DNA of 64,000 bases from Arcobacter sp. Its GTDB lineage: Bacteria; Campylobacterota; Campylobacteria; Campylobacterales; Arcobacteraceae. Under the pieces are notes generated by a model that was given only the letters and a program-made list of their open reading frames with translations, did not search any database and was not told the origin of the DNA. The stretch spans positions 96,023 to 160,022 of the forward strand of contig JAIFNA010000002.1 in assembly GCA_020048055.1 (NCBI GenBank). Reading direction: 5' to 3'. Made by a program: the position numbers and the translations under genes. This document shows, piece by piece, positions 1 through 64,000 of the stretch (within the stretch, counting starts at the first letter, position 1; each line of letters opens with the position of its first letter).

Positions 1-687
1 TGGTTTAAATCCATCAAGTGTATAGAGTGATTTTTCATATCTTATGTTTAATTTAGAACTCCCCCACTCTAATTTTTTGGGCTTTGAGATTATAGTTGCA
101 TCGCCAACATACCATTTATTATCTTGATAATAAGCTATTTTAGCTAAAATTGTCTCAACCAATTCTCTATTTTCTAATCTAAAAATTTTGATATTTTCAG
201 CTCTTTTCTCTAATGGATATAGTTTTTGAAAATAAACAAAATTATTATTGTACTTCAGAAGTATGTTTGATTTTTCGTTTACAAAAAATTTATTACTTAA
301 GATTTTACTTTTTTGATCACTTGAGTATGCCAACTCTGTTGTTTGAAAAAACATCAAAATAATTGTAAGAAATACCCCAATCAAAACAATAGGAAATAAA
401 ACCATTTTTTTTGACACACCAAGTGCATAAAAACTTATTAGTGTATTTTCTTTGATTAAAAATGTAAGTGTAACAATCCACGCAAAAATAATTGAAAGAG
501 GTAAGGTTATTGTTAGGATAAAAAAACCATTATAAAAAAGGTAAAGCAATTGAAGATTGGCTGAATGTGGCAATCTGCCTACATTTTGTAGATAATCAAA
601 CCCTATAAAAAATATCTCCAAAGATACTAAGATAATAAAAAAATACTTTAAATACTTACCTAAAAGGTATTTTGTTATTAGCTTCAT
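1..687 (-). CDS. LptF/LptG-family permease (YjgP/YjgQ), partial, C-terminus off the left edge
   Basis: The reading frame is open from the ATG at 687 to the window edge (229 codons). The visible part begins MKLITKYLLGKYLKYFF, followed by three hydrophobic membrane segments in the first ~115 residues, then a soluble stretch of the beta-jellyroll kind. This is the layout of the YjgP/YjgQ permeases, which as LptF/LptG drive extraction of lipopolysaccharide from the inner membrane with LptB. The sequence GVSKKMVLFPIVL after the second membrane pair is typical of the family. The start is 7 bp from the pth stop, so it is probably cotranscribed with pth and rplY. The same three-gene order is known from Campylobacter jejuni. 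I favour LptG over LptF only on that synteny. Confidence 0.85.
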   Translation of the reverse strand, partial: MKLITKYLLGKYLKYFFIILVSLEIFFIGFDYLQNVGRLPHSANLQLLYLFYNGFFILTITLPLSIIFAWIVTLTFLIKENTLISFYALGVSKKMVLFPIVLIGVFLTIILMFFQTTELAYSSDQKSKILSNKFFVNEKSNILLKYNNNFVYFQKLYPLEKRAENIKIFRLENRELVETILAKIAYYQDNKWYVGDATIISKPKKLEWGSSKLNIRYEKSLYTLDGFKP

Positions 688-694
688 ACTATCC

Positions 695-1255
695 CTATTT
701 TAATGTAAAAGTTGATTGAACTTTTGAAAATGGCTCTGTTTGTATTGCATTAATTGCTTTAATTGTATGAGTTATAATATCGCTCAATTTCTCCATTTCG
801 GCTTTAGAAAAATCACTTAACACATAATCAGCAACCTCTTTATTTTGTGGTTTACCTATCCCTATCCTTACCCTTATATAGTCATTTCCAATATGTCCAT
901 CAATTGAACGAAGTCCGTTATGTCCACCATGACCGCCACCAACTTTAAACTTTACACTTCCAAATGGTAAATCCAAATCATCGTGAATTATGATAATTTC
1001 ACTATTTTCTATCCCATAATAATCAGCAATGGCGAGTATTGATTCACCTGATAAATTCATAAAAGTTTGAGGCTTTGCAAGGATTTGGTGGAGATTTTGA
1101 TTTAGCGTTTTTTGTGTGATTGATTTAAAATTTGAGTTGTTTATTGAAGTTGTGTTTAGATTTTTAGCTATCTCGTCGATAACTAAAAATCCAATATTGT
1201 GTCTAGTATTTTTGTATTTTTCCCCAGGATTACCTAGCCCTGCGATTAAAAACAT
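695..1255 (-). CDS. pth: Peptidyl-tRNA hydrolase
   Basis: Pth cleaves the ester bond of peptidyl-tRNAs that drop off the ribosome and so recycles tRNA. The 186-aa product has the normal bacterial length. It shows the N-terminal GLGNPG and RHNIGF motifs carrying the catalytic Asn and His (about residues 8 and 19), FMNLSG, the HDDLDLPFG segment with the catalytic Asp, and GGHGGHNGLRS with the substrate-binding Asn. It lies 4 bp downstream of rplY and 7 bp upstream of the LptG-like gene on the same strand, a tight translation/envelope operon. Confidence 0.97.
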   Translation of the reverse strand: MFLIAGLGNPGEKYKNTRHNIGFLVIDEIAKNLNTTSINNSNFKSITQKTLNQNLHQILAKPQTFMNLSGESILAIADYYGIENSEIIIIHDDLDLPFGSVKFKVGGGHGGHNGLRSIDGHIGNDYIRVRIGIGKPQNKEVADYVLSDFSKAEMEKLSDIITHTIKAINAIQTEPFSKVQSTFTLK

Positions 1256-1259
1256 AAAA

Positions 1260-1796
1260 TTACTTAGCTTTAATCATTCCGATAACTGGAACTCTTGGGT
1301 CAAGGTTACAAGTAACACCCGCTGGTAATTTAATATCTCTAACTAAGAAGTTATCTCCAGTATCAAGATCATCAATTACAAAGTGGAAGTTTTCTGGTAA
1401 ATTTTCAATTGTACAAGAAACTGCTACTCTTCTTCTGTGGTAAGCAAAAAGACCTTTATTTTTAAGACCTTTTGGTGTACCCTCAACAGTTACAGGAACT
1501 AAATAATTTGCGATTACACCTGGAACTGCAACTTGTAAATCAACATGCAATAAAGCACTTGTTACTGGGTGTTTTTGATATTCTTTAATAACTGCTTTAA
1601 AAGTGTTATCTCCAACTTTAACATCAAATGCAACAGTTGTTTTGTTTTTCATATATCTAACAAAATCATTTACTTTAAAAGCTGCATTGATATTTTCAAC
1701 ACCTTTTCCGTAAATGTTAGCTATTAGATAACCATCTCGTCTTAATTGTTTTACCGTTTGTTTTGCGATACTATCTCTAAGTATTCCTTCTAACAT
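1260..1796 (-). CDS. rplY: 50S ribosomal protein L25 (Ctc type)
   Basis: A 178-aa protein of the long (TL5/Ctc) form of L25, which binds 5S rRNA in the large subunit. It starts [32 protein letters not shown], the RNA-binding beta-barrel, and carries the C-terminal Ctc domain (about residues 95-178, with [16 protein letters not shown] and [18 protein letters not shown]). The C-terminal tail is short. A good ribosome-binding site (AAGGAAAAG) sits before the ATG. It is the first gene of the rplY-pth-lptG run. Confidence 0.96.
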
Positions 1797-1880
1797 TTCT
1801 TTTCCTTATTTTAATCTCACCAAAAACATTGGCTTTTGGTTTTGGGCTGGGATTTTAGCCAAGATAGTTTTAAAATTTGC

Positions 1881-2699
1881 TTAGTGATTTTCCAAGATTT
1901 TTTGAGCATTTTTGAAAATTGGCTCATCTATAAAACCATACTTTTCATCAACAAATCCAGTGATTTTATTTGCCCTATTTTTATTAAAAACTTCAACAAT
2001 ATATTTTGCTTTTTTATACTCATTTTCATCTTTTGCAAAAATCTCGTTTGCAACCAAAACTTGTGCTGGACTTATACAAGAAGTTGCACAATATCCAATA
2101 CTTTTACCTTTTAAAAGCCACAATCTAAAATCATCAAGATTTTGATAATCTTGGAATGTAAAAAAGATTGGTTTTAATCTTCCTATCTTACTATCAACTA
2201 AAAATTTACTAAGGATATAGTCAACCATAGGATTTTCAAAATTAATGAGATTTTGAGGCAAATCTAAAGATTCAAATAAATCAAGAATTCCTAAATATAC
2301 CGTTGTAACTCTTCTGTCAAATCCAAAATTCACAAGATTTAAAAAAGCTTCTTTTGTTTCAATTGAAAGATGAACTTCAATATCCAAATCAACAATACTT
2401 AAAGCTAACCGCACATCATCTAATGATTCTATTTTTGGTATTCTAAACCCTTTTGGTTTCAGCTTATTTAGCGTTTTTATCTCATCTATTCCACCATTTT
2501 GGAGTGAATTTACCCTAATTACAACCTCTTTATTGGTATCTAAAAAACCATCAGGAAAATGATTTAAGATAAGTTCCAAAGCATACTGTTTATCAAATAC
2601 CCCATCTTCAAGATTTATCATCACAACATCACAAAGAAGCTCATCTATTTTTTTTAAATGTTTCTCCTTATCACCTGCAACCATCAAATAAGATCTCAT
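1881..2699 (-). CDS. HpcH/HpaI aldolase / citrate lyase beta (CitE)-like protein
   Basis: The 272-aa product has the CitE-like TIM-barrel signature: MRSYLMVAGDKEKHL near the start, DVVMINLEDGV (acidic metal ligand region), VIRVNSL (the conserved Arg), PKIES and HLSIETKEAFLN. Family members cleave or hydrolyse acyl-CoA esters such as citryl-, malyl- or citramalyl-CoA. The substrate cannot be told from sequence. No citrate lyase alpha or gamma subunit lies nearby, so a stand-alone CoA-ester lyase is likelier than true citrate lyase. Its ATG abuts the stop codon of the upstream cytochrome c gene, so the two are translated from one message. The product is slightly shorter than typical CitE (about 290 aa). 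Confidence 0.8.
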   Translation of the reverse strand: MRSYLMVAGDKEKHLKKIDELLCDVVMINLEDGVFDKQYALELILNHFPDGFLDTNKEVVIRVNSLQNGGIDEIKTLNKLKPKGFRIPKIESLDDVRLALSIVDLDIEVHLSIETKEAFLNLVNFGFDRRVTTVYLGILDLFESLDLPQNLINFENPMVDYILSKFLVDSKIGRLKPIFFTFQDYQNLDDFRLWLLKGKSIGYCATSCISPAQVLVANEIFAKDENEYKKAKYIVEVFNKNRANKITGFVDEKYGFIDEPIFKNAQKILENH

Positions 2700-3146
2700 C
2701 TATTGTTGCTCTTTTACATGTGTAATGTAGTAGTAGATTGAATCTTGCTCATTTTTAGTAAGGAAATATTTTGGCATAGTATTTCCATAAATCATCTTTT
2801 CGCAAACTTGATGTTTTTGAAATTTTATCTTTTCCATTGCTAAATTATCTTGCTCAAGTTTTGCACTAAATTTTTCAAACGAAATTTTTGTAATATCTTT
2901 TGTCTCTATTTTGCAAGTATAAATAAACTCTTTTGTTTTATGTTTAAATGTTGAGATAATCATACCTTTGCCATTGGAGCCGTGACACTTTGCACAACTT
3001 ATCCCTCTTGGATTATTGTAAAGCATTTTTCCATACTCAAATTTTGTGATAAATGACTCATTTATTTGTTGCTCAACCAAAGAGCTACTTATATCAGAAG
3101 CTGATAAATAAATTCCAAACATTGTAATTATTACTATTTTTAACAT
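2700..3146 (-). CDS. Small periplasmic monohaem cytochrome c
   Basis: The 148-aa product has a short hydrophobic leader (residues 1-16, cleavage probably after YLSAS) and one haem-binding CAKCH (Cys51, Cys54, His55) followed by GSNGKGM, a class I cytochrome c pattern. A methionine in TMPKYF (about residue 124) is the likely sixth ligand. It probably shuttles electrons in the periplasm. Its partner is not visible. It is the first gene before the CitE-like gene and is divergent from gatA across 121 bp that must hold both promoters. Confidence 0.82.
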   Translation of the reverse strand: MLKIVIITMFGIYLSASDISSSLVEQQINESFITKFEYGKMLYNNPRGISCAKCHGSNGKGMIISTFKHKTKEFIYTCKIETKDITKISFEKFSAKLEQDNLAMEKIKFQKHQVCEKMIYGNTMPKYFLTKNEQDSIYYYITHVKEQQ

Positions 3147-3203
3147 GCTGTATCATAGCAAATTAAGACTAAAAGAGATACAATCACTCCCATTTTACAA
3201 AGG

Positions 3204-3235
3204 TACAATTTTAAAAAAGCTAATTAAAAATTAGC
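3204..3235 (+). promoter_or_regulatory. Putative gatA promoter -10 box and leader stem-loop
   Basis: In the 121-bp divergent gap a TACAAT hexamer (3204-3209) fits a sigma-70 -10 box for gatA. It is followed by a small stem-loop, GCTAAT / ATTAGC (3219-3224 and 3230-3235). No clear -35 box is seen, as is usual in this phylum. The role of the stem-loop is unknown. Confidence 0.35.
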
Positions 3236-3267
3236 CGATTTCAAAAAAGAAAATTAGGGGTAAATTA

Positions 3268-6092
<2,825 letters not shown>

Positions 6093-6113
6093 ATCGCCAA
6101 AGGGAAATAAATA

Positions 6114-6590
6114 ATGCAAAAAGAGCCAATGACAAGCGAAGTGTTTGACAAAATAACAGCACTTCTAAATGAATTAAAAACCGTTGATAGACCTAAAATA
6201 CTAGTAGCTATCGAAGAAGCACGACAACTAGGTGATCTAAAAGAAAACGCAGAATACCATGCTGCTAGAGAGGAACAAGCAAGTATAAATAAAAGAATTT
6301 CAGAACTTGAAGACACAATAACTAAAGCAATAGTGATTGACCCAACAACACTAAAGCATGACAAAGTTAGTTTTGGCTCAACAGTTATACTTCTAAATCT
6401 TGATGATGAAAGCAAAATTACTTACAAGATTGTTAGTTCATTTGATAGTAATCCAGAAATTGGGCACATCTCATTTCATTCACCTCTAGCAAAACAACTT
6501 TTAGGGAAAATGGAAGGTGATGAAGTTCACGCAGTTTTACCTGGTGGAAAAAAAGAATTTGAAGTTTTAGAGATAAAGTATGTCAACTAA
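6114..6590 (+). CDS. greA: Transcription elongation factor GreA
   Basis: A 158-aa protein of exactly the family size. The N-terminal coiled coil holds RQLGDLKENAEYHAAREEQ, with the acidic tip (Asp and Glu) that enters the RNA polymerase secondary channel and stimulates cleavage of backtracked transcripts. The C-terminal FKBP-like domain ends FHSPLAKQLLGKMEGDEV. Its end overlaps the start of argC by 11 bp. Confidence 0.96.
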   Translation: MQKEPMTSEVFDKITALLNELKTVDRPKILVAIEEARQLGDLKENAEYHAAREEQASINKRISELEDTITKAIVIDPTTLKHDKVSFGSTVILLNLDDESKITYKIVSSFDSNPEIGHISFHSPLAKQLLGKMEGDEVHAVLPGGKKEFEVLEIKYVN

Positions 6591-7611
6591 CAAAATAGAT
6601 GTTGCAATAATTGGAGCTAGTGGCTACACAGGCCTAGAACTTCTAAAAATTATTATAAATCACCCGATTTTCAACATCACTTATGTGGCAAATAGTGAAG
6701 GAAATATTAGCGTTTCAGCTCTTCATCCATCTCTTAAGGGTGTATTTGAAATGACTGTTTCAAAAGCAGATACATCTGAAATTATCAAAAAAGCAACTGT
6801 TGTATTTCTAGCACTTCCACATCAAGCCTCTATGGGATTTGCAAAACAACTTATCAATCTTGATAGTGATAAAAAACTAAAAATTATAGATTTAAGTGCT
6901 GATTATAGACTAGAACTAGCTACTTATGAAAAACATTACTGTCCTCATGAAGATGCTCTAAATCTGCCAAATGCAGTTTACGGTATGCCTGAATTTTATA
7001 GAGACGCTATAAAACAAGCAAATCTAGTTGCAAATCCAGGATGTTATCCAACGGCATCTTTGTTAGCATTAATCCCATTTTTAGAATATATTGATGAAAA
7101 CTCTAGTGTATTTATAGATGCAAAAAGTGGAATCAGTGGCGCAGGGAAAAAATTAAGTGATGCAACTAGCTTTGTAAGTGTTAGTGAAAACATGACAGCT
7201 TACAATCCATTTAAACATCGTCACACTCCAGAAATTATTGAAAAAGCAAAATTAGTTGGAAACAAAAACCTAAAAATTAATTTTGTTCCACATCTTATTC
7301 CAGTAACTCGTGGTATGCTTGTAAGTGTTTATGTTTCTCTAAATCAAAAAATAGATAGTAAAAAAGTATTAGAAGATTTTTACAAAAATGAAGAATTTGT
7401 AAGAATTAGCAACACTCCAGTTGATATTAAAAATACAAGTGGAACCAACTTTTGTGATATTTTTGTAGCACAAAATGGAGATGATTTATTTATCAATAGC
7501 AGTATCGATAACCTTCTAAAAGGTGCTTCAAGTGCAGCTGTTGTAAATGCAAATCTAATGTGCGGACTAGAAGAAAATTGTGGTATTCCAAAAATAGCCT
7601 ATGTACCATAA
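6580..7611 (+). CDS. argC: N-acetyl-gamma-glutamyl-phosphate reductase
   Basis: ArgC reduces N-acetylglutamyl phosphate to the semialdehyde in arginine synthesis. The 343-aa product has the N-terminal NADP-binding GASGYTGLELL, the active-site Cys in ANPGCYPTA, and HRHTPEI with the catalytic His. It overlaps greA by 11 bp upstream and the phosphoesterase gene by 11 bp downstream. argF lies apart at 48.4-49.3 kb, so arginine genes are scattered. Confidence 0.96.
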   Translation: MSTNKIDVAIIGASGYTGLELLKIIINHPIFNITYVANSEGNISVSALHPSLKGVFEMTVSKADTSEIIKKATVVFLALPHQASMGFAKQLINLDSDKKLKIIDLSADYRLELATYEKHYCPHEDALNLPNAVYGMPEFYRDAIKQANLVANPGCYPTASLLALIPFLEYIDENSSVFIDAKSGISGAGKKLSDATSFVSVSENMTAYNPFKHRHTPEIIEKAKLVGNKNLKINFVPHLIPVTRGMLVSVYVSLNQKIDSKKVLEDFYKNEEFVRISNTPVDIKNTSGTNFCDIFVAQNGDDLFINSSIDNLLKGASSAAVVNANLMCGLEENCGIPKIAYVP

Positions 7612-8347
7612 CCTAAATATCTCAATTAAATCAGGAGCTATTTTAATCTCAGATGCACACTACAATCCAAACAGAACAGAGTTATTTTTCTTTTTAAAAT
7701 CAATTCTTGATGGGGAGATAAAAACTACTCAAATTGTACTTATGGGTGATATTTTTGATTTTTTAGCTTCCCAAATAGATTATTTTACCATTCAAAACAA
7801 AGAGATGATTGAACTTCTAAATGAATTATCACAAACTATTGAGATTATTTATCTTGAGGGAAATCACGACTACAACTTAAAAGAGTTATTTTCAAATATA
7901 AAAGTTATCCCAAGAGATAATCAACCAGTAATTTGTGAATTTTGGGACGAAACCAAACAATATTCAAACAAAAAAATAAGAAAAATAATCCTATCACACG
8001 GTGATATTTTTACACCAAAGGGTTATAATTTGTATACTTCAATTATTAGAAATAGTCGATTTTTAAACTTTTTAAACTTTATAGATTTTAAAAATTGGCT
8101 AACAAAAAAGATAGACTTTTGGCTTAGAAAAAAAGACTTAAGTGAGCAATTTGAAGATTTTGAGATATTTGCAATTAGACGCTTACTTCTTTACAAAACA
8201 CACAAAAGTGATTTTATCATTGAGGGACATTTTCATCAAGGTAAAAGCTACAAACATTACACAAACTTACCAGCTTTTGGGATAGCTTGTGAGTACAAAG
8301 TGTTTCCAAATAGAGAAATTTTACAATTCAAAAGAGATAATAAATGA
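7601..8347 (+). CDS. Metallophosphoesterase, probable UDP-2,3-diacylglucosamine diphosphatase (LpxH-like)
   Basis: The 248-aa product carries the complete calcineurin-type motif set: D18-x-H20 (SDAHYNPNR), GD50xxD (GDIFDF), GN88H89D (GNHDYN), SH133GD and GHFHQGK near residue 203, so it should bind two metal ions. Length and the DAHY/GNHD pattern fit the LpxH family, which releases UMP to form lipid X in lipid A synthesis. Generic phosphoesterase function cannot be ruled out. It overlaps argC by 11 bp and the secretion gene after it by 4 bp. Confidence 0.75.
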   Translation: MYHNLNISIKSGAILISDAHYNPNRTELFFFLKSILDGEIKTTQIVLMGDIFDFLASQIDYFTIQNKEMIELLNELSQTIEIIYLEGNHDYNLKELFSNIKVIPRDNQPVICEFWDETKQYSNKKIRKIILSHGDIFTPKGYNLYTSIIRNSRFLNFLNFIDFKNWLTKKIDFWLRKKDLSEQFEDFEIFAIRRLLLYKTHKSDFIIEGHFHQGKSYKHYTNLPAFGIACEYKVFPNREILQFKRDNK

Positions 8348-9318
8348 GAACAATTTTTTTATCCAAAGAGACACTTTACGAACAACACAAAAAAAGAGAG
8401 AAATTAAACATTATCCTTTCGCCAGAATTTTATTGGGTAAAAATTTTTAATATCCCAGTACCAAATACACAAAGTGCAATTTTACTCCTTCCAAACCTTT
8501 TTGAGGAGTATTTTCCAACCATTGGATATAGTTTTTATATCATCAAACTTGAAAATAATAAATATCTATCGTTTGCTTATGATGAAAAATTGATATTTGA
8601 ACAACTCAAGAAATCAAAAATTCCAACAAAAAAAATCATAAATATCTATTTTGCACAAAACGAATTTGACACCTATTTTAAGAAAAAACTTTTTGGCTTC
8701 GAAGATGGTGAGATATCAAAAACAAATAAACCACAATGTCTAAAACACAAAAATGAAATCTTTATATACAGAGAAAACCTCTTTTTAAAACTACCGCAAA
8801 ATTTAGCAGATAATTATAAAGATAAAAATGATTTAGATGAGATAAATATCTCCGCACTTGAACTTTCAGCCCACTCATTTAACTTTGATAGCTACAAAAA
8901 ATACATGGAAAATCGACCTTTATTTATAGCAAGTGGAATACTTTTTACCCTTGGTTGCTTGTTGCTTCTTCAAGGATTTATCTTAAATAGCACTTCAAAT
9001 GGCTACCCATCAAAGATTGAACAAATCAAAGAGGAGTATAGTTTGCCAAAAAGTTTGATTGAGACAAACGCCTTACTTGATGAGTACAAAAGTATAGAGG
9101 CAAAAAATCAAAAATCAAGTGAAGCGATTGAGTTTATTTTAGCCCTAACGGTAGCAAACAACTACACAATAGATACTTTAAATATTGAAAATGGGAAATT
9201 TATCGTGATATTTAAAAAACTAAATATCGATTTAGTTAGGGAAAAAATAGTTCAAAAATACAAAAATAGTATTTTAAAAACTGACAATGAAAATGTTATA
9301 GTGGAGATAAAACTATGA
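8344..9318 (+). CDS. Type II secretion GspL-like inner-membrane protein
   Basis: A 324-aa protein with a cytoplasmic N-terminal region (1-190), one membrane helix (about 192-214) and a ~110-aa periplasmic tail containing a possible coiled coil and a small alpha/beta domain. This is the GspL/PilMN-type topology that links the assembly ATPase to the periplasmic ring. Sequence similarity alone would not identify it. The call rests on topology and on its place ahead of M-, N-, C-, D- and E-like genes, with 4-bp overlaps on both sides. Confidence 0.55.
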   Translation: MRTIFLSKETLYEQHKKREKLNIILSPEFYWVKIFNIPVPNTQSAILLLPNLFEEYFPTIGYSFYIIKLENNKYLSFAYDEKLIFEQLKKSKIPTKKIINIYFAQNEFDTYFKKKLFGFEDGEISKTNKPQCLKHKNEIFIYRENLFLKLPQNLADNYKDKNDLDEINISALELSAHSFNFDSYKKYMENRPLFIASGILFTLGCLLLLQGFILNSTSNGYPSKIEQIKEEYSLPKSLIETNALLDEYKSIEAKNQKSSEAIEFILALTVANNYTIDTLNIENGKFIVIFKKLNIDLVREKIVQKYKNSILKTDNENVIVEIKL

Positions 9319-9731
9319 ACTTGAAAAAGAAAATAGAAACAATCAAGAATATAAATTCAAAAACTTCTTTGCTTTTATCGGTGTTATTTTTGGTTATCTG
9401 TATCTTGTTTTACACACAAACACAAAAAAAATATGAAAAAAATAAAAATGAACTCATTGCATACCAAGAGATTGGGGCTAAATTTAAAACCTTAAAAGAG
9501 AGCTATAAAAATAAAAATGAGATTGTAGAAAATTTAACAACAATACTAAAAAATCAAAATATACAAAATGGCAATATTGAAACAAAAAACAACATAGTTA
9601 CTTTAGATATAGAAAAAATTGATTCAAAAAAACTTGGCAATATCTTAAATTTAATCCTAAATAAAAAATACAATATCGTAAAGCTAAACACACAAAACAG
9701 TAGCTTAACACTTGAAATAAAAGGATTTTAA
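9315..9731 (+). CDS. Type II secretion GspM-like protein
   Basis: The 138-aa product has a short cytoplasmic N-terminus, one membrane helix (about residues 19-36, SLLLSVLFLVICILFY), a Lys/Glu-rich coiled-coil segment and a small C-terminal domain. That matches GspM, the partner of GspL in the inner-membrane platform. It overlaps the L-like gene by 4 bp and its stop overlaps the next start by one base. No catalytic motif is expected or seen. The call depends mainly on context. Confidence 0.5.
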   Translation: MNLKKKIETIKNINSKTSLLLSVLFLVICILFYTQTQKKYEKNKNELIAYQEIGAKFKTLKESYKNKNEIVENLTTILKNQNIQNGNIETKNNIVTLDIEKIDSKKLGNILNLILNKKYNIVKLNTQNSSLTLEIKGF

Positions 9732-10264
9732 TGGAAATATTAAACTCCAAAATACTACAAAATATAGCTAAATATATAGCTCTTGGTGTTATTTTTATTT
9801 TATCTTTTGTAGCATTTTTACCAAAAGAGAATATCTATTTTTATTTTCTTGAAAAGTTAAAAACACAAAATATCCAAATTCAAAATGAAAAAACAACAAG
9901 TGGTTTTTTTGATTTCTCACTGAGCGATGGTGATCTTTTTTATCACGATATCAAAGCACTTCATATTGAAAAATTAAATATAAATTCACTAATAATAAAA
10001 ACAAACCTAAATTTTGAAAATATACTTTTTGATGGAAATCTAATCGATAATCTTGATATTAGTTATAATATTTTTACTCCAAATATCTTTGATATAAAGA
10101 TTAATGGGGCTATGCTAAAAGGCTATGGGACATACAACAAAGTGGATAAAAAATTGATTTTATTTCTAAAGCCATCAAAAAATATAATCGATAGATATTT
10201 GATGATTTTTTCACAAAGCGAGATACTAAAGTCTGGGGAGTATAAAATTGAATACAACCTATAA
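9731..10264 (+). CDS. Type II secretion GspN-like protein
   Basis: The 177-aa product has a membrane helix at residues 15-33 and then a beta-rich periplasmic region with alternating hydrophobic residues, as in GspN/AsmA-like proteins. GspN is an accessory and often dispensable T2SS component. Its 3' end overlaps gspC by 17 bp. The assignment is contextual: it lies between an M-like gene and GspC. Confidence 0.42.
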   Translation: MEILNSKILQNIAKYIALGVIFILSFVAFLPKENIYFYFLEKLKTQNIQIQNEKTTSGFFDFSLSDGDLFYHDIKALHIEKLNINSLIIKTNLNFENILFDGNLIDNLDISYNIFTPNIFDIKINGAMLKGYGTYNKVDKKLILFLKPSKNIIDRYLMIFSQSEILKSGEYKIEYNL

Positions 10265-11204
10265 AACCTACCAAAAAGAGCTAATTTTGCTCTCTTTTGT
10301 TTTGCTTTTGAGTTATTTTTTAAGTGTTTTATTTTTTATCTTTTTACCACATGAAAAACCAAATGGAAAATTAATTTCACTAAAAGAGACAACACATGAA
10401 GATAAAAAACTAAATTTTGATGGTGTATTCACCACAAAATTTGAGCCACCACTTTTAACTCAAATTATCCAAAAAGCAAGAATCACAAAACCAATCGAAG
10501 AAGCCAAACCAGAAATAAAAATTCCAGAACCAATAGTAATTCCAGAGGTTTTAGTGGAATTAAAAGAGGAGCCATCAGTTGCTTCAACACTTACCCTTAT
10601 GGCTATTTTTGATATGGGGAAAGGGAAAGGATTTATTACGCTTATTGAAAAAGGTGCAAGAGAATCTTTTATTTTAAGTGTTGGGGAGGAGTTTAGAGGG
10701 CTAAAACTAACAAAAGTTTTTCCACTTTATGCTATGTTTAAACAAAATGATATTGAATACAAAATAGAGCTTAACAACAATAAATTAACAGAATATCGTC
10801 CAGAAAAACCAGCTCAAATAATCACCGAAACAAAAGAACCAAAGCTTATACAGCATAATCAAACTTCACAAATCAAAGCAACAAACAACAAGATAGAAGT
10901 TGATAAAAATTTATTAGAAACCTACACAAAAGATACAGATAAAATTTGGCGAGATATAAGTATAAAAGAGCATCTAACAAATGATAAAATAGATGGATTT
11001 AGAGTTGATAAAGTGAAAAAAGATAGTAATTTTGAAAAGCTAGGGATTCGTTCAGGGGATATTTTTAAAACAGTAAATGGCGTTGATTTAAAAAGTTACG
11101 ATGATGCAATGAATGTATTTAAAAAAATGGGTAAAATCTCCTCTTTAAATATGAAAATCAAAAGAGGAAATGAATTAATGGAGTTAAATTATGATATTAA
11201 ATAG
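10248..11204 (+). CDS. Type II secretion protein GspC-like, with C-terminal PDZ domain
   Basis: The 318-aa product has an N-terminal membrane helix (about residues 12-33), a Pro/Glu/Ile-rich linker, a homology-region domain (about 115-185, SVASTLTLMAIFDMGKGKGFITL) and a C-terminal PDZ domain (about 245-318, including LGIRSGDIFKTVNGV). GspC connects the inner-membrane platform to the secretin and helps select substrates. It overlaps gspD by 14 bp, so translation is probably coupled. Confidence 0.72.
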   Translation: MNTTYKTYQKELILLSFVLLLSYFLSVLFFIFLPHEKPNGKLISLKETTHEDKKLNFDGVFTTKFEPPLLTQIIQKARITKPIEEAKPEIKIPEPIVIPEVLVELKEEPSVASTLTLMAIFDMGKGKGFITLIEKGARESFILSVGEEFRGLKLTKVFPLYAMFKQNDIEYKIELNNNKLTEYRPEKPAQIITETKEPKLIQHNQTSQIKATNNKIEVDKNLLETYTKDTDKIWRDISIKEHLTNDKIDGFRVDKVKKDSNFEKLGIRSGDIFKTVNGVDLKSYDDAMNVFKKMGKISSLNMKIKRGNELMELNYDIK

Positions 11205-13182
11205 ATTAGTAGTTGGATTAGTTTTAAGTGCTATTTTTGCATTTGGTAGAGGTGAAGAGATAAATATAAATTTTAAAAATCTTGAGATTGTAGATCTTAT
11301 AAAAATAGCTTCAAAAATCATCGATAAAAATATACTTTTAGGGCAAGATGTAAGTGGTAGAGTAGATTTTGTATCAAACAAACCAGTTGACAAAGAGGAT
11401 GTTTTAAATATTCTCATCTACACACTTGAGCCAAAAGGGTTTACAATAATTGAAAATGATGGGATTTTAAGACTTGTAAAAATTGCAGATGCTTCAAAAT
11501 ACAATATCCCAGTATCAACAAGCACTCAAGATACTTACCAGATGATGACTGAAGTTTTTGTTGTTGAAAATATCAATGTTGATGTTGTCAGTTCAAGAAT
11601 AAGACACCTTTTAAGTACAAACGGTAAACTCGTAACAGATAAAGACTCAAATGCGATAGTTATAACAGACTTTGTGCCAAATATAAAAACTGTCAAATCT
11701 GTAATAAATCTTTTGGCTGTCGATATAAAAAAACATGTTGAGATGATAAAACTTGTAAATCTAAAAGCAATTGATATGCAAGTTGAACTTACAAATGTAG
11801 CCAAAAATATTTTCGGTGAACAAATCGAAGGGGAAAAAGTTGCAATTATCCTCAACAAAGACACAAACTCTCTACTTTTAGTTGGTAAAAAATCAAATGT
11901 AGAATATCTTATCAAATATGTAAAAACTATTGATAAAGAGGGGAGTTTAGTTGCTAAAACTGTTGAAGTTATAACACTTAAAAATGCAGAAGCCAAAGGT
12001 GTAGTAACTATGTTAACAGGGATAATCACAAACAAACAATACAAAGACCCAAGTGATAAGCCTTATGCTTCAAGTGATGAGGAATCAAACAGTATCATCT
12101 TAATGGGGCAAAAAGAGGAGCTTGAATACTACAAAGAGCTAATTCAAAAACTAGATACAGATAGACAACAAGTTTATGTACAAGCTAGAATTATTGAAGT
12201 TAGTGAAAACAAAACTAGAGATGTTGGAATTAAATATGGGTTAACCGGAACAAAAGAATATAGTTCTGGCTTAGCAAGTTTTACTGCGAATTTAGTGGAA
12301 AATGCACTTCTTCCAAGCATTCCACTTGTCAACAAAGATGGTGAATTAATCTCAGGCAACAAAGGTATCCTAGCAATGGGTGTAGGCTTAAATTTATTAA
12401 CTCAAAATGGAGCGGCTGAAATCATAAGCGAACCGTCTTTGCTTTGCATTAATAATAAAAAATCATCAATTTATGTAGGACAGACAGTATCGGTTAAAAC
12501 TGGCTCATCAACTTCAACAGGAGCGGTTACAAGTGATACTTTCAAAAGAGAAGACATTGGACTTACGCTTTCAGTTAAGCCAAGGATATCAACTGGTGGT
12601 AAAGTATTGCTTGAATTAGTTACCAAAGTTGAAGATGTAAGTAAAAGTGGCGGGATAAATGGTCAGCCAGACACCTCAAAGAAAGAACTAGAAACAAGTG
12701 CAATTGTAAATGATGGTGAAAGTGTAATTCTCGGGGGATACATAAAAACTACAAAAAGCAATACAGAAGATAAGGTGCCATTTTTTGGTGATATTCCTAT
12801 TATTGGGCACTTATTCAAAAGTGATAGAAGTGTAGATGATAAAATAAATCTAGTAATTATAATTACTCCTTACATTGTGCCCCAATCAAAGGATTTAACT
12901 TATGTAAGAAATCAATTAAATGAACTCAAAATACTTGAAGACAAATACACAAAAGATGCTATTTTAAGACTTGAAGAGATGAAAATTAAAGCAAATAAAG
13001 AAAATATCAAAAGGGATACGCGTCTACTCAAATTAGAAGACGACAAAGAAGATGTAGCAGAGGATAGAGCTGATATCGATAAAAAGATGAATGAATTTAT
13101 GGATGAAAAAAATAGCATCAGTGAAGCAAAAGCAAAAGCCGAAGAAAAAAAAGCAAGGGAAGAGTTGGGGATAAAAGAGTAG
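11191..13182 (+). CDS. gspD: Type II secretion secretin GspD
   Basis: A 663-aa outer-membrane secretin. After a signal peptide (about 1-21, LSAIFAFGRG) come the N0 domain (INFKNLEIVDLIKIASKI) and N1-N3 ring-building domains, then the secretin core with ALLPSIPLVNKDGELISGNKG and the conserved VPFFGDIPIIGHLFKS motif near residue 535. The last ~90 residues are strongly charged and probably coiled coil, and could be the contact for a pilotin or the S-domain. No pilotin gene is visible. It is followed directly by gspE with no spacer. Confidence 0.9.
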   Translation: MILNRLVVGLVLSAIFAFGRGEEININFKNLEIVDLIKIASKIIDKNILLGQDVSGRVDFVSNKPVDKEDVLNILIYTLEPKGFTIIENDGILRLVKIADASKYNIPVSTSTQDTYQMMTEVFVVENINVDVVSSRIRHLLSTNGKLVTDKDSNAIVITDFVPNIKTVKSVINLLAVDIKKHVEMIKLVNLKAIDMQVELTNVAKNIFGEQIEGEKVAIILNKDTNSLLLVGKKSNVEYLIKYVKTIDKEGSLVAKTVEVITLKNAEAKGVVTMLTGIITNKQYKDPSDKPYASSDEESNSIILMGQKEELEYYKELIQKLDTDRQQVYVQARIIEVSENKTRDVGIKYGLTGTKEYSSGLASFTANLVENALLPSIPLVNKDGELISGNKGILAMGVGLNLLTQNGAAEIISEPSLLCINNKKSSIYVGQTVSVKTGSSTSTGAVTSDTFKREDIGLTLSVKPRISTGGKVLLELVTKVEDVSKSGGINGQPDTSKKELETSAIVNDGESVILGGYIKTTKSNTEDKVPFFGDIPIIGHLFKSDRSVDDKINLVIIITPYIVPQSKDLTYVRNQLNELKILEDKYTKDAILRLEEMKIKANKENIKRDTRLLKLEDDKEDVAEDRADIDKKMNEFMDEKNSISEAKAKAEEKKAREELGIKE

Positions 13183-14688
13183 ATGATACTAGAACAATTA
13201 GACAATCAAAATTTACAACCACAAAATAGGGAAAATTACCAATTAGCACTAAAAAACTACACCCTTTTTTCAAGTATTGACCATGAAAATGTGATTATTG
13301 TTTGTGATAAATATTTAGATATTGCACTCGATTTTATCTCAAAACAAAATTTTCAAGATAGGGTTGTAGTAGTTACAAACCACTCATTTACACAACTTTA
13401 CAACAAATTTATAGAGCTAAAAGCTGATTTACAAATGAGTGAAATAGCTTCAAAAAAACAAAATGAATTTGAAAATGATGACGACTTGGAACTAGGAGAA
13501 TTTTTAAAAACTTCATCAGATATCCTCACAAGTGAAGAATCAGCACCAATTATTAAGTTTGTAAATTCACTTTTTTATCAAGCGATAAAGAAAAAAGCAA
13601 GCGATATTCATATTGAACTCCATGAATACAAAGGGGAGATAAGATATAGGATTGATGGGGTACTTTTAAAACATATCGAACTTGATAAAAAAGTTATGAC
13701 ACTTGTAGTTAGTCGTATCAAGATTATCTCTGAACTTGATATTAGTGAAAAAAGGATTCCGCAAGATGGGAGAACCTCTATTAAACTAAGTGGAAAAACA
13801 CTTGATATTAGGGTTTCTGTGTTGCCTACTTTTTATGGCGAACGTGTTGTTATGAGGATTTTGATGCAAAGTGAAGATATTCCATCTTTAGAAAATCTAG
13901 GAATTTCACAAAAAATCAAAGAACAACTAGAACTTTTAAGTCAAAATTCACACGGTATGATACTTGTAACAGGACCAACAGGTAGTGGAAAATCAACTAC
14001 ACTCCACTCACTTTTACAAAAAATCGAAGACCCAAATAAAAATATCTTAACAATTGAAGACCCAGTTGAATATAAGAGTGACAAAATAAATCAAATTCAA
14101 GTAAACAATAAAGTTGGATTAACTTTTGCAAATGGTTTACGAAGTATCCTAAGACAAGACCCTGATGTTATCATGGTTGGGGAGATTAGAGACCAAGAGA
14201 CTGCCAAAATTGCAATTCAAGCAGCTCTTACAGGGCATCTTGTACTTTCTACACTTCATACAAATAGAGCCCATTCTGCAATAAACAGACTTGTTGATAT
14301 GGGATTGGAGCGTTTTTTAATCTCTTCAGCATTACTTGGAATTATGGCTCAAAGACTTGTTAGACAACTTTGCAATGAATGTAAAGTTGAAGATGATATT
14401 GCAAAAATTCATCTTGAAAAATTTGAAATTTTTGGCACAAATCTTGTTTACAAAAGTTGTGGTTGTCCAAAGTGTAACTACACAGGATACATGGGGAGAA
14501 AAGCGATAAGTGAGCTTTTTGTTGTTACCCAAGAAGTTGTTTTTGCTTTAAAAAATGATGTCGATGATAATGAGCTAGAAAAAATCGCCCTTAAAAATGG
14601 ACTTATTGCATTAAAAGAGCAACTAAAAGAGATGATAAAAAATGGTGAAACTTCACTTGATGAAGCACTTAGAATTGGGCTTTTATAG
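13183..14688 (+). CDS. gspE: Type II secretion / type IV pilus-like assembly ATPase GspE
   Basis: A 501-aa AAA+ motor that powers pseudopilus assembly from the cytoplasmic face. It shows Walker A GPTGSGKST, the Asp box (IEDPVEYKSDKI), Walker B (ILRQDPDVIMVGEIRD), the His box (LSTLHTNRAHSAINRL) and a zinc-binding tetracysteine (CNEC then CGCPKCNYTGYMGRKA). The N-terminal domain is shorter than in proteobacterial GspE. It starts at the base after the gspD stop. No gspF platform gene follows. Confidence 0.88.
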   Translation: MILEQLDNQNLQPQNRENYQLALKNYTLFSSIDHENVIIVCDKYLDIALDFISKQNFQDRVVVVTNHSFTQLYNKFIELKADLQMSEIASKKQNEFENDDDLELGEFLKTSSDILTSEESAPIIKFVNSLFYQAIKKKASDIHIELHEYKGEIRYRIDGVLLKHIELDKKVMTLVVSRIKIISELDISEKRIPQDGRTSIKLSGKTLDIRVSVLPTFYGERVVMRILMQSEDIPSLENLGISQKIKEQLELLSQNSHGMILVTGPTGSGKSTTLHSLLQKIEDPNKNILTIEDPVEYKSDKINQIQVNNKVGLTFANGLRSILRQDPDVIMVGEIRDQETAKIAIQAALTGHLVLSTLHTNRAHSAINRLVDMGLERFLISSALLGIMAQRLVRQLCNECKVEDDIAKIHLEKFEIFGTNLVYKSCGCPKCNYTGYMGRKAISELFVVTQEVVFALKNDVDDNELEKIALKNGLIALKEQLKEMIKNGETSLDEALRIGLL

Positions 14689-14692
14689 CAAA

Positions 14693-15121
14693 ATGGTAAA
14701 TCAAAAAGGTAAAGCTAGAAAAAAAAGTTTTACAATTATTGAAGTATTGATTTCCGTTACACTTATTAGCGTATCTATTGCATCTGTGCTTCAAATCAAT
14801 CAAAATAATTTCTCATTTTTAAAACATTTCACAACAAATTCAAAAATCCAAAATGATACTAACTTGGCATTTTTTGCAATCAACACAAAAAGTGATTGCA
14901 AAGATGAAGGTTTTTATCTTGATGATGTGATTGATTTTAAAAATGACGAGATTAGAAAAGATTTAAAAGAGACAAAAGTAACTTCAAAATGTGATAGATT
15001 AAATGACAAAATAATAGATGCTGAGAATCACCAACTAACAATAATTTCAACAAAACAAAATCTATCTTTTAACGAAGCTAACCAAAAAGAATTTTACAGA
15101 TTTTCCTTAGGTTATAAATAG
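14693..15121 (+). CDS. Type II secretion minor pseudopilin (class III signal)
   Basis: I place the start at the ATG 14693, just after the gspE stop, giving 142 aa (MVNQKGKARKKSFTIIEV). The frame is also open further upstream inside gspE. A basic leader is followed by SFTIIEVLISVTLISVSIASVL: the prepilin-peptidase pattern with Glu at +5 and then a hydrophobic helix. The -1 residue is Ser, not the usual Gly. Small size and position fit a GspI/H-type minor pseudopilin. Which one cannot be decided. Confidence 0.65.
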   Translation: MVNQKGKARKKSFTIIEVLISVTLISVSIASVLQINQNNFSFLKHFTTNSKIQNDTNLAFFAINTKSDCKDEGFYLDDVIDFKNDEIRKDLKETKVTSKCDRLNDKIIDAENHQLTIISTKQNLSFNEANQKEFYRFSLGYK

Positions 15122-15673
15122 ATGAGTAAAATTAAAAATATGAAAAAAAGTTTTACACTTATTGAGGTTTTAATAGGCGTTGCCCTCTTTTTTATCATCA
15201 CTATTTTTCTATACAAAACACTTGATATTGGGGAAACTTCAAATAATTTTTATAATGACAAATTGGATAAATTTGAAAGCAAAAACAATATCAACATCAC
15301 ACTTTATGAGGATTTTCTAAATCTACAAAAAGATACAAATACAACAATGACAGAAGATAAAAATAAAAATACAATCTTAAAACTAAAATCAAAAAACACA
15401 TTTCATAATCCATTTTTTACAAATATTACATATTTTGTAGGTAAAAATAGTGAACTTGTAAGGGTTGAAAGCAAAGAGATTTTTGATGAAAATCAAATTG
15501 AAAACGTCTTAAAAAATAGCTATATCGATGTTTTAACAAACCAAACAAAAGTATTTAAAGTGATAAATAAAACTTTAAAAGATGGAAATAATACAAAAGA
15601 TGGAAAGTTTGCTGTTTATTTAGAGTTTCTTGATGGGGAGAAGTTGTATTTAACAACTGGAGATTTAAACTGA
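15122..15673 (+). CDS. Type II secretion minor pseudopilin, GspJ-like
   Basis: The 183-aa product begins MSKIKNMKKSFTLIEVLIGVALFF, a class III prepilin leader with Glu at +5, Ser at -1 and a single N-terminal helix, then a beta-rich globular part. Size and last place in the cluster suit GspJ. An internal ATG at 15140 (MKKSFTLIE) is an alternative start that would give a more typical short leader. It starts right after the stop of the previous pseudopilin. The major pseudopilin GspG, GspK and the prepilin peptidase are not in the window. Confidence 0.63.
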   Translation: MSKIKNMKKSFTLIEVLIGVALFFIITIFLYKTLDIGETSNNFYNDKLDKFESKNNINITLYEDFLNLQKDTNTTMTEDKNKNTILKLKSKNTFHNPFFTNITYFVGKNSELVRVESKEIFDENQIENVLKNSYIDVLTNQTKVFKVINKTLKDGNNTKDGKFAVYLEFLDGEKLYLTTGDLN

Positions 15674-15702
15674 CGAGCTTTTAGGGCAAATAACTTTTAA
15701 AG

Positions 15703-16383
15703 TTATCCCATCCAGTGTCTTTGTGGTCCAACATCTAGGTGTACAAAATGTGAACTTGGATAATAACCTATTCCCCCATTGTGTATCTTTTTTGTTATTT
15801 TATGTATTTCACTAATCGACATACCTTTTACAGTAAGGTCAACAGCTTTTCCATGCGTATGGAAGCTGTCTTTTGCCACACCCCTTGAAAAGTGTGCCAT
15901 TTGTGCATTTGTTTCAGGTGAACGGTACCCTGATAGTATATCAAGCGGACGGCTTGTATTTAATTTTTGTTGCAACTCATACATGGTCGTAATAACTTCT
16001 GTGTCAATTTTAGCAATTGTTCCGGTTTTGTTATCACTCATCAGTTTATAAATCTCCCTTAACCCTTCAGGGATAAATTTTCCATTTTCAAAAAACTCAA
16101 TATCCAACATTCTTCTACTATTTACGCTATAAAGATGGAGTTTTTTTATTTTAGCTTGTGTTTGTGGCTGAGTTATAATTTGTGGTGTATTATCAATTAA
16201 AAGTTTTGATTTTTTCTCTTTTGGTAAAATCTCAAATAATTTTTCAATCTCATCAAGTGTAAAGTCAGCATGGGCATTTGTAGCGATTCCCCCTGCAAAT
16301 AAAAGAGTTGAAAGCTTTAAAAAACCTCGTCTGCTTATCCCTTTGGATGAAATTCTTTTTTCTATATTATGTAGATTTTTCAT
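15703..16383 (-). CDS. Tat-exported DUF882 (YcbK/MepK-like) murein hydrolase
   Basis: I chose the ATG at 16383, which has AAAAAGG upstream. A TTG at 16410 in the same frame has no ribosome-binding site. The 226-aa product has a twin-arginine signal (SRRGFLKLSTLLFAGG, residues 17-32 of this start) ending NAHA, so it is exported folded. The C-terminal DUF882/peptidase M15-like domain holds LSGYRSPETNAQMA, FHTHGKAVDLTV and HFVHLDVG, which supply the zinc ligands of LAS-type peptidases. The E. coli member (MepK) cuts peptidoglycan cross-links. It converges on the secretion cluster. Confidence 0.85.
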   Translation of the reverse strand: MKNLHNIEKRISSKGISRRGFLKLSTLLFAGGIATNAHADFTLDEIEKLFEILPKEKKSKLLIDNTPQIITQPQTQAKIKKLHLYSVNSRRMLDIEFFENGKFIPEGLREIYKLMSDNKTGTIAKIDTEVITTMYELQQKLNTSRPLDILSGYRSPETNAQMAHFSRGVAKDSFHTHGKAVDLTVKGMSISEIHKITKKIHNGGIGYYPSSHFVHLDVGPQRHWMG

Positions 16384-16441
16384 AGGTAGCCTTTTTGTGA
16401 TGTTCTTCAAATAGAGAATTTATTTTACCAAACGGTAATAG

Positions 16442-16460
16442 AAAACCTACTGAAAGTAGG
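16442..16460 (-). terminator. Rho-independent terminator after the MFS gene
   Basis: On the minus strand a 6-bp stem CCTACT / AGTAGG with a 3-nt loop (16446-16460) is followed by a TTTT run (16442-16445). It lies 24 bp past the stop of the MFS transporter gene. Confidence 0.55.
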
Positions 16461-16483
16461 CTACAAAATGAGATAAATATCAC

Positions 16484-17689
16484 TCAATCCCTAAGAAAGA
16501 GCGATGAAATAAGGGCTACAAATAATAAAGAAATTGTAAAAATATATAAAAACGTATAACTTGATAGAGATAAAATAACTCCACCCAAAATGGAAAAAAA
16601 TATCCCAAAAGAGACAATATTATTTTGCAAAGCTATATAAATTGGGCGTTTATCCTCAGGTGAAATAATCAAAATAAGATTTTCACTTGCCAGTCTATTA
16701 CCATCTATCGCAGCACCAATTATAAAAAATATACCCATATAAACAATAAGGCTACCGCCAATAAATGCTAATGAGATAGCAATAATAAATAAAGTGATGG
16801 TTATATGTGAGATAAGTTTATTTAGCCCAAAATAAGTTAGTTTTCCCCACAAAATATTGCTAAACATAGCTCCAACCATTTGTGCTGTTATGATTAATCC
16901 TATCGCCTCTCCATCAAGATTTATACTATTTTTAGCGTCAATTATTATAAAAGGGAGGGCAAAAAGATAACTATAACCAAACAAAAAAGTAAATATTTGT
17001 ATCTTTAAAGTTTTATCATTTTCCAAAACAAAAAAAGCATTTTTTAAAAATAAACTAAAGTTTTTCTCTTTTTTTACCACAACCTCTTTTATTGGCTCAT
17101 CTACCATGCCAAAAGCCAAATATCCAAACCCCATCAAAATTGTACCGATGATAAAAAGCAACCCATAACTAAATGGTGCTTCATAATTTGAAAGCAAATA
17201 CCCTGCTCCACTTCCACTTAAAATTGCTCCAAATGCTGAAAAAAACTGCCTGATTGCCATACTTTTCCCACGAAACTTGTGTGAAAATATTTTTGCCGTA
17301 ATCTCTTTAAAATATATAACACCAAAACCAGCGGAAAATGAAAAGATAAAAAGCCCAAGTCCGATACAAAAAAGGGTTAAATTTGGATTATCATCTCCAA
17401 TTAAAATAATTGAAAAACCAATAAAAAACCAAGCAAAAAATCTAACCCAAAAAACTCTCCTTAGATATTTAAGCATATATGGATAACTTTGAGCCCTAAA
17501 AGCTGCGTACAATTGAATAAGTACAACTCCCCCTTTTAAAAGTGCCGAAAAAAATCCAACAAGTACAGACCCGCCACCAAAATGTGTAACTATAAGTGGT
17601 AAGATTGTGTGGGGCTCGGAGATTGTAGTACCAAGTGAGAGGAAAAAGCCATGAAGTACGTTTTTTATATGATTTAGTTTTTTATCCAT
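16484..17689 (-). CDS. MFS-family transporter
   Basis: The 401-aa, very hydrophobic product has about 12 membrane helices and a charged loop between helices 6 and 7 (DEPIKEVVVKKEKNFSL, about residue 197). Loop 4-5 has the short basic motif KFRGKSMAIRQFFSAFGAI, an MFS feature. The substrate is unknown. Its start is adjacent to the stop of the antiporter gene upstream, so the pair is likely cotranscribed. Confidence 0.8.
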   Translation of the reverse strand: MDKKLNHIKNVLHGFFLSLGTTISEPHTILPLIVTHFGGGSVLVGFFSALLKGGVVLIQLYAAFRAQSYPYMLKYLRRVFWVRFFAWFFIGFSIILIGDDNPNLTLFCIGLGLFIFSFSAGFGVIYFKEITAKIFSHKFRGKSMAIRQFFSAFGAILSGSGAGYLLSNYEAPFSYGLLFIIGTILMGFGYLAFGMVDEPIKEVVVKKEKNFSLFLKNAFFVLENDKTLKIQIFTFLFGYSYLFALPFIIIDAKNSINLDGEAIGLIITAQMVGAMFSNILWGKLTYFGLNKLISHITITLFIIAISLAFIGGSLIVYMGIFFIIGAAIDGNRLASENLILIISPEDKRPIYIALQNNIVSFGIFFSILGGVILSLSSYTFLYIFTISLLFVALISSLFLRD

Positions 17690-18853
17690 CTAATTAATAG
17701 ATTTTTTTTCAAATCCAAACCAACCATAAACTCTTCTAATCACTATCATCAAAAATAATCCGTCAATCATACTAGCCAAAATAAAAGCAAAATACTCATC
17801 TTGAGATATTATCCCATGGGAATATCCAAGCATAGAGATAGCAACCAAAAATGTTAGCGGGATCGAATCGCTAAATGCAAATAAAATTGTTTGTTTAAAT
17901 TTTAAATAGTTATAAAATGCAACAAATGAACTAATCAATCTAATTGAGATAATACCTGCAATTATAAGGATAGCGTGTGTAAAAATTTCACTATTTATCA
18001 TATCTAGCTTAACTGTTGAACCTGTGTAGATAAAAAATATTGGGACAAAAAAACCAAATCCAACTGAAGCCAATTTATCAAAAAGCTCCTCTTTGGTATT
18101 GAAAAATATTTTTAAAAAAAGTCCCGCAGTGAAAGCTCCAAGTACCACATCAATATGTAAATAAAACATCAATGCGATAAGGATAAAAAATAAAGAAAAT
18201 GCAAATCTTACATCTCTATCTTGCTTATCAGCCGATGGCATAATTTTTGTTTTAAGCCACGGGTACCACCAAAAAAGGATTTTAAAGAAATTTAAAATTA
18301 GTACAATTGTAAAAATCACAACACCAAGTGTTGCAATTGAACTTACAAAATTTAGATTAAAACCAAATTCAAGCCAACCACTAAAAATAGTAAGCGCTAG
18401 AATACTAATAACTTCCCCAACAACACCAATTGATAAAGCGAGATTTAGCCAAGGCTCCTCTTTTCCATACTCTTTTATAAGCATCATAAGCATCCCAAGG
18501 GAGAAAATCGGTAAGGCTACAAGATATACGATACTCAAATCAAACGCAAAACATGCAATGGCAGCCAAAGAGTACAAAAATGTAAAATAGAGTGCTACAT
18601 TAAAAGATAAGTCTTTTCTAATAACACCTACAAGTCTTAAATTTATCTCTAATCCAGCTAAAAACATAAGATACAAAAAGCCAAATTTTGATATTAATTT
18701 TAACATATCATCGCCGTAGATAAGTCCAAAAAATCCAGCCATCATCCCTAAAAATATCTCAACAACTACGATTGGAGCTTTGATTAATTGTGAAATCATA
18801 GGTGATAACATTATTATTGAGCTGATTGTTATGATTAAGTATATTTTTTCCAT
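17690..18853 (-). CDS. CPA2-type cation:proton antiporter (Kef/NhaS-like membrane domain only)
   Basis: The 387-aa product has about 11-12 hydrophobic segments and the Na+/H+ exchanger fold, with FLAGLEINLRLVG near residue 65 (conserved acidic residue in helix) and ALMFYLHIDVVLGAFTAGLF. Unlike KefB/KefC it lacks the C-terminal TrkA-N nucleotide-binding domain. It may exchange Na+ or K+ for H+ and support pH homeostasis. It begins 27 bp after the TonB gene stop. Confidence 0.82.
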   Translation of the reverse strand: MEKIYLIITISSIIMLSPMISQLIKAPIVVVEIFLGMMAGFFGLIYGDDMLKLISKFGFLYLMFLAGLEINLRLVGVIRKDLSFNVALYFTFLYSLAAIACFAFDLSIVYLVALPIFSLGMLMMLIKEYGKEEPWLNLALSIGVVGEVISILALTIFSGWLEFGFNLNFVSSIATLGVVIFTIVLILNFFKILFWWYPWLKTKIMPSADKQDRDVRFAFSLFFILIALMFYLHIDVVLGAFTAGLFLKIFFNTKEELFDKLASVGFGFFVPIFFIYTGSTVKLDMINSEIFTHAILIIAGIISIRLISSFVAFYNYLKFKQTILFAFSDSIPLTFLVAISMLGYSHGIISQDEYFAFILASMIDGLFLMIVIRRVYGWFGFEKKSIN

Positions 18854-18879
18854 TTGGCGGGATTTTACTATAAAAGATG

Positions 18880-19680
18880 TTAATGTTGAATTGTATAGCC
18901 GATACTTAAAATTAAAGTTATATCCTCACCATAAACCTGCGTAGGTGGTGTAATTGGAAATGCACTATTAATAGCTTCCCTAACTGAGTCATGAAAAAGT
19001 TTATCTCCATCAATTGACAAAATCGAGATTAACTCTCCAGTTTTTGAGATTAAAAATTTTACATCAATTTGTGCTTCTATCCCTCTTCTTGCTGCTTTTG
19101 GTGGATAATATTTGTGTTTATTTATTGATTGTTTTATTAAGGCTAGATATTTCTCTTTTTTATCAGAGTTGTCGATGTTTGTTTGCACTTTTTTTTGTGG
19201 CGAAACTTGAGGCAAAGGTTGCACAACTTGTGAAGTTTTTCTCTCTATCTCTTTATTTTTTTGGTTTTGTGATTCTTCATTTTTGACTTGTGTTTGTGCT
19301 TTTATGGTTGGTTGGATATCTTTTATTGTCTCTTTTTGGGAAGTTTTTAGTTCAATTTTCTCAATAACTTGTGTAATCTTTGGAAGCTCTTTTGGTGTCT
19401 CTTTGATATTTTCTATTTCTGGCTTTATGTTTTCATTTGTTAATTGTTTATTTAGTTGCTGTTCTTCTTTGGCTTGGGGCTGATTTTGTATTATCGATTT
19501 TTTTTCAATTATTGGCTCAAGATTTCTCTCTTGATTTATAACAATTTTTACACTTGATTGATTTTTCTCTTTTGTTGGTTTATATTTCAAAGAATAAAAT
19601 ATACCAACAAAAATAGCAACAGCTACCCCATAAACAAGTGTCGATACAACAAATGAAAAGAGGTATCTGCTACTCAACAT
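18880..19680 (-). CDS. tonB: TonB-family energy transducer
   Basis: The 266-aa product has one N-terminal membrane helix (about residues 8-29), a long Lys/Glu/Gln/Pro-rich linker (about 35-170) that spans the periplasm, and a C-terminal TonB domain (about 180-266) containing YPPKAARRGIEAQIDVKFLI. It transmits proton-motive energy to outer-membrane receptors. It lies 3 bp behind the TonB-dependent receptor gene, so it is probably dedicated to that receptor. ExbB and ExbD are not in this window. Confidence 0.88.
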   Translation of the reverse strand: MLSSRYLFSFVVSTLVYGVAVAIFVGIFYSLKYKPTKEKNQSSVKIVINQERNLEPIIEKKSIIQNQPQAKEEQQLNKQLTNENIKPEIENIKETPKELPKITQVIEKIELKTSQKETIKDIQPTIKAQTQVKNEESQNQKNKEIERKTSQVVQPLPQVSPQKKVQTNIDNSDKKEKYLALIKQSINKHKYYPPKAARRGIEAQIDVKFLISKTGELISILSIDGDKLFHDSVREAINSAFPITPPTQVYGEDITLILSIGYTIQH

Positions 19681-19683
19681 ATC

Positions 19684-21702
19684 TTAAAATTTAATCCTTG
19701 CATTGATATAAGTGTATCTTCCTGCTTCATTTAAAAGCATTACATCATCTATACCTGTACCTGCTGCCGCAAGTGTTAAATCTCTATATGTATTTGTTGC
19801 TGCATAAGTTTTATCCAAAATATTATCCATTCCCACTGTTACATCTATATTTTTTGTAAATGTATGGTTGTATTTTCCATTTAAAATAGCAAATCCAGCA
19901 AGTGCTTGTTCGCCGTTATCGCTATCATAGTTTGTCCAAGATTTTCTAGCTACCATCTCTAGTGTTGCTTTATGAGTATTATCGTCATATTCTAAAGCTA
20001 AGTTTGCTTTTAAAGGTGTGATATCTGCCATATCTGCATCTGTTTGATTAGTAAGTGCATCTTTTGTCCCTTTTTGATAGTTAAGTCCAAAATCAAGTGA
20101 GAGTGTATCACTTAAATCTTTATAACCATTTAATTCAAGTCCATAGATTTTTGCATCAGTATTGACATATTTTCCTGTAGCTGTTGATAAAGTTTGATAA
20201 TAAATATAGTCGCTTAAATTACTATGAAATAATTTTGTTTTAATTCCAAAATCACCAGTGTTGTAATCGATTCCAAAATCAACTTCTGTATTTGTAGTTT
20301 GTTCTAAATCTCCTGAAGCAACAGCCGTTCCAGACCCTGAATATAATTCTTTTGCATCAGGAACTCTTGAAGATTTTCCAATTCCAGCAAACATCTTTAG
20401 ATTTTCACTTGTTTTAAATGTAGCCAAAATATTTCCACTAAAAGCATTATAATCTTTATCTGTATCAGCATTTAATGTCATCGTTGATGCAGTTTTATTG
20501 GCTTTAATATTTGTACTATCGTACCTAGCACCCACTTCTACATTTAAGCTTCCCAAATCAACACCCATTTTTCCAAAAAGTGCTTTATTTTTTGTATCGA
20601 CATCTGGAATCATTGAACTTTGCGCACCATCAACTCCAGTTGCTACTGTAGTTGTATATTTTACTCCATCCCAGTTTCTATCACTTGTATCGATTCCTAA
20701 ATCAATTTTATGAAGTCCTGCATCAAAGCTATTTTTAACTTTTATTCCAGTCATATTAGTTGTAACTAATGCATTCATAAATGTTGTAGCACCTGAGGCT
20801 CTATATTGTGTAGTCATTAAATGGTCAACATCTGATTTATAAGTATCAAGCTTAAGTTCTTTAGAAAAATCACTCAAATTTTTAAGTGTTGCTCCAAAAC
20901 TTAAAACATTGCTATCGTCATAAATAGCATCCATGGTAGATGATGGATACAAAATATCATCACTTCTATTTGCCATATAACCAAATCTTAACTCACTATT
21001 ATCAGTTGGATTTATAAATATTTTTGCGGTTGCGGTTTTTTTAGAAAAAGCATCCATATTTTTATATGAAGATGCATATTTATTTGTTGCATTAGTTGCT
21101 TTCGCATCAAGTTGCTCCGCCATAGTTTTCCCATCTCCATCTTCATACTGTTCACCACTTTCAGCTGAACCACTTACTAAAACTCGAACAGTACTATTTC
21201 CACCACTTACACTAGCAGCTGCTTTTTTGTATCCAAAAGTTCCAGTGTTTAGATTTATTTCACCACCAAGAGCTTCTTTTGGCTCTTTTGTTTTTATTTT
21301 TACTTTTGCACTCAAAGCTCCAAAACTTTCCACATCAAAAGGTCCACCGATAATCTCTACATCTTGTACATTGTTTGTTACGATATGAGATGTTGGTGGG
21401 TCCATTCTGTTTGGACAAGCTCCAGCTATACAACATCCATCGATATCAATAGCGATATTATCTTTTTTTTGCCCCCTGACGATAATATCATTTGCGATTC
21501 CACTTCTTCTAATCAGTGAAACACTTGCACTATTTTTAGCAAGTGCCTCTGCAAGGTCTGCTGATTTTAACTCTTCTCCACTTACATTTTCAACTTTAGA
21601 AGTTACTCCGTTTGAGCTTACTTCTATTTTTCCCAAATTTGCTTCACTAGCAAATATAAAGCTTGCGCTAATTAGTGATAGGGTTATTATTTTTGTATTC
21701 AT
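19684..21702 (-). CDS. TonB-dependent receptor, probable copper receptor (OprC/NosA type)
   Basis: The 672-aa product has a signal peptide (1-19, ending IFASE), a plug domain (about 30-140) and a 22-strand type barrel ending TYINARIKF. The plug carries ACPNRMDPPTSHI: Cys96-x3-Met100, with the RMDPPT segment shared by the OprC/NosA copper receptors. A His-x-Met (His294, Met296, in VDHLMTTQ) lies in the barrel. In OprC a CxxxM plus HxM set binds copper, so I infer Cu uptake. Two extra cysteines (90, 91) precede the motif. The TonB gene follows 3 bp downstream. I see no nos genes here. Confidence 0.8.
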   Translation of the reverse strand: MNTKIITLSLISASFIFASEANLGKIEVSSNGVTSKVENVSGEELKSADLAEALAKNSASVSLIRRSGIANDIIVRGQKKDNIAIDIDGCCIAGACPNRMDPPTSHIVTNNVQDVEIIGGPFDVESFGALSAKVKIKTKEPKEALGGEINLNTGTFGYKKAAASVSGGNSTVRVLVSGSAESGEQYEDGDGKTMAEQLDAKATNATNKYASSYKNMDAFSKKTATAKIFINPTDNSELRFGYMANRSDDILYPSSTMDAIYDDSNVLSFGATLKNLSDFSKELKLDTYKSDVDHLMTTQYRASGATTFMNALVTTNMTGIKVKNSFDAGLHKIDLGIDTSDRNWDGVKYTTTVATGVDGAQSSMIPDVDTKNKALFGKMGVDLGSLNVEVGARYDSTNIKANKTASTMTLNADTDKDYNAFSGNILATFKTSENLKMFAGIGKSSRVPDAKELYSGSGTAVASGDLEQTTNTEVDFGIDYNTGDFGIKTKLFHSNLSDYIYYQTLSTATGKYVNTDAKIYGLELNGYKDLSDTLSLDFGLNYQKGTKDALTNQTDADMADITPLKANLALEYDDNTHKATLEMVARKSWTNYDSDNGEQALAGFAILNGKYNHTFTKNIDVTVGMDNILDKTYAATNTYRDLTLAAAGTGIDDVMLLNEAGRYTYINARIKF

Positions 21703-21783
21703 CTGTCCTCTTTTTTGTTAAATTTCGTAGTTTATTTTACATTTCAAGTGTTAATTGATTGTTAAATTAGAAAATTTAGACAT

Positions 21784-21811
21784 AAAAAAAGCTCGTCAAT
21801 ATGACGAGCTT
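21784..21811 (-). terminator. Rho-independent terminator of the OmpA-family gene
   Basis: A perfect 10-bp stem AAGCTCGTCA / TGACGAGCTT with a 3-nt loop (21789-21811) is followed on the minus strand by seven T residues (21784-21790). It lies 21 bp past the stop codon of the OmpA-family gene and insulates it from the TonB receptor operon. Confidence 0.85.
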
Positions 21812-22361
21812 AATTTTAAAAAGATAAAAAATTATTTAGAAAGATTTACTTCTAATCTTCTATTTAAATCTTGGCCAGCTTTTGTATCATTTGTAGCATC
21901 TGGTTTGCTTTCACCATAACCAACTGCGCTTAATCTATTTGCCGAAACTCCATCTTCAATAATTTTAGCTTTTAAAGAATCAGCTCTTTTTTGAGAAAGT
22001 GCTTTATTTTTTGATGTTTCACCTCTGCTGTCTGTGTGTCCACCAATTTCAGCTTTATAACTTGGGAAAGCTTTCATAAATAATACAAATTTTGCAATAT
22101 CATTTTCATATTGCTCTTTGATGTTTGCTTTATTTGTATCAAAATAGATTTTTAAATTTGTACTAATTTCACAACCTTTTGTATCAACTGCAAAACCAAC
22201 TGGAGTTGCTGGGCAAAGATCAGCAAAGTCTTTAACTCCATCTTTATCACTATCTATATCAAAATTTATAGTACAGCCTTTAGCATCAACCTTAGAACCA
22301 GCTGGTGAAGTTGGGCAAATGTCAGCAAAATCTTTAACTCCATCATTGTCACTATCTAAAC

Positions 22362-22459
22362 AACAACCATTTGCATCAACTTTAGCTCCTGCATGAGATG
22401 TTGGACATTTAACAACCATTTGCATCAACTTTAGCTCCTGCATGAGATGTTGGACATTT
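22362..22459. repeat. Exact 49-bp direct tandem duplication (two copies)
   Basis: Bases 22362-22410 and 22411-22459 are identical. The flanking bases do not extend the match. Each copy encodes KCPTSHAGAKVDANGC on the minus strand. It lies inside the calcium-repeat region of the OmpA-family gene. Confidence 0.95.
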
Positions 22460-23116
22460 GTCAAGAGAATCAACAACACCATCTTTATCAGTATCCACTA
22501 CCACAACTTTTTTTATTTCAACTGGTTTTGGCTCTTCAACTTTTTTTATTTCAACTGGAGCTACTTTTTTAATCTCAACTGGTTTTGGCTCAACTTTAGC
22601 AGGCGCACCAAAAGGTATTACAAGACCAACATTCCAAACTGTATGATTGTCAAACTCATCAAATCTTACGATATGTCTAATATCTGTCATAAGTGCCATA
22701 TTGTTTGCTAATTTGTATTTTAAACCGGCTCCAACATTTGCAAATAAACTATTATCAATACCTTGTTTGTCATTTTTAATATGCTCAAACCCTAAACCAG
22801 CTAAAGCATAAGGTACAAAAGCGCCAAGATGATTGTAATGTTTTAATATGTTTCCGCTTAATCTATTAATTGCAGTTGACTCATCTAATCTATTATAATC
22901 AACACTATTTTGTCTATCATAAGCAAATTCAACAGTGTCAGTTCCTATCTTAGTTTCAAGTGGCATACCTACTCTAAAACCAAAAATTGAGTCTTTTTCT
23001 AATTCACCAGACTCATGTATAACTTTACCAATAGTAGGTGCTACATAAAACTCTTGTGCAGTTGCACTAGATATAATTGCACTTGCAACCAATCCGCTTA
23101 AAACTATTTTTTTCAT
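22409..23116 (-). CDS. Truncated N-terminal OmpA-family product still expressed from the intact start
   Basis: This is what the intact start of the broken gene would give: 235 aa with signal peptide (MKKIVLSGLVASAIISSATA), the barrel, the PVEIKKV linker and the first type-3 repeat, ending at VDANGC. The start has GGAG 7 nt upstream. Such a product could still insert in the outer membrane but would lack the peptidoglycan-binding domain. The rest of the frame resumes at about 22458 without a proper start or ribosome-binding site. Confidence 0.6.
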   Translation of the reverse strand: MKKIVLSGLVASAIISSATAQEFYVAPTIGKVIHESGELEKDSIFGFRVGMPLETKIGTDTVEFAYDRQNSVDYNRLDESTAINRLSGNILKHYNHLGAFVPYALAGLGFEHIKNDKQGIDNSLFANVGAGLKYKLANNMALMTDIRHIVRFDEFDNHTVWNVGLVIPFGAPAKVEPKPVEIKKVAPVEIKKVEEPKPVEIKKVVVVDTDKDGVVDSLDKCPTSHAGAKVDANGC

Positions 23117-23191
23117 TATTATCTCCGTTTAAAATTTTGTGAAATTATATCTAATGTAACATAAAAGTAACTTAATATAATCAAAAAAATT

Positions 23192-23200
23192 TGTTATAAT
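23192..23200 (+). promoter_or_regulatory. Extended -10 promoter of clpS-clpA
   Basis: TGTTATAAT (23192-23200) is a consensus extended -10 box. Transcription would start near 23206, which puts the TTG at 23227 behind a ~20-nt leader containing CGGAGA. No -35 consensus is apparent. Confidence 0.65.
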
Positions 23201-23226
23201 GTGTGACTTTACTACGGAGAAAACAA

Positions 23227-23526
23227 TTGGCTACTGGTATAAAATGTGAATTAAATAAGAGTTTAAAAACTGAAGAACCTAAAAAATACAAAGTGATATT
23301 ATTAAACGATAACTACTCAACGGTTGATTTTGTAATTGAAATATTAATAAAAATATTTAAAAAGAATTTAGATGAAGCTACTGAAATTACAATGAATGTC
23401 CATGAAAATGGAAGAGGTGTTTGTGGAATATATACTTACGAAATAGCTCAAACAAAAATAGCAGAAGTTAAAGCAAATGCAAGAAGAGCAGAGTTCCCAC
23501 TAAAAGCAATTGCAGAAGCTGAATAG
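23227..23526 (+). CDS. clpS: ClpS, N-degron adaptor of ClpAP
   Basis: ClpS delivers proteins with destabilising N-termini to ClpA. I start it at the TTG 23227, 7 nt after CGGAGA. The frame is open to a GTG at 23203, but that codon would fall upstream of or at the predicted transcription start. The 99-aa product has YKVILLNDNYSTVDFVIEIL (with the Asn-Asp pair and hydrophobic pocket), the conserved Met/His segment ITMNVHENGRGVCGIYTYEIA, and the usual Ala-rich C-terminus. clpA follows 8 bp later. Confidence 0.93.
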   Translation: MATGIKCELNKSLKTEEPKKYKVILLNDNYSTVDFVIEILIKIFKKNLDEATEITMNVHENGRGVCGIYTYEIAQTKIAEVKANARRAEFPLKAIAEAE

Positions 23527-23534
23527 GATACAAA

Positions 23535-25823
23535 ATGGCAAATATAAATATAGACAAAGAACTACAAAAGATTTTTACAAATGCTATCAATTTTGCACGA
23601 GCAAATCACCATGAATACTTAACTATGGAGCATATATTTTTATATATATTAAAAGATAAATTAATTAACTCTATCCTTTCAAATCTTGGAATTGACCTAC
23701 TTATACTTGAGGCAAAACTAAAGCTTTATATCAATGAAAATACACCAAAATTTTTAGATTCATCAATAAATCAAGATCCTATTGAAACTATTACAGTTAC
23801 AAATATGATGGATGAAGTTATCTCACATGCTGGGATGTCAGGAAAAAGAACTATCAACATTGAGGATATTTTTGTATCAATCTTAAAAAATGAAAAAGCA
23901 TACAGCACGTATCTTTTAAAAGAGCAAGGATTACAAAAAGTTGATATCTTAGAAGAGATTAGCCATGGAGGGAATGAACAATCAGATGAGAATGATGAGT
24001 TTAGTGATGAAGATGATGATGAAGATAATGAAAATATTGATAATTCAATAAGAAGAGAATTTGGTGGGGATAACCAAAAAAAATCACCACTAAAAGAGAA
24101 CAGTACAGAACTTGTAACTTTAGCACTTGAGGGGAAAATTGATCCAGTTATAGGTAGAAACAATGAAGTTGATCGTGTAATTGAGATATTAGGGAGAAGA
24201 AAGAAAAATAACCCAATTTTACTTGGTGAGACAGGTGTCGGCAAAACAGCGATAGTTGAAGCCTTGGCTTTAAAAATTGCATCAAACGATGTGCCAGATG
24301 ATTTAAAAAATGCAAGAGTATTTGCACTTGATATGGGAAATATGGTAGCTGGAACAAAGTACAGAGGAGACTTTGAGAAAAAATTAAAAAGTGTCCTAGA
24401 AGAGGTGAGTAAAGATAAAAAAGCTATCTTGTTTATTGATGAGATACATCAAATAGTTGGGGCAGGAAGTGTTGGAAACAGTTCAATGGACGCTTCAAAT
24501 ATTTTAAAACCACTTTTAAGTGATGGGAAACTCAAATGTATTGGTGCAACAACTCATGAAGAGTATAGAGCAGATTTTGGAAAAGATAAAGCACTAAGTA
24601 GAAGATTTGCAAAAGTTGAAGTTAGTGAGCCAAATATCGAAGATACGATTTTAATTTTAGATGGTTTAAAAAATAAATATGAGGAGTTTCATGGTGTAAC
24701 TTATAGTACTGAGGCACTTAAACTTTGTGTTGAATTATCAAAAAAATTTATTACAGATAGATTTTTACCAGATAGTGCAATTGATGTCATCGATGAAGTT
24801 GCCTCTACAAAAAAATATGCCCCTAGAAAAAATAAAAAACCATTAGTTATAACACCTAGTGATATTGAAAAAACTATCTCCAAAATGGCAAATATTCCTC
24901 CAAAAACAGCAACATCATCTGATTTATCACTTGTTGAAAAACTAGAACAAAATCTTTTAAAAAGGGTTTTTGGTCAAGATGAAGCTATTAAAAAAATAAC
25001 AAAAGCTATAAAAATAAATAAAGCAGGTTTAGGAAATCAAAACAAACCAATAGGGACATTTTTATTTACAGGGACAACTGGTGTAGGAAAAACTGAAGTT
25101 GCCAAAGAATTGGCAAATGTGCTAGGGATAAAACTCCAAAGATTTGATATGAGTGAATATAGTGAAGCTCATACAATTAGTAGATTAATCGGTGCGCCTG
25201 CTGGATATATTGGGCATGACAAAGGTGGACTTTTAAGTGAAACTATCAAAAAAAATCCACACTGTGTATTGTTACTTGATGAGATAGAAAAAGCCCATCC
25301 TGAACTCTTAAATATCCTTTTGCAAGTGATGGATAGTGCAACGCTTACTGACAATAATGGATACAAAATTGATTTTCAAAATGTCATAATCATAATGACT
25401 TCAAATTTGGGTGCGAAACAAACAAATATTATGGGATTCACTAAAGATGAAAATCTAAATACGGACAAAGCTGTAAACAACTTCTTTGCTCCTGAATTTA
25501 GAAATAGACTTGATGAGATAATTAAATTTAGTCAACTTGACATGAAAACCGTCCTCCTTGTGGTTGGGAAATTTATAGATGATTTGGAAGCTAGTTTGAG
25601 TGATAAAAAAATCAAAATAACTATAACAAAAAAAGCCAAAGATGAGTTGGCAAAACTTGGCTACAACAAAGAGATGGGTGCAAGACCACTGCAAAGGGTC
25701 ATACGAGATAAAATAAAACTCCCTTTAAGCGAAGAGATACTTTTTGGTAAACTCAAAAATGGTGGGGTTGTGAAGATTGACTTTAAAGAGGAGTTTTTGT
25801 TTTTGTATGAACTAAAAAAGTAA
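23535..25823 (+). CDS. clpA: ATP-dependent Clp protease ATP-binding subunit ClpA
   Basis: The 762-aa AAA+ unfoldase feeds substrates into ClpP. It has an N-terminal Clp-N double repeat (about 1-145), an acidic linker (SDENDEFSDEDDDEDNEN, about 148-165), a first AAA domain with GETGVGKTA and LFIDEIHQIVGAG, and a second with GTTGVGKTE and LLLDEIEKAHPE, ending in the D2-small domain (GARPLQRVIRDKIKLPL). It has no ClpB-type middle coiled coil. The upstream clpS confirms ClpA over ClpC. Confidence 0.96.
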   Translation: MANINIDKELQKIFTNAINFARANHHEYLTMEHIFLYILKDKLINSILSNLGIDLLILEAKLKLYINENTPKFLDSSINQDPIETITVTNMMDEVISHAGMSGKRTINIEDIFVSILKNEKAYSTYLLKEQGLQKVDILEEISHGGNEQSDENDEFSDEDDDEDNENIDNSIRREFGGDNQKKSPLKENSTELVTLALEGKIDPVIGRNNEVDRVIEILGRRKKNNPILLGETGVGKTAIVEALALKIASNDVPDDLKNARVFALDMGNMVAGTKYRGDFEKKLKSVLEEVSKDKKAILFIDEIHQIVGAGSVGNSSMDASNILKPLLSDGKLKCIGATTHEEYRADFGKDKALSRRFAKVEVSEPNIEDTILILDGLKNKYEEFHGVTYSTEALKLCVELSKKFITDRFLPDSAIDVIDEVASTKKYAPRKNKKPLVITPSDIEKTISKMANIPPKTATSSDLSLVEKLEQNLLKRVFGQDEAIKKITKAIKINKAGLGNQNKPIGTFLFTGTTGVGKTEVAKELANVLGIKLQRFDMSEYSEAHTISRLIGAPAGYIGHDKGGLLSETIKKNPHCVLLLDEIEKAHPELLNILLQVMDSATLTDNNGYKIDFQNVIIIMTSNLGAKQTNIMGFTKDENLNTDKAVNNFFAPEFRNRLDEIIKFSQLDMKTVLLVVGKFIDDLEASLSDKKIKITITKKAKDELAKLGYNKEMGARPLQRVIRDKIKLPLSEEILFGKLKNGGVVKIDFKEEFLFLYELKK

Positions 25824-25834
25824 AAAATAACAAT

Positions 25835-26911
25835 ATGGCAGAACCACTTAAAAATATCTACAACACACCATACATAGAACATTTAGCACAAAAATTAAAT
25901 GTTAAGTATCCTAGTTTTGATAAGTTTGGTTTTATCTCATCTGTTTTGTGTGATAGTTGGTATGAGATGGCACTAAAGCAAAGGATAAGACATATAGCAA
26001 TCAATCTAAACAACTTCATTCCACTTTCCTATCAAGATCAACTAGCTATTTTAAAATCCGTTTCTAAAGACTTTTTTTCACTTCAAGCTGTATTTTTTCA
26101 AGACTTTGTTGAAGTTTTTGGGCTGGATGATTTTAAAAACTCCATTGATGCTTTGGGGATTTTTACTATTGACTCAACTAGTGAATTTGCTATTAGACAT
26201 TTTATTGTTAAATATGAAGATGAAACGATGAAGATAATGAAACAGTGGGCAAAAAGCAAAAATGAACACTTAAGACGCTTAGCTAGCGAGGGTTGTCGAC
26301 CAAGACTTCCGTGGGGAATTGTGCTACACAAATTTAAAAAAGACCCATCAAAAGTTTTGGAAATCATAGAACTTCTTAAAAATGATACAAGTTTATATGT
26401 TAGAAAATCGGTCGCTAACAACTTAAATGACATCTCAAAGGACAATCCAAAATTAGTACAAGAGTTTGTCAAAAACAATAATGGAAACGGGAAAGAACTG
26501 AGCTGGATATGTAAGCATGCTTCAAGAACTTTACTTAAAAAAGGGGATATTGAAACACTAAAACTTTTTAATCTTCAACCCTTAAGTGATGTGATTATTA
26601 AAAATTTTATTTGTGAAAAAAATGTAAAAATTGGTGATAGTTTAAACTTTTCTTTTTTACTAAGCACTACTAAACCAATTCAAAATATAAGGCTAGAATA
26701 CGCCATAAAGTACTTAAAATCAAACAAAACTTATACAAAAAAAGTTTTTATGTTATCGCAAGGCACACTTGACTTTGGCAATAAAACATTTGTAAAAAAA
26801 CAAAGTTTTAGAGATATGACAACACGAAAACATTATGCTGGAGAGCATTTTATCTCTATCTTGGTAAATGGGGAAGAGAAAGTAAGTATAAATTTTAATG
26901 TTATCAACTAA
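25835..26911 (+). CDS. DNA alkylation repair-like HEAT protein (AlkD family)
   Basis: The 358-aa, mostly helical product contains repeats of the HEAT type (NEHLRRLASEGCRPRLPW, DTSLYVRKSVANNLNDIS). The RLASEG and VRKSVANNLND segments are typical of the AlkD/AlkC superfamily, whose members lift alkylated bases without base flipping. The last ~100 residues form a separate beta-rich domain (GDSLNFSFLL, YAGEHFISILVNGEEKVSINF), also seen in the larger AlkC-like proteins. Whether it is an active glycosylase cannot be judged. It starts 11 bp after clpA and may be cotranscribed. Confidence 0.72.
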   Translation: MAEPLKNIYNTPYIEHLAQKLNVKYPSFDKFGFISSVLCDSWYEMALKQRIRHIAINLNNFIPLSYQDQLAILKSVSKDFFSLQAVFFQDFVEVFGLDDFKNSIDALGIFTIDSTSEFAIRHFIVKYEDETMKIMKQWAKSKNEHLRRLASEGCRPRLPWGIVLHKFKKDPSKVLEIIELLKNDTSLYVRKSVANNLNDISKDNPKLVQEFVKNNNGNGKELSWICKHASRTLLKKGDIETLKLFNLQPLSDVIIKNFICEKNVKIGDSLNFSFLLSTTKPIQNIRLEYAIKYLKSNKTYTKKVFMLSQGTLDFGNKTFVKKQSFRDMTTRKHYAGEHFISILVNGEEKVSINFNVIN

Positions 26912-26925
26912 CATCATTACACTTT

Positions 26926-27153
26926 TTACCCTTTAGCTATAAGTTTTCCAACAATTTTTCTCACCTGCGGAACCACAAAAAAGATAGTAGGAAATGCAAC
27001 CAAAAATGCTTTCCAATAAGCATGAAGCCAAATCATTACAAAACCATCAACAAATCCTAGATTTAAAAAAGTTACAATCAAACTCATAAACCCAGACATA
27101 AATAAACTCATCACAAATGAAAATAAAATCATCTCATATTTTTTTGGTACCAT
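26926..27153 (-). CDS. DUF2798 small membrane protein
   Basis: The 75-aa product begins MVPKKYEMILFSFVMSLFMSGFMSLIVTFLN and has two membrane helices, the second around FLVAFPTIFFVVPQVRKIVGKL. This fits the DUF2798 family, whose function is unknown. A strong AAAAAGGG lies 5 nt before the ATG. It converges on the AlkD-like gene with a 14-bp gap. Confidence 0.75.
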   Translation of the reverse strand: MVPKKYEMILFSFVMSLFMSGFMSLIVTFLNLGFVDGFVMIWLHAYWKAFLVAFPTIFFVVPQVRKIVGKLIAKG

Positions 27154-27171
27154 CGTTTCCCTTTTTATCTT

Positions 27172-27576
27172 TTATTCTGTTTTATTATCTTCAAACTCAT
27201 CATATATCACTTTAATAAAAACACCATTTTCTTTATCTTTAAAATTGATATTTTCGCCCCTTAGAAGATTATATAAAAACTCATCATCATAACTTTTAAC
27301 CAAAAACTTCTCATTAAAACTTTTATTATCAAGGCATAAAATTGTATCGTAGCAAACTCTATCTTTGTAAATATCTATCTTAAAAACGCTTACACCAAGT
27401 GTAAAGATATTTAAATTCACCATATCTTCATATTTTTCTACAAATCCTTTGTCGTAAAATTTCATCGTTGGTGTTTTAAATATTATCGTTGCACTTTGTG
27501 AAATTTTTGGTTGCTTTGTGGCGCAACCAACAAAAAATATCAAAAATAAAAATGGAGATAAAAGTTTTAAATACAT
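27172..27576 (-). CDS. Predicted lipoprotein of unknown function
   Basis: The 134-aa product has a lipobox signal peptide (LFLIFFVGCATKQ, lipidated Cys18) and a small mixed domain. I do not recognise the family. Its ATG overlaps the stop of the ATP-sulfurylase-like gene by one base (TAATG), so translation is coupled. That gives no clear functional link. Confidence 0.65.
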   Translation of the reverse strand: MYLKLLSPFLFLIFFVGCATKQPKISQSATIIFKTPTMKFYDKGFVEKYEDMVNLNIFTLGVSVFKIDIYKDRVCYDTILCLDNKSFNEKFLVKSYDDEFLYNLLRGENINFKDKENGVFIKVIYDEFEDNKTE

Positions 27577-28751
27577 TAGGTCAGAGATGATGTTTGATAC
27601 AAATTCATCAAATTTTCATAAAAATTTGTAGTTTCAAAATCATCAAGCAAACCACTATTTAAAGATAATTGCTGATGAATTTTCTCTAATTTTTCAGATC
27701 TTTCAGGGAATAAATCACTTAAAATAATTGAACTTATCTCTTTTCTCACAAGTATCGCAGGTGGAATAATCCCTAGATAAAATAGCTCCATAATAGATTC
27801 GCTATTGTAGTGAATATGATGATGACTTCCGTGTGGACAGGCGTTTGTACTCACAAGTGTGCTACATTTATCACAATAAACAAAATTGCTCATAAGCTCA
27901 ATCTTAATATCAATCCCAACAATAGTATCTGCAATAGAACTAAAACATTTATCTTGATAAAATGCCCCAATTCCAGCTTTCTCTTTCCCAAGCATGAGTT
28001 CAGTACAGCCATAATTATGAGCAACTATTGCATTTAAGATAATCTCATTAAATCCCCCAAAAATATAGGTATTTTCCAATGGAATTAGCACAACTTTATC
28101 TTTTGGTAAAAAGTTATCGCAAAAATATTTAACTGTTTTGTATCTTGTCTTAAAGCTTAGTTCATCGTCAGTATAAGGTTTTAGTAAAAAAATAACTATC
28201 AAATCATTTTTAACAAGTGCCGTTCTTATAAGTCTTTCATGAATTCTATGAAATGGTTTTCCTGAGAGCATTATTGCTGAGATTGATTTTGCTTCAACAT
28301 TTGATATTGCTTGTTTTAAATCTGCTTTGTGTTTTTTTATGTCATCAAAATTTATTTCAAAATCCCCACAAACAGCATAATGTCCTAATCTTTGGTAAGT
28401 ATTTACAACTCCTGGATGTAATGGATTATTTGTCCCATAAATAAGTTTAACTCTCTCATCTTTATCAATCTTAAATACCTCATCACACATCAATGTACCA
28501 CAAATTTTCCCATCACAAACAAGGGTGAGTTTCTCACTTTTTTTTAAAGTTTCCAAAACTTTATGGTTTCTTTTGCCACTTGGAGCTAAAACAACAGAAA
28601 ATGGAAAGGTTGTCCCTTTATATTGTTTTGTTTTGTTTACTTCAAGAGATTCTTTATAGTTCATAAGTTTACCAACAGGATGGAGCAGTCCCTCTTTTAA
28701 AAGGCTAAGTGTCGCGAGTGCTTCTTGATCAATGTAGAGTGTTTTTTCCAT
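27576..28751 (-). CDS. Divergent ATP-sulfurylase (sulfate adenylyltransferase) homologue
   Basis: The 391-aa product follows the single-domain ATP sulfurylase plan: an N-terminal PUA-like part (LYIDQEALATLSLLKEGLLHPVG), YGTNNPLHPGV, the nucleotide-binding HxxH (His168 and His171 in KPFHRIHERL), and CDKCSTLVSTNACPHGSHHH near residue 310. Key residues are unusual. The canonical QxRNP motif that binds sulfate reads LSGKP, the AGPG loop reads AGIGAFYQ, and ISGTKIR near the end reads IHYNSES. It may therefore act on another oxyanion or nucleotide, or be inactive. No APS reductase or CysN/CysD is present around it. Confidence 0.72.
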   Translation of the reverse strand: MEKTLYIDQEALATLSLLKEGLLHPVGKLMNYKESLEVNKTKQYKGTTFPFSVVLAPSGKRNHKVLETLKKSEKLTLVCDGKICGTLMCDEVFKIDKDERVKLIYGTNNPLHPGVVNTYQRLGHYAVCGDFEINFDDIKKHKADLKQAISNVEAKSISAIMLSGKPFHRIHERLIRTALVKNDLIVIFLLKPYTDDELSFKTRYKTVKYFCDNFLPKDKVVLIPLENTYIFGGFNEIILNAIVAHNYGCTELMLGKEKAGIGAFYQDKCFSSIADTIVGIDIKIELMSNFVYCDKCSTLVSTNACPHGSHHHIHYNSESIMELFYLGIIPPAILVRKEISSIILSDLFPERSEKLEKIHQQLSLNSGLLDDFETTNFYENLMNLYQTSSLT

Positions 28752-28824
28752 TTTATCTCCTATCTTCTAAAATTTTGTATAATATCTTATTGTTGATAAA
28801 CATCTAATATTTAAAAGGTTAATT

Positions 28825-29904
28825 ATGTTAGTTCATATTTGTTGTAGCGTCGATAGTCACCATTTTTTAGAAAAACTTCAAGAGGAATTTCCGCGTGAGA
28901 AACTCATTGGATTTTTTTATGATCCAAATATACACCCATACAGTGAATACAAACTTCGTTTTTATGATGTTAAATATAGCTGTGATATTTTAGGAATCGA
29001 ACTAATTGAGGGTGAATATGATTTGGATGCTTGGCTAAAGCTTGTAAAAGGGCTAGAAAATGAGCCAGAAAAAGGGGATCGCTGTACTGTTTGCTTTGAT
29101 AGACGACTTGATGTGAGTGTTTTAAAGGCTAAAGAATTAGGTTGCAAAAAATTTACAACTTCTCTTCTAATAAGTCCAAAAAAATCTCAAGATAAACTTC
29201 AAATAATTGGTGATGATTTGGCAAATAAATATGGTTTAGAGTTTATTTTTAGAGATTATCGTTCAGGAAATGGTGTTGAGCTTCAAGGAAAAGCGGTAAA
29301 AGAAAATTCACTTTATAGACAAAATTATTGTGGTTGTTTATTTGGATTAACTACTCAAAGAGAGCAACAACAAAAACTAATTGACGAAATGATAAATCCC
29401 ATCACAAATCAAACTATGCCTGAATCAATCGAGGAGAGAATAGAGCTTTATAAAAAAAGAAATATTTTGCAAAAAGAAAATACTCCATTTAAAATTGTTA
29501 AACAAAGATTTTTAAACTACCGACTTCTAAGTGGTTATGTTAGTGTAAACAAAACCGTTATTCCATCTTATTTTTTAGCATACTCAACATTAAATAATAA
29601 AAAAACAGCTGGACAAATTGAGTACGAGATTAATAACATTTTTTATCTTAATAGAGACGAAACAAAATTGATAACTTTAAAACATTTCAACACCTTAACA
29701 AACAACGATTTTAAAGATATTTTTGAACTAAATAAAAATCCCATAAGTTTCGATGATGAACTACAACTTCGATTTGTTTTAACCAACAACCCTTTTGATA
29801 TATCATGTATCGTTGTGGTTGAAACTATCCCAAACAGCAAAGTTGAGATAACTTTAAATAGTAAAGTTTTTGAAGATGTTAAAGAGGTTATTGTTTTACA
29901 ATAA
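28825..29904 (+). CDS. queH: QueH-type epoxyqueuosine reductase with C-terminal extension
   Basis: QueH carries out the last step of queuosine tRNA modification, reducing epoxyqueuosine to queuosine with an iron-sulfur centre. Residues 1-185 hold the family pattern: HICCSVD (Cys6, Cys7), DPNIHPYSEYKLR, RCTVCFDRRL (Cys87, Cys90) and YRQNYCGC (Cys169, Cys171). The remaining ~175 residues are an extension I do not recognise, beyond the usual ~200-aa enzyme. It ends inside the 3' end of the convergent PDC-sensor gene (17-bp overlap). Confidence 0.88.
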   Translation: MLVHICCSVDSHHFLEKLQEEFPREKLIGFFYDPNIHPYSEYKLRFYDVKYSCDILGIELIEGEYDLDAWLKLVKGLENEPEKGDRCTVCFDRRLDVSVLKAKELGCKKFTTSLLISPKKSQDKLQIIGDDLANKYGLEFIFRDYRSGNGVELQGKAVKENSLYRQNYCGCLFGLTTQREQQQKLIDEMINPITNQTMPESIEERIELYKKRNILQKENTPFKIVKQRFLNYRLLSGYVSVNKTVIPSYFLAYSTLNNKKTAGQIEYEINNIFYLNRDETKLITLKHFNTLTNNDFKDIFELNKNPISFDDELQLRFVLTNNPFDISCIVVVETIPNSKVEITLNSKVFEDVKEVIVLQ

Positions 29905-30793
29905 CTTCTTTTATATTTTTGTTAGATTTTATTGGTTTTACTTTTTTTGAAAGAAATATAAATACCCCCAAAGAAATAATCAACAAAGATACTCCGCCAA
30001 TCAAATAGATTGCATTGATCATTTGTGAATAATCATCAAGTGCAATTTTAAAGACCACCATTAGAGACTCTATAAGCAATGCTATGATTATTGTAATTAT
30101 AAATTTACTAAGTACTTTGTACTCAATTCTACTATTTTTTGCGTAACTTTTAAAAACAACCTCTTGTTCTAGTATGGTTTTTGCTAAATCAAATATTGCC
30201 AACCCCAAAGTTAATGCAATAACTGGTTTAAAAATAGATTCAATCGATAATCCAGATTTAAAAAGTACCGAATCAACAAACTCAAAAAATGAATACCCAA
30301 CTGTAAAAAGTGCCAATAAAATCATCATACCGGCTGTTATAAAATAAAAACTCTTACTTATAAAATTAAACTCTTTGTGTATCTCGATAAGTCCCAATCT
30401 TTCAAGAAGAGCAACAAGTGTAAAATCAAGGAAAAAGATTTTATCACCCTCCTCTTTTATAACTGTGATACAAGTTTGTCCTGTTGCACTACTTATATAT
30501 GGGGTGCTAATAGCTATATCTTTACCATCAAAGTCCATCTTTTTAAGTAGATAACTCCTATCTCTTCCAATTGGAATTTTACTAATTTTTTTCCTATAAA
30601 TATTTGGTGATGTCTGGATAATAGTATCTTGGGTACAAACATAAACAAGCTCTAACGATGGAAAAACTGAATATAGTTTTTTAAAATTTTCACCTTCTCT
30701 GCTCCTTAAATCTCCAAGATTTAATATCGTTTCTTTTAAAAATTTCTCAATATCAGTCAAATTATTATTATAGACTTCTGTAAATTCTTGCAT
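29888..30793 (-). CDS. PDC/Cache-like sensor domain membrane protein
   Basis: The 301-aa product has a ~150-residue N-terminal domain resembling a PDC/Cache sensor (FPSLELVYVCTQD, IGRDRSYLLKKM, ISTPYISSATGQTCITVI), then four to five membrane helices and a short Lys-rich tail (SKKVKPIKSNK). No output domain (kinase, MCP or GGDEF) is present. No obvious membrane helix precedes the sensor domain, so which side it faces is unclear. It may hand its signal to a separate protein. Confidence 0.62.
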   Translation of the reverse strand: MQEFTEVYNNNLTDIEKFLKETILNLGDLRSREGENFKKLYSVFPSLELVYVCTQDTIIQTSPNIYRKKISKIPIGRDRSYLLKKMDFDGKDIAISTPYISSATGQTCITVIKEEGDKIFFLDFTLVALLERLGLIEIHKEFNFISKSFYFITAGMMILLALFTVGYSFFEFVDSVLFKSGLSIESIFKPVIALTLGLAIFDLAKTILEQEVVFKSYAKNSRIEYKVLSKFIITIIIALLIESLMVVFKIALDDYSQMINAIYLIGGVSLLIISLGVFIFLSKKVKPIKSNKNIKEVIVKQ

Positions 30794-30949
30794 TTTGTAA
30801 CCTTTATCTTCTTTAATTGTTTTTATTGTACATTTTTAGACACAACAAAGTATCTTTTGATTGTCTATTTTATAGCCAATCAATTTTTAATTATAAAATC
30901 AAGAAATTTTGTTATTATCAAAATAAAACAAATTAAAACAAGGTTCAAT

Positions 30950-31474
30950 ATGAAGCAAAAAGCTGTATTTCTCGATAGAGATGGTGTTATAAATATAGAA
31001 AAAGAGTATCTTTATAAAATAGAAGATTTTGAATTTATAGATGGCGTATTTGAAGCCTTAACATATCTTCAAAAGAAAGGATTTTTACTTTTTATAATCA
31101 CCAATCAATCAGGAATTGGGAGAAATTACTACACAAGTGGAGACTACATAAAACTTACAAAATGGATGATAGATATGTTTGACCTAAAAGGGATAAAAAT
31201 ATCTATGGTGGAGCATTGCCCACATGAGCCAAATGAGGATTGTGACTGCAGAAAACCAAAAATTGGAATGATAAAAAACATCTCAAAACACTACGATATA
31301 GATTTTGAAAACTCATGGTTAATTGGTGATAAACAAAGTGATATCTTATTTGGGAAAAATTGTGGCATTTTAAATACTATACAAGTTCAAAGTGGACATA
31401 GTTTTTCAACTAGTGAAGCAAAATATGTGATTGAAAAACTAGATTTAGACTCGATTGTAAATATTGTCATATAA
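30950..31474 (+). CDS. gmhB: D-glycero-beta-D-manno-heptose 1,7-bisphosphate 7-phosphatase (GmhB)
   Basis: GmhB is a HAD phosphatase of LPS inner-core ADP-heptose synthesis. I start it at ATG 30950 (MKQKAVFLDRDGVIN), with AAGG upstream. The frame is open for a further 54 codons but that part has no family similarity. The 174-aa product shows DRDG (Asp8, Asp10), ITNQSGIG, a zinc-binding HCPHEP...CDCRKPK cluster, and the WLIGDKQSDI motif. Histidinol-phosphatase-type HADs are close relatives, but the zinc loop and size favour GmhB. Confidence 0.87.
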   Translation: MKQKAVFLDRDGVINIEKEYLYKIEDFEFIDGVFEALTYLQKKGFLLFIITNQSGIGRNYYTSGDYIKLTKWMIDMFDLKGIKISMVEHCPHEPNEDCDCRKPKIGMIKNISKHYDIDFENSWLIGDKQSDILFGKNCGILNTIQVQSGHSFSTSEAKYVIEKLDLDSIVNIVI

Positions 31475-31504
31475 ATTTTGTTTATCCCAAATAGCCACTT
31501 AAGG

Positions 31505-31531
31505 AAGCAGTAGTTATAATCGCTACTGCTT
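31505..31531. other. Stem-loop between gmhB and dsbD
   Basis: AAGCAGTAG / CTACTGCTT (9 bp, 9-nt loop) follows gmhB. It is followed by A residues rather than T, so it is not a clean intrinsic terminator on either strand. It could slow transcription or stabilise an RNA end. Confidence 0.4.
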
Positions 31532-31589
31532 AAAAAAACAAAACAAATTAGTTTTATTTGTTTTCGCAAAATAAATACAAGGATACAAA

Positions 31590-33431
31590 ATGAAATGGAT
31601 TTTATCTTTTGCTCTTGCATTTCTCCCGCTTTTTCTAAATGCAAGTGATGATGGTTTTTTAGAGCCAAACAAAGCTTTTGTGATAAATATCGTTGAGAAG
31701 CAAGATAGTATAAATGTTGATATAAAATTAGACAAAACAATATATATCTATCATGATAAAACTACTGTTTTAATAAATGGAACTGATGTAACTAAAAAAG
31801 TTTTTACGAGAAAGCCAGTTGACCATGATGGCTTTATTGTTCATATGGGTGATTTTAACCTTAATGTTCCAAAAACACTCATAAAAGAAATTGTAAAAAA
31901 TGGCTCTTATAATGTAATATTTAAGTATCAAGGTTGCTCTATGGAGGGACTTTGTTATGCCCCAATGGAGAAATCATTTAAGGGTGTAATTAGTGATACA
32001 ATTAGTCAAGCTGAGGCACCACAAACAGTTGTAAATCCACTCGTTGCTGATGCAAATGAAACTAATACGACCACTGAAATGCCAATTGGTGCAGAAACAA
32101 ACTTGAGCGTATCAGAAAACCAAACAATCGAAGCAAATTCAACCTTGCAAGAGACACAAAAAGATGAAACAAGTTCAATAGCTGATATATTAAGTGGTGG
32201 AAATATTTTCTTGATTTTAGCCACTTTCTTTGGTTTTGGATTATTACTTTCACTTACACCTTGTATCTTCCCGATGATTCCAATCTTATCAAGTATCATA
32301 GTTAAACATTCAAGCGAAGATGGTTCAATGTCTGCCTCAAAAGGATTTATGTTATCTTTAGTTTATGTGCTATCAATGAGTGCTGCTTATACGATCGCTG
32401 GGGTACTGGCTGGTTTATTTGGTGCTAATATTCAAGCTATGCTTCAAAATCCAATTGTCCTTGTAGTATTTGCGGGAGTTTTTGTTGCCTTAGCATTTTC
32501 ACTTTTTGGATATTTTTCACTTGAACTTCCACAAAGCTTACAAAATAAAATAAACAATATCACAGGAAATAGCCAAAAACAAGGTGTTGCTGGTGTTGCT
32601 ATTATGGGATTTTTATCGGCCCTTATCGTTGGACCTTGTGTAGCACCACCACTTGCTGGAGCTTTAGTGTATATCGGGCAAACAGGTGATGCTGTACTTG
32701 GAGGACTTGCTTTATTTGTGATGAGTCTTGGACTTGGAATGCCCCTTTTAGCTGTTGGAGCGGGTGCTGGAAAATATATGCCAAAACCAGGCGGTTGGAT
32801 GGAAACCGTATCAAAAACATTTGGTATTGTGATGTTAGGACTTGCTATTTATATGCTTGAGAGAGTTTTAGATGATGTTGTAATTATCTACATGTGGGCT
32901 ATTTTACTCATTGGTGCAGCACTTTATCTGCAAGAATTTAAACACATCATCGCAAAAGTTATCACAACAATCATCTTTATCTATGGTGTAGTTGTGTTTG
33001 TTGGAGCTGTAAGTGGTGGAACAAATCCACTAAATCCACTTGAAAACTTCACTGCACCAAAAGGTGCAACTGAGCAATCAGGGGAATTACAATTTCAAAA
33101 TGTAAAAACAATAGCAGAACTTGATAATATTTTAGCAACTACAAACAAACCAGTAATGGTTGATTTTTGGGCTACATGGTGCGTTAGCTGTAAAGAGCTT
33201 GATAACCTAACTCTTACAGATGCTGGTGTAAAAAAAGCACTTGATGGATACACACTTTTAAGAGTTGATGTATCAAACAATACAAATGATGACAAAGAAC
33301 TTATGAAAAAGTTTAATGTTTTTGGACCACCTGCTTTGATGTTTTTTGACCAAAATGGGACACTTATACCATCAAAAAGAATAGTTGGCTACAAAAATCC
33401 ACAAGAATTTTTAGAGATATTAGCTAAATAA
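31590..33431 (+). CDS. dsbD: Thiol:disulfide interchange protein DsbD
   Basis: DsbD carries reducing power across the inner membrane to periplasmic thiol proteins, including cytochrome c maturation. The 613-aa product has a signal peptide (1-19, ending LNASD), an N-terminal immunoglobulin-like domain with the cysteine pair in CSMEGLCYAP, an eight-helix core with LTPCIFPMIPILSS and VGPCVAPPLAGAL carrying the membrane cysteines, and a C-terminal thioredoxin domain with FWATWCVSCKEL. All three redox pairs are present. A ~70-aa acidic/Thr-rich linker joins the first domain to the membrane part. Confidence 0.95.
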   Translation: MKWILSFALAFLPLFLNASDDGFLEPNKAFVINIVEKQDSINVDIKLDKTIYIYHDKTTVLINGTDVTKKVFTRKPVDHDGFIVHMGDFNLNVPKTLIKEIVKNGSYNVIFKYQGCSMEGLCYAPMEKSFKGVISDTISQAEAPQTVVNPLVADANETNTTTEMPIGAETNLSVSENQTIEANSTLQETQKDETSSIADILSGGNIFLILATFFGFGLLLSLTPCIFPMIPILSSIIVKHSSEDGSMSASKGFMLSLVYVLSMSAAYTIAGVLAGLFGANIQAMLQNPIVLVVFAGVFVALAFSLFGYFSLELPQSLQNKINNITGNSQKQGVAGVAIMGFLSALIVGPCVAPPLAGALVYIGQTGDAVLGGLALFVMSLGLGMPLLAVGAGAGKYMPKPGGWMETVSKTFGIVMLGLAIYMLERVLDDVVIIYMWAILLIGAALYLQEFKHIIAKVITTIIFIYGVVVFVGAVSGGTNPLNPLENFTAPKGATEQSGELQFQNVKTIAELDNILATTNKPVMVDFWATWCVSCKELDNLTLTDAGVKKALDGYTLLRVDVSNNTNDDKELMKKFNVFGPPALMFFDQNGTLIPSKRIVGYKNPQEFLEILAK

Positions 33432-33466
33432 CATCAAAGTTCAATTTGGCTAAAATTCCGCTTTAC

Positions 33467-33542
33467 GACCCTGTCGTCTAGCGGCCAAGGACATCGAGAC
33501 TTCATCTCGATAACATAGGTTCAAATCCTATTGGGGTCGCCA
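33467..33542 (+). tRNA. tRNA-Glu (anticodon TTC), CCA encoded
   Basis: A cloverleaf can be drawn: acceptor GACCCTG / TGGGGTC (two G-T pairs), D arm with CTAGCGG, anticodon stem TCGAG / CTCGA around ACTTCAT (anticodon TTC), T arm ATAGG-TTCAAAT-CCTAT, discriminator G and encoded CCA. Confidence 0.95.
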
Positions 33543-33598
33543 CAAACCAAAAATACACATTCAAAAATCTTTAACAATCAATATGAATCTATATAAAA

Positions 33599-35449
33599 TC
33601 ATTTTCCATCTAAATAAAAAATAATCTCAAAACAAGCACCTTTATAGCTTTTATTTTCATACTGATATTCTTCATTTTGCACAGTAATACTTGCATCGTG
33701 ATGTTCAGTAATTATTTTGTAAGTCATCGAAAGACCAATTCCAGTACCTATGCTTTGATGTTTTGTTGTAAAATATGGCTCAAATATCTTGTCAATTACA
33801 TTATTGGGTATTCCACCTCCACTATCTTTTATAGCTAATCTTAAACCATTGTCAAGTTTTATCGTTTTAATAAAAATAAATCTATCGCTATCGTTTGAGA
33901 TATTTTCCTTAATAGCATCTCTAGCATTATTTATAATATTTATAAAAGACTGAATAAGCTCATTTTCATAACCAAGAATCTCAACATCAAAGTCACAATC
34001 AACAACTAACCTGATATTATTGCTTTTCATAGCTGGATGAATAATAGAAATTGTTTTCTCAATAGTTTGTTGAACACTAATATATTTTTGTTCATGTGCA
34101 TCTTTGATAAAGTTTCTAAAATCATCTATCGTTTTTGAAAGATACTCAGTTTGCTTCATAATATCGTCCATTGCATCATTTATATTATAATCAGCAAGTT
34201 GATTATAGTCATTTCTAAACTGTATGCCACTTGCCAATGCACTAATAACACTCAAAGGCTGTCTCCATTGATGTGCAATGTTTCCTATCATCTCACCCAT
34301 TGAAGCCAATTTTGATTGTTCTTCAAAAAGTTTAAATTTTGTTATATCTTTCATTGTGATCAACATAGACTCTTTATCAGGCAATAAAGTTACAGCAAGA
34401 CTAACGGTTATTAGTTTATTATTAATGACACACCTTTTTTCATAATTATCAACGAAACCCTTTTCTGTCAACATTTTCATTTTTGAAATTGTAGTTTCTA
34501 GATCTTCTGGTAATGTAAGAGCAAAGCAAGAAGTTTGCAATAGCTCATTTTCGCTTAAGCCAGTAATATCACAATACGCCTTATTTACTTTTTTAAAATT
34601 TGTTTCCAAATCAAGTATCGCTATGCCATCTTTTGCTGTATCAAATATTGTTTGCAACTCACGTTTTTGAAATTCTAAATTTTCATTAGCTTCTTTTTCA
34701 GCAGTAAAATCTCTCCCTATACCAAGAATACCAATAATGTTTTCATCGTTATCAATCACTTTTGTTTTAATTGTCTTGGTATATTCTGTATGTCCATCAT
34801 TGGCAAATTTAAGCAATTCAAAATTACTAGCTGGTTTGCTTGAATTCAGTGCAATTGTATCGTGCTCCCTAAAAAAATCAGCGGTATGTTTATCGACGAA
34901 ATCGTAATCTGTTTTTCCTACAATTTCATCTTTACTATATCCATAAAGCTCCTCAAATCTTTTATTGCAAGTGACATATGAGCCATTTATATCTTTTAAC
35001 CAAACTAAATCAGGGATAGCATTTATTAGTGTTTTTAATTTTAAACTCTCAAAGGATAGTTTCTCATTAAGATCTTCTAGCTGTTTTTGAAAGTTTATTT
35101 TTTCACTCAAATCAATTGAGTAACCAAAAGTACCAACTACATGCCCAAAACTATTAAGTAGTGGCTTCTTAAAGGTTTCAAACCATTTTCGCTCATGATC
35201 AAATACTTCTTCTATAACTTTTTTTGAAACTTTTGATTTCATTACTAATTGATCATCTTTTTGATACTTCAAAGCCAACTCGTATGGCCAAATATCAAAA
35301 TCTGTTTTACCAATAATTAAATTTATATTATTTAATCCAGTTGCACTTACAAACTTATCATTAACGTCCAAAAAAAATCCATCTGCATCTTTAAGCCAAA
35401 CTAAAAATTCAAAATTATCTAATATATTTTCATAGTGAATTGATTCCAT
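33599..35449 (-). CDS. PAS-PAS-PAS sensor histidine kinase
   Basis: The 616-aa product has no membrane segment, so it senses in the cytoplasm. Three PAS domains (about 6-118, 137-250, 265-372) each show the family's DVNDKF / CNKRFEELYGYSKDE / VNKAYCDITG type segment. The H-box [17 protein letters not shown] has its phospho-His at 393. A HATPase domain (about 475-612) has the N box (NIINNARDAI), DSGGGIP and GTGIGLSMTYKI. No regulator gene adjoins it, so it is an orphan kinase. Confidence 0.92.
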   Translation of the reverse strand: MESIHYENILDNFEFLVWLKDADGFFLDVNDKFVSATGLNNINLIIGKTDFDIWPYELALKYQKDDQLVMKSKVSKKVIEEVFDHERKWFETFKKPLLNSFGHVVGTFGYSIDLSEKINFQKQLEDLNEKLSFESLKLKTLINAIPDLVWLKDINGSYVTCNKRFEELYGYSKDEIVGKTDYDFVDKHTADFFREHDTIALNSSKPASNFELLKFANDGHTEYTKTIKTKVIDNDENIIGILGIGRDFTAEKEANENLEFQKRELQTIFDTAKDGIAILDLETNFKKVNKAYCDITGLSENELLQTSCFALTLPEDLETTISKMKMLTEKGFVDNYEKRCVINNKLITVSLAVTLLPDKESMLITMKDITKFKLFEEQSKLASMGEMIGNIAHQWRQPLSVISALASGIQFRNDYNQLADYNINDAMDDIMKQTEYLSKTIDDFRNFIKDAHEQKYISVQQTIEKTISIIHPAMKSNNIRLVVDCDFDVEILGYENELIQSFINIINNARDAIKENISNDSDRFIFIKTIKLDNGLRLAIKDSGGGIPNNVIDKIFEPYFTTKHQSIGTGIGLSMTYKIITEHHDASITVQNEEYQYENKSYKGACFEIIFYLDGK

Positions 35450-35606
35450 TTTTAATTTTTCCTTTATAACTTATAAATTATATTACACTCGGGTTAAGAT
35501 GTAGATTATCGGTAATATTTATTTTAAAATAAAAATGGCAATAACTTGAAACAAAAAAATAAATCAATATTCTACAAACAATTGAATCAAAAAATTCTCT
35601 ATTAGT

Positions 35607-35792
35607 TTGGCGTTAAAAAATAAAAATATAACTTTTTTGATCTATCGACTGACTATTTTAGTAGTTCATTTGAGATTTAATAAAATTGAATTAGGATATA
35701 ACGATTTAATCAATTGCAAATATACTTGGATTGACGCAATTAATGAAAGTAAATTGAAATATCCAAAACCGAAAGAGTTACAAAATGTATGA
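35607..35792 (+). CDS. Doubtful 61-aa ORF in front of the holin gene
   Basis: A frame from TTG 35607 overlaps the holin start by 8 bp, a spacing typical of phage lysis cassettes. I see no ribosome-binding site before the TTG, and the product (mixed hydrophobic N-half, KYPKPKELQNV end) matches nothing I recognise. It could be the remnant 3' end of a lost phage gene. Confidence 0.22.
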   Translation: MALKNKNITFLIYRLTILVVHLRFNKIELGYNDLINCKYTWIDAINESKLKYPKPKELQNV

Positions 35793-36087
35793 CGCATATT
35801 GGGTTTATATTTATGTTTTAACACTTTCTATCATTGGTGGAACTGCCCACCATATTAGAAAAATTAAAAGTGGTATTATTCAAAGATTTTCATTTGCTGA
35901 GTGGTTTGGAGATATTTTTATAAGTGGTTTTGTTGGTTATCTTACTTATATGCTATCTAAACATTATGAAATTAGTTTTGAGTTAACAGCTGTTTTTATT
36001 GGTATTAGTTCGCATTTGGGAACTAGAGCAATTATTTTGTTTGAAGATATTATTTATAATAAAGCTAAGAAGCATTTTGAAGTTTAA
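35785..36087 (+). CDS. Phage holin, LydA / holin superfamily III type
   Basis: The 100-aa product has about three short membrane segments and the LydA-like pattern: IIGGTAHHIRKIKSG early, FSFAEWFGDIFISGFVGYLTY in the middle, and GISSHLGTRAIILFED near the end. Holins form the membrane lesion that lets phage endolysin reach the wall. No endolysin, capsid, tail or integrase gene is around it, so this is an isolated remnant or domesticated gene. It lies between tRNA-Glu and the tRNA-fMet/Gln pair, a common setting for phage integration. Confidence 0.72.
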   Translation: MYDAYWVYIYVLTLSIIGGTAHHIRKIKSGIIQRFSFAEWFGDIFISGFVGYLTYMLSKHYEISFELTAVFIGISSHLGTRAIILFEDIIYNKAKKHFEV

Positions 36088-36100
36088 AATTTGATTAAAT

Positions 36101-36177
<77 letters not shown>

Positions 36178-36186
36178 ACATAAGAG

Positions 36187-36262
36187 TGGATGGGGTAGAA
36201 GGATTCGAACCTTCGGAATGACGGTACCAAAAACCGTTGCCTTACCGCTTGGCTATACCCCA
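36187..36262 (-). tRNA. tRNA-Gln (anticodon TTG), CCA encoded
   Basis: Acceptor TGGGGTA / TACCCCA with the U1-A72 pair typical of tRNA-Gln, anticodon stem ACGGT / ACCGT around TTTTGGT (anticodon TTG), T arm GAAGG-TTCGAAT-CCTTC, encoded CCA. It is 9 bp from tRNA-fMet on the same strand, so they are one transcription unit. It would be the substrate of the GatCAB enzyme encoded in this window. Confidence 0.95.
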
Positions 36263-36381
36263 ATCATTTAAGTGGTGGAATTATAGTAAAAAAGTTTATC
36301 TTTGTCAAGGCTTTTTTCGATTAATTTTTATAATTTTTGATATACTTGTAAAAATTAACAATAAAGCAGAGATTATAAAAT

Positions 36382-37410
36382 ATGAATTCATTTGAACGAG
36401 TTGAACGAGCAATAGAAGAGATAAAAAAAGGCAAAATGGTTATTATGCTTGATGATGAAGACAGAGAAAATGAGGGCGATCTGGTTTATAGTGCAGCATT
36501 TAGCACACCCGAACATGTAAATTTTATGGCAACACATGCTAAAGGTTTAATTTGTGTAGCAGTAACTAAAGATACAGCTTCAAGATTAGAATTAACTCCT
36601 ATGGTAAGCTCAAACACATCGTCTTACGAAACAGCATTCACAGTGTCTGTTGATTGTGCCAATGCATCAACAGGGATAAGTGCAAAAGAGCGAGATGATA
36701 CGATAAAAATCTTAGCAAGTAGAATAAGCAAAAAATCAGAATTAGTCAAACCTGGGCATATATTTCCACTTATTGCCAAAGATGGTGGTGTTTTAGTGCG
36801 AACAGGACACACTGAGGGCAGTATAGATTTATGTAAAATGGCTGGGCTTAGAGGTGAAGCTGTAATATGTGAAATAATGAAAGAAGATGGAACGATGGCA
36901 AGACGAGATGATCTTGATATTTTTGCAAAAAAATACAATATGGTACAAGTTTATATCTCGGACCTTGTAGAATATAGAATGTCAAATGAATCGCTAGTTG
37001 AAAAAGTATCATCAGAAGAAACAACATTTTTTGATACTCGCGTTGAAAAAATAATTTTCAAAGATCACAAAAATAACAAACACACTGTAATTAAATTTGG
37101 CGAACTGCAACCAATATCGTCTGTAAAATTTCATACAGTAGATTTAGACATAGACCTATTTTTAAATCATCAAAAGCTAAATTCATTAATTAAATCTGTC
37201 AATTTCCTACAAAGCAAAGGTGGATTATTAATATTTTTAGAGAGCAAAGATGAGAAAAAAGAGAATATGAAAGACTTTGGAATTGGTGCTCAAATACTAA
37301 AAAAACTTAGTATTAATGAGATAAAACTACTGACTTCAGGATCAAAAACATCATTTATTGGAATAAATGGTTTTGGATTAAAAATAAAAGAAACAATTAT
37401 TATAGACTAG
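36382..37410 (+). CDS. ribB: 3,4-dihydroxy-2-butanone 4-phosphate synthase fused to a degenerate GTP cyclohydrolase II domain
   Basis: RibB makes the four-carbon precursor of riboflavin from ribulose 5-phosphate. Residues 1-205 have the full set: MLDDEDRENEGDL (acidic metal site), THAKGLICVA, FTVSVDCA, PGHIFPLIAKDGGVLVRTGHTEGS, and LRGEAVICEIM. The C-terminal ~130 residues sit where RibA belongs in RibBA fusions, but lack the zinc Cys motif and the catalytic residues, so cyclohydrolase activity is unlikely. The retained domain may be structural. A promoter-like TTGATATACTTG precedes the gene. Confidence 0.9.
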   Translation: MNSFERVERAIEEIKKGKMVIMLDDEDRENEGDLVYSAAFSTPEHVNFMATHAKGLICVAVTKDTASRLELTPMVSSNTSSYETAFTVSVDCANASTGISAKERDDTIKILASRISKKSELVKPGHIFPLIAKDGGVLVRTGHTEGSIDLCKMAGLRGEAVICEIMKEDGTMARRDDLDIFAKKYNMVQVYISDLVEYRMSNESLVEKVSSEETTFFDTRVEKIIFKDHKNNKHTVIKFGELQPISSVKFHTVDLDIDLFLNHQKLNSLIKSVNFLQSKGGLLIFLESKDEKKENMKDFGIGAQILKKLSINEIKLLTSGSKTSFIGINGFGLKIKETIIID

Positions 37411-37414
37411 TTAT

Positions 37415-37445
37415 TTTGGCTATTTATCATTATTAAATAGCCAAA
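37415..37445. terminator. Bidirectional terminator between convergent genes
   Basis: A 12-bp inverted repeat TTTGGCTATTTA / TAAATAGCCAAA with a 7-nt loop lies between the ribB stop and the converging hypothetical gene. The T-tract is weak on both sides, but the position suits a shared terminator. Confidence 0.55.
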
Positions 37446-37457
37446 CTTCACTTAAGT

Positions 37458-37970
37458 TTAAATTCCTAAAGCTTTTTTTACCAAAGCAATATTTTTATCT
37501 AACTTTTCTATCTTTGGATTTAAAGTATCTATGTTATTTAAATAATAATTTGAATTTTTAATAAACAAAAGCTTCTCTTCAAAATTATCTATTGTTTGCT
37601 TTTGTATATCATCATCACTCAAACTCATAAGAAGTTGTGGTGTTTGTTTTTCAAGCTTACGCAAAATGTGCTCAAATCTGTACTCATTGTCGAGGTCAAG
37701 ATTGTGATAACTACAAAGTTCAACATATATTATCTCAACAGATGAGTTGTATTTTCTATATATTGTCCCTGCAAAATCATTTAAATATCTAAAGAATAAA
37801 GAATAATTTTTAATGATTTCACAAAACTCTTCATAAGTTAATTCAACCTTAGACTTATCCTCATAAAGCTTTTCACATAAATGAACCAAGCTCAAATATG
37901 AAATCTCCGAACAACTATTCTTTATAGCATCTAAATATACTTCAATATTTTGTTTAGTAGTATTTTTCAA
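37458..37970 (-). CDS. Hypothetical helical protein downstream of pckA
   Basis: The 170-aa soluble, largely helical and slightly acidic product has no motif I recognise and no signal peptide. It begins 3 bp after the pckA stop on the same strand, so it is cotranscribed with PEP carboxykinase. Any role in that pathway is unproven. Confidence 0.55.
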   Translation of the reverse strand: MKNTTKQNIEVYLDAIKNSCSEISYLSLVHLCEKLYEDKSKVELTYEEFCEIIKNYSLFFRYLNDFAGTIYRKYNSSVEIIYVELCSYHNLDLDNEYRFEHILRKLEKQTPQLLMSLSDDDIQKQTIDNFEEKLLFIKNSNYYLNNIDTLNPKIEKLDKNIALVKKALGI

Positions 37971-37973
37971 AAT

Positions 37974-39563
37974 TTAAAGAGCTGGTCCAGCCGATGTGAA
38001 GTCAAAACTATCTTTTCCATTACTATCTTTTATAAGATATTTTTTAAAGTTTTCAATATACATATTTGCTAATTTTTTAGCAGTTGCATCATATTCCTCT
38101 TTACTTTCCCAGCTATTTCTAGGATTTAACACAGAAGTATCTACATTTTTCAGTGTTTTTGGAATTGATAAATTAAATACTGGTAAAGTTTCAAATTCAC
38201 TTCCATTGATACTTCCATCTAATATACCATTAATACAAGCTCTTGTATTTTTAATGCTCATTCTTTTCCCGGAACCATAACTTCCACCAGTCCACCCAGT
38301 GTTTACAAGATAAACATTTACTTTATGTTTATCAATCTTTTCACCAAGTAATGTTGCATAAACAGTTGGATGAAGTGGTAAAAATGCCTCTCCAAAACAA
38401 GCACTAAAAGTAGCAGTTGGCTCTTTAATACCCCTTTCTGTTCCTGCGACTTTCGCTGTGTAACCACTTAAAAAATAGTACATTGCTTGTTCTTTAGTAA
38501 GTTTACTAACAGGTGGTAACACACCAAAAGCATCTGCACTTAAAAATATAATATTTGTTGGATGCCCAGCAATAGAATTTGATTGAATATTATCAATATG
38601 ATTAATTGGATATGAAACTCTAGTATTTTCAGTTTTTGAATTATCATCATAGTCAATCAAGCCATTTTCATCAGAAACCACATTTTCTAAAATTGCACCT
38701 TTTTTAATTGCTGCATATATTTCTGGTTCATTTTCTTTGCTAAGATTGATTACTTTTGCATAACAACCACCTTCAAAATTAAAGACTCCGTCATCATCCC
38801 ATCCGTGTTCATCATCACCAATCAATGCTCTTTTTGGATCAGTCGATAATGTTGTTTTTCCAGTACCAGATAATCCAAAGAATAGTGCTGTATCACCATT
38901 TGCACCAACATTTGCAGAGCAATGCATTGGCATCTTGTTTTGCAAAGGTAACCAATAATTCATCATTGAAAATACACCTTTCTTCATCTCTCCAGCATAC
39001 CAAGTTCCACCGATAATTGCTTCATTTGCTTCAATATTAAATGCAACAAAAACCTCAGAATTTAATCCATCTTCTTTCCAAGTATTATTTATAGTTTTAC
39101 ATGCATTATAAATTGTAAATTCAGGAACAAAAGTCTTCAAATCTTCAACAGTAGGAACAATAAACATATTTTGTATAAAATGAGCTTGCCATGCAATTTC
39201 AGTTATAAATCTTATAGACTTTCTGCTTCCCAAACTTGATCCACAAAATACATCTGTAATGTATAAATCTTTACCCTCTAGTTGCTCTTTTGACAATTTT
39301 AAAAGCTTAGCGTAAAGTTTTTCGTCAATTGGTTTATTAATATCACCCCAAGCAATATATTTATTTGATGGCTCATTACTAACAAAATATTTATCTTTTG
39401 GACTTCTTCCTGTAAATACACCTGTATCAATCATTAATGCACCCTCAGTGCTTACTTTTGCATTCTCATTACGAATTGCATGTTCAATTAAAGTATCTAC
39501 ATCAAGATTTCTATAAACCGAACCAATTTTTTCCAATCCAAGTGAGCTTTTAATATCTGGCAT
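37974..39563 (-). CDS. pckA: Phosphoenolpyruvate carboxykinase (ATP)
   Basis: PckA converts oxaloacetate and ATP to PEP and CO2, the entry to gluconeogenesis. The 529-aa product has the standard length and shows the family motifs: [20 protein letters not shown] (metal-binding Lys), [13 protein letters not shown] (kinase-1a ATP site), [21 protein letters not shown] (kinase-2), and [17 protein letters not shown]. The oxaloacetate decarboxylase/pyruvate carboxylase gene oadA is 240 bp upstream on the same strand. Confidence 0.97.
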
Positions 39564-39762
39564 TATTATTTCCTACTTTTTATTTATATATACGCAACAT
39601 TATCAAATCCTATATCGAAAACATACAAAGACGATACAAGAATTAATCTCAAACTTATTAATTTTGCCTTTTAGGTAAATTAATAAAATTAAAAGATACA
39701 CATTAAAAAATTAAATATATAACAAAATTATTTTTTAACATCTAACTTATAAAACAAATTCG

Positions 39763-39787
39763 ACAAAGCACACTTTTAGTGCTTTGT
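39763..39787 (-). terminator. Stem-loop terminator after oadA
   Basis: ACAAAGCAC / GTGCTTTGT (9 bp, 7-nt loop) lies 20 bp past the oadA stop on the minus strand. The following minus-strand sequence is T-rich (CGAATTTGTTTT). The rest of the 243-bp gap to pckA should hold the pckA promoter. I see no further element there. Confidence 0.55.
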
Positions 39788-39806
39788 TATAAAAATTAAT
39801 TATCAA

Positions 39807-41651
39807 TTATCCTATTGTAACTAATGATTGACCCTCTTCAACAACATCATTTGGTGCTACATCAAGAGATATAACAGTACCAGCACAAGGTGACTCAATG
39901 TCAATTTCCATTTTCATAGCTTCTAATATTGCAACAACTTGTCCTTTTTCAACCTTGTCTCCAACACTAACTTGAAGTTTCCAAACATTTCCATTTACAC
40001 TCGCAGGCACTTGTGTTCCATTTGCAACAGGTGCAACAACTACTGGAGCAGCCTGAACTACTGGTGTAGCTACTGGCGCTTGAACTACTGGTGCTACAGC
40101 AACTTGTGCAACTGGTGCACACACTTGAATATTCATATCACCTTCAGCAACTTGTACACTGAATTTTTTTCCATCAACTACTACTGTATAATTTCCGTTT
40201 GTCATTTTTTGTTTTCCTTTTTTATGTTCTGTATTGTTTTTATCACTTAATTTTCTAACATTTAATGGTGATTCACCTTTTAAAAATGCTATACCTTTCT
40301 CGTCACAAGCTGCAGCTATAAAAATATTCTCTTCAGTTACCTCTAGCTTTTCAATCTCAAGTCTCTCTTGCCATGCGCTAATAGATTTTCTAGGATCAAG
40401 ATCAGCAATATCAAGTGGATTCGCACTTGTTGGCTGAAGTTTTAATTTTTCACTCGCTAAAGCTACAATCTCTGCGTCTGGCTCAACTGGTGTTTTACCA
40501 AAATATCCCAAAACCATTTTCCCATAACCTGGTGCTATTTGCTTCCAAGGACCAAACATAACATTTGCGTAAGCTTGTTGCCAATAAAATTGACTAACAG
40601 GAGTAACTGAAGTACCAAAGCCACCTTTAACTACAACTTCTTGCATAGCTTTAATTACTTCTGGGAATTTATTTAATGTGTTGTCATCTCTCATCATTTG
40701 AGTATTAGCTGTTAATGCTCCACCTGGCATTGGTGAAAAAGGTATTAAAGTTGATACTTGCGTTGCTTCAGGTGGCAACATATAGTCACTCAAACAATCT
40801 TTTAATACTTCTTCATACTGAAGTATTTTAGCAACATCAAGACCACCAAGATCATATTTTCCACCTTTAGTTGCATGCAACATTGTTAAAATATCAGGTT
40901 GAGATGTACCACCGCTAACAGGACTAGCTGCTAGATCAATTCCATCAATGCCAGCTTCAAGTGCAGCCAAATATGATGCAACACTTACTCCTGCTGTTTC
41001 ATGTGTATGTAATCTAATATGCACAGAATCGCCAAGTAATTTTCTTGCCATTTTAATTGTCTCGAAAACTTTATTTGGATTTGCAGTACCACTTGCATCT
41101 TTAAAACAAATAGAATCAAATGGTAGACCACTATCCAAAATATCTCGTAGTGTTTTTTCATAAAAAGGAACATCATGTGCTCCTTCACAATGTGGAGGCA
41201 AATCCATCATTGTTACAACTGCTTCGTGCTTTAAGCCGTATTTTTTAATACATTGTGCAGAATATTCTAAATTTCTTACGTCATTTAAAGCATCAAAATT
41301 TCTAATTGTTGTTGTTCCATGTTTAGCAAAAAGCTTTGCATGAAGATCAATAAGCTCCCTACTACCAGTATCAAGCATTACTGTATTTATACCTCTTGCT
41401 AATGTTTGAAGATTTGCATCTGGTCCCACTATTGATCTAAATTTGTCCATCATATCAAAAGCATTTTCTTGTAGATAAAAAAATAAAGATTGAAATCTAG
41501 CTCCCCCTCCAAATTCAAAATGTTTAATACCAGCATGAGATGCTGCTTCAACTGCTGGCATAAAGTCATTCATTAAAACTCTACCACCAAAAACAGACTG
41601 AAAACCATCCCTAAAAGTGGTGTCCATTATGTCAATATACTTTTTTCCCAT
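39807..41651 (-). CDS. oadA: Biotin-dependent oxaloacetate decarboxylase alpha / pyruvate carboxylase subunit B
   Basis: The 614-aa product starts with the HMG-like carboxyltransferase domain: MDTTFRDGFQSVFGGR, CFKDASGTANP, RLHTHETAGVS (metal-binding His pair) and MPGGALTANT. It ends in a biotinyl domain with EAMKMEI (biotin Lys about 580), preceded by an Ala/Val/Pro-rich hinge. It either decarboxylates oxaloacetate as part of a sodium pump (with OadG, encoded just upstream) or is the carboxyltransferase half of a two-subunit pyruvate carboxylase. Neither oadB nor a biotin carboxylase subunit is visible. oadG is 2 bp upstream, which favours the pump. Confidence 0.9.
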   Translation of the reverse strand: MGKKYIDIMDTTFRDGFQSVFGGRVLMNDFMPAVEAASHAGIKHFEFGGGARFQSLFFYLQENAFDMMDKFRSIVGPDANLQTLARGINTVMLDTGSRELIDLHAKLFAKHGTTTIRNFDALNDVRNLEYSAQCIKKYGLKHEAVVTMMDLPPHCEGAHDVPFYEKTLRDILDSGLPFDSICFKDASGTANPNKVFETIKMARKLLGDSVHIRLHTHETAGVSVASYLAALEAGIDGIDLAASPVSGGTSQPDILTMLHATKGGKYDLGGLDVAKILQYEEVLKDCLSDYMLPPEATQVSTLIPFSPMPGGALTANTQMMRDDNTLNKFPEVIKAMQEVVVKGGFGTSVTPVSQFYWQQAYANVMFGPWKQIAPGYGKMVLGYFGKTPVEPDAEIVALASEKLKLQPTSANPLDIADLDPRKSISAWQERLEIEKLEVTEENIFIAAACDEKGIAFLKGESPLNVRKLSDKNNTEHKKGKQKMTNGNYTVVVDGKKFSVQVAEGDMNIQVCAPVAQVAVAPVVQAPVATPVVQAAPVVVAPVANGTQVPASVNGNVWKLQVSVGDKVEKGQVVAILEAMKMEIDIESPCAGTVISLDVAPNDVVEEGQSLVTIG

Positions 41652-41653
41652 AT

Positions 41654-41980
41654 CTATTCGCCTTTGTTGTTGTGATGTAAAATTGCTGCTGTTATTGCTG
41701 CTGCAATTTGTTTGTTAGTATTATCATGATATTGCAATGCTGCTGCTATTGCTGCTGTAAGTTGTTTTTCTTCAATGGACTCATCTAGCTTAACAGATAC
41801 TTGCTCATTAATATTTTCATTAGAATTTCCATTATCATTGTTTTCTAGTTTACAAAATATATTAGCAACACGATTTTGAACTTTAAGAACATAAACCAAT
41901 ACAATTAATAAAAAAAACACAACTCCAAGACCCATAAATATCAACTTTAGAGTCTCTATTATGCTATTAGTTTCACCCAT
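41654..41980 (-). CDS. oadG: OadG-family membrane subunit of oxaloacetate decarboxylase
   Basis: The 108-aa product has one membrane helix (about residues 13-31, LIFMGLGVVFFLLIVLVYVL), an acidic middle, and an Ala/Ile-rich C-terminal part with repeated AAITAAI / AAIAAAL segments near His residues. The topology is that of the gamma subunit, which anchors the alpha subunit to the membrane pump. AAGGGG lies before the ATG, and oadA follows 2 bp later. Confidence 0.8.
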   Translation of the reverse strand: MGETNSIIETLKLIFMGLGVVFFLLIVLVYVLKVQNRVANIFCKLENNDNGNSNENINEQVSVKLDESIEEKQLTAAIAAALQYHDNTNKQIAAAITAAILHHNNKGE

Positions 41981-42082
41981 TCAAACCCCTTGTATATTAA
42001 AATAAAACTTTTGAAACCAAAGCTTAAATTTTTGAAATTTTATAGAAATAATGCTTTAGTAATAATTATATATACAAAAATA

Positions 42083-42178
42083 CTACAAAATTACATCAGC
42101 TAATTTATATAGGTATTGATCGAATCTATCAGTCCAATTTTCAATTTTGTTATTTATAGTTGTAATAATCGAGTTCAT
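42083..42178 (-). CDS. 31-aa small ORF divergent from the S24 repressor gene
   Basis: The ATG at 42178 has a strong AAAGGAG 6-7 nt upstream, better than most genes here. The 31-residue product (MNSIITTINNKIENW start, KLADVIL end) is predicted as one soluble amphipathic helix and is not a membrane peptide. It is transcribed away from the S24 repressor gene with the 12-bp palindrome between them. I recognise no family. It occupies the only substantial part of the 319-bp gap between oadG and the repressor. The remaining ~100 bp before oadG shows nothing clear. Confidence 0.45.
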   Translation of the reverse strand: MNSIITTINNKIENWTDRFDQYLYKLADVIL

Positions 42179-42248
42179 ATTATGCTCCTTTGATTTTTTT
42201 ATTTAAAAAGTATTGCATAAATAAAATAATTAATATTAAAATATTACA

Positions 42249-42282
42249 ATTTGACATATTTTTATATTATAATATGTCAAAT
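42249..42282. promoter_or_regulatory. Operator/promoter of the S24 repressor gene
   Basis: A perfect 12-bp inverted repeat ATTTGACATATT / AATATGTCAAAT (arms 42249-42260 and 42271-42282, 10-nt spacer) encloses the -10 hexamer TATAAT (42268-42273). A bound dimer would block polymerase, so autorepression is likely. The ribosome-binding site TAGGAG follows at 42289. Confidence 0.7.
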
Positions 42283-42299
42283 AATAATTAGGAGTCGAT

Positions 42300-42953
42300 A
42301 TGATAGATGTATTAAAAGTGATTGAGAAGTTAAAAACTGTTCTTAGTGAAGAGCATAACAGAAAAATTTTTGATAAAGATGTAGCCAATGAGCTTGAAAT
42401 TTCTCAAGCAAATTTTGCAACTATGAAAACTAGAAATAAGATTCCATATTCAAATATTCTTGATTTTTGTGCAATAAAAAAAATATCAATAAACTGGCTT
42501 TTTTATGGGCAAGACCCAAGCAGTCTTATAGATAGTACAGATAAATATTGGATTAAATTCTTTCCATCTTTAAATTTAAGTGCTGGCGGTGGTGGTGAAC
42601 ACAATGATGAAGATTTTGAAAAACTTGAAATTCCCCATTACTTTACACAAATTTTAGGCTCAAGCTCTAAGATGGAAAATATGCAAGCAATAAGGGTTAC
42701 AGGCGATAGCATGGAGCCAACTTTAAACAGTGGCAATATAATTTTTTTGGACACTTCAAAATGTGATCCGAGTCGAGATGGTATTTATGCTTTTTCAAGT
42801 GAAAATGGATTGTTCGTAAAGAGAATTCAAAAAAGAGTCGATGGAAAACTTGACATAATTTCTGACAATAAAGAATACCCAAAGCAAATTGTCGATAAAA
42901 ATGATATTAAAATAATTGGAAAAATTGTTGGACTATTTGGACAGATTTACTAG
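42300..42953 (+). CDS. S24-family self-cleaving repressor (CI/LexA-like)
   Basis: The 217-aa product has an N-terminal helix-turn-helix of the CI repressor type (about 25-70, KDVANELEISQANFATMK) and a C-terminal S24 serine peptidase domain. The cleavage site is Ala95-Gly96 (LNLSAGGGG), the nucleophile Ser137 (TGDSMEPT) and the general base Lys174 (GLFVKRI). Such repressors cut themselves when stimulated by RecA filaments. It is not LexA (no LexA-type winged helix). A palindrome overlapping its own -10 box suggests autorepression. Prophage origin is possible though no other phage genes adjoin. Confidence 0.88.
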   Translation: MIDVLKVIEKLKTVLSEEHNRKIFDKDVANELEISQANFATMKTRNKIPYSNILDFCAIKKISINWLFYGQDPSSLIDSTDKYWIKFFPSLNLSAGGGGEHNDEDFEKLEIPHYFTQILGSSSKMENMQAIRVTGDSMEPTLNSGNIIFLDTSKCDPSRDGIYAFSSENGLFVKRIQKRVDGKLDIISDNKEYPKQIVDKNDIKIIGKIVGLFGQIY

Positions 42954-42992
42954 ATACTTACAAATTTAATATTTAAAATAAATTTTCAAATT

Positions 42993-43016
42993 ATGTATTT
43001 TAGTGATAGAATACAT
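42993..43016. promoter_or_regulatory. Second dyad with -10 box, in front of the V4R operon
   Basis: An imperfectly related inverted repeat ATGTATT / AATACAT (7-bp arms, 10-nt spacer) encloses an extended -10 box TGATAGAAT (hexamer 43007-43012). Spacer length and the offset of the -10 hexamer from the dyad centre (+2.5 to +7.5) are identical to those of the repressor's own operator. Confidence 0.5.
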
Positions 43017-43092
43017 TACTTTATATTTGATTCATATACTCCAAATATTATTCCAATACAAAGATAAATAAAAATTAACAATAGGAAAACAA

Positions 43093-43320
43093 ATGGAAAA
43101 CAAAAATGCACAATTGATATTTACATGGGCAATAAAAAATGGTGAATCAAAAATTGTAGATAGGATTTTAGTCAAACTTATGCCCAAACTAATCAGTTTT
43201 GGCTGTGCACTAACGGCCGAAGATATTACCTCTCAAGATTCAGTAATGGTTCCATCTGAACTTTTCGAATTAATTCAAAAAACAGCTGAGGAACTACTTG
43301 GCATGAAATTTGAAAACTAG
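43093..43320 (+). CDS. 75-aa hypothetical protein upstream of the V4R protein
   Basis: A soluble, helical 75-residue product with no signal peptide or motif I know (FTWAIKNGESKIVDRILVKL, then VPSELFELIQKTAEELLG). It has a ribosome-binding site ATAGGAAAA. The stop codon overlaps the TAGGAG ribosome-binding site of the V4R gene, with 8 bp between the genes, so the two are coupled. A role as its partner subunit is an inference from that spacing. Confidence 0.6.
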   Translation: MENKNAQLIFTWAIKNGESKIVDRILVKLMPKLISFGCALTAEDITSQDSVMVPSELFELIQKTAEELLGMKFEN

Positions 43321-43328
43321 GAGTTTTT

Positions 43329-44564
43329 ATGATATTTGATGTAACAAACTACGAATTTGATAGAGAACATGGTGCTTTTGATATAGGCGGAGAAGCTATG
43401 ATTTTTCATTGTCATCACTACTTAAATTATCTTCAAAGATCAATTTTAGATGCTGATTATATAGATAGTAGGCCATTCTTAATAGGTGCTGCTGCTGATT
43501 CTGCTTATAATCAACTTTCTAATTTAACAAATAGTTTATCAAAAAATGATGCTCTTAAATTAATAGAAAGTGTCTACAAAACATTTGGTTATGGAATTAT
43601 TGATCTTTCGAGTCTAAATGCTAGCGGTGGAACAATCGTAACAAAAGATTCTTTTTACTCGTCAACTTGGATTATGAAATTTACAAAAAGTACTAAACCG
43701 GTTGATTATTTTACAACTGGATATATTGCGGCTGCATTTGCTGTATTATTTGATATTCCTCTTTCACAAGTTAGTGCAAAGCAAACAAAATGTCTAGCAG
43801 TTGGGGACAATGAAAATGAGTTTATAATTGAAAACAGTGAATGCAATTTCAAACTATATGCAAAAAAATCACCAACTAAATTTAAAGATGTTCCAAAACA
43901 CAAAATACCTTGGGAACACGAGGATGTTATAACTGATGCTTTTGTAGGTGCACACACAATGCTAATTGGAAATACAGATGGGATAATTCCTGCATTTGGT
44001 GTTTATGTTACAAGAAATTACAGTGACTATGTAAATAGACTTCAAGTTGAATTTATAGATGCGATGAAGGAAGCAGCCGGCATGTATGGCGTAACACTTG
44101 GTAGAGAGCTAATGATGGAGGCTGGTTATGCTTGTGGATTTTTTACATATGGAGGAATTATGACATCACCAGAATGGGAAGGGGCAGTTAAGCCGTATCT
44201 AAAAACAAAAGAAGATTGGATAGCTGGTCTTGCGTCACTAGTGAATGCTATGGGCTGGGGATACCATACTGCAATAGAAGTTTCCGAAACATTTTCAATA
44301 TTTAGAAATTATAACGACTTTGAAGATATGAGCTATATAAGAATGTATGGTGAAAGTTCAGATTATCCTGTGTCATGGGCAAATGCTGGCGGATTTGCTG
44401 GGCTTTGTCAACTTATTTACCAAACTGAACTTACAAATGGAAATCCAATTGAAACCGAAGAAGGCTTTAGACAAATGAGAAGAAATAAAGTAAGTTATAA
44501 AACAAAAATGACTAAAAGTATAGTAACTGGTGATGATTTTTTAGAAGCTGAAGTTTATATTTAA
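43329..44564 (+). CDS. Tandem V4R-like domain protein
   Basis: The 411-aa product reads as two related halves. The first (about 1-185) ends in a V4R-like core: DYFTTGYIAAAFAVLFD, then SAKQTKCLAVGDNENEF with the conserved Cys. The second (about 195-411) repeats the plan with WANAGGFAGLCQLIYQ and SIVTGDDFLEAEV, but the Cys is absent. V4R is a small-molecule-binding fold found in 4-vinyl reductase and in sensors of aromatic or tetrapyrrole ligands. His-rich FHCHHYLNYLQ near residue 27 could bind metal. Ligand and output are unknown. The double-kinase gene converges on it. Confidence 0.6.
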   Translation: MIFDVTNYEFDREHGAFDIGGEAMIFHCHHYLNYLQRSILDADYIDSRPFLIGAAADSAYNQLSNLTNSLSKNDALKLIESVYKTFGYGIIDLSSLNASGGTIVTKDSFYSSTWIMKFTKSTKPVDYFTTGYIAAAFAVLFDIPLSQVSAKQTKCLAVGDNENEFIIENSECNFKLYAKKSPTKFKDVPKHKIPWEHEDVITDAFVGAHTMLIGNTDGIIPAFGVYVTRNYSDYVNRLQVEFIDAMKEAAGMYGVTLGRELMMEAGYACGFFTYGGIMTSPEWEGAVKPYLKTKEDWIAGLASLVNAMGWGYHTAIEVSETFSIFRNYNDFEDMSYIRMYGESSDYPVSWANAGGFAGLCQLIYQTELTNGNPIETEEGFRQMRRNKVSYKTKMTKSIVTGDDFLEAEVYI

Positions 44565-44588
44565 CACCCACAATAATATCAAGAGATT

Positions 44589-47500
44589 CTATCCTCTTGG
44601 TATTGCTATTTCAAAACATGCTCCAAAATACTCATTTGAACTTACTTCAAAAGCCTTATTGCAAACAGATATTTTCCCTTTCATATGTTTTTCAACAATA
44701 TCTTTACTCATATAAAGCCCTATTCCTGTCCCCTGACTTTGATGCTTTGTTGTAAAATAAGGATCAAAAACTTTATCTATAATATGTGACGGTATTCCAC
44801 CTGCATTATCTTGAATAGTGACGATATTGAAAAATTCATTTTGCGATGATGATATATATACAATTTTAGTATCAATTTCTCTTTCTATTAAAACATCTCT
44901 TGCATTATTTAAAATATTTAAGAATACTTGTGATAATTCATGTGGATAACCTAAACTTTTTAAAATAGACTTATTTTGGCTAAATATTACATCGACCAAA
45001 TTTATTTTATAAGTAGATGACACAATATCATACGCTTTATGTAAAACATTTAACATATCAAACTCTACAATTTCCTTATCTTCCCTAAAAAATCCTCTAA
45101 AATCTTCAATAGTTTGGGTTAAAAATGCTATATATTTCATAATGTCACTATATGATTTATTTATCTCTTCATTTGTTGCAATATTCAAATCAATTTGTAA
45201 TTGCATTGATGAAGCAGTTGAACTTATAGCACTTAGTGGTTGCCTCCACTGATGAGCAATATTCCCTATCATCTCACCCATTGTTGCAAATCGTGACTGC
45301 AAAATCATCTGTCTATCTTTTTGTCTATTTTTTAAAACCTCTTGCTCAATTTGCCCCTCGAGGTTGAAAACTAATTTTTTTAGCTCCATCTGAGTATTAA
45401 TTCTAGCAATAAGCTCTTTTGGCTTAAATGGCTTTGACAAATAATCATCTCCTCCAACATCATAAGCTTTTTCTATACTAGCTTCATCTGTATTGGCTGT
45501 CAAAAATATCACAGGTATATTGGATGTTTCGCTATCTTGTTTTAATATTTTACAAACATCATATCCGCTCATTCTTGGCATCATAATATCAAGCAAAATC
45601 AAATCAATTTTTGTTGTATTAATAATATCCAAAGCTATTTTGCCACTAAGTGCACAAATAATATTAAAATCGTTTTCCAAAAGTCCAACTAAAATATCTA
45701 AATTTGTCTCAGTATCGTCAACGGCTAAAATTGTCTGTTTATTTTCTTTTATTAAATTTTGTACTACTTTTGATTCGTATTCTTCATTTTTATGGACCGT
45801 ATTGTCTTTAAAATCTTGAAGCTCAAATAATAGATCTTGAAGTACATTTTTAAATTCTTCAATATTTTCCAAAGAAACATTATCTTCCAGTTTGACAATA
45901 ACCCTGTGTAGTTTGTATGCACCTATGTTTCCACTAAGACCTTTTATATTGTGCAAAATTTCAACTATACCATCTTGTTTTTTCTCCAACAAAAGATCAA
46001 AGCTATAAGGTAAATCCAAATAATCTTCTAAAAAATTAAGCAATACTTTTATATATAGTTCACTATTTCCTCCCATATGGGAAAGACCCAGCTCAACATC
46101 AAGATGTTTAAAATTAATAAATAAACTATTATCAACTACATGGGTATTGTGTGTTTCGTCTAAATCAACTTTTTTTGACAAATACTTCAGCAAAGTAGTA
46201 AATAATTTTTCCACATCAATCGGTTTACAAAGATGTTCATTCATACCAACAAGTCTTGTTTGTTTTATATCTTCTATCATTGCATTTGCACTTAATGCAA
46301 TAATTGGTATATTTCTATTGATTGCTCTTATTTGTCTAGTTGCTTCATATCCGTCCATTATAGGCATTTGGGTGTCCATCAAAAATAATTCATACTTATT
46401 TGGAGTTTCAATAAATTTTTCGACTGCTATTTTCCCATTTGATGCATATTCTAAAATAATATTTGAATTTTCTAGCAATCCTGTGATTATCTCTTTATTT
46501 AATTCATTATCTTCAACAATCATGATAACAGAACCAGCTCTTGTTTTTAATTCATTTTTTAAAACAGATTCATTACCCAAACGTTCCAGTTTATTAATTT
46601 TAAAATCATTATGAAAAATCTGCAACAACATCTCATACAAGTAAGACGGATTAATTGGTTTTGGTAAAAATAACTCAATACCAATTTTTCTACCCGTGTT
46701 TGTTAGCTCTTCTTGATTGTAGGCACTTGTCATGATCACATTAATGTGATTATTGTGTGTAAATTTTTTAAGTTGTTTGATTGTTTCAATACCATCAAGG
46801 TCTGGCATTTTCCAGTCAACAAGAACTAAATCGTACATTTTTTTATTATTTTTCAGCATAGCCAATGCTTCTTTTCCACTAGATGCACAATCAACATCAA
46901 GTCCAAATTCATTTAACATATCACTTAGAATTGTTTGCCAAGATTTTGTATCATCAACAACAAGGACATTTTTCCCTGTAAATTTTGTTGTGTTTCTAAT
47001 GATTTTTTCATTTTCTTTTAGCTCAACCTCAAAGAAAAAAGAACTACCTTTTTCATATTCACTTTCAACCCAAATATTTCCATTCATCAATTCAACAAGT
47101 TGTTTGGAAATAGACAATCCAAGTCCTGTTCCGCCATATTTTCTTGTTGTGCTTCCATCAGCTTGCGAAAAAGACTTAAATATTGTGGCAATTTGCTCAC
47201 TTTTTAAGCCAATACCACTGTCCCTTACCTCAAAAAGATATTTATTTTGAGTTGTTTTTTTAACATAAATTCCAACTTCACCACTATTTGTAAATTTTAT
47301 AGCATTTGAAGTAAGATTGGTAAGCACTTGGGTTAACCTTGTTGGATCACCAAAGAGATTCATGTTTATATCTCTCTCATAAGATATTATAAATTCCAAA
47401 TCTTTTTCATGCGCTTTCAATTCAACAATATTGACAACACTTTCTATAACTTGATAAAGATTAAAATCAACATTTTCAATTTCCAATTTACCTGCTTCTA

Positions 47501-48326
47501 TTTTACTAAAATCCAAAATATCATTAATAATGCTTAGTAGATTTTTTGCCGATGAGTCTATTTTATTTAGATAATTTCTCTGCTTTTCATTGAGTGAAGT
47601 TTGCAATGCTAAATAGCTCATACCAATAATTCCATGCATTGGAGTTCTAATTTCATGGCTCATATTTGCCAAAAATTCACTTTTTGATTTTACTGCCATT
47701 TTAGCTTCAGTCATAGTTTTTGTAAGCTTCTTTGTTCTATCTTCAATTTTTTCTTCGAGTTCTTTTTTCTCTTTTATCATTGCTTGATAAAAAATAATAT
47801 TATTTACAGATGATGATAAATTTGAAATTAGATTAAAAAGTGCAATGAGTGAAAATTTATCAAATAATTCTGCTTCTTTAGAGTTACCAACGATAATCAA
47901 TCCAAAAGGTACTTCAATGTCTCCGCCGAACAATTCAATCGCACAGTCACCTAAAAATAGACTATTTACCAACTGCTCTACTAATTTATTTGGATTACTT
48001 TGCTCATGAATAATATGATTTCTGCTTAATCTTAAATGTTCAACAATCTCTCCACTTAGTAAAAGATTAATAATATTTATAATTTTAAGCTGCATTGGAT
48101 TTTCGTATCCAATAGATTTATGAAGCTTCAAAAGCCCAGTTGACTCATCAAGCAAAAATATCAAAGCCCTTTCAAAATGTAGTTCATCAATAATAAATTT
48201 AAAAGTTAACTCAAAAATATCATCTAGACTTGTTTGTTCACTTATCTCTTTCCAATCTTTATGAAGTTTTGAATAAAACTCCATCTGTTTTTCTAATTTT
48301 ACTTGTAATTCCAAGTTATCCCTCAT
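44589..48326 (-). CDS. Double hybrid histidine kinase (GAF-HK-REC-REC-Hpt-REC-HK)
   Basis: This 1245-aa soluble protein holds two complete kinases. In order: a GAF-like domain (about 20-180), a coiled coil, kinase 1 with [12 protein letters not shown] (His224) and HATPase ([18 protein letters not shown], to 437), REC1 (Asp504), REC2 (Asp651), an Hpt domain with [14 protein letters not shown] (His792), REC3 (Asp913), a coiled coil, and kinase 2 with [16 protein letters not shown] (His1025) and HATPase ([20 protein letters not shown]). It has no DNA-binding or enzyme output. REC3 with kinase 2 resembles separate proteins of this phylum, so the gene looks like a fusion of two. Confidence 0.92.
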
Positions 48327-48389
48327 TTCGATTTATCTGTTAATTATTTATTGTATATTTTGAACCAAAAATAGCCAATAATATCAGAA

Positions 48390-49310
48390 TTAACGATTAG
48401 AATCTAACCAAACCATTATTGCTTTTTGTACATGCAGCCTATTTTCTGCTTCATCAAAAATCTCTTCACTATGTTTTTCAAAAACCTCTTCACTTACTTC
48501 GTAGCCTCTGTAAGCAGGGAGACAATGTAGAAACAAAGAGCTAGATGATGCCAGACCCATTATATTACTATCGACCATAAAACCACTAAAGTCTTTAATT
48601 CTTTTCTCCTTCTCATCTTCTTGACCCATTGAAACCCAAGTGTCAGTTGTAATAACTGTTGCATCTTTAACTGCAATTTTAGGGTCATTTGTGACCACAA
48701 TTTTTGCTCCGCTCTCTTTAGCAAATTGTTGCGCTAAATTTAATATTTCTGCATCAACTTCATAACCAATCGGTGTAGCTATACTTAAATCAAATCCTAG
48801 TTTTGAAGCTAGCATCAACCAAGAGTGAGTCATATTGTTACCATCACCTATATATGCTACTTTTAAATTTTCAGCTCTTTTGTGTTCAACAATTGTTAGA
48901 TAGTCTGCCATCAACTGAACAGGGTGAAATTTATTTGTCAAACCATTTATAACGGGAACTTTTGAATAAGATGCGAACTCTTGAAGTTCATCTTGCGAGT
49001 TATTTCTAATCATAACCATATCAACCATACGGCTTATAACCCTGCTAGTATCTTTAATTGGCTCCCCTCTTCCTAGTTGAATATCGTTTGAACTTAAAAA
49101 TAATCCAACACCACCTAATTGATAGATACCAACTTCAAAACTTACCCTTGTTCTGGTACTACTTTTTTCAAATATCATACCTAGAGTTTTGTTTGGCATA
49201 TACTTTTTAAAAATATTTCCTTTTGTCTCTTTTTTTATTTTAACTGCTAAATCAATAATCTCTAAAATTTCCCCCTTAGTGAAGTCTTTTAGAGTAAGAA
49301 AATGTCGCAT
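48390..49310 (-). CDS. argF: Ornithine carbamoyltransferase
   Basis: ArgF makes citrulline from ornithine and carbamoyl phosphate. The 306-aa product has the carbamoyl-phosphate site [25 protein letters not shown] and the ornithine-binding [13 protein letters not shown]. The length is normal. The catabolic enzyme is similar, but no arcA or arcC gene lies nearby. Both ends are flanked by unrelated genes. The 289-bp gap before ruvA holds its promoter. Confidence 0.95.
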
Positions 49311-49531
49311 CGTATTGGTTCCTTTGTGTGATGATTTAAGTTATTTTTAAAAAAGATATTATTATAAAAGTATTAACCTTAAAAAGAAATAATTAGCCTA
49401 TAAATCCCTATAAAAATGGGCTTTTGAAGATATTTCCGAAACAAAAATCTTATTTTTGTAATCAAAATGTAATATGCAATTGGCTTATTTATACATAAAA
49501 TATTAAAGTTTCCCAAAACTAAAATGAAAAA

Positions 49532-49540
49532 TGTTACAAT
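49532..49540 (+). promoter_or_regulatory. Putative extended -10 promoter of ruvA-ddl operon
   Basis: TGTTACAAT (49532-49540) is the best sigma-70 -10 candidate in the argF-ruvA gap (49311-49599). It implies a leader of about 50 nt. Nothing else in the gap is clear. Confidence 0.45.
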
Positions 49541-49599
49541 GTCGCTCCTTAAAAAATCGGGAAATAAATTAAGAGCAATCGCTCAATTGTAGGTATAAA

Positions 49600-50163
49600 T
49601 TGATAGTTGGAATTGAAGGAATATTGATAAGAAAAGAGCCAACTTTTTTACATATCAATGTCAATGGGATAATCTATGAAGTTTTTGTTTCACTAAATTG
49701 TAGTGGGACAATAAAAGAAAAAACAGTAAAGCTCCACACAACGCATATCATAAGGGAAGACAACCAATCACTTTATGGATTTACAGATATTAATGAGAAA
49801 AAACTTTTTGATAGGGTTATTAAAATAAATGGCGTAGGACCTAAAGTAGCACTTGCTATTTGTAGTACTTTTACACCAAATAGTTTTTCTCAAATTGTAT
49901 CAAGTGGTGACATAAATATGTTAAAAAGGGTTCCAGGTATTGGTCCAAAAGGTGCTGGAAGAATTTTGGTTGAATTAAGTGGATTTGTCCTCGATGTAAG
50001 CGAAGATGGGATAAGTAGTGCTACTGCTAGTTTTAGTGAAGCAGCACTTGCACTAGAATCATTGGGATTTAAAAAGGAAGTTATAGCAACAGCGTTAAAA
50101 AATTGTGTTGGAAATACAACAAGTGAAATAGTAAAAGAAGCATTAAAAAGGTTACAAAAATGA
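49600..50163 (+). CDS. ruvA: Holliday junction branch migration protein RuvA
   Basis: RuvA binds the four-way junction and loads the RuvB motor. The 187-aa product starts at a TTG with TAGG upstream ([14 protein letters not shown]) and has the OB-fold, two helix-hairpin-helix units ([12 protein letters not shown] and [13 protein letters not shown]), and a small C-terminal domain that contacts RuvB ([12 protein letters not shown]). Its TGA overlaps the ddl ATG. ruvB is elsewhere. Confidence 0.95.
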
Positions 50164-51197
50164 GTAAAATAGGGATAGTATTTGGGGCAAAAAGTTTTGA
50201 ACACGAGATAAGTATCGTAAGTGGAATTGCATTAAAAAAAGTTTTAGATGATGAACTTATCTATATATTTGTAGACAAAAACAGAGAATTTTTCCTCATA
50301 CCTACAAACAAAATAAATTCAAAACTTTTCAGCAGTGGTGAATACAAAAAATTTGACAAACTACACATAAACAATGGTGGATTCTACAAAACTGCCCTTT
50401 TTGGTGATAAAAAAATCGATGTTGATTTCATCTTAAATGTAACACATGGCGGAGATGGTGAAGATGGCGTTTTAGCATCTTTATTTGAATTTTTTGGGAT
50501 ACCTTTTATTGGTCCTAGGGTTGAAGCTTGTGTTGTTAGTTGTAATAAAAATTTTACAAAAAACTATGCCTTAAGTTGTGGCGTAAAAACTTTACCATCG
50601 AGTCATTTTACAAAAAACGATAAAGTAAAAATAGAAGGATTCCCTTGCATTATTAAACCAGTAAGACTTGGAAGTAGTATTGGGGTTTCTATCGTAAAAT
50701 CACAAGAGGAATTATCATACGCACTTGATGTTGCTTTTGAATTTGACAACGAGATCATCGTTGAGCCATTTATAAATAATGTAAAAGAATACAACTTAGC
50801 AGGTGCAAAAGCTAATGGAGAATTTATTTTTTCAATAGTTGAAGAGCCAAAAAAAGAGGAATTTTTAGATTTTGATAAAAAGTACTTAGATTTTACAAGA
50901 ACTGAAAGGGTAAATGAAGCGATTTTAACAGATGAATTAGTTTTAAAATTAAGAGAAAATTTCTCAAAAATCTACAACCATACTTTTGACGGTAGCCTTA
51001 TCAGATGTGATTTTTTTGTGATTGATGGTGAGGTTTACTTAAATGAGATAAATCCAATTCCAGGAAGTATGGGGAATTATTTATTTGATGATTTTAAAGG
51101 GACAATAAAAGCTTTATCCAAATCATTGCCTAAAAAACAAGTTATAAATATTACATACGACTATGTAAATAAAATCCAAGCAGCAAAAGGAAAATAG
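50160..51197 (+). CDS. ddl: D-alanine--D-alanine ligase
   Basis: Ddl joins two D-alanines for the peptidoglycan stem peptide. The 345-aa ATP-grasp enzyme has [57 protein letters not shown] (ATP-binding Lys and Ser loop), and [14 protein letters not shown] (metal site and omega region). It overlaps ruvA by 4 bp and is directly followed by a small acidic ORF. Confidence 0.96.
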
Positions 51198-51467
51198 ATG
51201 AGTGACTGTTTTTTAAAATTAAAAGAGTTAATTGAAAATGTAGTTTTAGCCGATATCGAAGACCAAACGGATGAGATTTTTGAAAAAATTACAAAAGACA
51301 AAGATAGCAAAGAGAAATACAAAGATGAACTTGATGAGCTTTATGAGATGAGAGAGGAGTTTTATGAGATATTAAAAGATATTAAAAATAACGAACTTTC
51401 ACAAGAAGAGTGCAAAGAACTTTATGAGGAGATTTTTGAAATGATTAGTGGAGATGACGAGGAATGA
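51198..51467 (+). CDS. Acidic coiled-coil hypothetical protein
   Basis: The 89-aa product is strongly acidic (GDDEE tail; runs such as DELDELYEMREEFYEI) and probably all helical. I recognise no family. Its ATG is the base after the ddl stop, and it overlaps the next gene by 4 bp, so it belongs to the ruvA-ddl transcript. Confidence 0.62.
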   Translation: MSDCFLKLKELIENVVLADIEDQTDEIFEKITKDKDSKEKYKDELDELYEMREEFYEILKDIKNNELSQEECKELYEEIFEMISGDDEE

Positions 51468-52333
51468 AAAAATTATTTTTACTGCTTTTTATAGTTCAGT
51501 TATCATTAAATGGGGAACAGACAGTTGTGGATAGAGCAGTTAATGAAGTCAATGTAGTAGTTAAAAAAGTTAAAAAATTTGCTTCAGATATTGCAACAAA
51601 AACAAATGAACTAGGTCAAAAAGCAATTAAAAAAACAAAATCATTTGCTCAAAGAGGTCAAGACTTAATAGTTGACAAGTCTCTTATAAATGGTCTTAAT
51701 GCAACGCTTGATAAGAAACATATGGAGATAAAATATCTAAAAAAGAATACAAAAACTAATGTATTAACAATGGTTGTTTATCTTGATGGTGAGCCAAAAT
51801 ACCTTGGAATTACACTAAAAGATTTCAAATGGGGATACACAAAAGATGAAAGATTTATTGTTTTAGAGAAAATAAATCTTTCAATGAATATACCTTGGCT
51901 TGATTATTTAGCAAAAGATACAATAAAAAGATACAATGGATATATTTTAGTTCCAAACTATTTAAGTATATCTAGCTTTTTAGAGACAATAAAACCAGCA
52001 ACAAAAACAACATTCAAGCAAGTTGTAAAAAAACCATTTAGTCTTTTAACATATAAATTTGACAAAAGATATTTTGATGTTAAAAAGTTTGCTATACAAA
52101 ATAAAACAATTGATGCTGATATTAAATTGGGTGGTAGCTCAAATATGAAATTTGAGGTAGAAAATTATAATGTATTCACAAGCAATAACAAACAAAACAT
52201 AGTCTTAAGAAATATAAAAATCAAATCAACAAATAAACCATGGCTAAAAAGTGTAATTCAAAAATGGGACAACAGCTTTATGTTCGACTATGATAAAAAT
52301 TTCCACGAAGCGCTACTAAAAACTAAAAAATAA
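51464..52333 (+). CDS. Secreted hypothetical protein with beta-rich domain
   Basis: The 289-aa product has a signal peptide (MKKLFLLLFIVQLSLNG, cleavage about 17), a Lys-rich helical segment (about 25-75, VVKKVKKFASDIATK) and a ~200-residue domain of alternating strands. The shape recalls lipid-binding LmeA/DUF2993-like proteins, but I see no decisive motif. A periplasmic location is likely. It is last in the ruvA-ddl run. Confidence 0.6.
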   Translation: MKKLFLLLFIVQLSLNGEQTVVDRAVNEVNVVVKKVKKFASDIATKTNELGQKAIKKTKSFAQRGQDLIVDKSLINGLNATLDKKHMEIKYLKKNTKTNVLTMVVYLDGEPKYLGITLKDFKWGYTKDERFIVLEKINLSMNIPWLDYLAKDTIKRYNGYILVPNYLSISSFLETIKPATKTTFKQVVKKPFSLLTYKFDKRYFDVKKFAIQNKTIDADIKLGGSSNMKFEVENYNVFTSNNKQNIVLRNIKIKSTNKPWLKSVIQKWDNSFMFDYDKNFHEALLKTKK

Positions 52334-52355
52334 ACTTTCGTTAGTAAAAAAATCG

Positions 52356-52380
52356 AACCACAAAAATTAATTTTGTGGTT
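52356..52380. terminator. Terminator overlapping the end of the response-regulator gene
   Basis: AACCACAAAA / TTTTGTGGTT (10-bp stem, 5-nt loop). On the minus strand it is followed by CGATTTTTTT. The stem includes the last codons and the stop of the minus-strand regulator gene (52367). It also lies 23 bp past the converging plus-strand gene, so it may serve both. Confidence 0.65.
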
Positions 52381-53107
52381 GTTTTGCTATAAGTCTATAT
52401 CCATGACCATATATATTTTCTACAATGTTTACAGGAACTTTTTGTCTTAACCTTTTAATTATCGACTTAATACTGTCTGCTGAAAATGGTTTTGTTTTAT
52501 TATCCTCATCAAGTAAAATATAAAGTTCGTCACTTGCAAAAATTCTCTGTGGGTTTTGAGTTAAAAGATCAACAATAACAATTTCATTATGTGATAATTT
52601 TATAGACTCACCATTATGTCTTAGCTCTTTAAACAATTTATTCCAAACAAAATTATCATCTAAAATAAACTCATTATGACTTCCATCTTCTATCTCATTT
52701 CCAATCACATCAAATAATACATCTACAATTTGTTTGGCAGTAAATGGTTTTTGTATAAATCTTGATATTCCCAAATTTATAAAAGATATAAGGTCATTTG
52801 TATCACTATAAGCAGATGTAACAATAATTTTTTGATCTCTATTTTGGCGTAAAATCTTTTGCACTAATTCATTTCCATTAAGTTTTGGCATTCTAATATC
52901 TGTCACAACCAAATCATAAGTTGAGTTTCTTTCATATTTGAATGCTTCATACTTCAAAAGTGCCTCTTCTCCATCATTTGCTGTATCTACTTCGTTAAAA
53001 ATATTTTTAAAAATTGATTTTGTCTTATTTTGCAATAACATATCGTCTTCCACATACAAAACTTTTAAATTTCTTGCTACATTTCTTAATCTTTCTAAAA
53101 TAATCAT
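52367..53107 (-). CDS. OmpR-family response regulator
   Basis: The 246-aa product has an N-terminal REC domain (VLYVEDD, acceptor Asp70 in VVTDIRMPKLNG, Lys in RFIQKPF) and a C-terminal winged-helix Trans_reg_C domain (about 160-242, ending VNIVENIYGHGYRL). It should bind DNA as a dimer at direct or inverted repeats. It overlaps the upstream kinase gene by 4 bp (ATGA), so that kinase is probably its partner. The inverted repeat at 55073-55117 is a candidate target. Confidence 0.93.
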   Translation of the reverse strand: MIILERLRNVARNLKVLYVEDDMLLQNKTKSIFKNIFNEVDTANDGEEALLKYEAFKYERNSTYDLVVTDIRMPKLNGNELVQKILRQNRDQKIIVTSAYSDTNDLISFINLGISRFIQKPFTAKQIVDVLFDVIGNEIEDGSHNEFILDDNFVWNKLFKELRHNGESIKLSHNEIVIVDLLTQNPQRIFASDELYILLDEDNKTKPFSADSIKSIIKRLRQKVPVNIVENIYGHGYRLIAKQPQN

Positions 53108-53847
53108 CTATTTATCTCCATTTTAAAACTTAGTCCAACTTCATTATTTTGAACTATTATATCACCATTATGATGTTCTTTGAGTATTTTTTTTGCCATA
53201 TAAAGCCCGAGTCCTATTCCAAAACTATTATCTTTTGTTGTGAAATCAGGGGAAAAAATAATTGGTAAATACTCATCTTTAATACCGCCACCATTATCAC
53301 TAAATAAAATATCAATTCCATTGCAATGATCTATTGTTTTTATCTTAATCTCTTTATGTTTCATATCTTTTTTTTCAAAATTTTCCAATGAATTATTAAA
53401 TAAATTAAGCATCAAATGTATTATCTCATTTTGATAATGCTCGATTAGCAACTTACTTTCAAAATCAAAATCAACTTGAATATCACCACAAGTTAATATA
53501 CCTTTAATCAAATTGAAAGCTTTAGTAATTGAATGATTAACCTCTGCTTTAATTTTTTTATTTTCTGGTTTATAAAAATCTCTAAAATCATCAATAATTG
53601 ATGTAAGTGATTGAGTGTATGTTTCTATATCATTTAGTTGTTCATCTATATATCTAAAAAAATCATCATTTGACCGTTTTATTTCAAGATTTTTAAAATA
53701 AATTTTCATCCTCAAATCAATTGTAGTTGCAGCAATTGCAGCCAATGGCTGGCGCCATTGATGAGCAATCATACTTATCATGTCACCCATTTTAGAATTG
53801 TGAGATTGAGCAACAATTAAATTTTCTTCTTGTGTATTATTTTTCAT
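53104..53847 (-). CDS. Sensorless histidine kinase
   Basis: I start it at ATG 53847 (MKNNTQEENLIVAQS). A TTG five codons upstream (53862) is possible. The 247-aa product is just a catalytic core: the H-box [18 protein letters not shown] with His29, and HATPase with NLFNNSLENF, DNGGGIKD and GIGLGLYMAKKI. It has no sensor, PAS or membrane part, so the signal must come from another protein, perhaps the REC-HK encoded 29 bp upstream (53876-55030). Confidence 0.87.
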   Translation of the reverse strand: MKNNTQEENLIVAQSHNSKMGDMISMIAHQWRQPLAAIAATTIDLRMKIYFKNLEIKRSNDDFFRYIDEQLNDIETYTQSLTSIIDDFRDFYKPENKKIKAEVNHSITKAFNLIKGILTCGDIQVDFDFESKLLIEHYQNEIIHLMLNLFNNSLENFEKKDMKHKEIKIKTIDHCNGIDILFSDNGGGIKDEYLPIIFSPDFTTKDNSFGIGLGLYMAKKILKEHHNGDIIVQNNEVGLSFKMEINR

Positions 53848-53875
53848 TATTAAAGTTTCCAATTACAAACACCAT

Positions 53876-55030
53876 TTATTCTTTTAGAGACACGATTGAA
53901 ATTACAAAAGAAGCACCATTGCCATATTTTGTCTTTATATTTTCAACACTGATTGTTCCATCAATTTTTTTAAGTATTTGGGCTGACATATACAATCCTA
54001 TTCCAGTCCCCTCTGTTGCCTCCTTTGTTGTAAAATGTGGCTCAAAAATATGCTCAATTATATCAAGTGGTATTCCTCCACCGTTATCTGTAACCGTTAT
54101 TATAACAACTTTTTGGTATGAGTCTTCCACCTGAGATGCATCAAATATTATTTTTCTATCTTCAATGTCATTTGCTTTAAATGCGTCTCTTGAATTATTA
54201 ATGAGATTAATAAAAATATGTATGAACTCAGTTCGTATACAATTAATTTCACACTTATCCATAGATTCAAAGAGTAATTCTATTTGGTTAGACACTAAAA
54301 CATTTTGCATTATTTTTCCAACAGAACTAATAAGCTCTTTTAAACATATACTCTCAAGTGGCTGATTCGGTCTAAAAAAACTTCGAAAACTATCAATTGT
54401 TTCAACTAAATGCTGAGTTTGCTGATATATATTGTTGTTCGTTCTAATAACTTCTTCAAAAGGTATTGTTCCATTTATTTCAAGCTTGTAGTTAACAGCT
54501 TGAGCCATAACTGATATTGCAGCTACTGGCTGTTTCCATTGATGGGCTATTGAATCTATCATCTCTCCCATTTGTGCCATCTTTGATTGCTCAATAATAT
54601 GTTTTTCTGTCATTTGCTTTATAGTTATTTTGCGCACTTCAGAGTCTATTGCATAAAAGAACTTTTTCATATTAACAGGCTTAACTATAAAACTTGAAAT
54701 TCCAAGTGTTATAAGTTCAAGCAATCTATTTGCATCATCATAAGCTGATGTAACTATTACTGCTTGTTGTTCATTAATAGCTTTTATGTCATAAATTAAA
54801 CTTATTCCATCTTTTTTTGGCATTTTAATGTCAGTTATAACAAGATCGTATGGTTTCTTTACATATGCTTCAATTCCTTCGATACCATCACACGCAACAT
54901 CAACTTTACTAAATATTGTTTCAAGTAGATTTTTTGTTTTCTCTTGAATTGTAATATTATCCTCTACATACAAAACATTTAAACCTTTTGATGCGCGGAT
55001 TAGCTCTTTAAATTTATTTATATCATGCAT
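53876..55030 (-). CDS. REC-histidine kinase hybrid
   Basis: I start it at ATG 55030 (MHDINKFKELIR) behind GAGGTGA. The frame runs on to a GTG at 55084 without a ribosome-binding site and across the inverted repeat. The 384-aa product has an N-terminal REC domain (VLYVEDN, Asp67 in VITDIKMPKKDG, FIVKP) then the H-box MGEMIDSIAHQWKQPVAA (His163) and HATPase ([30 protein letters not shown]). A REC at the front means the kinase may be gated by a phosphoryl signal. It leads the three-gene operon with the kinase and OmpR-type regulator. Confidence 0.9.
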   Translation of the reverse strand: MHDINKFKELIRASKGLNVLYVEDNITIQEKTKNLLETIFSKVDVACDGIEGIEAYVKKPYDLVITDIKMPKKDGISLIYDIKAINEQQAVIVTSAYDDANRLLELITLGISSFIVKPVNMKKFFYAIDSEVRKITIKQMTEKHIIEQSKMAQMGEMIDSIAHQWKQPVAAISVMAQAVNYKLEINGTIPFEEVIRTNNNIYQQTQHLVETIDSFRSFFRPNQPLESICLKELISSVGKIMQNVLVSNQIELLFESMDKCEINCIRTEFIHIFINLINNSRDAFKANDIEDRKIIFDASQVEDSYQKVVIITVTDNGGGIPLDIIEHIFEPHFTTKEATEGTGIGLYMSAQILKKIDGTISVENIKTKYGNGASFVISIVSLKE

Positions 55031-55072
55031 TAAATTCACCTCATTTTTAATATTGTATCTAAAAAAAGTGAT

Positions 55073-55117
55073 TAAAAGTGTCACAAAACTTAATATAAAT
55101 TAACTGTGACACTTTTA
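55073..55117. promoter_or_regulatory. Inverted-repeat operator in the divergent promoter
   Basis: Two perfectly complementary 13-bp arms, TAAAAGTGTCACA (55073-55085) and TGTGACACTTTTA (55105-55117), with a 19-bp spacer, sit between the minus operon (REC-HK, kinase, regulator) and the plus-strand CheA-CheX-like gene. A bound regulator could control both directions. Confidence 0.72.
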
Positions 55118-55152
55118 TATGCTATTATTTTTAATTAAAAATGGAGATTCAA

Positions 55153-57909
55153 ATGGATATTAAAAAACTAAAAAGTTCACTTAGTGACTATTCCATTTTA
55201 TATGCTGAAGACGATGAGATGGTACTAGCTAGATCTTCAAAAGTATTTGAAAATATTTTTCAAAATATAGAGACCGCAACAAATGGTGACGAAGCACTTC
55301 TGAAATACAAAAAATATTTTGCATTAGAAAATAAATATTACGATATTGTAATAAGTGATATAAATATGCCAAAATTAAATGGCATTGAATTATCAAAAGA
55401 GATAAAAAAATTAAATCCCGCTCAAGAGATACTAATAATATCGGCTCACAATCAATCAAATATTTTACAAGACCTAATTAGCGTTGGTGTTAGTATTTTT
55501 ATACATAAGCCAATTAAACTAAAAGAACTTTTAGGAGCAATAACAAAAATTCATCTCTCCTTAATTGATACAAAACGAAAGCTTGACAGCTCAAATGAAG
55601 CGATAAGATTAAATCATGAGTTTGAAGGTGTTTTAAAGGGATATGACTCTCTAATCATAGCATCAAGAACAGATGCGAATGGGATAATAACTTATACTAG
55701 CCAAGCATTTGAAAAAATCTCAGGCTACACAAAAGAGGAATTAATTGGTCAAAATCATAATATTGTTCGTGATTCAGATATGCCAGATGAATTATTTACC
55801 AACATGTGGGCGACGATTAAAAGTGGGAAAATTTGGAAAGGGAAAATAAAAAATAGAGCTAAAAATGGGGTTCCATATTGGGCTAAAACATCAATTGGTC
55901 CATATTTTGACAGAGATGGAAATATCATAGGATACAACTCAATTAGAGAAGATATTACGGCAAAAATAAAAGCAAAAGAACTAAATAGAAAAATAACTCT
56001 ACTTTTAAGGCATGCAAATAATGGTTATTTACTATTCAACAGGAATATGGAAATTGAACAAGGATACTCAAATATATGCACGGAACTCTTTGGAAAACAT
56101 TATCTATACAGTGAAAACATTGTTGATGTTTTATTTAGTCAAAATGATTTAAAAAATAAAAATAGTATGACAGAAGGTGTAAAAGCCATATTTGGGGCAA
56201 CTGATAAATTACAACAAGAACTTTTTGTATCACTCCTTCCTACTAAAAGTTTTGTAAACAATAAACACCTACAAATAAGTTATAAGGTTGTAGACAAAAA
56301 TAATATTATGGTTATCATAAAAGATGAAACTGAGGAGATAAGACTAAAGTATGAACTTGAATTGCAATATCTACATCAAAAAATGATTATACAAATCATC
56401 TCAAATATAACCGATTTCCTTGAGCTCAGAGGTTCATTTATAAATTTTACAGAAACAATCTTTCAAGACAAGACAAAGAATGAAATCTTTATTGAGAAAA
56501 ATAATTACAAATCAATTCTAAGAGAATTACATATCTTTAAAGGTTCATTTGGACAACTATTCCTCCACAACACTCCAAATAGTATTCATGCGCTAGAAAC
56601 AAAAATTTTGCAAATGGAGTGTGAGCAAATTACACATAGCACAATAGATGAACATGAAAATATTAGGGAAATGTTTGCACTTGATCAAATGATAATAGAT
56701 AAGATGGTTGGGGAAAATTATTTAAAAGAGCAACAAAAAAATATTCAAGATACATATCTCTTATATGACCTCAAACATCAAATCAAAGAGATGATAATAG
56801 ATCCTGTAAATATTAATTTTAAATTGCAATCACTACTAAGTCAAATAAACTCTTTATCTTATGTTTCAATACACAAAGTATTAGAAAAGCATATCTCATA
56901 CGTATCATATATAAGCGAAACACTACATAAAAAAGTAAATGAACTAAAAATTTTAGGTGACAAGGAACTTATGGTTCCGTCTACTTTTAGAGCTTTTTTC
57001 AGAAATTTTCTCCATATTTACAAAAATGCAATAGATCATGGTACAAAAATAGGTGAGCTATCAAATTCAAGAAGTTTAACAATAACTTGTAGATATTTTT
57101 ACCATGATGAGTACCTTTTTATTGAAGTAAGCGATGATGGAATTGGGATAGATATGGATGCAATAATAAAAGAAGCTTTGGATAGAAATATCGTTACACA
57201 AGATGAATTAAATAATTTATCAAATAGTGAGAAACTTTTATTGGTTTTCAAAGATCATCTCACAACAAAAAAAACAGCAAATCTTATCTCAGGAAGGGGG
57301 ATAGGTATGTCATCTTTAAAACATTCATGTGAAGAGTTAAATGGTGAAATTGAGATACATAATACAAAAGAGAAAGGATTATCGTATCTCTTTAGAATTC
57401 CGATGAAATTACCATCAAACGAATTAGAACACACTGAGCACTTGAATGAATCAATGTCAATCCTTGAAATCGTAACAAATAAAGTAAAAATATTTTTACG
57501 AGAAGAGCTTGAAATGGGAATTATCGATGTAAGATATTCAAATCACAATGATTTAGATGCAAAACTTCATTCGAGCATGCGAATTAGTGACAATGCAACC
57601 ATTATATTTAGTGCACAAAAAAGTATTGTCTCAAGGTTTGGTGAGGTATTTTTTACAGAACATTTTTTACTTGATGAGCATTTAGAGAATTTACTTGATG
57701 AAGTATCCAAAGAGATGATAAATACAATTGTTGGATTAGCAATACAAGATTTATCACAAAAATCTCTAAGTATTACACTTGATACCCCAAAAATATTAAC
57801 AAAAAGTGAAGTTGAACAATTATTGAACAACGAGCATTTTAAAATACTAACAATTTTAATTCAAACTGATTTTGGAAATTTAATTTGTAGACTAGTGCAA
57901 CAAAAGTAA
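55153..57909 (+). CDS. REC-PAS-Hpt-CheA-like ATPase-CheX fusion protein
   Basis: I start it at ATG 55153, behind GGAG. An ATG at 55141 lies within that ribosome-binding site. The 918-aa soluble product has REC (Asp69 in VISDINMPKLNG), PAS (about 165-272), a second PAS-like region (about 280-392), an Hpt-like helix LRELHIFKGSFGQL (His460, Lys463), a CheA-type ATPase (Asn625 in YKNAIDHG, DDGIGIDMD, GRGIGMSSLK) and a C-terminal CheX/CheC-type domain (about 765-918) with E854-x2-N857 and Pro879, resembling the phosphatase signature. No CheW-like P5 domain is seen. A CheY-like gene follows 81 bp downstream. Confidence 0.85.
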   Translation: MDIKKLKSSLSDYSILYAEDDEMVLARSSKVFENIFQNIETATNGDEALLKYKKYFALENKYYDIVISDINMPKLNGIELSKEIKKLNPAQEILIISAHNQSNILQDLISVGVSIFIHKPIKLKELLGAITKIHLSLIDTKRKLDSSNEAIRLNHEFEGVLKGYDSLIIASRTDANGIITYTSQAFEKISGYTKEELIGQNHNIVRDSDMPDELFTNMWATIKSGKIWKGKIKNRAKNGVPYWAKTSIGPYFDRDGNIIGYNSIREDITAKIKAKELNRKITLLLRHANNGYLLFNRNMEIEQGYSNICTELFGKHYLYSENIVDVLFSQNDLKNKNSMTEGVKAIFGATDKLQQELFVSLLPTKSFVNNKHLQISYKVVDKNNIMVIIKDETEEIRLKYELELQYLHQKMIIQIISNITDFLELRGSFINFTETIFQDKTKNEIFIEKNNYKSILRELHIFKGSFGQLFLHNTPNSIHALETKILQMECEQITHSTIDEHENIREMFALDQMIIDKMVGENYLKEQQKNIQDTYLLYDLKHQIKEMIIDPVNINFKLQSLLSQINSLSYVSIHKVLEKHISYVSYISETLHKKVNELKILGDKELMVPSTFRAFFRNFLHIYKNAIDHGTKIGELSNSRSLTITCRYFYHDEYLFIEVSDDGIGIDMDAIIKEALDRNIVTQDELNNLSNSEKLLLVFKDHLTTKKTANLISGRGIGMSSLKHSCEELNGEIEIHNTKEKGLSYLFRIPMKLPSNELEHTEHLNESMSILEIVTNKVKIFLREELEMGIIDVRYSNHNDLDAKLHSSMRISDNATIIFSAQKSIVSRFGEVFFTEHFLLDEHLENLLDEVSKEMINTIVGLAIQDLSQKSLSITLDTPKILTKSEVEQLLNNEHFKILTILIQTDFGNLICRLVQQK

Positions 57910-57924
57910 AAACATACCAAAAAA

Positions 57925-57950
57925 GACACTTTTAGATACTAAAATGTGTT
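57925..57950. promoter_or_regulatory. Dyad related to the divergent operator, before the CheY-like gene
   Basis: GACACTTTTA (57925-57934) matches 10 bases of the right arm of the 55073-55117 repeat. After 5 bp comes TAAAATGTGTT (57940-57950), an imperfect complement. It lies 41 bp before the CheY-like start and could be a second site for the same regulator. Confidence 0.5.
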
Positions 57951-57990
57951 ATATTTTAAATAAATAAGAAATTATATTAAAGGAAAAATA

Positions 57991-58365
57991 ATGATAAATG
58001 TTTTAATCGTCGATGACATAGGAATTATGAGGCACACAATCAAAGGACATATAATAAAATTAGGTCACCATGTAGTTGGTGAAGCTACAAATGCTGATGA
58101 GGCTGTAAATCTTTATAAAAGATTAAAACCGACAATTGTAACTATGGATATAGCAATGCCTGCTTATAACGGAATATTAAGTGGAATAGATGCTTTAAAA
58201 CTTATAAAAGAGTTTGACCATGATGCTAAAGTAATCATGATAACCTCACATGGGGAATCGGAATTAATAATTGAAGCTATACAATTAGGTGCAAAAGGGT
58301 ATATTTTAAAACCAGTTACAGAAGAAAAAATTGAAGCAATGTTAAAAAAAGTGATTGATAGATAA
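57991..58365 (+). CDS. CheY-like single-domain response regulator
   Basis: The 124-aa product is a REC domain alone: VLIVDDIG (acidic pocket), acceptor Asp53 in VTMDIAMPAYNG, MITSHG (switch Ser/Thr region), and GYILKPV (Lys). With no output domain it would act by protein contact. It follows the CheA-CheX-like fusion, which carries both a possible donor (Hpt) and a possible phosphatase (CheX) for it. Ribosome-binding site AAAGGA. Confidence 0.92.
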   Translation: MINVLIVDDIGIMRHTIKGHIIKLGHHVVGEATNADEAVNLYKRLKPTIVTMDIAMPAYNGILSGIDALKLIKEFDHDAKVIMITSHGESELIIEAIQLGAKGYILKPVTEEKIEAMLKKVIDR

Positions 58366-58376
58366 TCATTACAAAT

Positions 58377-59080
58377 TTACCTATCTTTATACATCTCGAT
58401 AAATAAAAAATGGGAATTTTCCATAGCTTCAATAGATAGATTTTCATCATATAGCTCCATTGCATCCCCATTAGAAAGTATGATTTGATTCACCAAAGAA
58501 CTACCCTCGATTTGTACAAAATATATCTGCTTATCATCTTTTAATTCAAATTCAATTACATTTTTTTCGTCGAGTTTTGAAACAAAAATATTGACATTTT
58601 GGCGTATTTTTATTTTTGAATTGCCGTTTACAGAAGAAACAATATTTAAAAGCTTATTTGTCAGTTCATCCTCTTTGTATCGATGGGAACCATAAATTGG
58701 TTGGAGATTTTTTGTCGGTGGTAGTATCCAAATTTGCAAAAGTCGTAAATTTTGACTCTCATGAAGATTGTATTCACTATGTGCAACACCAGTTCCAGCA
58801 CTCATATATTGCACTTCATATCTTTTTAAAGTTTCACTATTTCCTAATGAATCTTTATGTGTGATTCACCCTCAACAACATAAGAAATAATCTCCATATC
58901 TCTATGTGGATGTGTATCAAATCCACTTTTTGGCTTCACAATATCATCGTTTAAAACCCTTAAAACACCAAAATTCATATTATGCCAATTGTGATACTCA
59001 GCAAATGAAAAGTGAAATCTACTCTCCAGCCAACCTAAATTTGAACTGCCCATATCCTCTTTTGGTAATTTTCGAAGCAT
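58377..59080 (-). pseudogene. Pirin-family protein (YhhW-like), single-base frameshift
   Basis: Two frames together make one pirin. The first (59080 down to 58844) carries the cupin metal motif FDTHPHRDMEIISYVVEGE (His57, His59). The second (up to 58377) carries QYMSAGTGVAHSEYN with the other metal ligands. Adding one C on the coding strand between 58864 and 58865 joins them as GELTHKDSLGNSETLKRYEVQ and gives 234 aa, the normal YhhW size. So a one-base deletion, or a sequencing error, interrupts the gene. Pirins of this group oxidise flavonols such as quercetin in vitro. Their physiological role is unclear. Confidence 0.88.
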
Positions 59081-59107
59081 AACAAAACCCCTAGTTTATA
59101 TTTAAGC

Positions 59108-60379
59108 CTACTCTTCAATTCTAATCATAGATGGTTTTGATAAAACTAATTTTGCATTTTCAAGATTTAAAAGTGCATTTTTAATCTCTTTCTCTTTACA
59201 AATATGAGTTGAAAGGAGAAGATTTGCACTAGTTTCATCAAATGGTTTTTGCACCATATTTTTGATAGAAATCCCACTATCTCCAAGTATCGTAGCAACT
59301 TTAGCTAACACTCCACTTCTATCTTCAACATGAAGTCTTAAATAATATTTTGTCTCAATGTCATCTTTTGATGCTAATTTTAATCCACCCTCAAGTGGGG
59401 TTTTAAATCCAAGCATAGGGGAAGATGAACCTTTTCCTCTCCTTGCAATATCTATGATATTTGCAATAACAGCACTAGCAGTTGCATCTCCACCTGCTCC
59501 AGCACCAATATAAAGCGTTTCACCAACCTTATCGCCAAGTACACTAATAGCATTCATAACCCCATCAACTTTTGCAATCATATCAGTGCTACTAATTAAA
59601 GCAGGATGAACTCTAAGTTCAACTTCATTGTTTTTATTTATTTGAGCGATTGTTAGAAGTTTGATATTAAAACCAAACTCTTTTGCAAAATAAATATCAT
59701 CGCTAGTGATATTTTGTATCCCTTCAATTAATATATCTTCAGGTTTTGAGTCTATCCCATAAGCAATACTTGCCAAAATCAAAAGTTTATGAGCCGCATC
59801 AAACCCACCAACATCAAAAGTAGGATCAGCCTCAGCATACCCTAAACTTTGAGCTTCAGCTAAAACTTCCCCATAATCAGCTCCATCATTTATCATTTTA
59901 GTAAGCATATAATTACAAGTTCCATTTAAAATTCCCCAAATAGAAACAATATGGTTTGCACTTAAACCATCTCTTAAGGCATTTATAATTGGGATTCCAC
60001 CAGCAACACTAGCTTCAAATTCAAAAGCATTTTCCCCAGCTAACTCTTGAAGTTCATACCTGTGATATGCAAGGAGTGCTTTATTTGCAGTTACAACAGA
60101 TTTTCCATTTTTAAGCGCTTTTTTTACAACTTCATAGGCCTTATCAACCCCACCCATAAGTTCAACAACAATATCAATCGTAGGGTCATCTAAAACCTCA
60201 TCAGCATTTGTAGTAAGTTTAATTGAAACATCTCTTTTTTTAGCCATATCACTTACCACACCAATGACAGGAGTAAGTTCAACACCTGCACGAGCCGTGA
60301 TAATATCTTTGTTTGCCTCAAGTATTTGACAAACACTTTGCCCAACTGTTCCTACACCTATTATTCCTATTTTAAGCAT
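59108..60379 (-). CDS. hom: Homoserine dehydrogenase
   Basis: Hom reduces aspartate semialdehyde to homoserine for threonine and methionine. The 423-aa product has the NAD(P) site IIGVGTVGQSVCQIL, the catalytic core GILNGTCNYMLTKM, AQSLGYAEADPTFDVGGFDAAHK, and a C-terminal ACT domain (about 345-420, YLRLHVEDRSGVLAKV), so feedback control by threonine is likely. It overlaps the gatB stop by one base (TAATG) and is followed by the pirin gene. Confidence 0.96.
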   Translation of the reverse strand: MLKIGIIGVGTVGQSVCQILEANKDIITARAGVELTPVIGVVSDMAKKRDVSIKLTTNADEVLDDPTIDIVVELMGGVDKAYEVVKKALKNGKSVVTANKALLAYHRYELQELAGENAFEFEASVAGGIPIINALRDGLSANHIVSIWGILNGTCNYMLTKMINDGADYGEVLAEAQSLGYAEADPTFDVGGFDAAHKLLILASIAYGIDSKPEDILIEGIQNITSDDIYFAKEFGFNIKLLTIAQINKNNEVELRVHPALISSTDMIAKVDGVMNAISVLGDKVGETLYIGAGAGGDATASAVIANIIDIARRGKGSSSPMLGFKTPLEGGLKLASKDDIETKYYLRLHVEDRSGVLAKVATILGDSGISIKNMVQKPFDETSANLLLSTHICKEKEIKNALLNLENAKLVLSKPSMIRIEE

Positions 60380-61803
60380 TATGCCAACCTCGCTTTAAGT
60401 AGTTCATTTATCTTTTGTGGATTTGCGGCACCCTTACTTGCTTTCATAGTTTGTCCCACAAAAAATGCAAACATCTTATCTTTTCCACTTCTATATTCTT
60501 CAACTTTATCTTGATTTGCTGCTAATATTTCATCGATGATAGCTAAAATTGCAGTATCATCACTAACTTGTTTTAATCCTAATTTTTCAATCACAACTTC
60601 AACAGTTTCATCATTTTCCATCAAATAATCAAGAACCTCTTTACCAGCTTTTCCACTAATTGTCCCATCTTCTATTGCTTTTACTAAAGTTCCAAGTTTA
60701 TTTGCACTAACTGGTGAAGTTGTAACATTCATCCCCTCACTCATTCTACCTTGAAGTTCAACTGTAAGCCAAGTTGTAGCATTTTTACCACTTATCCCAA
60801 CAGAAAGCATCTCTTCAAAATAATCAGCCATCTCTTTTGTACTACAAATAACTCCAGCGTCATAAACTTTTAGCCCAAAATCTTTTACAAATCTCTCTTT
60901 TTTGGCATCAGGAAGTTCAGGGATTTTACTAAACTCCTCAATCATCTCATCGGTTATGATAAGTGGTAAAAGGTCAGGGTCTGGAAAATATCTATAATCA
61001 GCCGCATCCTCTTTCCCTCTCATACTTCTTGTTTCGCCAGTTGCTACATCAAAAAGTCTAGTTTCTTGTACAACTTCACTTTCATAAACTCCATCTTCCC
61101 ACGCTTCAATTTGTCTTTGCACTTCATACTTAATAGCTCTTTCTATAAATCTAAAACTATTCATATTTTTGATTTCACATCTTGTATAAAGTTTTGTATC
61201 CCCTTTTGGACGAATTGAAACATTTACATCACATCTAAAACTTCCCTCTTGCATATTTGCATCACTAATTCCAATATATCTTACAATTGAATGAAGTTTT
61301 TTAAGATAAAGCAATGCCTCTTCAGCACTTCTCATATCAGGCTCACTTACAATTTCTAAAAGTGGAGTTCCAGCACGATTTAAGTCAACTTTTGAATAAT
61401 CTTTCTCATGTGTATTTTTCCCTGCATCATTTTCAAGATGAGCTCTTGTAACACCGATAGTTTTACTACTTCCATCAGGAAAATCTATAACAATTTTTCC
61501 AAACCCAACAACAGGAACTTCAAACTGTGATATTTGGTATCCCGTTGGTAAATCTGGATAAAAATAATTTTTTCTATTAAAGATTGATTTTTGATTTATT
61601 TTTGCATCAATCGCCGTGCCTAGCGCGATTGCTTTATGTACTGCTTCACGATTTAGAACAGGTAATGCACCAGGGAGTCCAAGACAAGTTGGGCAAACAT
61701 TTGTATTTGCTAATTCCCCGAAACTTGTAGCACATCCACACCATAATTTTGTATTTGTATTTAGTTGAGCGTGAACCTCAAGCCCTATAATTGTTTCAAA
61801 CAT
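60379..61803 (-). CDS. gatB: Aspartyl/glutamyl-tRNA amidotransferase subunit B
   Basis: GatB binds the misacylated tRNA and transfers ammonia from GatA. I start it at ATG 61803 ([14 protein letters not shown]), the conserved family N-terminus, with AAGG upstream. The open frame begins 19 codons earlier. The 474-aa product has WCGCATSF and [14 protein letters not shown], supplying the zinc cysteines, [31 protein letters not shown], and the C-terminal YqeY-like helical tail. It is coupled to hom. gatA is at the other end of the window. Confidence 0.96.
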
Positions 61804-61892
61804 ATTTATATACCTTGTTGTGATAATTTTAGGGGGATTATAGCTACATTTTTGTTTCAAACAACTTACTATTAATATTGTTAAAATGAAGA

Positions 61893-61916
61893 AAGCCCCA
61901 CAAAAATATGGGGCTT
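61893..61916 (-). terminator. Terminator after the TRAP transporter operon
   Basis: AAGCCCCA / TGGGGCTT (8 bp, 8-nt loop), GC-rich against the surroundings, lies 30 bp past the dctM stop on the minus strand. It is followed by TTCATTTT. gatB starts about 90 bp further on. Confidence 0.75.
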
Positions 61917-61945
61917 AAGATATAAAAGTATAAAAAAGTACTAAA

Positions 61946-63229
61946 TTAGTACCCATACATAAAATTTGGTAGCCAAAGGGAAATTACAGGTATGTAAGTA
62001 ACAAGTATCAATCCAATTAGCAATACAAAAGTCATTGGCATAGAAGCAACCATAACATCTTTTAAACTAAGTCCCGTTATTCCACTTGCAACAAAAAGAT
62101 TTAGTCCAACAGGTGGGGTTATCATCCCTATTTCCATATTTACAACCATAATAACACCAAGATGAATTGGATCAATCCCAAGCGCTACACCAATTGGAAG
62201 AAGCAAAGGTACAGTTATCATAACAACCGAACTAGGCTCCATAAACTGCCCCATAAGTAAAAGTAAAATATTTACAATCAATAAGAACATCAATGGACCA
62301 ACATTCGCTTCCATAATCATTTGTGTTATTTGTTGTGGAATTTGCTCATCTGTTAAAAAATGTGCAAAAACCATAGCATTTGCGATAATAAAAAATATCA
62401 TCGAACTTGTTAAAGCAGAATCAAGAGTTACTTTATACAAATCTTTAACTTTTGTGTCTTTGTAAACAAACATCGAGATAAACAGAGCATACATAACACT
62501 AAATGCCCCAGCCTCTGTTGGGGTAAAAATACCGCCATAGATACCACCAATAATTATCACAATAATCATCAATGCCCAAAATGCCTCTTTAAATGCTTTA
62601 AATTGCTCTTTAAAACTAGCTTTTTTACTGCCAACATATCCAGCTCTTTTAGCCAAAAAATATGTAGCAACCATCATCATCCCGCCAATCATAAGTCCAG
62701 GGATAACTCCAGCCATAAATAATTTACCAATAGACTCATCAGCTGTAACACCATAAACAATAAAAACAATTGATGGTGGAATTAAAATCCCAAGACTTCC
62801 TGAAGTTGCGATAGTTCCTATTGCGAACTGTTCGCTATATCCTGCTTGTTTAATTGCTCCATACATTACCGAACCAATAGCAGCAACTGTTGCAGGTGAA
62901 CTTCCACTAACAGCTGCAAATATAATTGCAGCCAAAATAGCAGCTATTGGTAAACCACCAGGAAGATGCCCTACAAGTGATTTTGCAAATTCGATAATTC
63001 TTGTAGCAGCTGAACCCCTTGCTAAAAGATTTCCAGCCAAGATAAACATAGGTATCGCCATAAGTGTGTATTTATTTAATCCATCAAAGATTTTTGATGG
63101 GTAACCCATCAAATCTAAATCTGTAAAAATAAATGAAGTTAAAATTGTACTTGTTCCAAGTGCAACTGCAATAGGAACACCAAAAAGCATCAGGGCAAAT
63201 AATAGCCCAAAAAGACTCCCCATTATCAT
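61946..63229 (-). CDS. dctM: TRAP transporter large permease DctM
   Basis: The 427-aa product has about 11-12 membrane helices and the DctM pattern: IPMFILAGNLLARGSAA, FAAVSGSSPATVAAIGSVM, and MVVNMEIGMITPPVGLNLFVASG. With DctQ and the periplasmic DctP it uses the sodium gradient to import a C4-dicarboxylate or similar organic acid. It overlaps dctQ by 4 bp. Confidence 0.94.
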   Translation of the reverse strand: MIMGSLFGLLFALMLFGVPIAVALGTSTILTSFIFTDLDLMGYPSKIFDGLNKYTLMAIPMFILAGNLLARGSAATRIIEFAKSLVGHLPGGLPIAAILAAIIFAAVSGSSPATVAAIGSVMYGAIKQAGYSEQFAIGTIATSGSLGILIPPSIVFIVYGVTADESIGKLFMAGVIPGLMIGGMMMVATYFLAKRAGYVGSKKASFKEQFKAFKEAFWALMIIVIIIGGIYGGIFTPTEAGAFSVMYALFISMFVYKDTKVKDLYKVTLDSALTSSMIFFIIANAMVFAHFLTDEQIPQQITQMIMEANVGPLMFLLIVNILLLLMGQFMEPSSVVMITVPLLLPIGVALGIDPIHLGVIMVVNMEIGMITPPVGLNLFVASGITGLSLKDVMVASMPMTFVLLIGLILVTYIPVISLWLPNFMYGY

Positions 63230-63783
63230 TTATTGCCCCCTTTATTCCCTACAACCTCTTCGATTATAATCTCATGTTCATTATTTTTTATAACATCTTT
63301 TGGATCCATTTTTACTATCTCATAGATTTTTTCAGCAACTCTATAAGCAGCTAAAGCAAATGCTATTGGAAGAACAAGATGTGGAATCCACATAGGAACT
63401 TCTAAATCAACACTAAGCTCTTCAAAATCGATAAGCATCAGTACAAGTTGATAACCAAAATACGAAATAACAGATAGATAAATCAAAGTTATAAAGTTTG
63501 CCAAAATTACAAATAACTTTCCTATAAATGGTGGAAAAGTACTTAATAGTAGTGTTACGGAGATATGGATCCCTTGTTTAAATCCATAAGCCGCACCAAA
63601 AAGTGCTGACCATATAAAAAAATAATTTGTTAATTCACCAGCCCAAGTAAGGCTCATATCAAAAACATACCTAAGAACAACATTTACAAAGGCTAGCAAA
63701 ACTCCCAAAGAGAGCCCTACTACTGCCATTGTTTTATTTATAGTTCCTATTAAAATATCAAGTATTTCAAAAAACTTTTTCAT
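63226..63783 (-). CDS. dctQ: TRAP transporter small permease DctQ
   Basis: The 185-aa product has four membrane helices and the DctQ core (VVLRYVFDMSLTWAGELTNYFFIWSAL, then GAAYGFKQGIHISVTLL), plus a hydrophilic C-terminal tail (DPKDVIKNNEHEI) that is a little longer than usual. It lies 5 bp after the dctP stop and overlaps dctM by 4 bp. Confidence 0.93.
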   Translation of the reverse strand: MKKFFEILDILIGTINKTMAVVGLSLGVLLAFVNVVLRYVFDMSLTWAGELTNYFFIWSALFGAAYGFKQGIHISVTLLLSTFPPFIGKLFVILANFITLIYLSVISYFGYQLVLMLIDFEELSVDLEVPMWIPHLVLPIAFALAAYRVAEKIYEIVKMDPKDVIKNNEHEIIIEEVVGNKGGNK

Positions 63784-63788
63784 AAGTG

Positions 63789-64000
63789 TTATTTCGTTTT
63801 AAGAGCTTTATTAATAAGTTCTGCGCCTATTAAATCTGCAAATTCAGGATAAATTTTAACCATTGCATCTTGCCACGCTTGTCTTTGTTTTGTAGTTAGC
63901 GTAATAATTTCTAGTTTACCAGAAGCTTTTGCATATTTTTTTAACCCTTCCATCATTTCATTATCTTCTTGCGCAGATTCTTTTCGCTCAAGCGCTGTTG
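63789..64000 (-). CDS. dctP: TRAP transporter substrate-binding protein DctP, C-terminal part (cut by right edge)
   Basis: Only the last 70 codons are in the window, reading TTKQRQAWQDAMVKIYPEF and ending INKALKTK. The segment LTTKQRQAWQDAM is characteristic of the C-terminal part of DctP-type binding proteins. It is followed on the same strand by dctQ and dctM. Substrate-binding residues are outside the window. Confidence 0.85.
   Translation of the reverse strand, partial: TALERKESAQEDNEMMEGLKKYAKASGKLEIITLTTKQRQAWQDAMVKIYPEFADLIGAELINKALKTK

Follow-up and report, generated by a model that had tools for sequence, protein, structure and literature searches.

Arcobacteraceae very probably control their response to DNA damage with a substitute for LexA, a captured phage-CI-like S24 repressor that would act as the master of a regulon including recA and an error-prone polymerase. 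The repressor gene lies in the window, by which we mean the whole stretch of 64,000 nt analysed here, taken from contig JAIFNA010000002.1 of the 2.0-Mb genome of Arcobacter sp. GCA_020048055.1. At the level of sequence, the case consists of a motif, its targets, their conservation, their co-occurrence with the repressor, the catalytic residues of that protein, and a fixed spacing between motif and promoter.

A CI-type S24 repressor in conserved chromosomal surroundings

The 217-aa product of positions 42300 to 42953 (forward strand) carries a CI-type helix-turn-helix (HTH) domain (PF07022, Phage_CI_repr) and an S24 peptidase domain (PF00717), both over the Pfam cut-offs; the Pfam scan reported no other domain, and in particular no LexA-type winged-helix DNA-binding domain. 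This is the architecture of phage CI repressors, and fold comparison agrees with it: the predicted structure, with a modest pLDDT of 66.8, had its best PDB matches in the lambda-186 repressor and LexA. A PDB search with the sequence gave no match. As a whole protein the repressor falls outside LexA, scoring 21.5 bits with model TIGR00498, which has a cut-off of 110.95. The residues of S24 self-cleavage, A95-G96, S137, and K174, are invariant in all 39 orthologs and homologs compared. LexA itself was over the TIGR00498 cut-off in none of 60 relatives, compared with 6 of 14 control genomes.

Repressor-like proteins were found in 48 of the 60 relative genomes. Campylobacter and Helicobacter phages encode relatives of 30 to 35% identity, and homologs of 41 to 45% identity are found on Aliarcobacter, Sulfurospirillum, and Sulfurimonas plasmids. 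The location is not that of a phage or prophage gene, its chromosomal surroundings being conserved: oadA and oadG lie upstream in six of six named related loci, and argF lies no more than 1.2 kb downstream in four of the six. Several genomes have an S24 homolog divergent from an adjoining Y-family polymerase gene (G053, G039, and G050, with second copies in G008, G001, and G055); some of these divergent pairs are probably plasmid-borne, small self-contained units.

The operator and the repressor promoter

In front of the repressor gene stands a 21-bp palindrome, AATATTACA-ATT-TGACATATT (42240 to 42260). Its consensus, AATATTRCA-N3-TGNMATATW, occurs upstream of all 30 repressor orthologs, with A4, T5, C8, T13, G14, A17, and T18 identical in every one of these promoters and a core of TNNCA-N3-TGNNA. 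As an operator this copy scored 24.3, the top value in the window (next best, 9.7), and it was also the best site in its own genome. Among the 30 orthologous repressor promoters, 10 had their best extended -10 element at offset -6, overlapping the operator, and 8 had it 4 to 5 nt past the operator; in the others its position was scattered. In a test on 22 genomes hand-picked from 36, the operator half-sites of repressor and recA were more alike when both came from one genome than when the genomes were shuffled.

An earlier note on this DNA had described two dyads as possible sites of the repressor, and both are there to the letter. Dyad 1 (42249 to 42282) has the arms ATTTGACATATT and AATATGTCAAAT, dyad 2 (42993 to 43016) has the arms ATGTATT and AATACAT, and each has a 10-nt spacer; the -10-like hexamers, TATAAT for dyad 1 (42268 to 42273, forward strand; the -10 box of the repressor promoter) and TAGAAT for dyad 2, both begin 2.5 nt past the dyad centre. 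Dyad 1 is unusual: when its region was simulated with a Markov model, arms of at least 12 nt with spacers of 3 to 20 nt appeared in 0.9% of the runs. It is made up of the right half of the operator and an extra half-site, and this downstream arm was not seen in a by-eye reading of the repressor promoters of genus relatives. We rejected dyad 1 as a functional operator: the conserved element is 42240 to 42260, which dyad 1 overlaps in the right half only.

Sites at recA and the Y-family polymerase

Further sites, for which the earlier note had suggested looking, place the operator upstream of recA, the Y-family polymerase, and other repair genes across the family. The repressor gene, recA, and a translesion polymerase thus have one operator in common, which is the pattern of an SOS master regulator. 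With a matrix built solely from the 30 repressor-promoter sites, the operator was found upstream of recA in 35 of 37 genomes of the family. It lay at -81 to -136 in all 30 loci examined first (shuffle P ≤ 0.005), and a further 29 genomes had it in 5 of 7 family members and in 4 of 22 genomes outside the family.

The presence of the site followed that of the repressor. All 36 genomes that have a close repressor (at least 185 bits) had a recA site, versus 3 of the 23 without one (Fisher P = 6e-13, uncorrected for phylogeny). The four genomes outside the family that have a recA site are the four with a repressor of at least 185 bits, and the other 18 have none (4 of 4 versus 0 of 18; P = 1.4e-4, again uncorrected for phylogeny). 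The 185-bit threshold was chosen after inspection of the data, and a second one is therefore given: at 140 bits or more, the counts were 37 of 42 versus 2 of 17 (P = 4e-8, likewise uncorrected). Homologs with clearly different recognition helices occurred in genomes lacking the family-type recA site, G028 excepted. The three genomes that keep a recA site without a close repressor are G006 and G010, drafts of 92 and 91% completeness, and G028, which has a 41% homolog. G013 and G030 have neither a repressor match nor a recA site. In these two, recA lies directly behind the apparent end of another gene (L131 and L132), with no separate promoter visible; since the preceding sequence reads like the end of that gene, a rearrangement may have removed the old recA promoter.

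Of the 25 polymerase loci in the family, 21 had an upstream site scoring at least 10. The loci without such a site belong to G013, G028, and G030, which have no close repressor, and to G023, in which one is present. The background rate was low, with 12 control windows out of 733 reaching a score of 10; judged by position, 8 or 9 of them are repressor promoters, 1 is a polymerase promoter, and 2 or 3 are unexplained.

Promoter geometry

In most targets an extended -10 element stands exactly 22 bp past the operator. Counted in columns past the operator, the 30 recA promoters share T23 in 27, G24 in 29, T26 in 29, A27 in 30, and T31 in 30. A set of 46 promoters, five from the window's own genome and the remainder from fetched motif contexts, had its best extended -10 at offset 23 in 35 cases and at 22 to 24 in 36, compared with 3.5 in shuffles. 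In the polymerase promoters, the element was at offset 23 in 13 of 21 and at 22 in three more; this set excluded two loci because their sites were weak and a third because no start was found. Allowing at most one mismatch, the composite pattern of operator and extended -10 occurs at exactly five places in the own genome: the polymerase, recA, a methyltransferase, YifB/ComM, and a divergent 31-aa open reading frame (ORF). With up to three mismatches there are 20 places versus 9 for the reversed control. A degenerate composite site with three mismatches lies at C5:101110, 76 nt before an ORF that looks restriction-modification-like by eye and is a possible further target.

If the extended -10 assignment is right, the operator would span about -58 to -38 at the targets, the UP-element region. 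The fixed spacing suggests that it overlies this region in promoters that may be without a -35 box. A fixed position upstream of -35 also fits the binding of an activator; repression is our preferred reading, given that at the repressor's own gene the site overlaps or borders the core promoter and that the targets are genes of damage type.

Further candidate members of the regulon

A pattern search of the own genome gave 160 matches versus 72 for the reversed control. The best sites besides that of the repressor include those at recA, the Y-family polymerase, a C5-methyltransferase, and YifB/ComM, and HMMs confirmed the identities of YifB, RecA, and C5-methyltransferases among the target neighbours. 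The sites at C2:14136 and C2:27469 are seemingly inside genes and are probably chance matches. YifB is taken as a target on the basis of the pattern searches, since its site was not among the motif-model matches listed, probably because that search scores no more than 150 candidates.

An operator model built from sequence only was run on 37 genomes and brought up many additional sites; 40 contexts from ten of these genomes were taken, mostly without the repressor, recA, and polymerase sites; none of the 40 lay inside an ORF of at least 100 aa. HMM scans of 26 neighbouring proteins identified DinD (twice), RadC (twice), RadA, a UvrD-like helicase, a YhcG nuclease, DNA methyltransferases, GmrSD, ORF6N, and RhuM. 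A DNA-repair radical-SAM protein (TIGR03916) was found once by NCBIfam, a homolog elsewhere being radical SAM by Pfam scan only, and RmuC and DprA were below the NCBIfam equivalog cut-off and clear in Pfam. Further neighbours were assigned to ORF6N, RhuM, and methyltransferases from visual inspection alone. Pfam gave no match for the neighbours at L204, L218, L219, L230, and L232 and for one at L209, and no clear repair link is apparent for L206 (TPR), L208 (DUF5718), and one L210 neighbour (Cu-oxidase_4). Genes for ORF6N, Bro-N (DinD), and RhuM are numerous behind the operator (L195 to L234), some with several copies per genome, and these phage-type genes may have been recruited to the regulon.

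The divergent 31-aa ORF

On the reverse strand, divergent from the repressor, lies a 31-aa ORF, MNSIITTINNKIENWTDRFDQYLYKLADVIL (42083 to 42178; coding, 42086 to 42178). Its extended -10, TGCAATACT (42209 to 42217, reverse strand), is 22 bp off the operator edge and matches the composite pattern with one mismatch. Of the 30 orthologous loci, 24 have the ORF at exactly 31 aa (23 pass on score, and L008 is just under the threshold). It is preceded by a ribosome-binding-like sequence and has an invariant D20. Over nine overlapping close pairs, mean pS was 0.55 and mean pN 0.13. The gap from operator to ATG is 56 to 62 nt in 22 of 23 loci, and the best extended -10 on this side is at offset 23 to 24 in 16 of 30. 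A search of the 60 genomes found no strong second copy: all 24 strong matches adjoin the repressor, as is to be expected, since the same sequences built the model.

The ORF may encode an SOS peptide, or a partner of the repressor as DdrR is for UmuDAb in Acinetobacter. It is much shorter than DdrR.

The V4R module

Dyad 2 precedes an operon of a 75-aa ORF and a V4R protein (43093 to 44564, forward strand) that, according to the earlier note, the repressor would control as a damage-triggered switch outside the phage setting. Simulations, operator scores, and orthologs all indicate that dyad 2 is not an operator of the repressor family. Arms of at least 7 nt with a 10-nt spacer appeared in 8.9% of simulations, which is near chance, and a second dyad of this shape lies at 42962 to 42985, within the same 139-nt gap; such a dyad together with a five-of-six -10 match at the matching offset appeared in 0.57%, a figure for a feature picked post hoc. 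The best operator score upstream of V4R was -5.3 in the window and -1.0 and -0.7 in relatives versus 24.3 at the repressor site, and neither an operator nor a matching dyad was found upstream of the V4R orthologs of G001 and G022. The V4R protein is present in 3 of 60 genomes, the own one included; in the other two it is on contigs different from that of the repressor. Control of the V4R operon through dyad 2 is thus contradicted, lacking an operator, conservation, and linkage in relatives. The general idea of a self-cleaving repressor serving as a damage switch outside phages finds support in the sites at recA, the translesion polymerase, and other repair genes.

In the relatives, a homolog of the 75-aa ORF precedes V4R, and behind V4R comes a histidine kinase related to the one that adjoins it in the window. 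Because argF follows the repressor in four of the six named related loci and V4R is found in none of the six, the V4R-kinase module between repressor and argF is most simply read as an insertion, an accessory module outside the proposed regulon. The 75-aa ORF (without a Pfam or NCBIfam match), the V4R protein, and the hybrid histidine kinase travel together (43093 to 48326 in the window; L033 and L034), the kinase being on the same strand after V4R in G001 and G022 and convergent in the window. The trio looks like a V4R-coupled signalling module.

Proposed mechanism and alternatives

We infer binding, repression rather than activation, RecA-dependent cleavage, and induction as follows. A repressor dimer would bind the consensus palindrome and shut off its own gene, where the operator overlaps the -10 or lies immediately before it. 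At recA, the Y-family polymerase, YifB/ComM, and the DNA methyltransferases, a single site at about -58 to -38 would exert control, with operator-bound repressor masking alpha-CTD contacts at the UP-element region; other repair, recombination, and phage-defence-like genes and the divergent 31-aa peptide may be controlled as well. DNA damage would lead to RecA filaments, these to cleavage of the repressor at A95-G96 by the S137/K174 dyad, and cleavage to release of the regulon.

The fixed position of the operator invites another model, in which the repressor represses itself and, when intact, acts at recA and the other fixed-spacing promoters as an activator, in the way of lambda CI at PRM. A constant distance between operator and extended -10 in many unrelated targets, with the operator just upstream of -35, would suit an activator, and UmuDAb and DdrR are described as coactivating nine genes in Acinetobacter (PMC10808703). 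However, cleavage would then reduce the expression of repair genes after damage, and the operator centre is near -48 rather than -42. DinD and Y-family polymerases are damage-induced elsewhere, which also counts against activation, and we consider this dual role unlikely. It is less probable still that the motif is bound by another DNA-binding protein, tied to the S24 gene by ancestry: the recA sites of G006, G010, and G028, which lack a close repressor, would be explained, yet no site in the own genome is better than that of the repressor promoter, and G053, G050, G037, and G039, whose homologs have different recognition helices, are without a recA site.

Joint control of the repressor gene and the V4R operon by the repressor through both dyads would account for two real dyads of equal spacer and -10 offset at adjoining genes; the score of -5.3, the orthologs without a dyad, the rarity of V4R and its place on other contigs, and the insertion before argF make it highly improbable. 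Scarcely credible, finally, is a prophage remnant without cellular function. The relatives of 30 to 35% identity in Campylobacter and Helicobacter phages point that way; we rejected this reading on the conserved oadA/oadG context, catalytic residues invariant in 39 of 39, and chromosomal repair targets.

Beyond the LexA substitute itself, we tentatively entertain a joint reading, in which Arcobacteraceae would have rebuilt a full SOS response on a captured phage repressor, with an operator doubling as an UP element 22 bp before the extended -10, giving uniform promoter cassettes of a design not known from LexA, and with the divergent 31-aa peptide as a built-in SOS effector or co-regulator. 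Through an SOS-like regulon, the mutagenesis and stress tolerance of Arcobacter-type bacteria would become accessible to study.

Comparison with known systems

The repressor resembles canonical LexA in its S24 domain, Ala-Gly bond, Ser, and Lys, and in control of recA and a Y-family polymerase, which is an in silico result here; it differs in having another HTH and in scoring far below the LexA model cut-off. According to PMC2912397, lexA is missing from Helicobacter pylori and Campylobacter jejuni, and H. pylori has no SOS response; an SOS-like regulon in their relatives would alter that picture. We found no earlier report of this regulon in the open-licence literature as far as its accessible text extends (including PMC6511836, PMC12710356, PMC2912397, PMC8565304, and PMC13148647).

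In Bacteroidetes, a phylum without LexA, phage-like S24 repressors with a Ser-Lys dyad are described as LexA-like and as serving an SOS network (PMC8565304). Our repressor is of this kind too, but the phylum is another one, and in the accessible text no common operator was tested and Arcobacter, Campylobacter, and Epsilonproteobacteria are not mentioned. Acinetobacter likewise is described as controlling its damage response without LexA, by means of the S24-family repressor UmuDAb and its small, divergently encoded corepressor DdrR (PMC3978071, PMC7273328, PMC11332147, and PMC10808703); UmuDAb, however, is described as a UmuD homolog, whereas the protein described here has a CI-type HTH (PF07022) N terminus.

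Francisella FddR, as presented in PMC13148647, recognizes GTG-N11-CAC and governs a small network in which recA is not induced, with dinB under a paralog in some species. The Arcobacteraceae operator has a different core, without that motif, and unlike the FddR sites it stands at recA and many repair genes. The same source proposes divergent, self-contained repressor units as the material for the rebuilding of SOS networks, and the divergent repressor-polymerase pairs and plasmid homologs seen here fit its proposed starting units. If the joint reading is true, families that have only such a pair would represent the starting stage of SOS rebuilding, and the single pairs in related families and the large regulon of Arcobacteraceae would show two stages of that proposal side by side.

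Follow-up and report, generated by a model that had tools for sequence, protein, structure and literature searches.

CheA kinases are defined by a CheW domain and by their dependence on receptors. In Thermotoga maritima, whose CheA is the nearest solved structure for the P1 and P3-P4 regions of the kinase described here and whose CheX comes second after that of Borrelia, CheA and CheX are separate proteins, and CheA has a P5 domain and works in a receptor array, unlike the fusion reported below. Kinase, CheX and CheY are encoded together in Borrelia burgdorferi, in an operon whose order we take to be cheA2-cheW3-cheX-cheY3, as they are in the cassette considered here, but the Borrelia proteins are separate, CheW is present, and the system serves flagellar chemotaxis. 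Bifunctional HisKA sensor kinases such as EnvZ both phosphorylate and dephosphorylate their regulator, using the same helical domain for the two reactions; the predicted dual role of the fusion is alike, but its phosphatase would be a separate CheX domain. Fusions of CheA to CheC or CheX are known from the Leptospirae, in class F1 CheAs, and a dual kinase/phosphatase role has already been suggested for them (Berry et al., 2023; PMC10782961); CheW was present in every CheA of that set. For the Campylobacterota, the parts of PMC9321776 that treat the F3 class describe a stand-alone CheX encoded beside fliNO and assigned to flagellar chemotaxis, along with several CheYs; this CheX shares family and phylum with the one considered here, but as presented there it is not part of a kinase-cheX-cheY cassette.

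In the 64,000-nucleotide window, the whole stretch of Arcobacter sp. DNA that was analyzed, a gene on the forward strand encodes a 918-residue protein in which a receiver (REC), a PAS domain, a conserved unnamed region, a P1/Hpt-like domain, a P3-like region, a P4 ATPase and CheX follow one another from the N to the C terminus (Table 1). Pfam placed Response_reg at residues 15-130, PAS at 169-270, HATPase_c at 620-752 and CheX at 815-888, and these matches, with family profiles and invariant residues, agree with the original prediction that a CheA-like kinase and a CheX phosphatase domain are joined in one chain. The Leptospirae fusions also combine a CheA-type kinase with a CheC/CheX phosphatase, but they keep CheW and work with receptors, whereas here CheW is absent and the inputs are REC and PAS; the full CheA with CheW that marks a Leptospirae-type fusion is thus lacking, although CheX is fused. 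The earlier view that no system with such a layout had been described stands for the CheW-less form, since neither the CheW-less cassette nor its fused form was found described in the literature searched (open-licence papers, an incomplete set), but not for kinase-phosphatase fusion as such, given the CheA-CheC/CheX fusions reported in Leptospirae (PMC10782961). The reading we favor, at a probability of roughly 0.7, is a Che-type two-component module that is soluble and independent of receptors, and in which a single dimer would both phosphorylate and dephosphorylate its CheY.

The frame is open over 922 codons (55141-57909), and starting at the in-frame ATG further upstream, at 55141, would make the product 922 residues long and raise the numbering by four. 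The start at 55153 was preferred because a ribosome-binding site, GGAG, lies six bases 5' of it and because the start of L092, a relative in the same genus, coincides with it (MDMNNLKDV...); the residue numbers first assigned to His460, Glu854, Asn857 and Pro879 are therefore correct. Promoter-like sites did not outnumber those in shuffled sequences, terminator-like sites were above shuffles (four, against a shuffle mean of 0.7), and none of the four lies between the kinase gene and cheY, which starts 81 bases downstream.

Table 1. Features of the fusion gene and its surroundings (window positions; residue numbers of the 918-residue protein or, for Asp53, of the CheY-like protein).
Feature	Position	Strand	Evidence
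REC-winged-helix regulator; homologue adjoins the fusion in L092 (E 3e-84)	52367..53107	-	domain search, sequence comparison
HisKA kinase, perhaps an upstream partner; homologue adjoins the L092 fusion (E 4e-60)	53104..53862	-	domain search, sequence comparison
Divergent REC-HisKA kinase; REC 36% identical to the fusion REC; possible upstream partner	53876..55084	-	domain search, alignment
Fused sensor kinase-phosphatase gene, 918 residues	55153..57909	+	
N-terminal REC, residues 15-130	55195..55542	+	Pfam Response_reg E 1e-20
PAS domain, residues 169-270, Aer/NifL-like	55657..55962	+	Pfam PAS_9 E 4e-14; NCBIfam NifL model E 1e-20
Unnamed conserved stretch preceding P1, about residues 285-401; family core begins here	56005..56355	+	alignment, 37-38 sequences
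P1/Hpt-like domain (approximate limits), HIFKGSFGQ motif	56404..56664	+	family profile against CheA P1 1tqg
His460, predicted phosphorylation site	56530..56532	+	invariant in 38/38 aligned sequences
P3-like dimerization region (approximate limits)	56698..57000	+	family profile 228-470, alignment with T. maritima CheA P3-P4 (1b3q/4xiv)
P4 CheA-type ATPase (HATPase_c), residues 620-752	57010..57408	+	Pfam E 1.6e-11
CheX phosphatase domain at the P5/CheW position	57433..57906	+	Pfam CheX (PF13690), leave-out profile, structure-profile matches
CheX active-site residues Glu854 (57712-57714), Asn857 (57721-57723), Pro879 (57787-57789)	57712..57789	+	invariant in 22/22 sequences
CheY-like single-domain response regulator, 124 residues, TMDIAMP, phospho-acceptor Asp53; likely partner	57991..58365	+	Response_reg E 1e-25

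The Hpt-like domain around His460 was upheld, though by family comparison and not by Pfam: Hpt scored 12.7 bits in the window protein, below the Pfam threshold, and 7 of 37 family members reach E<0.01, whereas a P1 profile built without the window protein scored its P1 at 76.6 bits. The family profile matched T. maritima CheA over P1 (1tqg, E 1.9e-5) and over P3-P4 (1b3q, E 4e-56) and stopped where P5 would start. The N-box, DDGxG and SGRGxG motifs of P4 are conserved in the family alignment, and the NCBIfam model CheA_Halo spans residues 567-752. As anticipated, a Pfam scan gave no match to a CheW/P5 domain, and the chain runs from P4 into CheX; no receptor gene adjoins the fusion gene.

By Pfam, CheX passes narrowly, with 27.4 bits for the C-terminal 158 residues alone against a cut-off of 27, and 24 bits in a scan of the whole protein. 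A leave-out profile, made from the relatives' 20 separately encoded CheX proteins and excluding the two fused CheX, scored the tail at 77 bits (E 5e-23; best of 200 shuffles 9.5 bits), so the search of the C-terminal region that had been proposed at the outset did find CheX. Pfam CheX is matched by all 22 CheX sequences of the family, and the family profile matches the solved CheX structures 3hzh, 1xko and 1squ of Borrelia and Thermotoga, 3hzh best. A structure model of the region from the single sequence reached a pLDDT of 36 and was not used. It seems unlikely that the attached CheX mainly docks CheY at the kinase, its phosphatase activity weak or lost: such a dock could stand in for the P2 domain, none having been found in the fusion, and the position four before Glu854 holds Glu, off the motif that usually has Asp or Ser there, but the catalytic signature, noticed earlier as ExxN with a proline 22 residues on, does not vary between fused and separate forms, and the separate CheX of most relatives cannot be a built-in dock.

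Pfam found both proposed N-terminal control domains, and we count control by REC and PAS as supported at the level of domain content. The predicted phospho-acceptor of the REC, Asp69, sits in SDINMP. The PAS domain is possibly redox- or energy-related; its ligand is uncertain because the histidine of the Aer-type motif is missing, RDSD standing in the alignment where relatives have RHPD. The region between PAS and P1 matched nothing in Pfam and may be a signal relay domain peculiar to this family; relatives show GFLxF...EYS..C there. The fusion REC shares 36-38% identity with the REC domains of two neighboring genes, and homologues of the neighboring HisKA kinase and REC-winged-helix regulator lie beside the fusion in L092, so a neighboring HisKA kinase may control the fusion by acting through its REC.

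A whole-protein scan of genome contigs returned a weak REC match only, and a plasmid search gave no match; the relatives came from whole-genome searches of Campylobacterota, in which the same kinase core is present in other genera and families. Among 44 other kinases, 23 have a separate cheX next door, five are fused to CheX, and 16 have no adjoining CheX on the same strand, some of these lying at contig ends, in tandem with other kinases or in another gene order, while about seven seem truly without. The gap between kinase and separate cheX is mostly -61 to +31 bases, and cheY usually comes next, although the order is kinase-cheY-cheX in L093 and L103. The kinase was found in 17 of 397 Campylobacterota genomes (about 4%), cassette-type CheX in 18, and both in 17 (Fisher 6e-29, with related genomes not independent). 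Input domains differ among the kinases and include REC-PAS, NMT1/THI5, SBP_bac_3, HAMP and Y_Y_Y. The neighboring cheX and cheY genes, the co-occurrence and the varied inputs therefore mark out a family of sensor kinases that come with a phosphatase and a regulator of their own, and of which the window holds a fused version; the fusion, first seen as an isolated oddity, proved instead to be one form of a kinase-cheX-cheY cassette spread over that 4% of the sampled genomes.

Two loci depart from this arrangement. L130 (4858-5785, minus strand) has cheX-cheY without a kinase where the same neighborhood in L156 and L157 has kinase-cheX-cheY, which looks like kinase loss. In L101 (3206-6254, plus strand) cheX-cheY is followed by genes for Aer-like PAS, receptor-like and REC proteins, with the CheW-less kinase convergent, which may connect the cassette to energy taxis.

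The CheY-like gene beside the fusion, also part of the original prediction, is confirmed by its Response_reg match, and alignments show the acidic pocket of receivers, Asp53, Thr85 and Lys107. It has a four-residue insertion after TMDIAMP in common with the CheYs of L094, L095, L096, L101 and L111. CheYs of the same type (TMDITMP-like) go with the kinase or CheX in relatives across families. It is very unlikely that the fused phosphatase targets another receiver, either the protein's own N-terminal REC or a canonical CheY, with the adjacent CheY a bystander or phosphate sink. The fusion does carry a REC, and its closest relative, L092, is fused without a cheY directly downstream, but one cheY sequence type accompanies the cassette across families, and in L152 CheX is fused although the kinase has no Pfam REC.

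The residues listed as FliM contacts for Campylobacterota CheY in the part of PMC9321776 concerned with them, W58, K91 and K119 (E. coli numbering), are replaced in this CheY by I54, E89 and M117, so its target is probably other than the flagellar switch and the output of the module probably other than direct FliM binding. The same replacements speak against a divergent CheA still serving the cell's array for flagellar chemotaxis, as do the sensor domains that the fusion has of its own and the absence of CheW/P5, present in all CheAs of the PMC10782961 survey. We judge that alternative decidedly unlikely, even though P3-P4 is clearly CheA-type, seven CheW-domain matches and FliM occur elsewhere in the window genome, and the L101 cheX-cheY pair lies beside Aer-like PAS and receptor-like genes.

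The genome survey that had been suggested, run within Campylobacterota, recovered kinase-CheX fusions in five further genomes: L092, L095 and L096 from the same genus as the window genome, and L152 and L111 from other families. The kinase core of L092 is 48% identical to that of the window; L152, a single-contig genome, has a fused CheX that scores 41.7 bits. An assembly error was ruled out as the source of the fusion by the same junction in L092 and the further fusions in L152, L096 and L111. L092 has a TAA between its REC (5803-6228) and its PAS-kinase-CheX part (6253-8565, both plus strand), either a fission or a sequence error, and L095 has a stop codon inside CheX. On the kinase tree the fused state needs four changes, at least three of them forced by well-supported branches; some may be losses, and CheX was probably joined to the kinase on more than one occasion. 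The tree of CheX, which has several long branches and modest supports, broadly follows the kinase tree, with the window, L092, L152, L095 and L093 grouped alike in both, so kinase and CheX have for the most part moved together.

In the receptor-independent module that we favor, P3 would dimerize the fusion protein and P4 would phosphorylate His460 of P1, from which phosphate would pass to Asp53 of the CheY, while the attached CheX, through Glu854 and Asn857, would strip it from CheY-P. A single polypeptide would thereby set how CheY-P builds up and how it decays, and the N-terminal REC, probably phosphorylated by a neighboring HisKA kinase, would together with PAS tilt the balance between kinase and phosphatase. 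The module probably originated when adjacent kinase and cheX genes of the conserved cassette fused. The original prediction had thought of a timing or adaptation module; a sensory two-component module that terminates its own signal would need fewer assumptions. We hold it about evenly balanced whether the locus represents a distinct class, a receptor-free Che-type two-component cassette with a swappable sensor, a CheW-less CheA core, CheX and CheY, repeatedly condensed during evolution into a single kinase-phosphatase polypeptide with a target other than the flagellar switch. A CheW-less family that keeps the CheA kinase core and takes ordinary sensors illustrates how a CheA-type kinase and a two-component system can be converted into one another. 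Since fused forms exist alongside unfused ones, one can ask directly what advantage comes from joining a kinase to its opposing phosphatase, and the fusion offers a natural test of how linked opposing enzymes shape a signal.

A different kind of CheX fusion was also seen in many Campylobacterota, a protein of about 460 residues whose C-terminal domain is CheX-like (E about 1e-8). By eye, its N-terminal part resembles STAS and receiver domains, and a probable ribulose-phosphate epimerase gene lies nearby in two of the three loci viewed (L158:4303-5727, minus strand; L159:3606-4988, plus strand; L161:4476-5870, minus strand).
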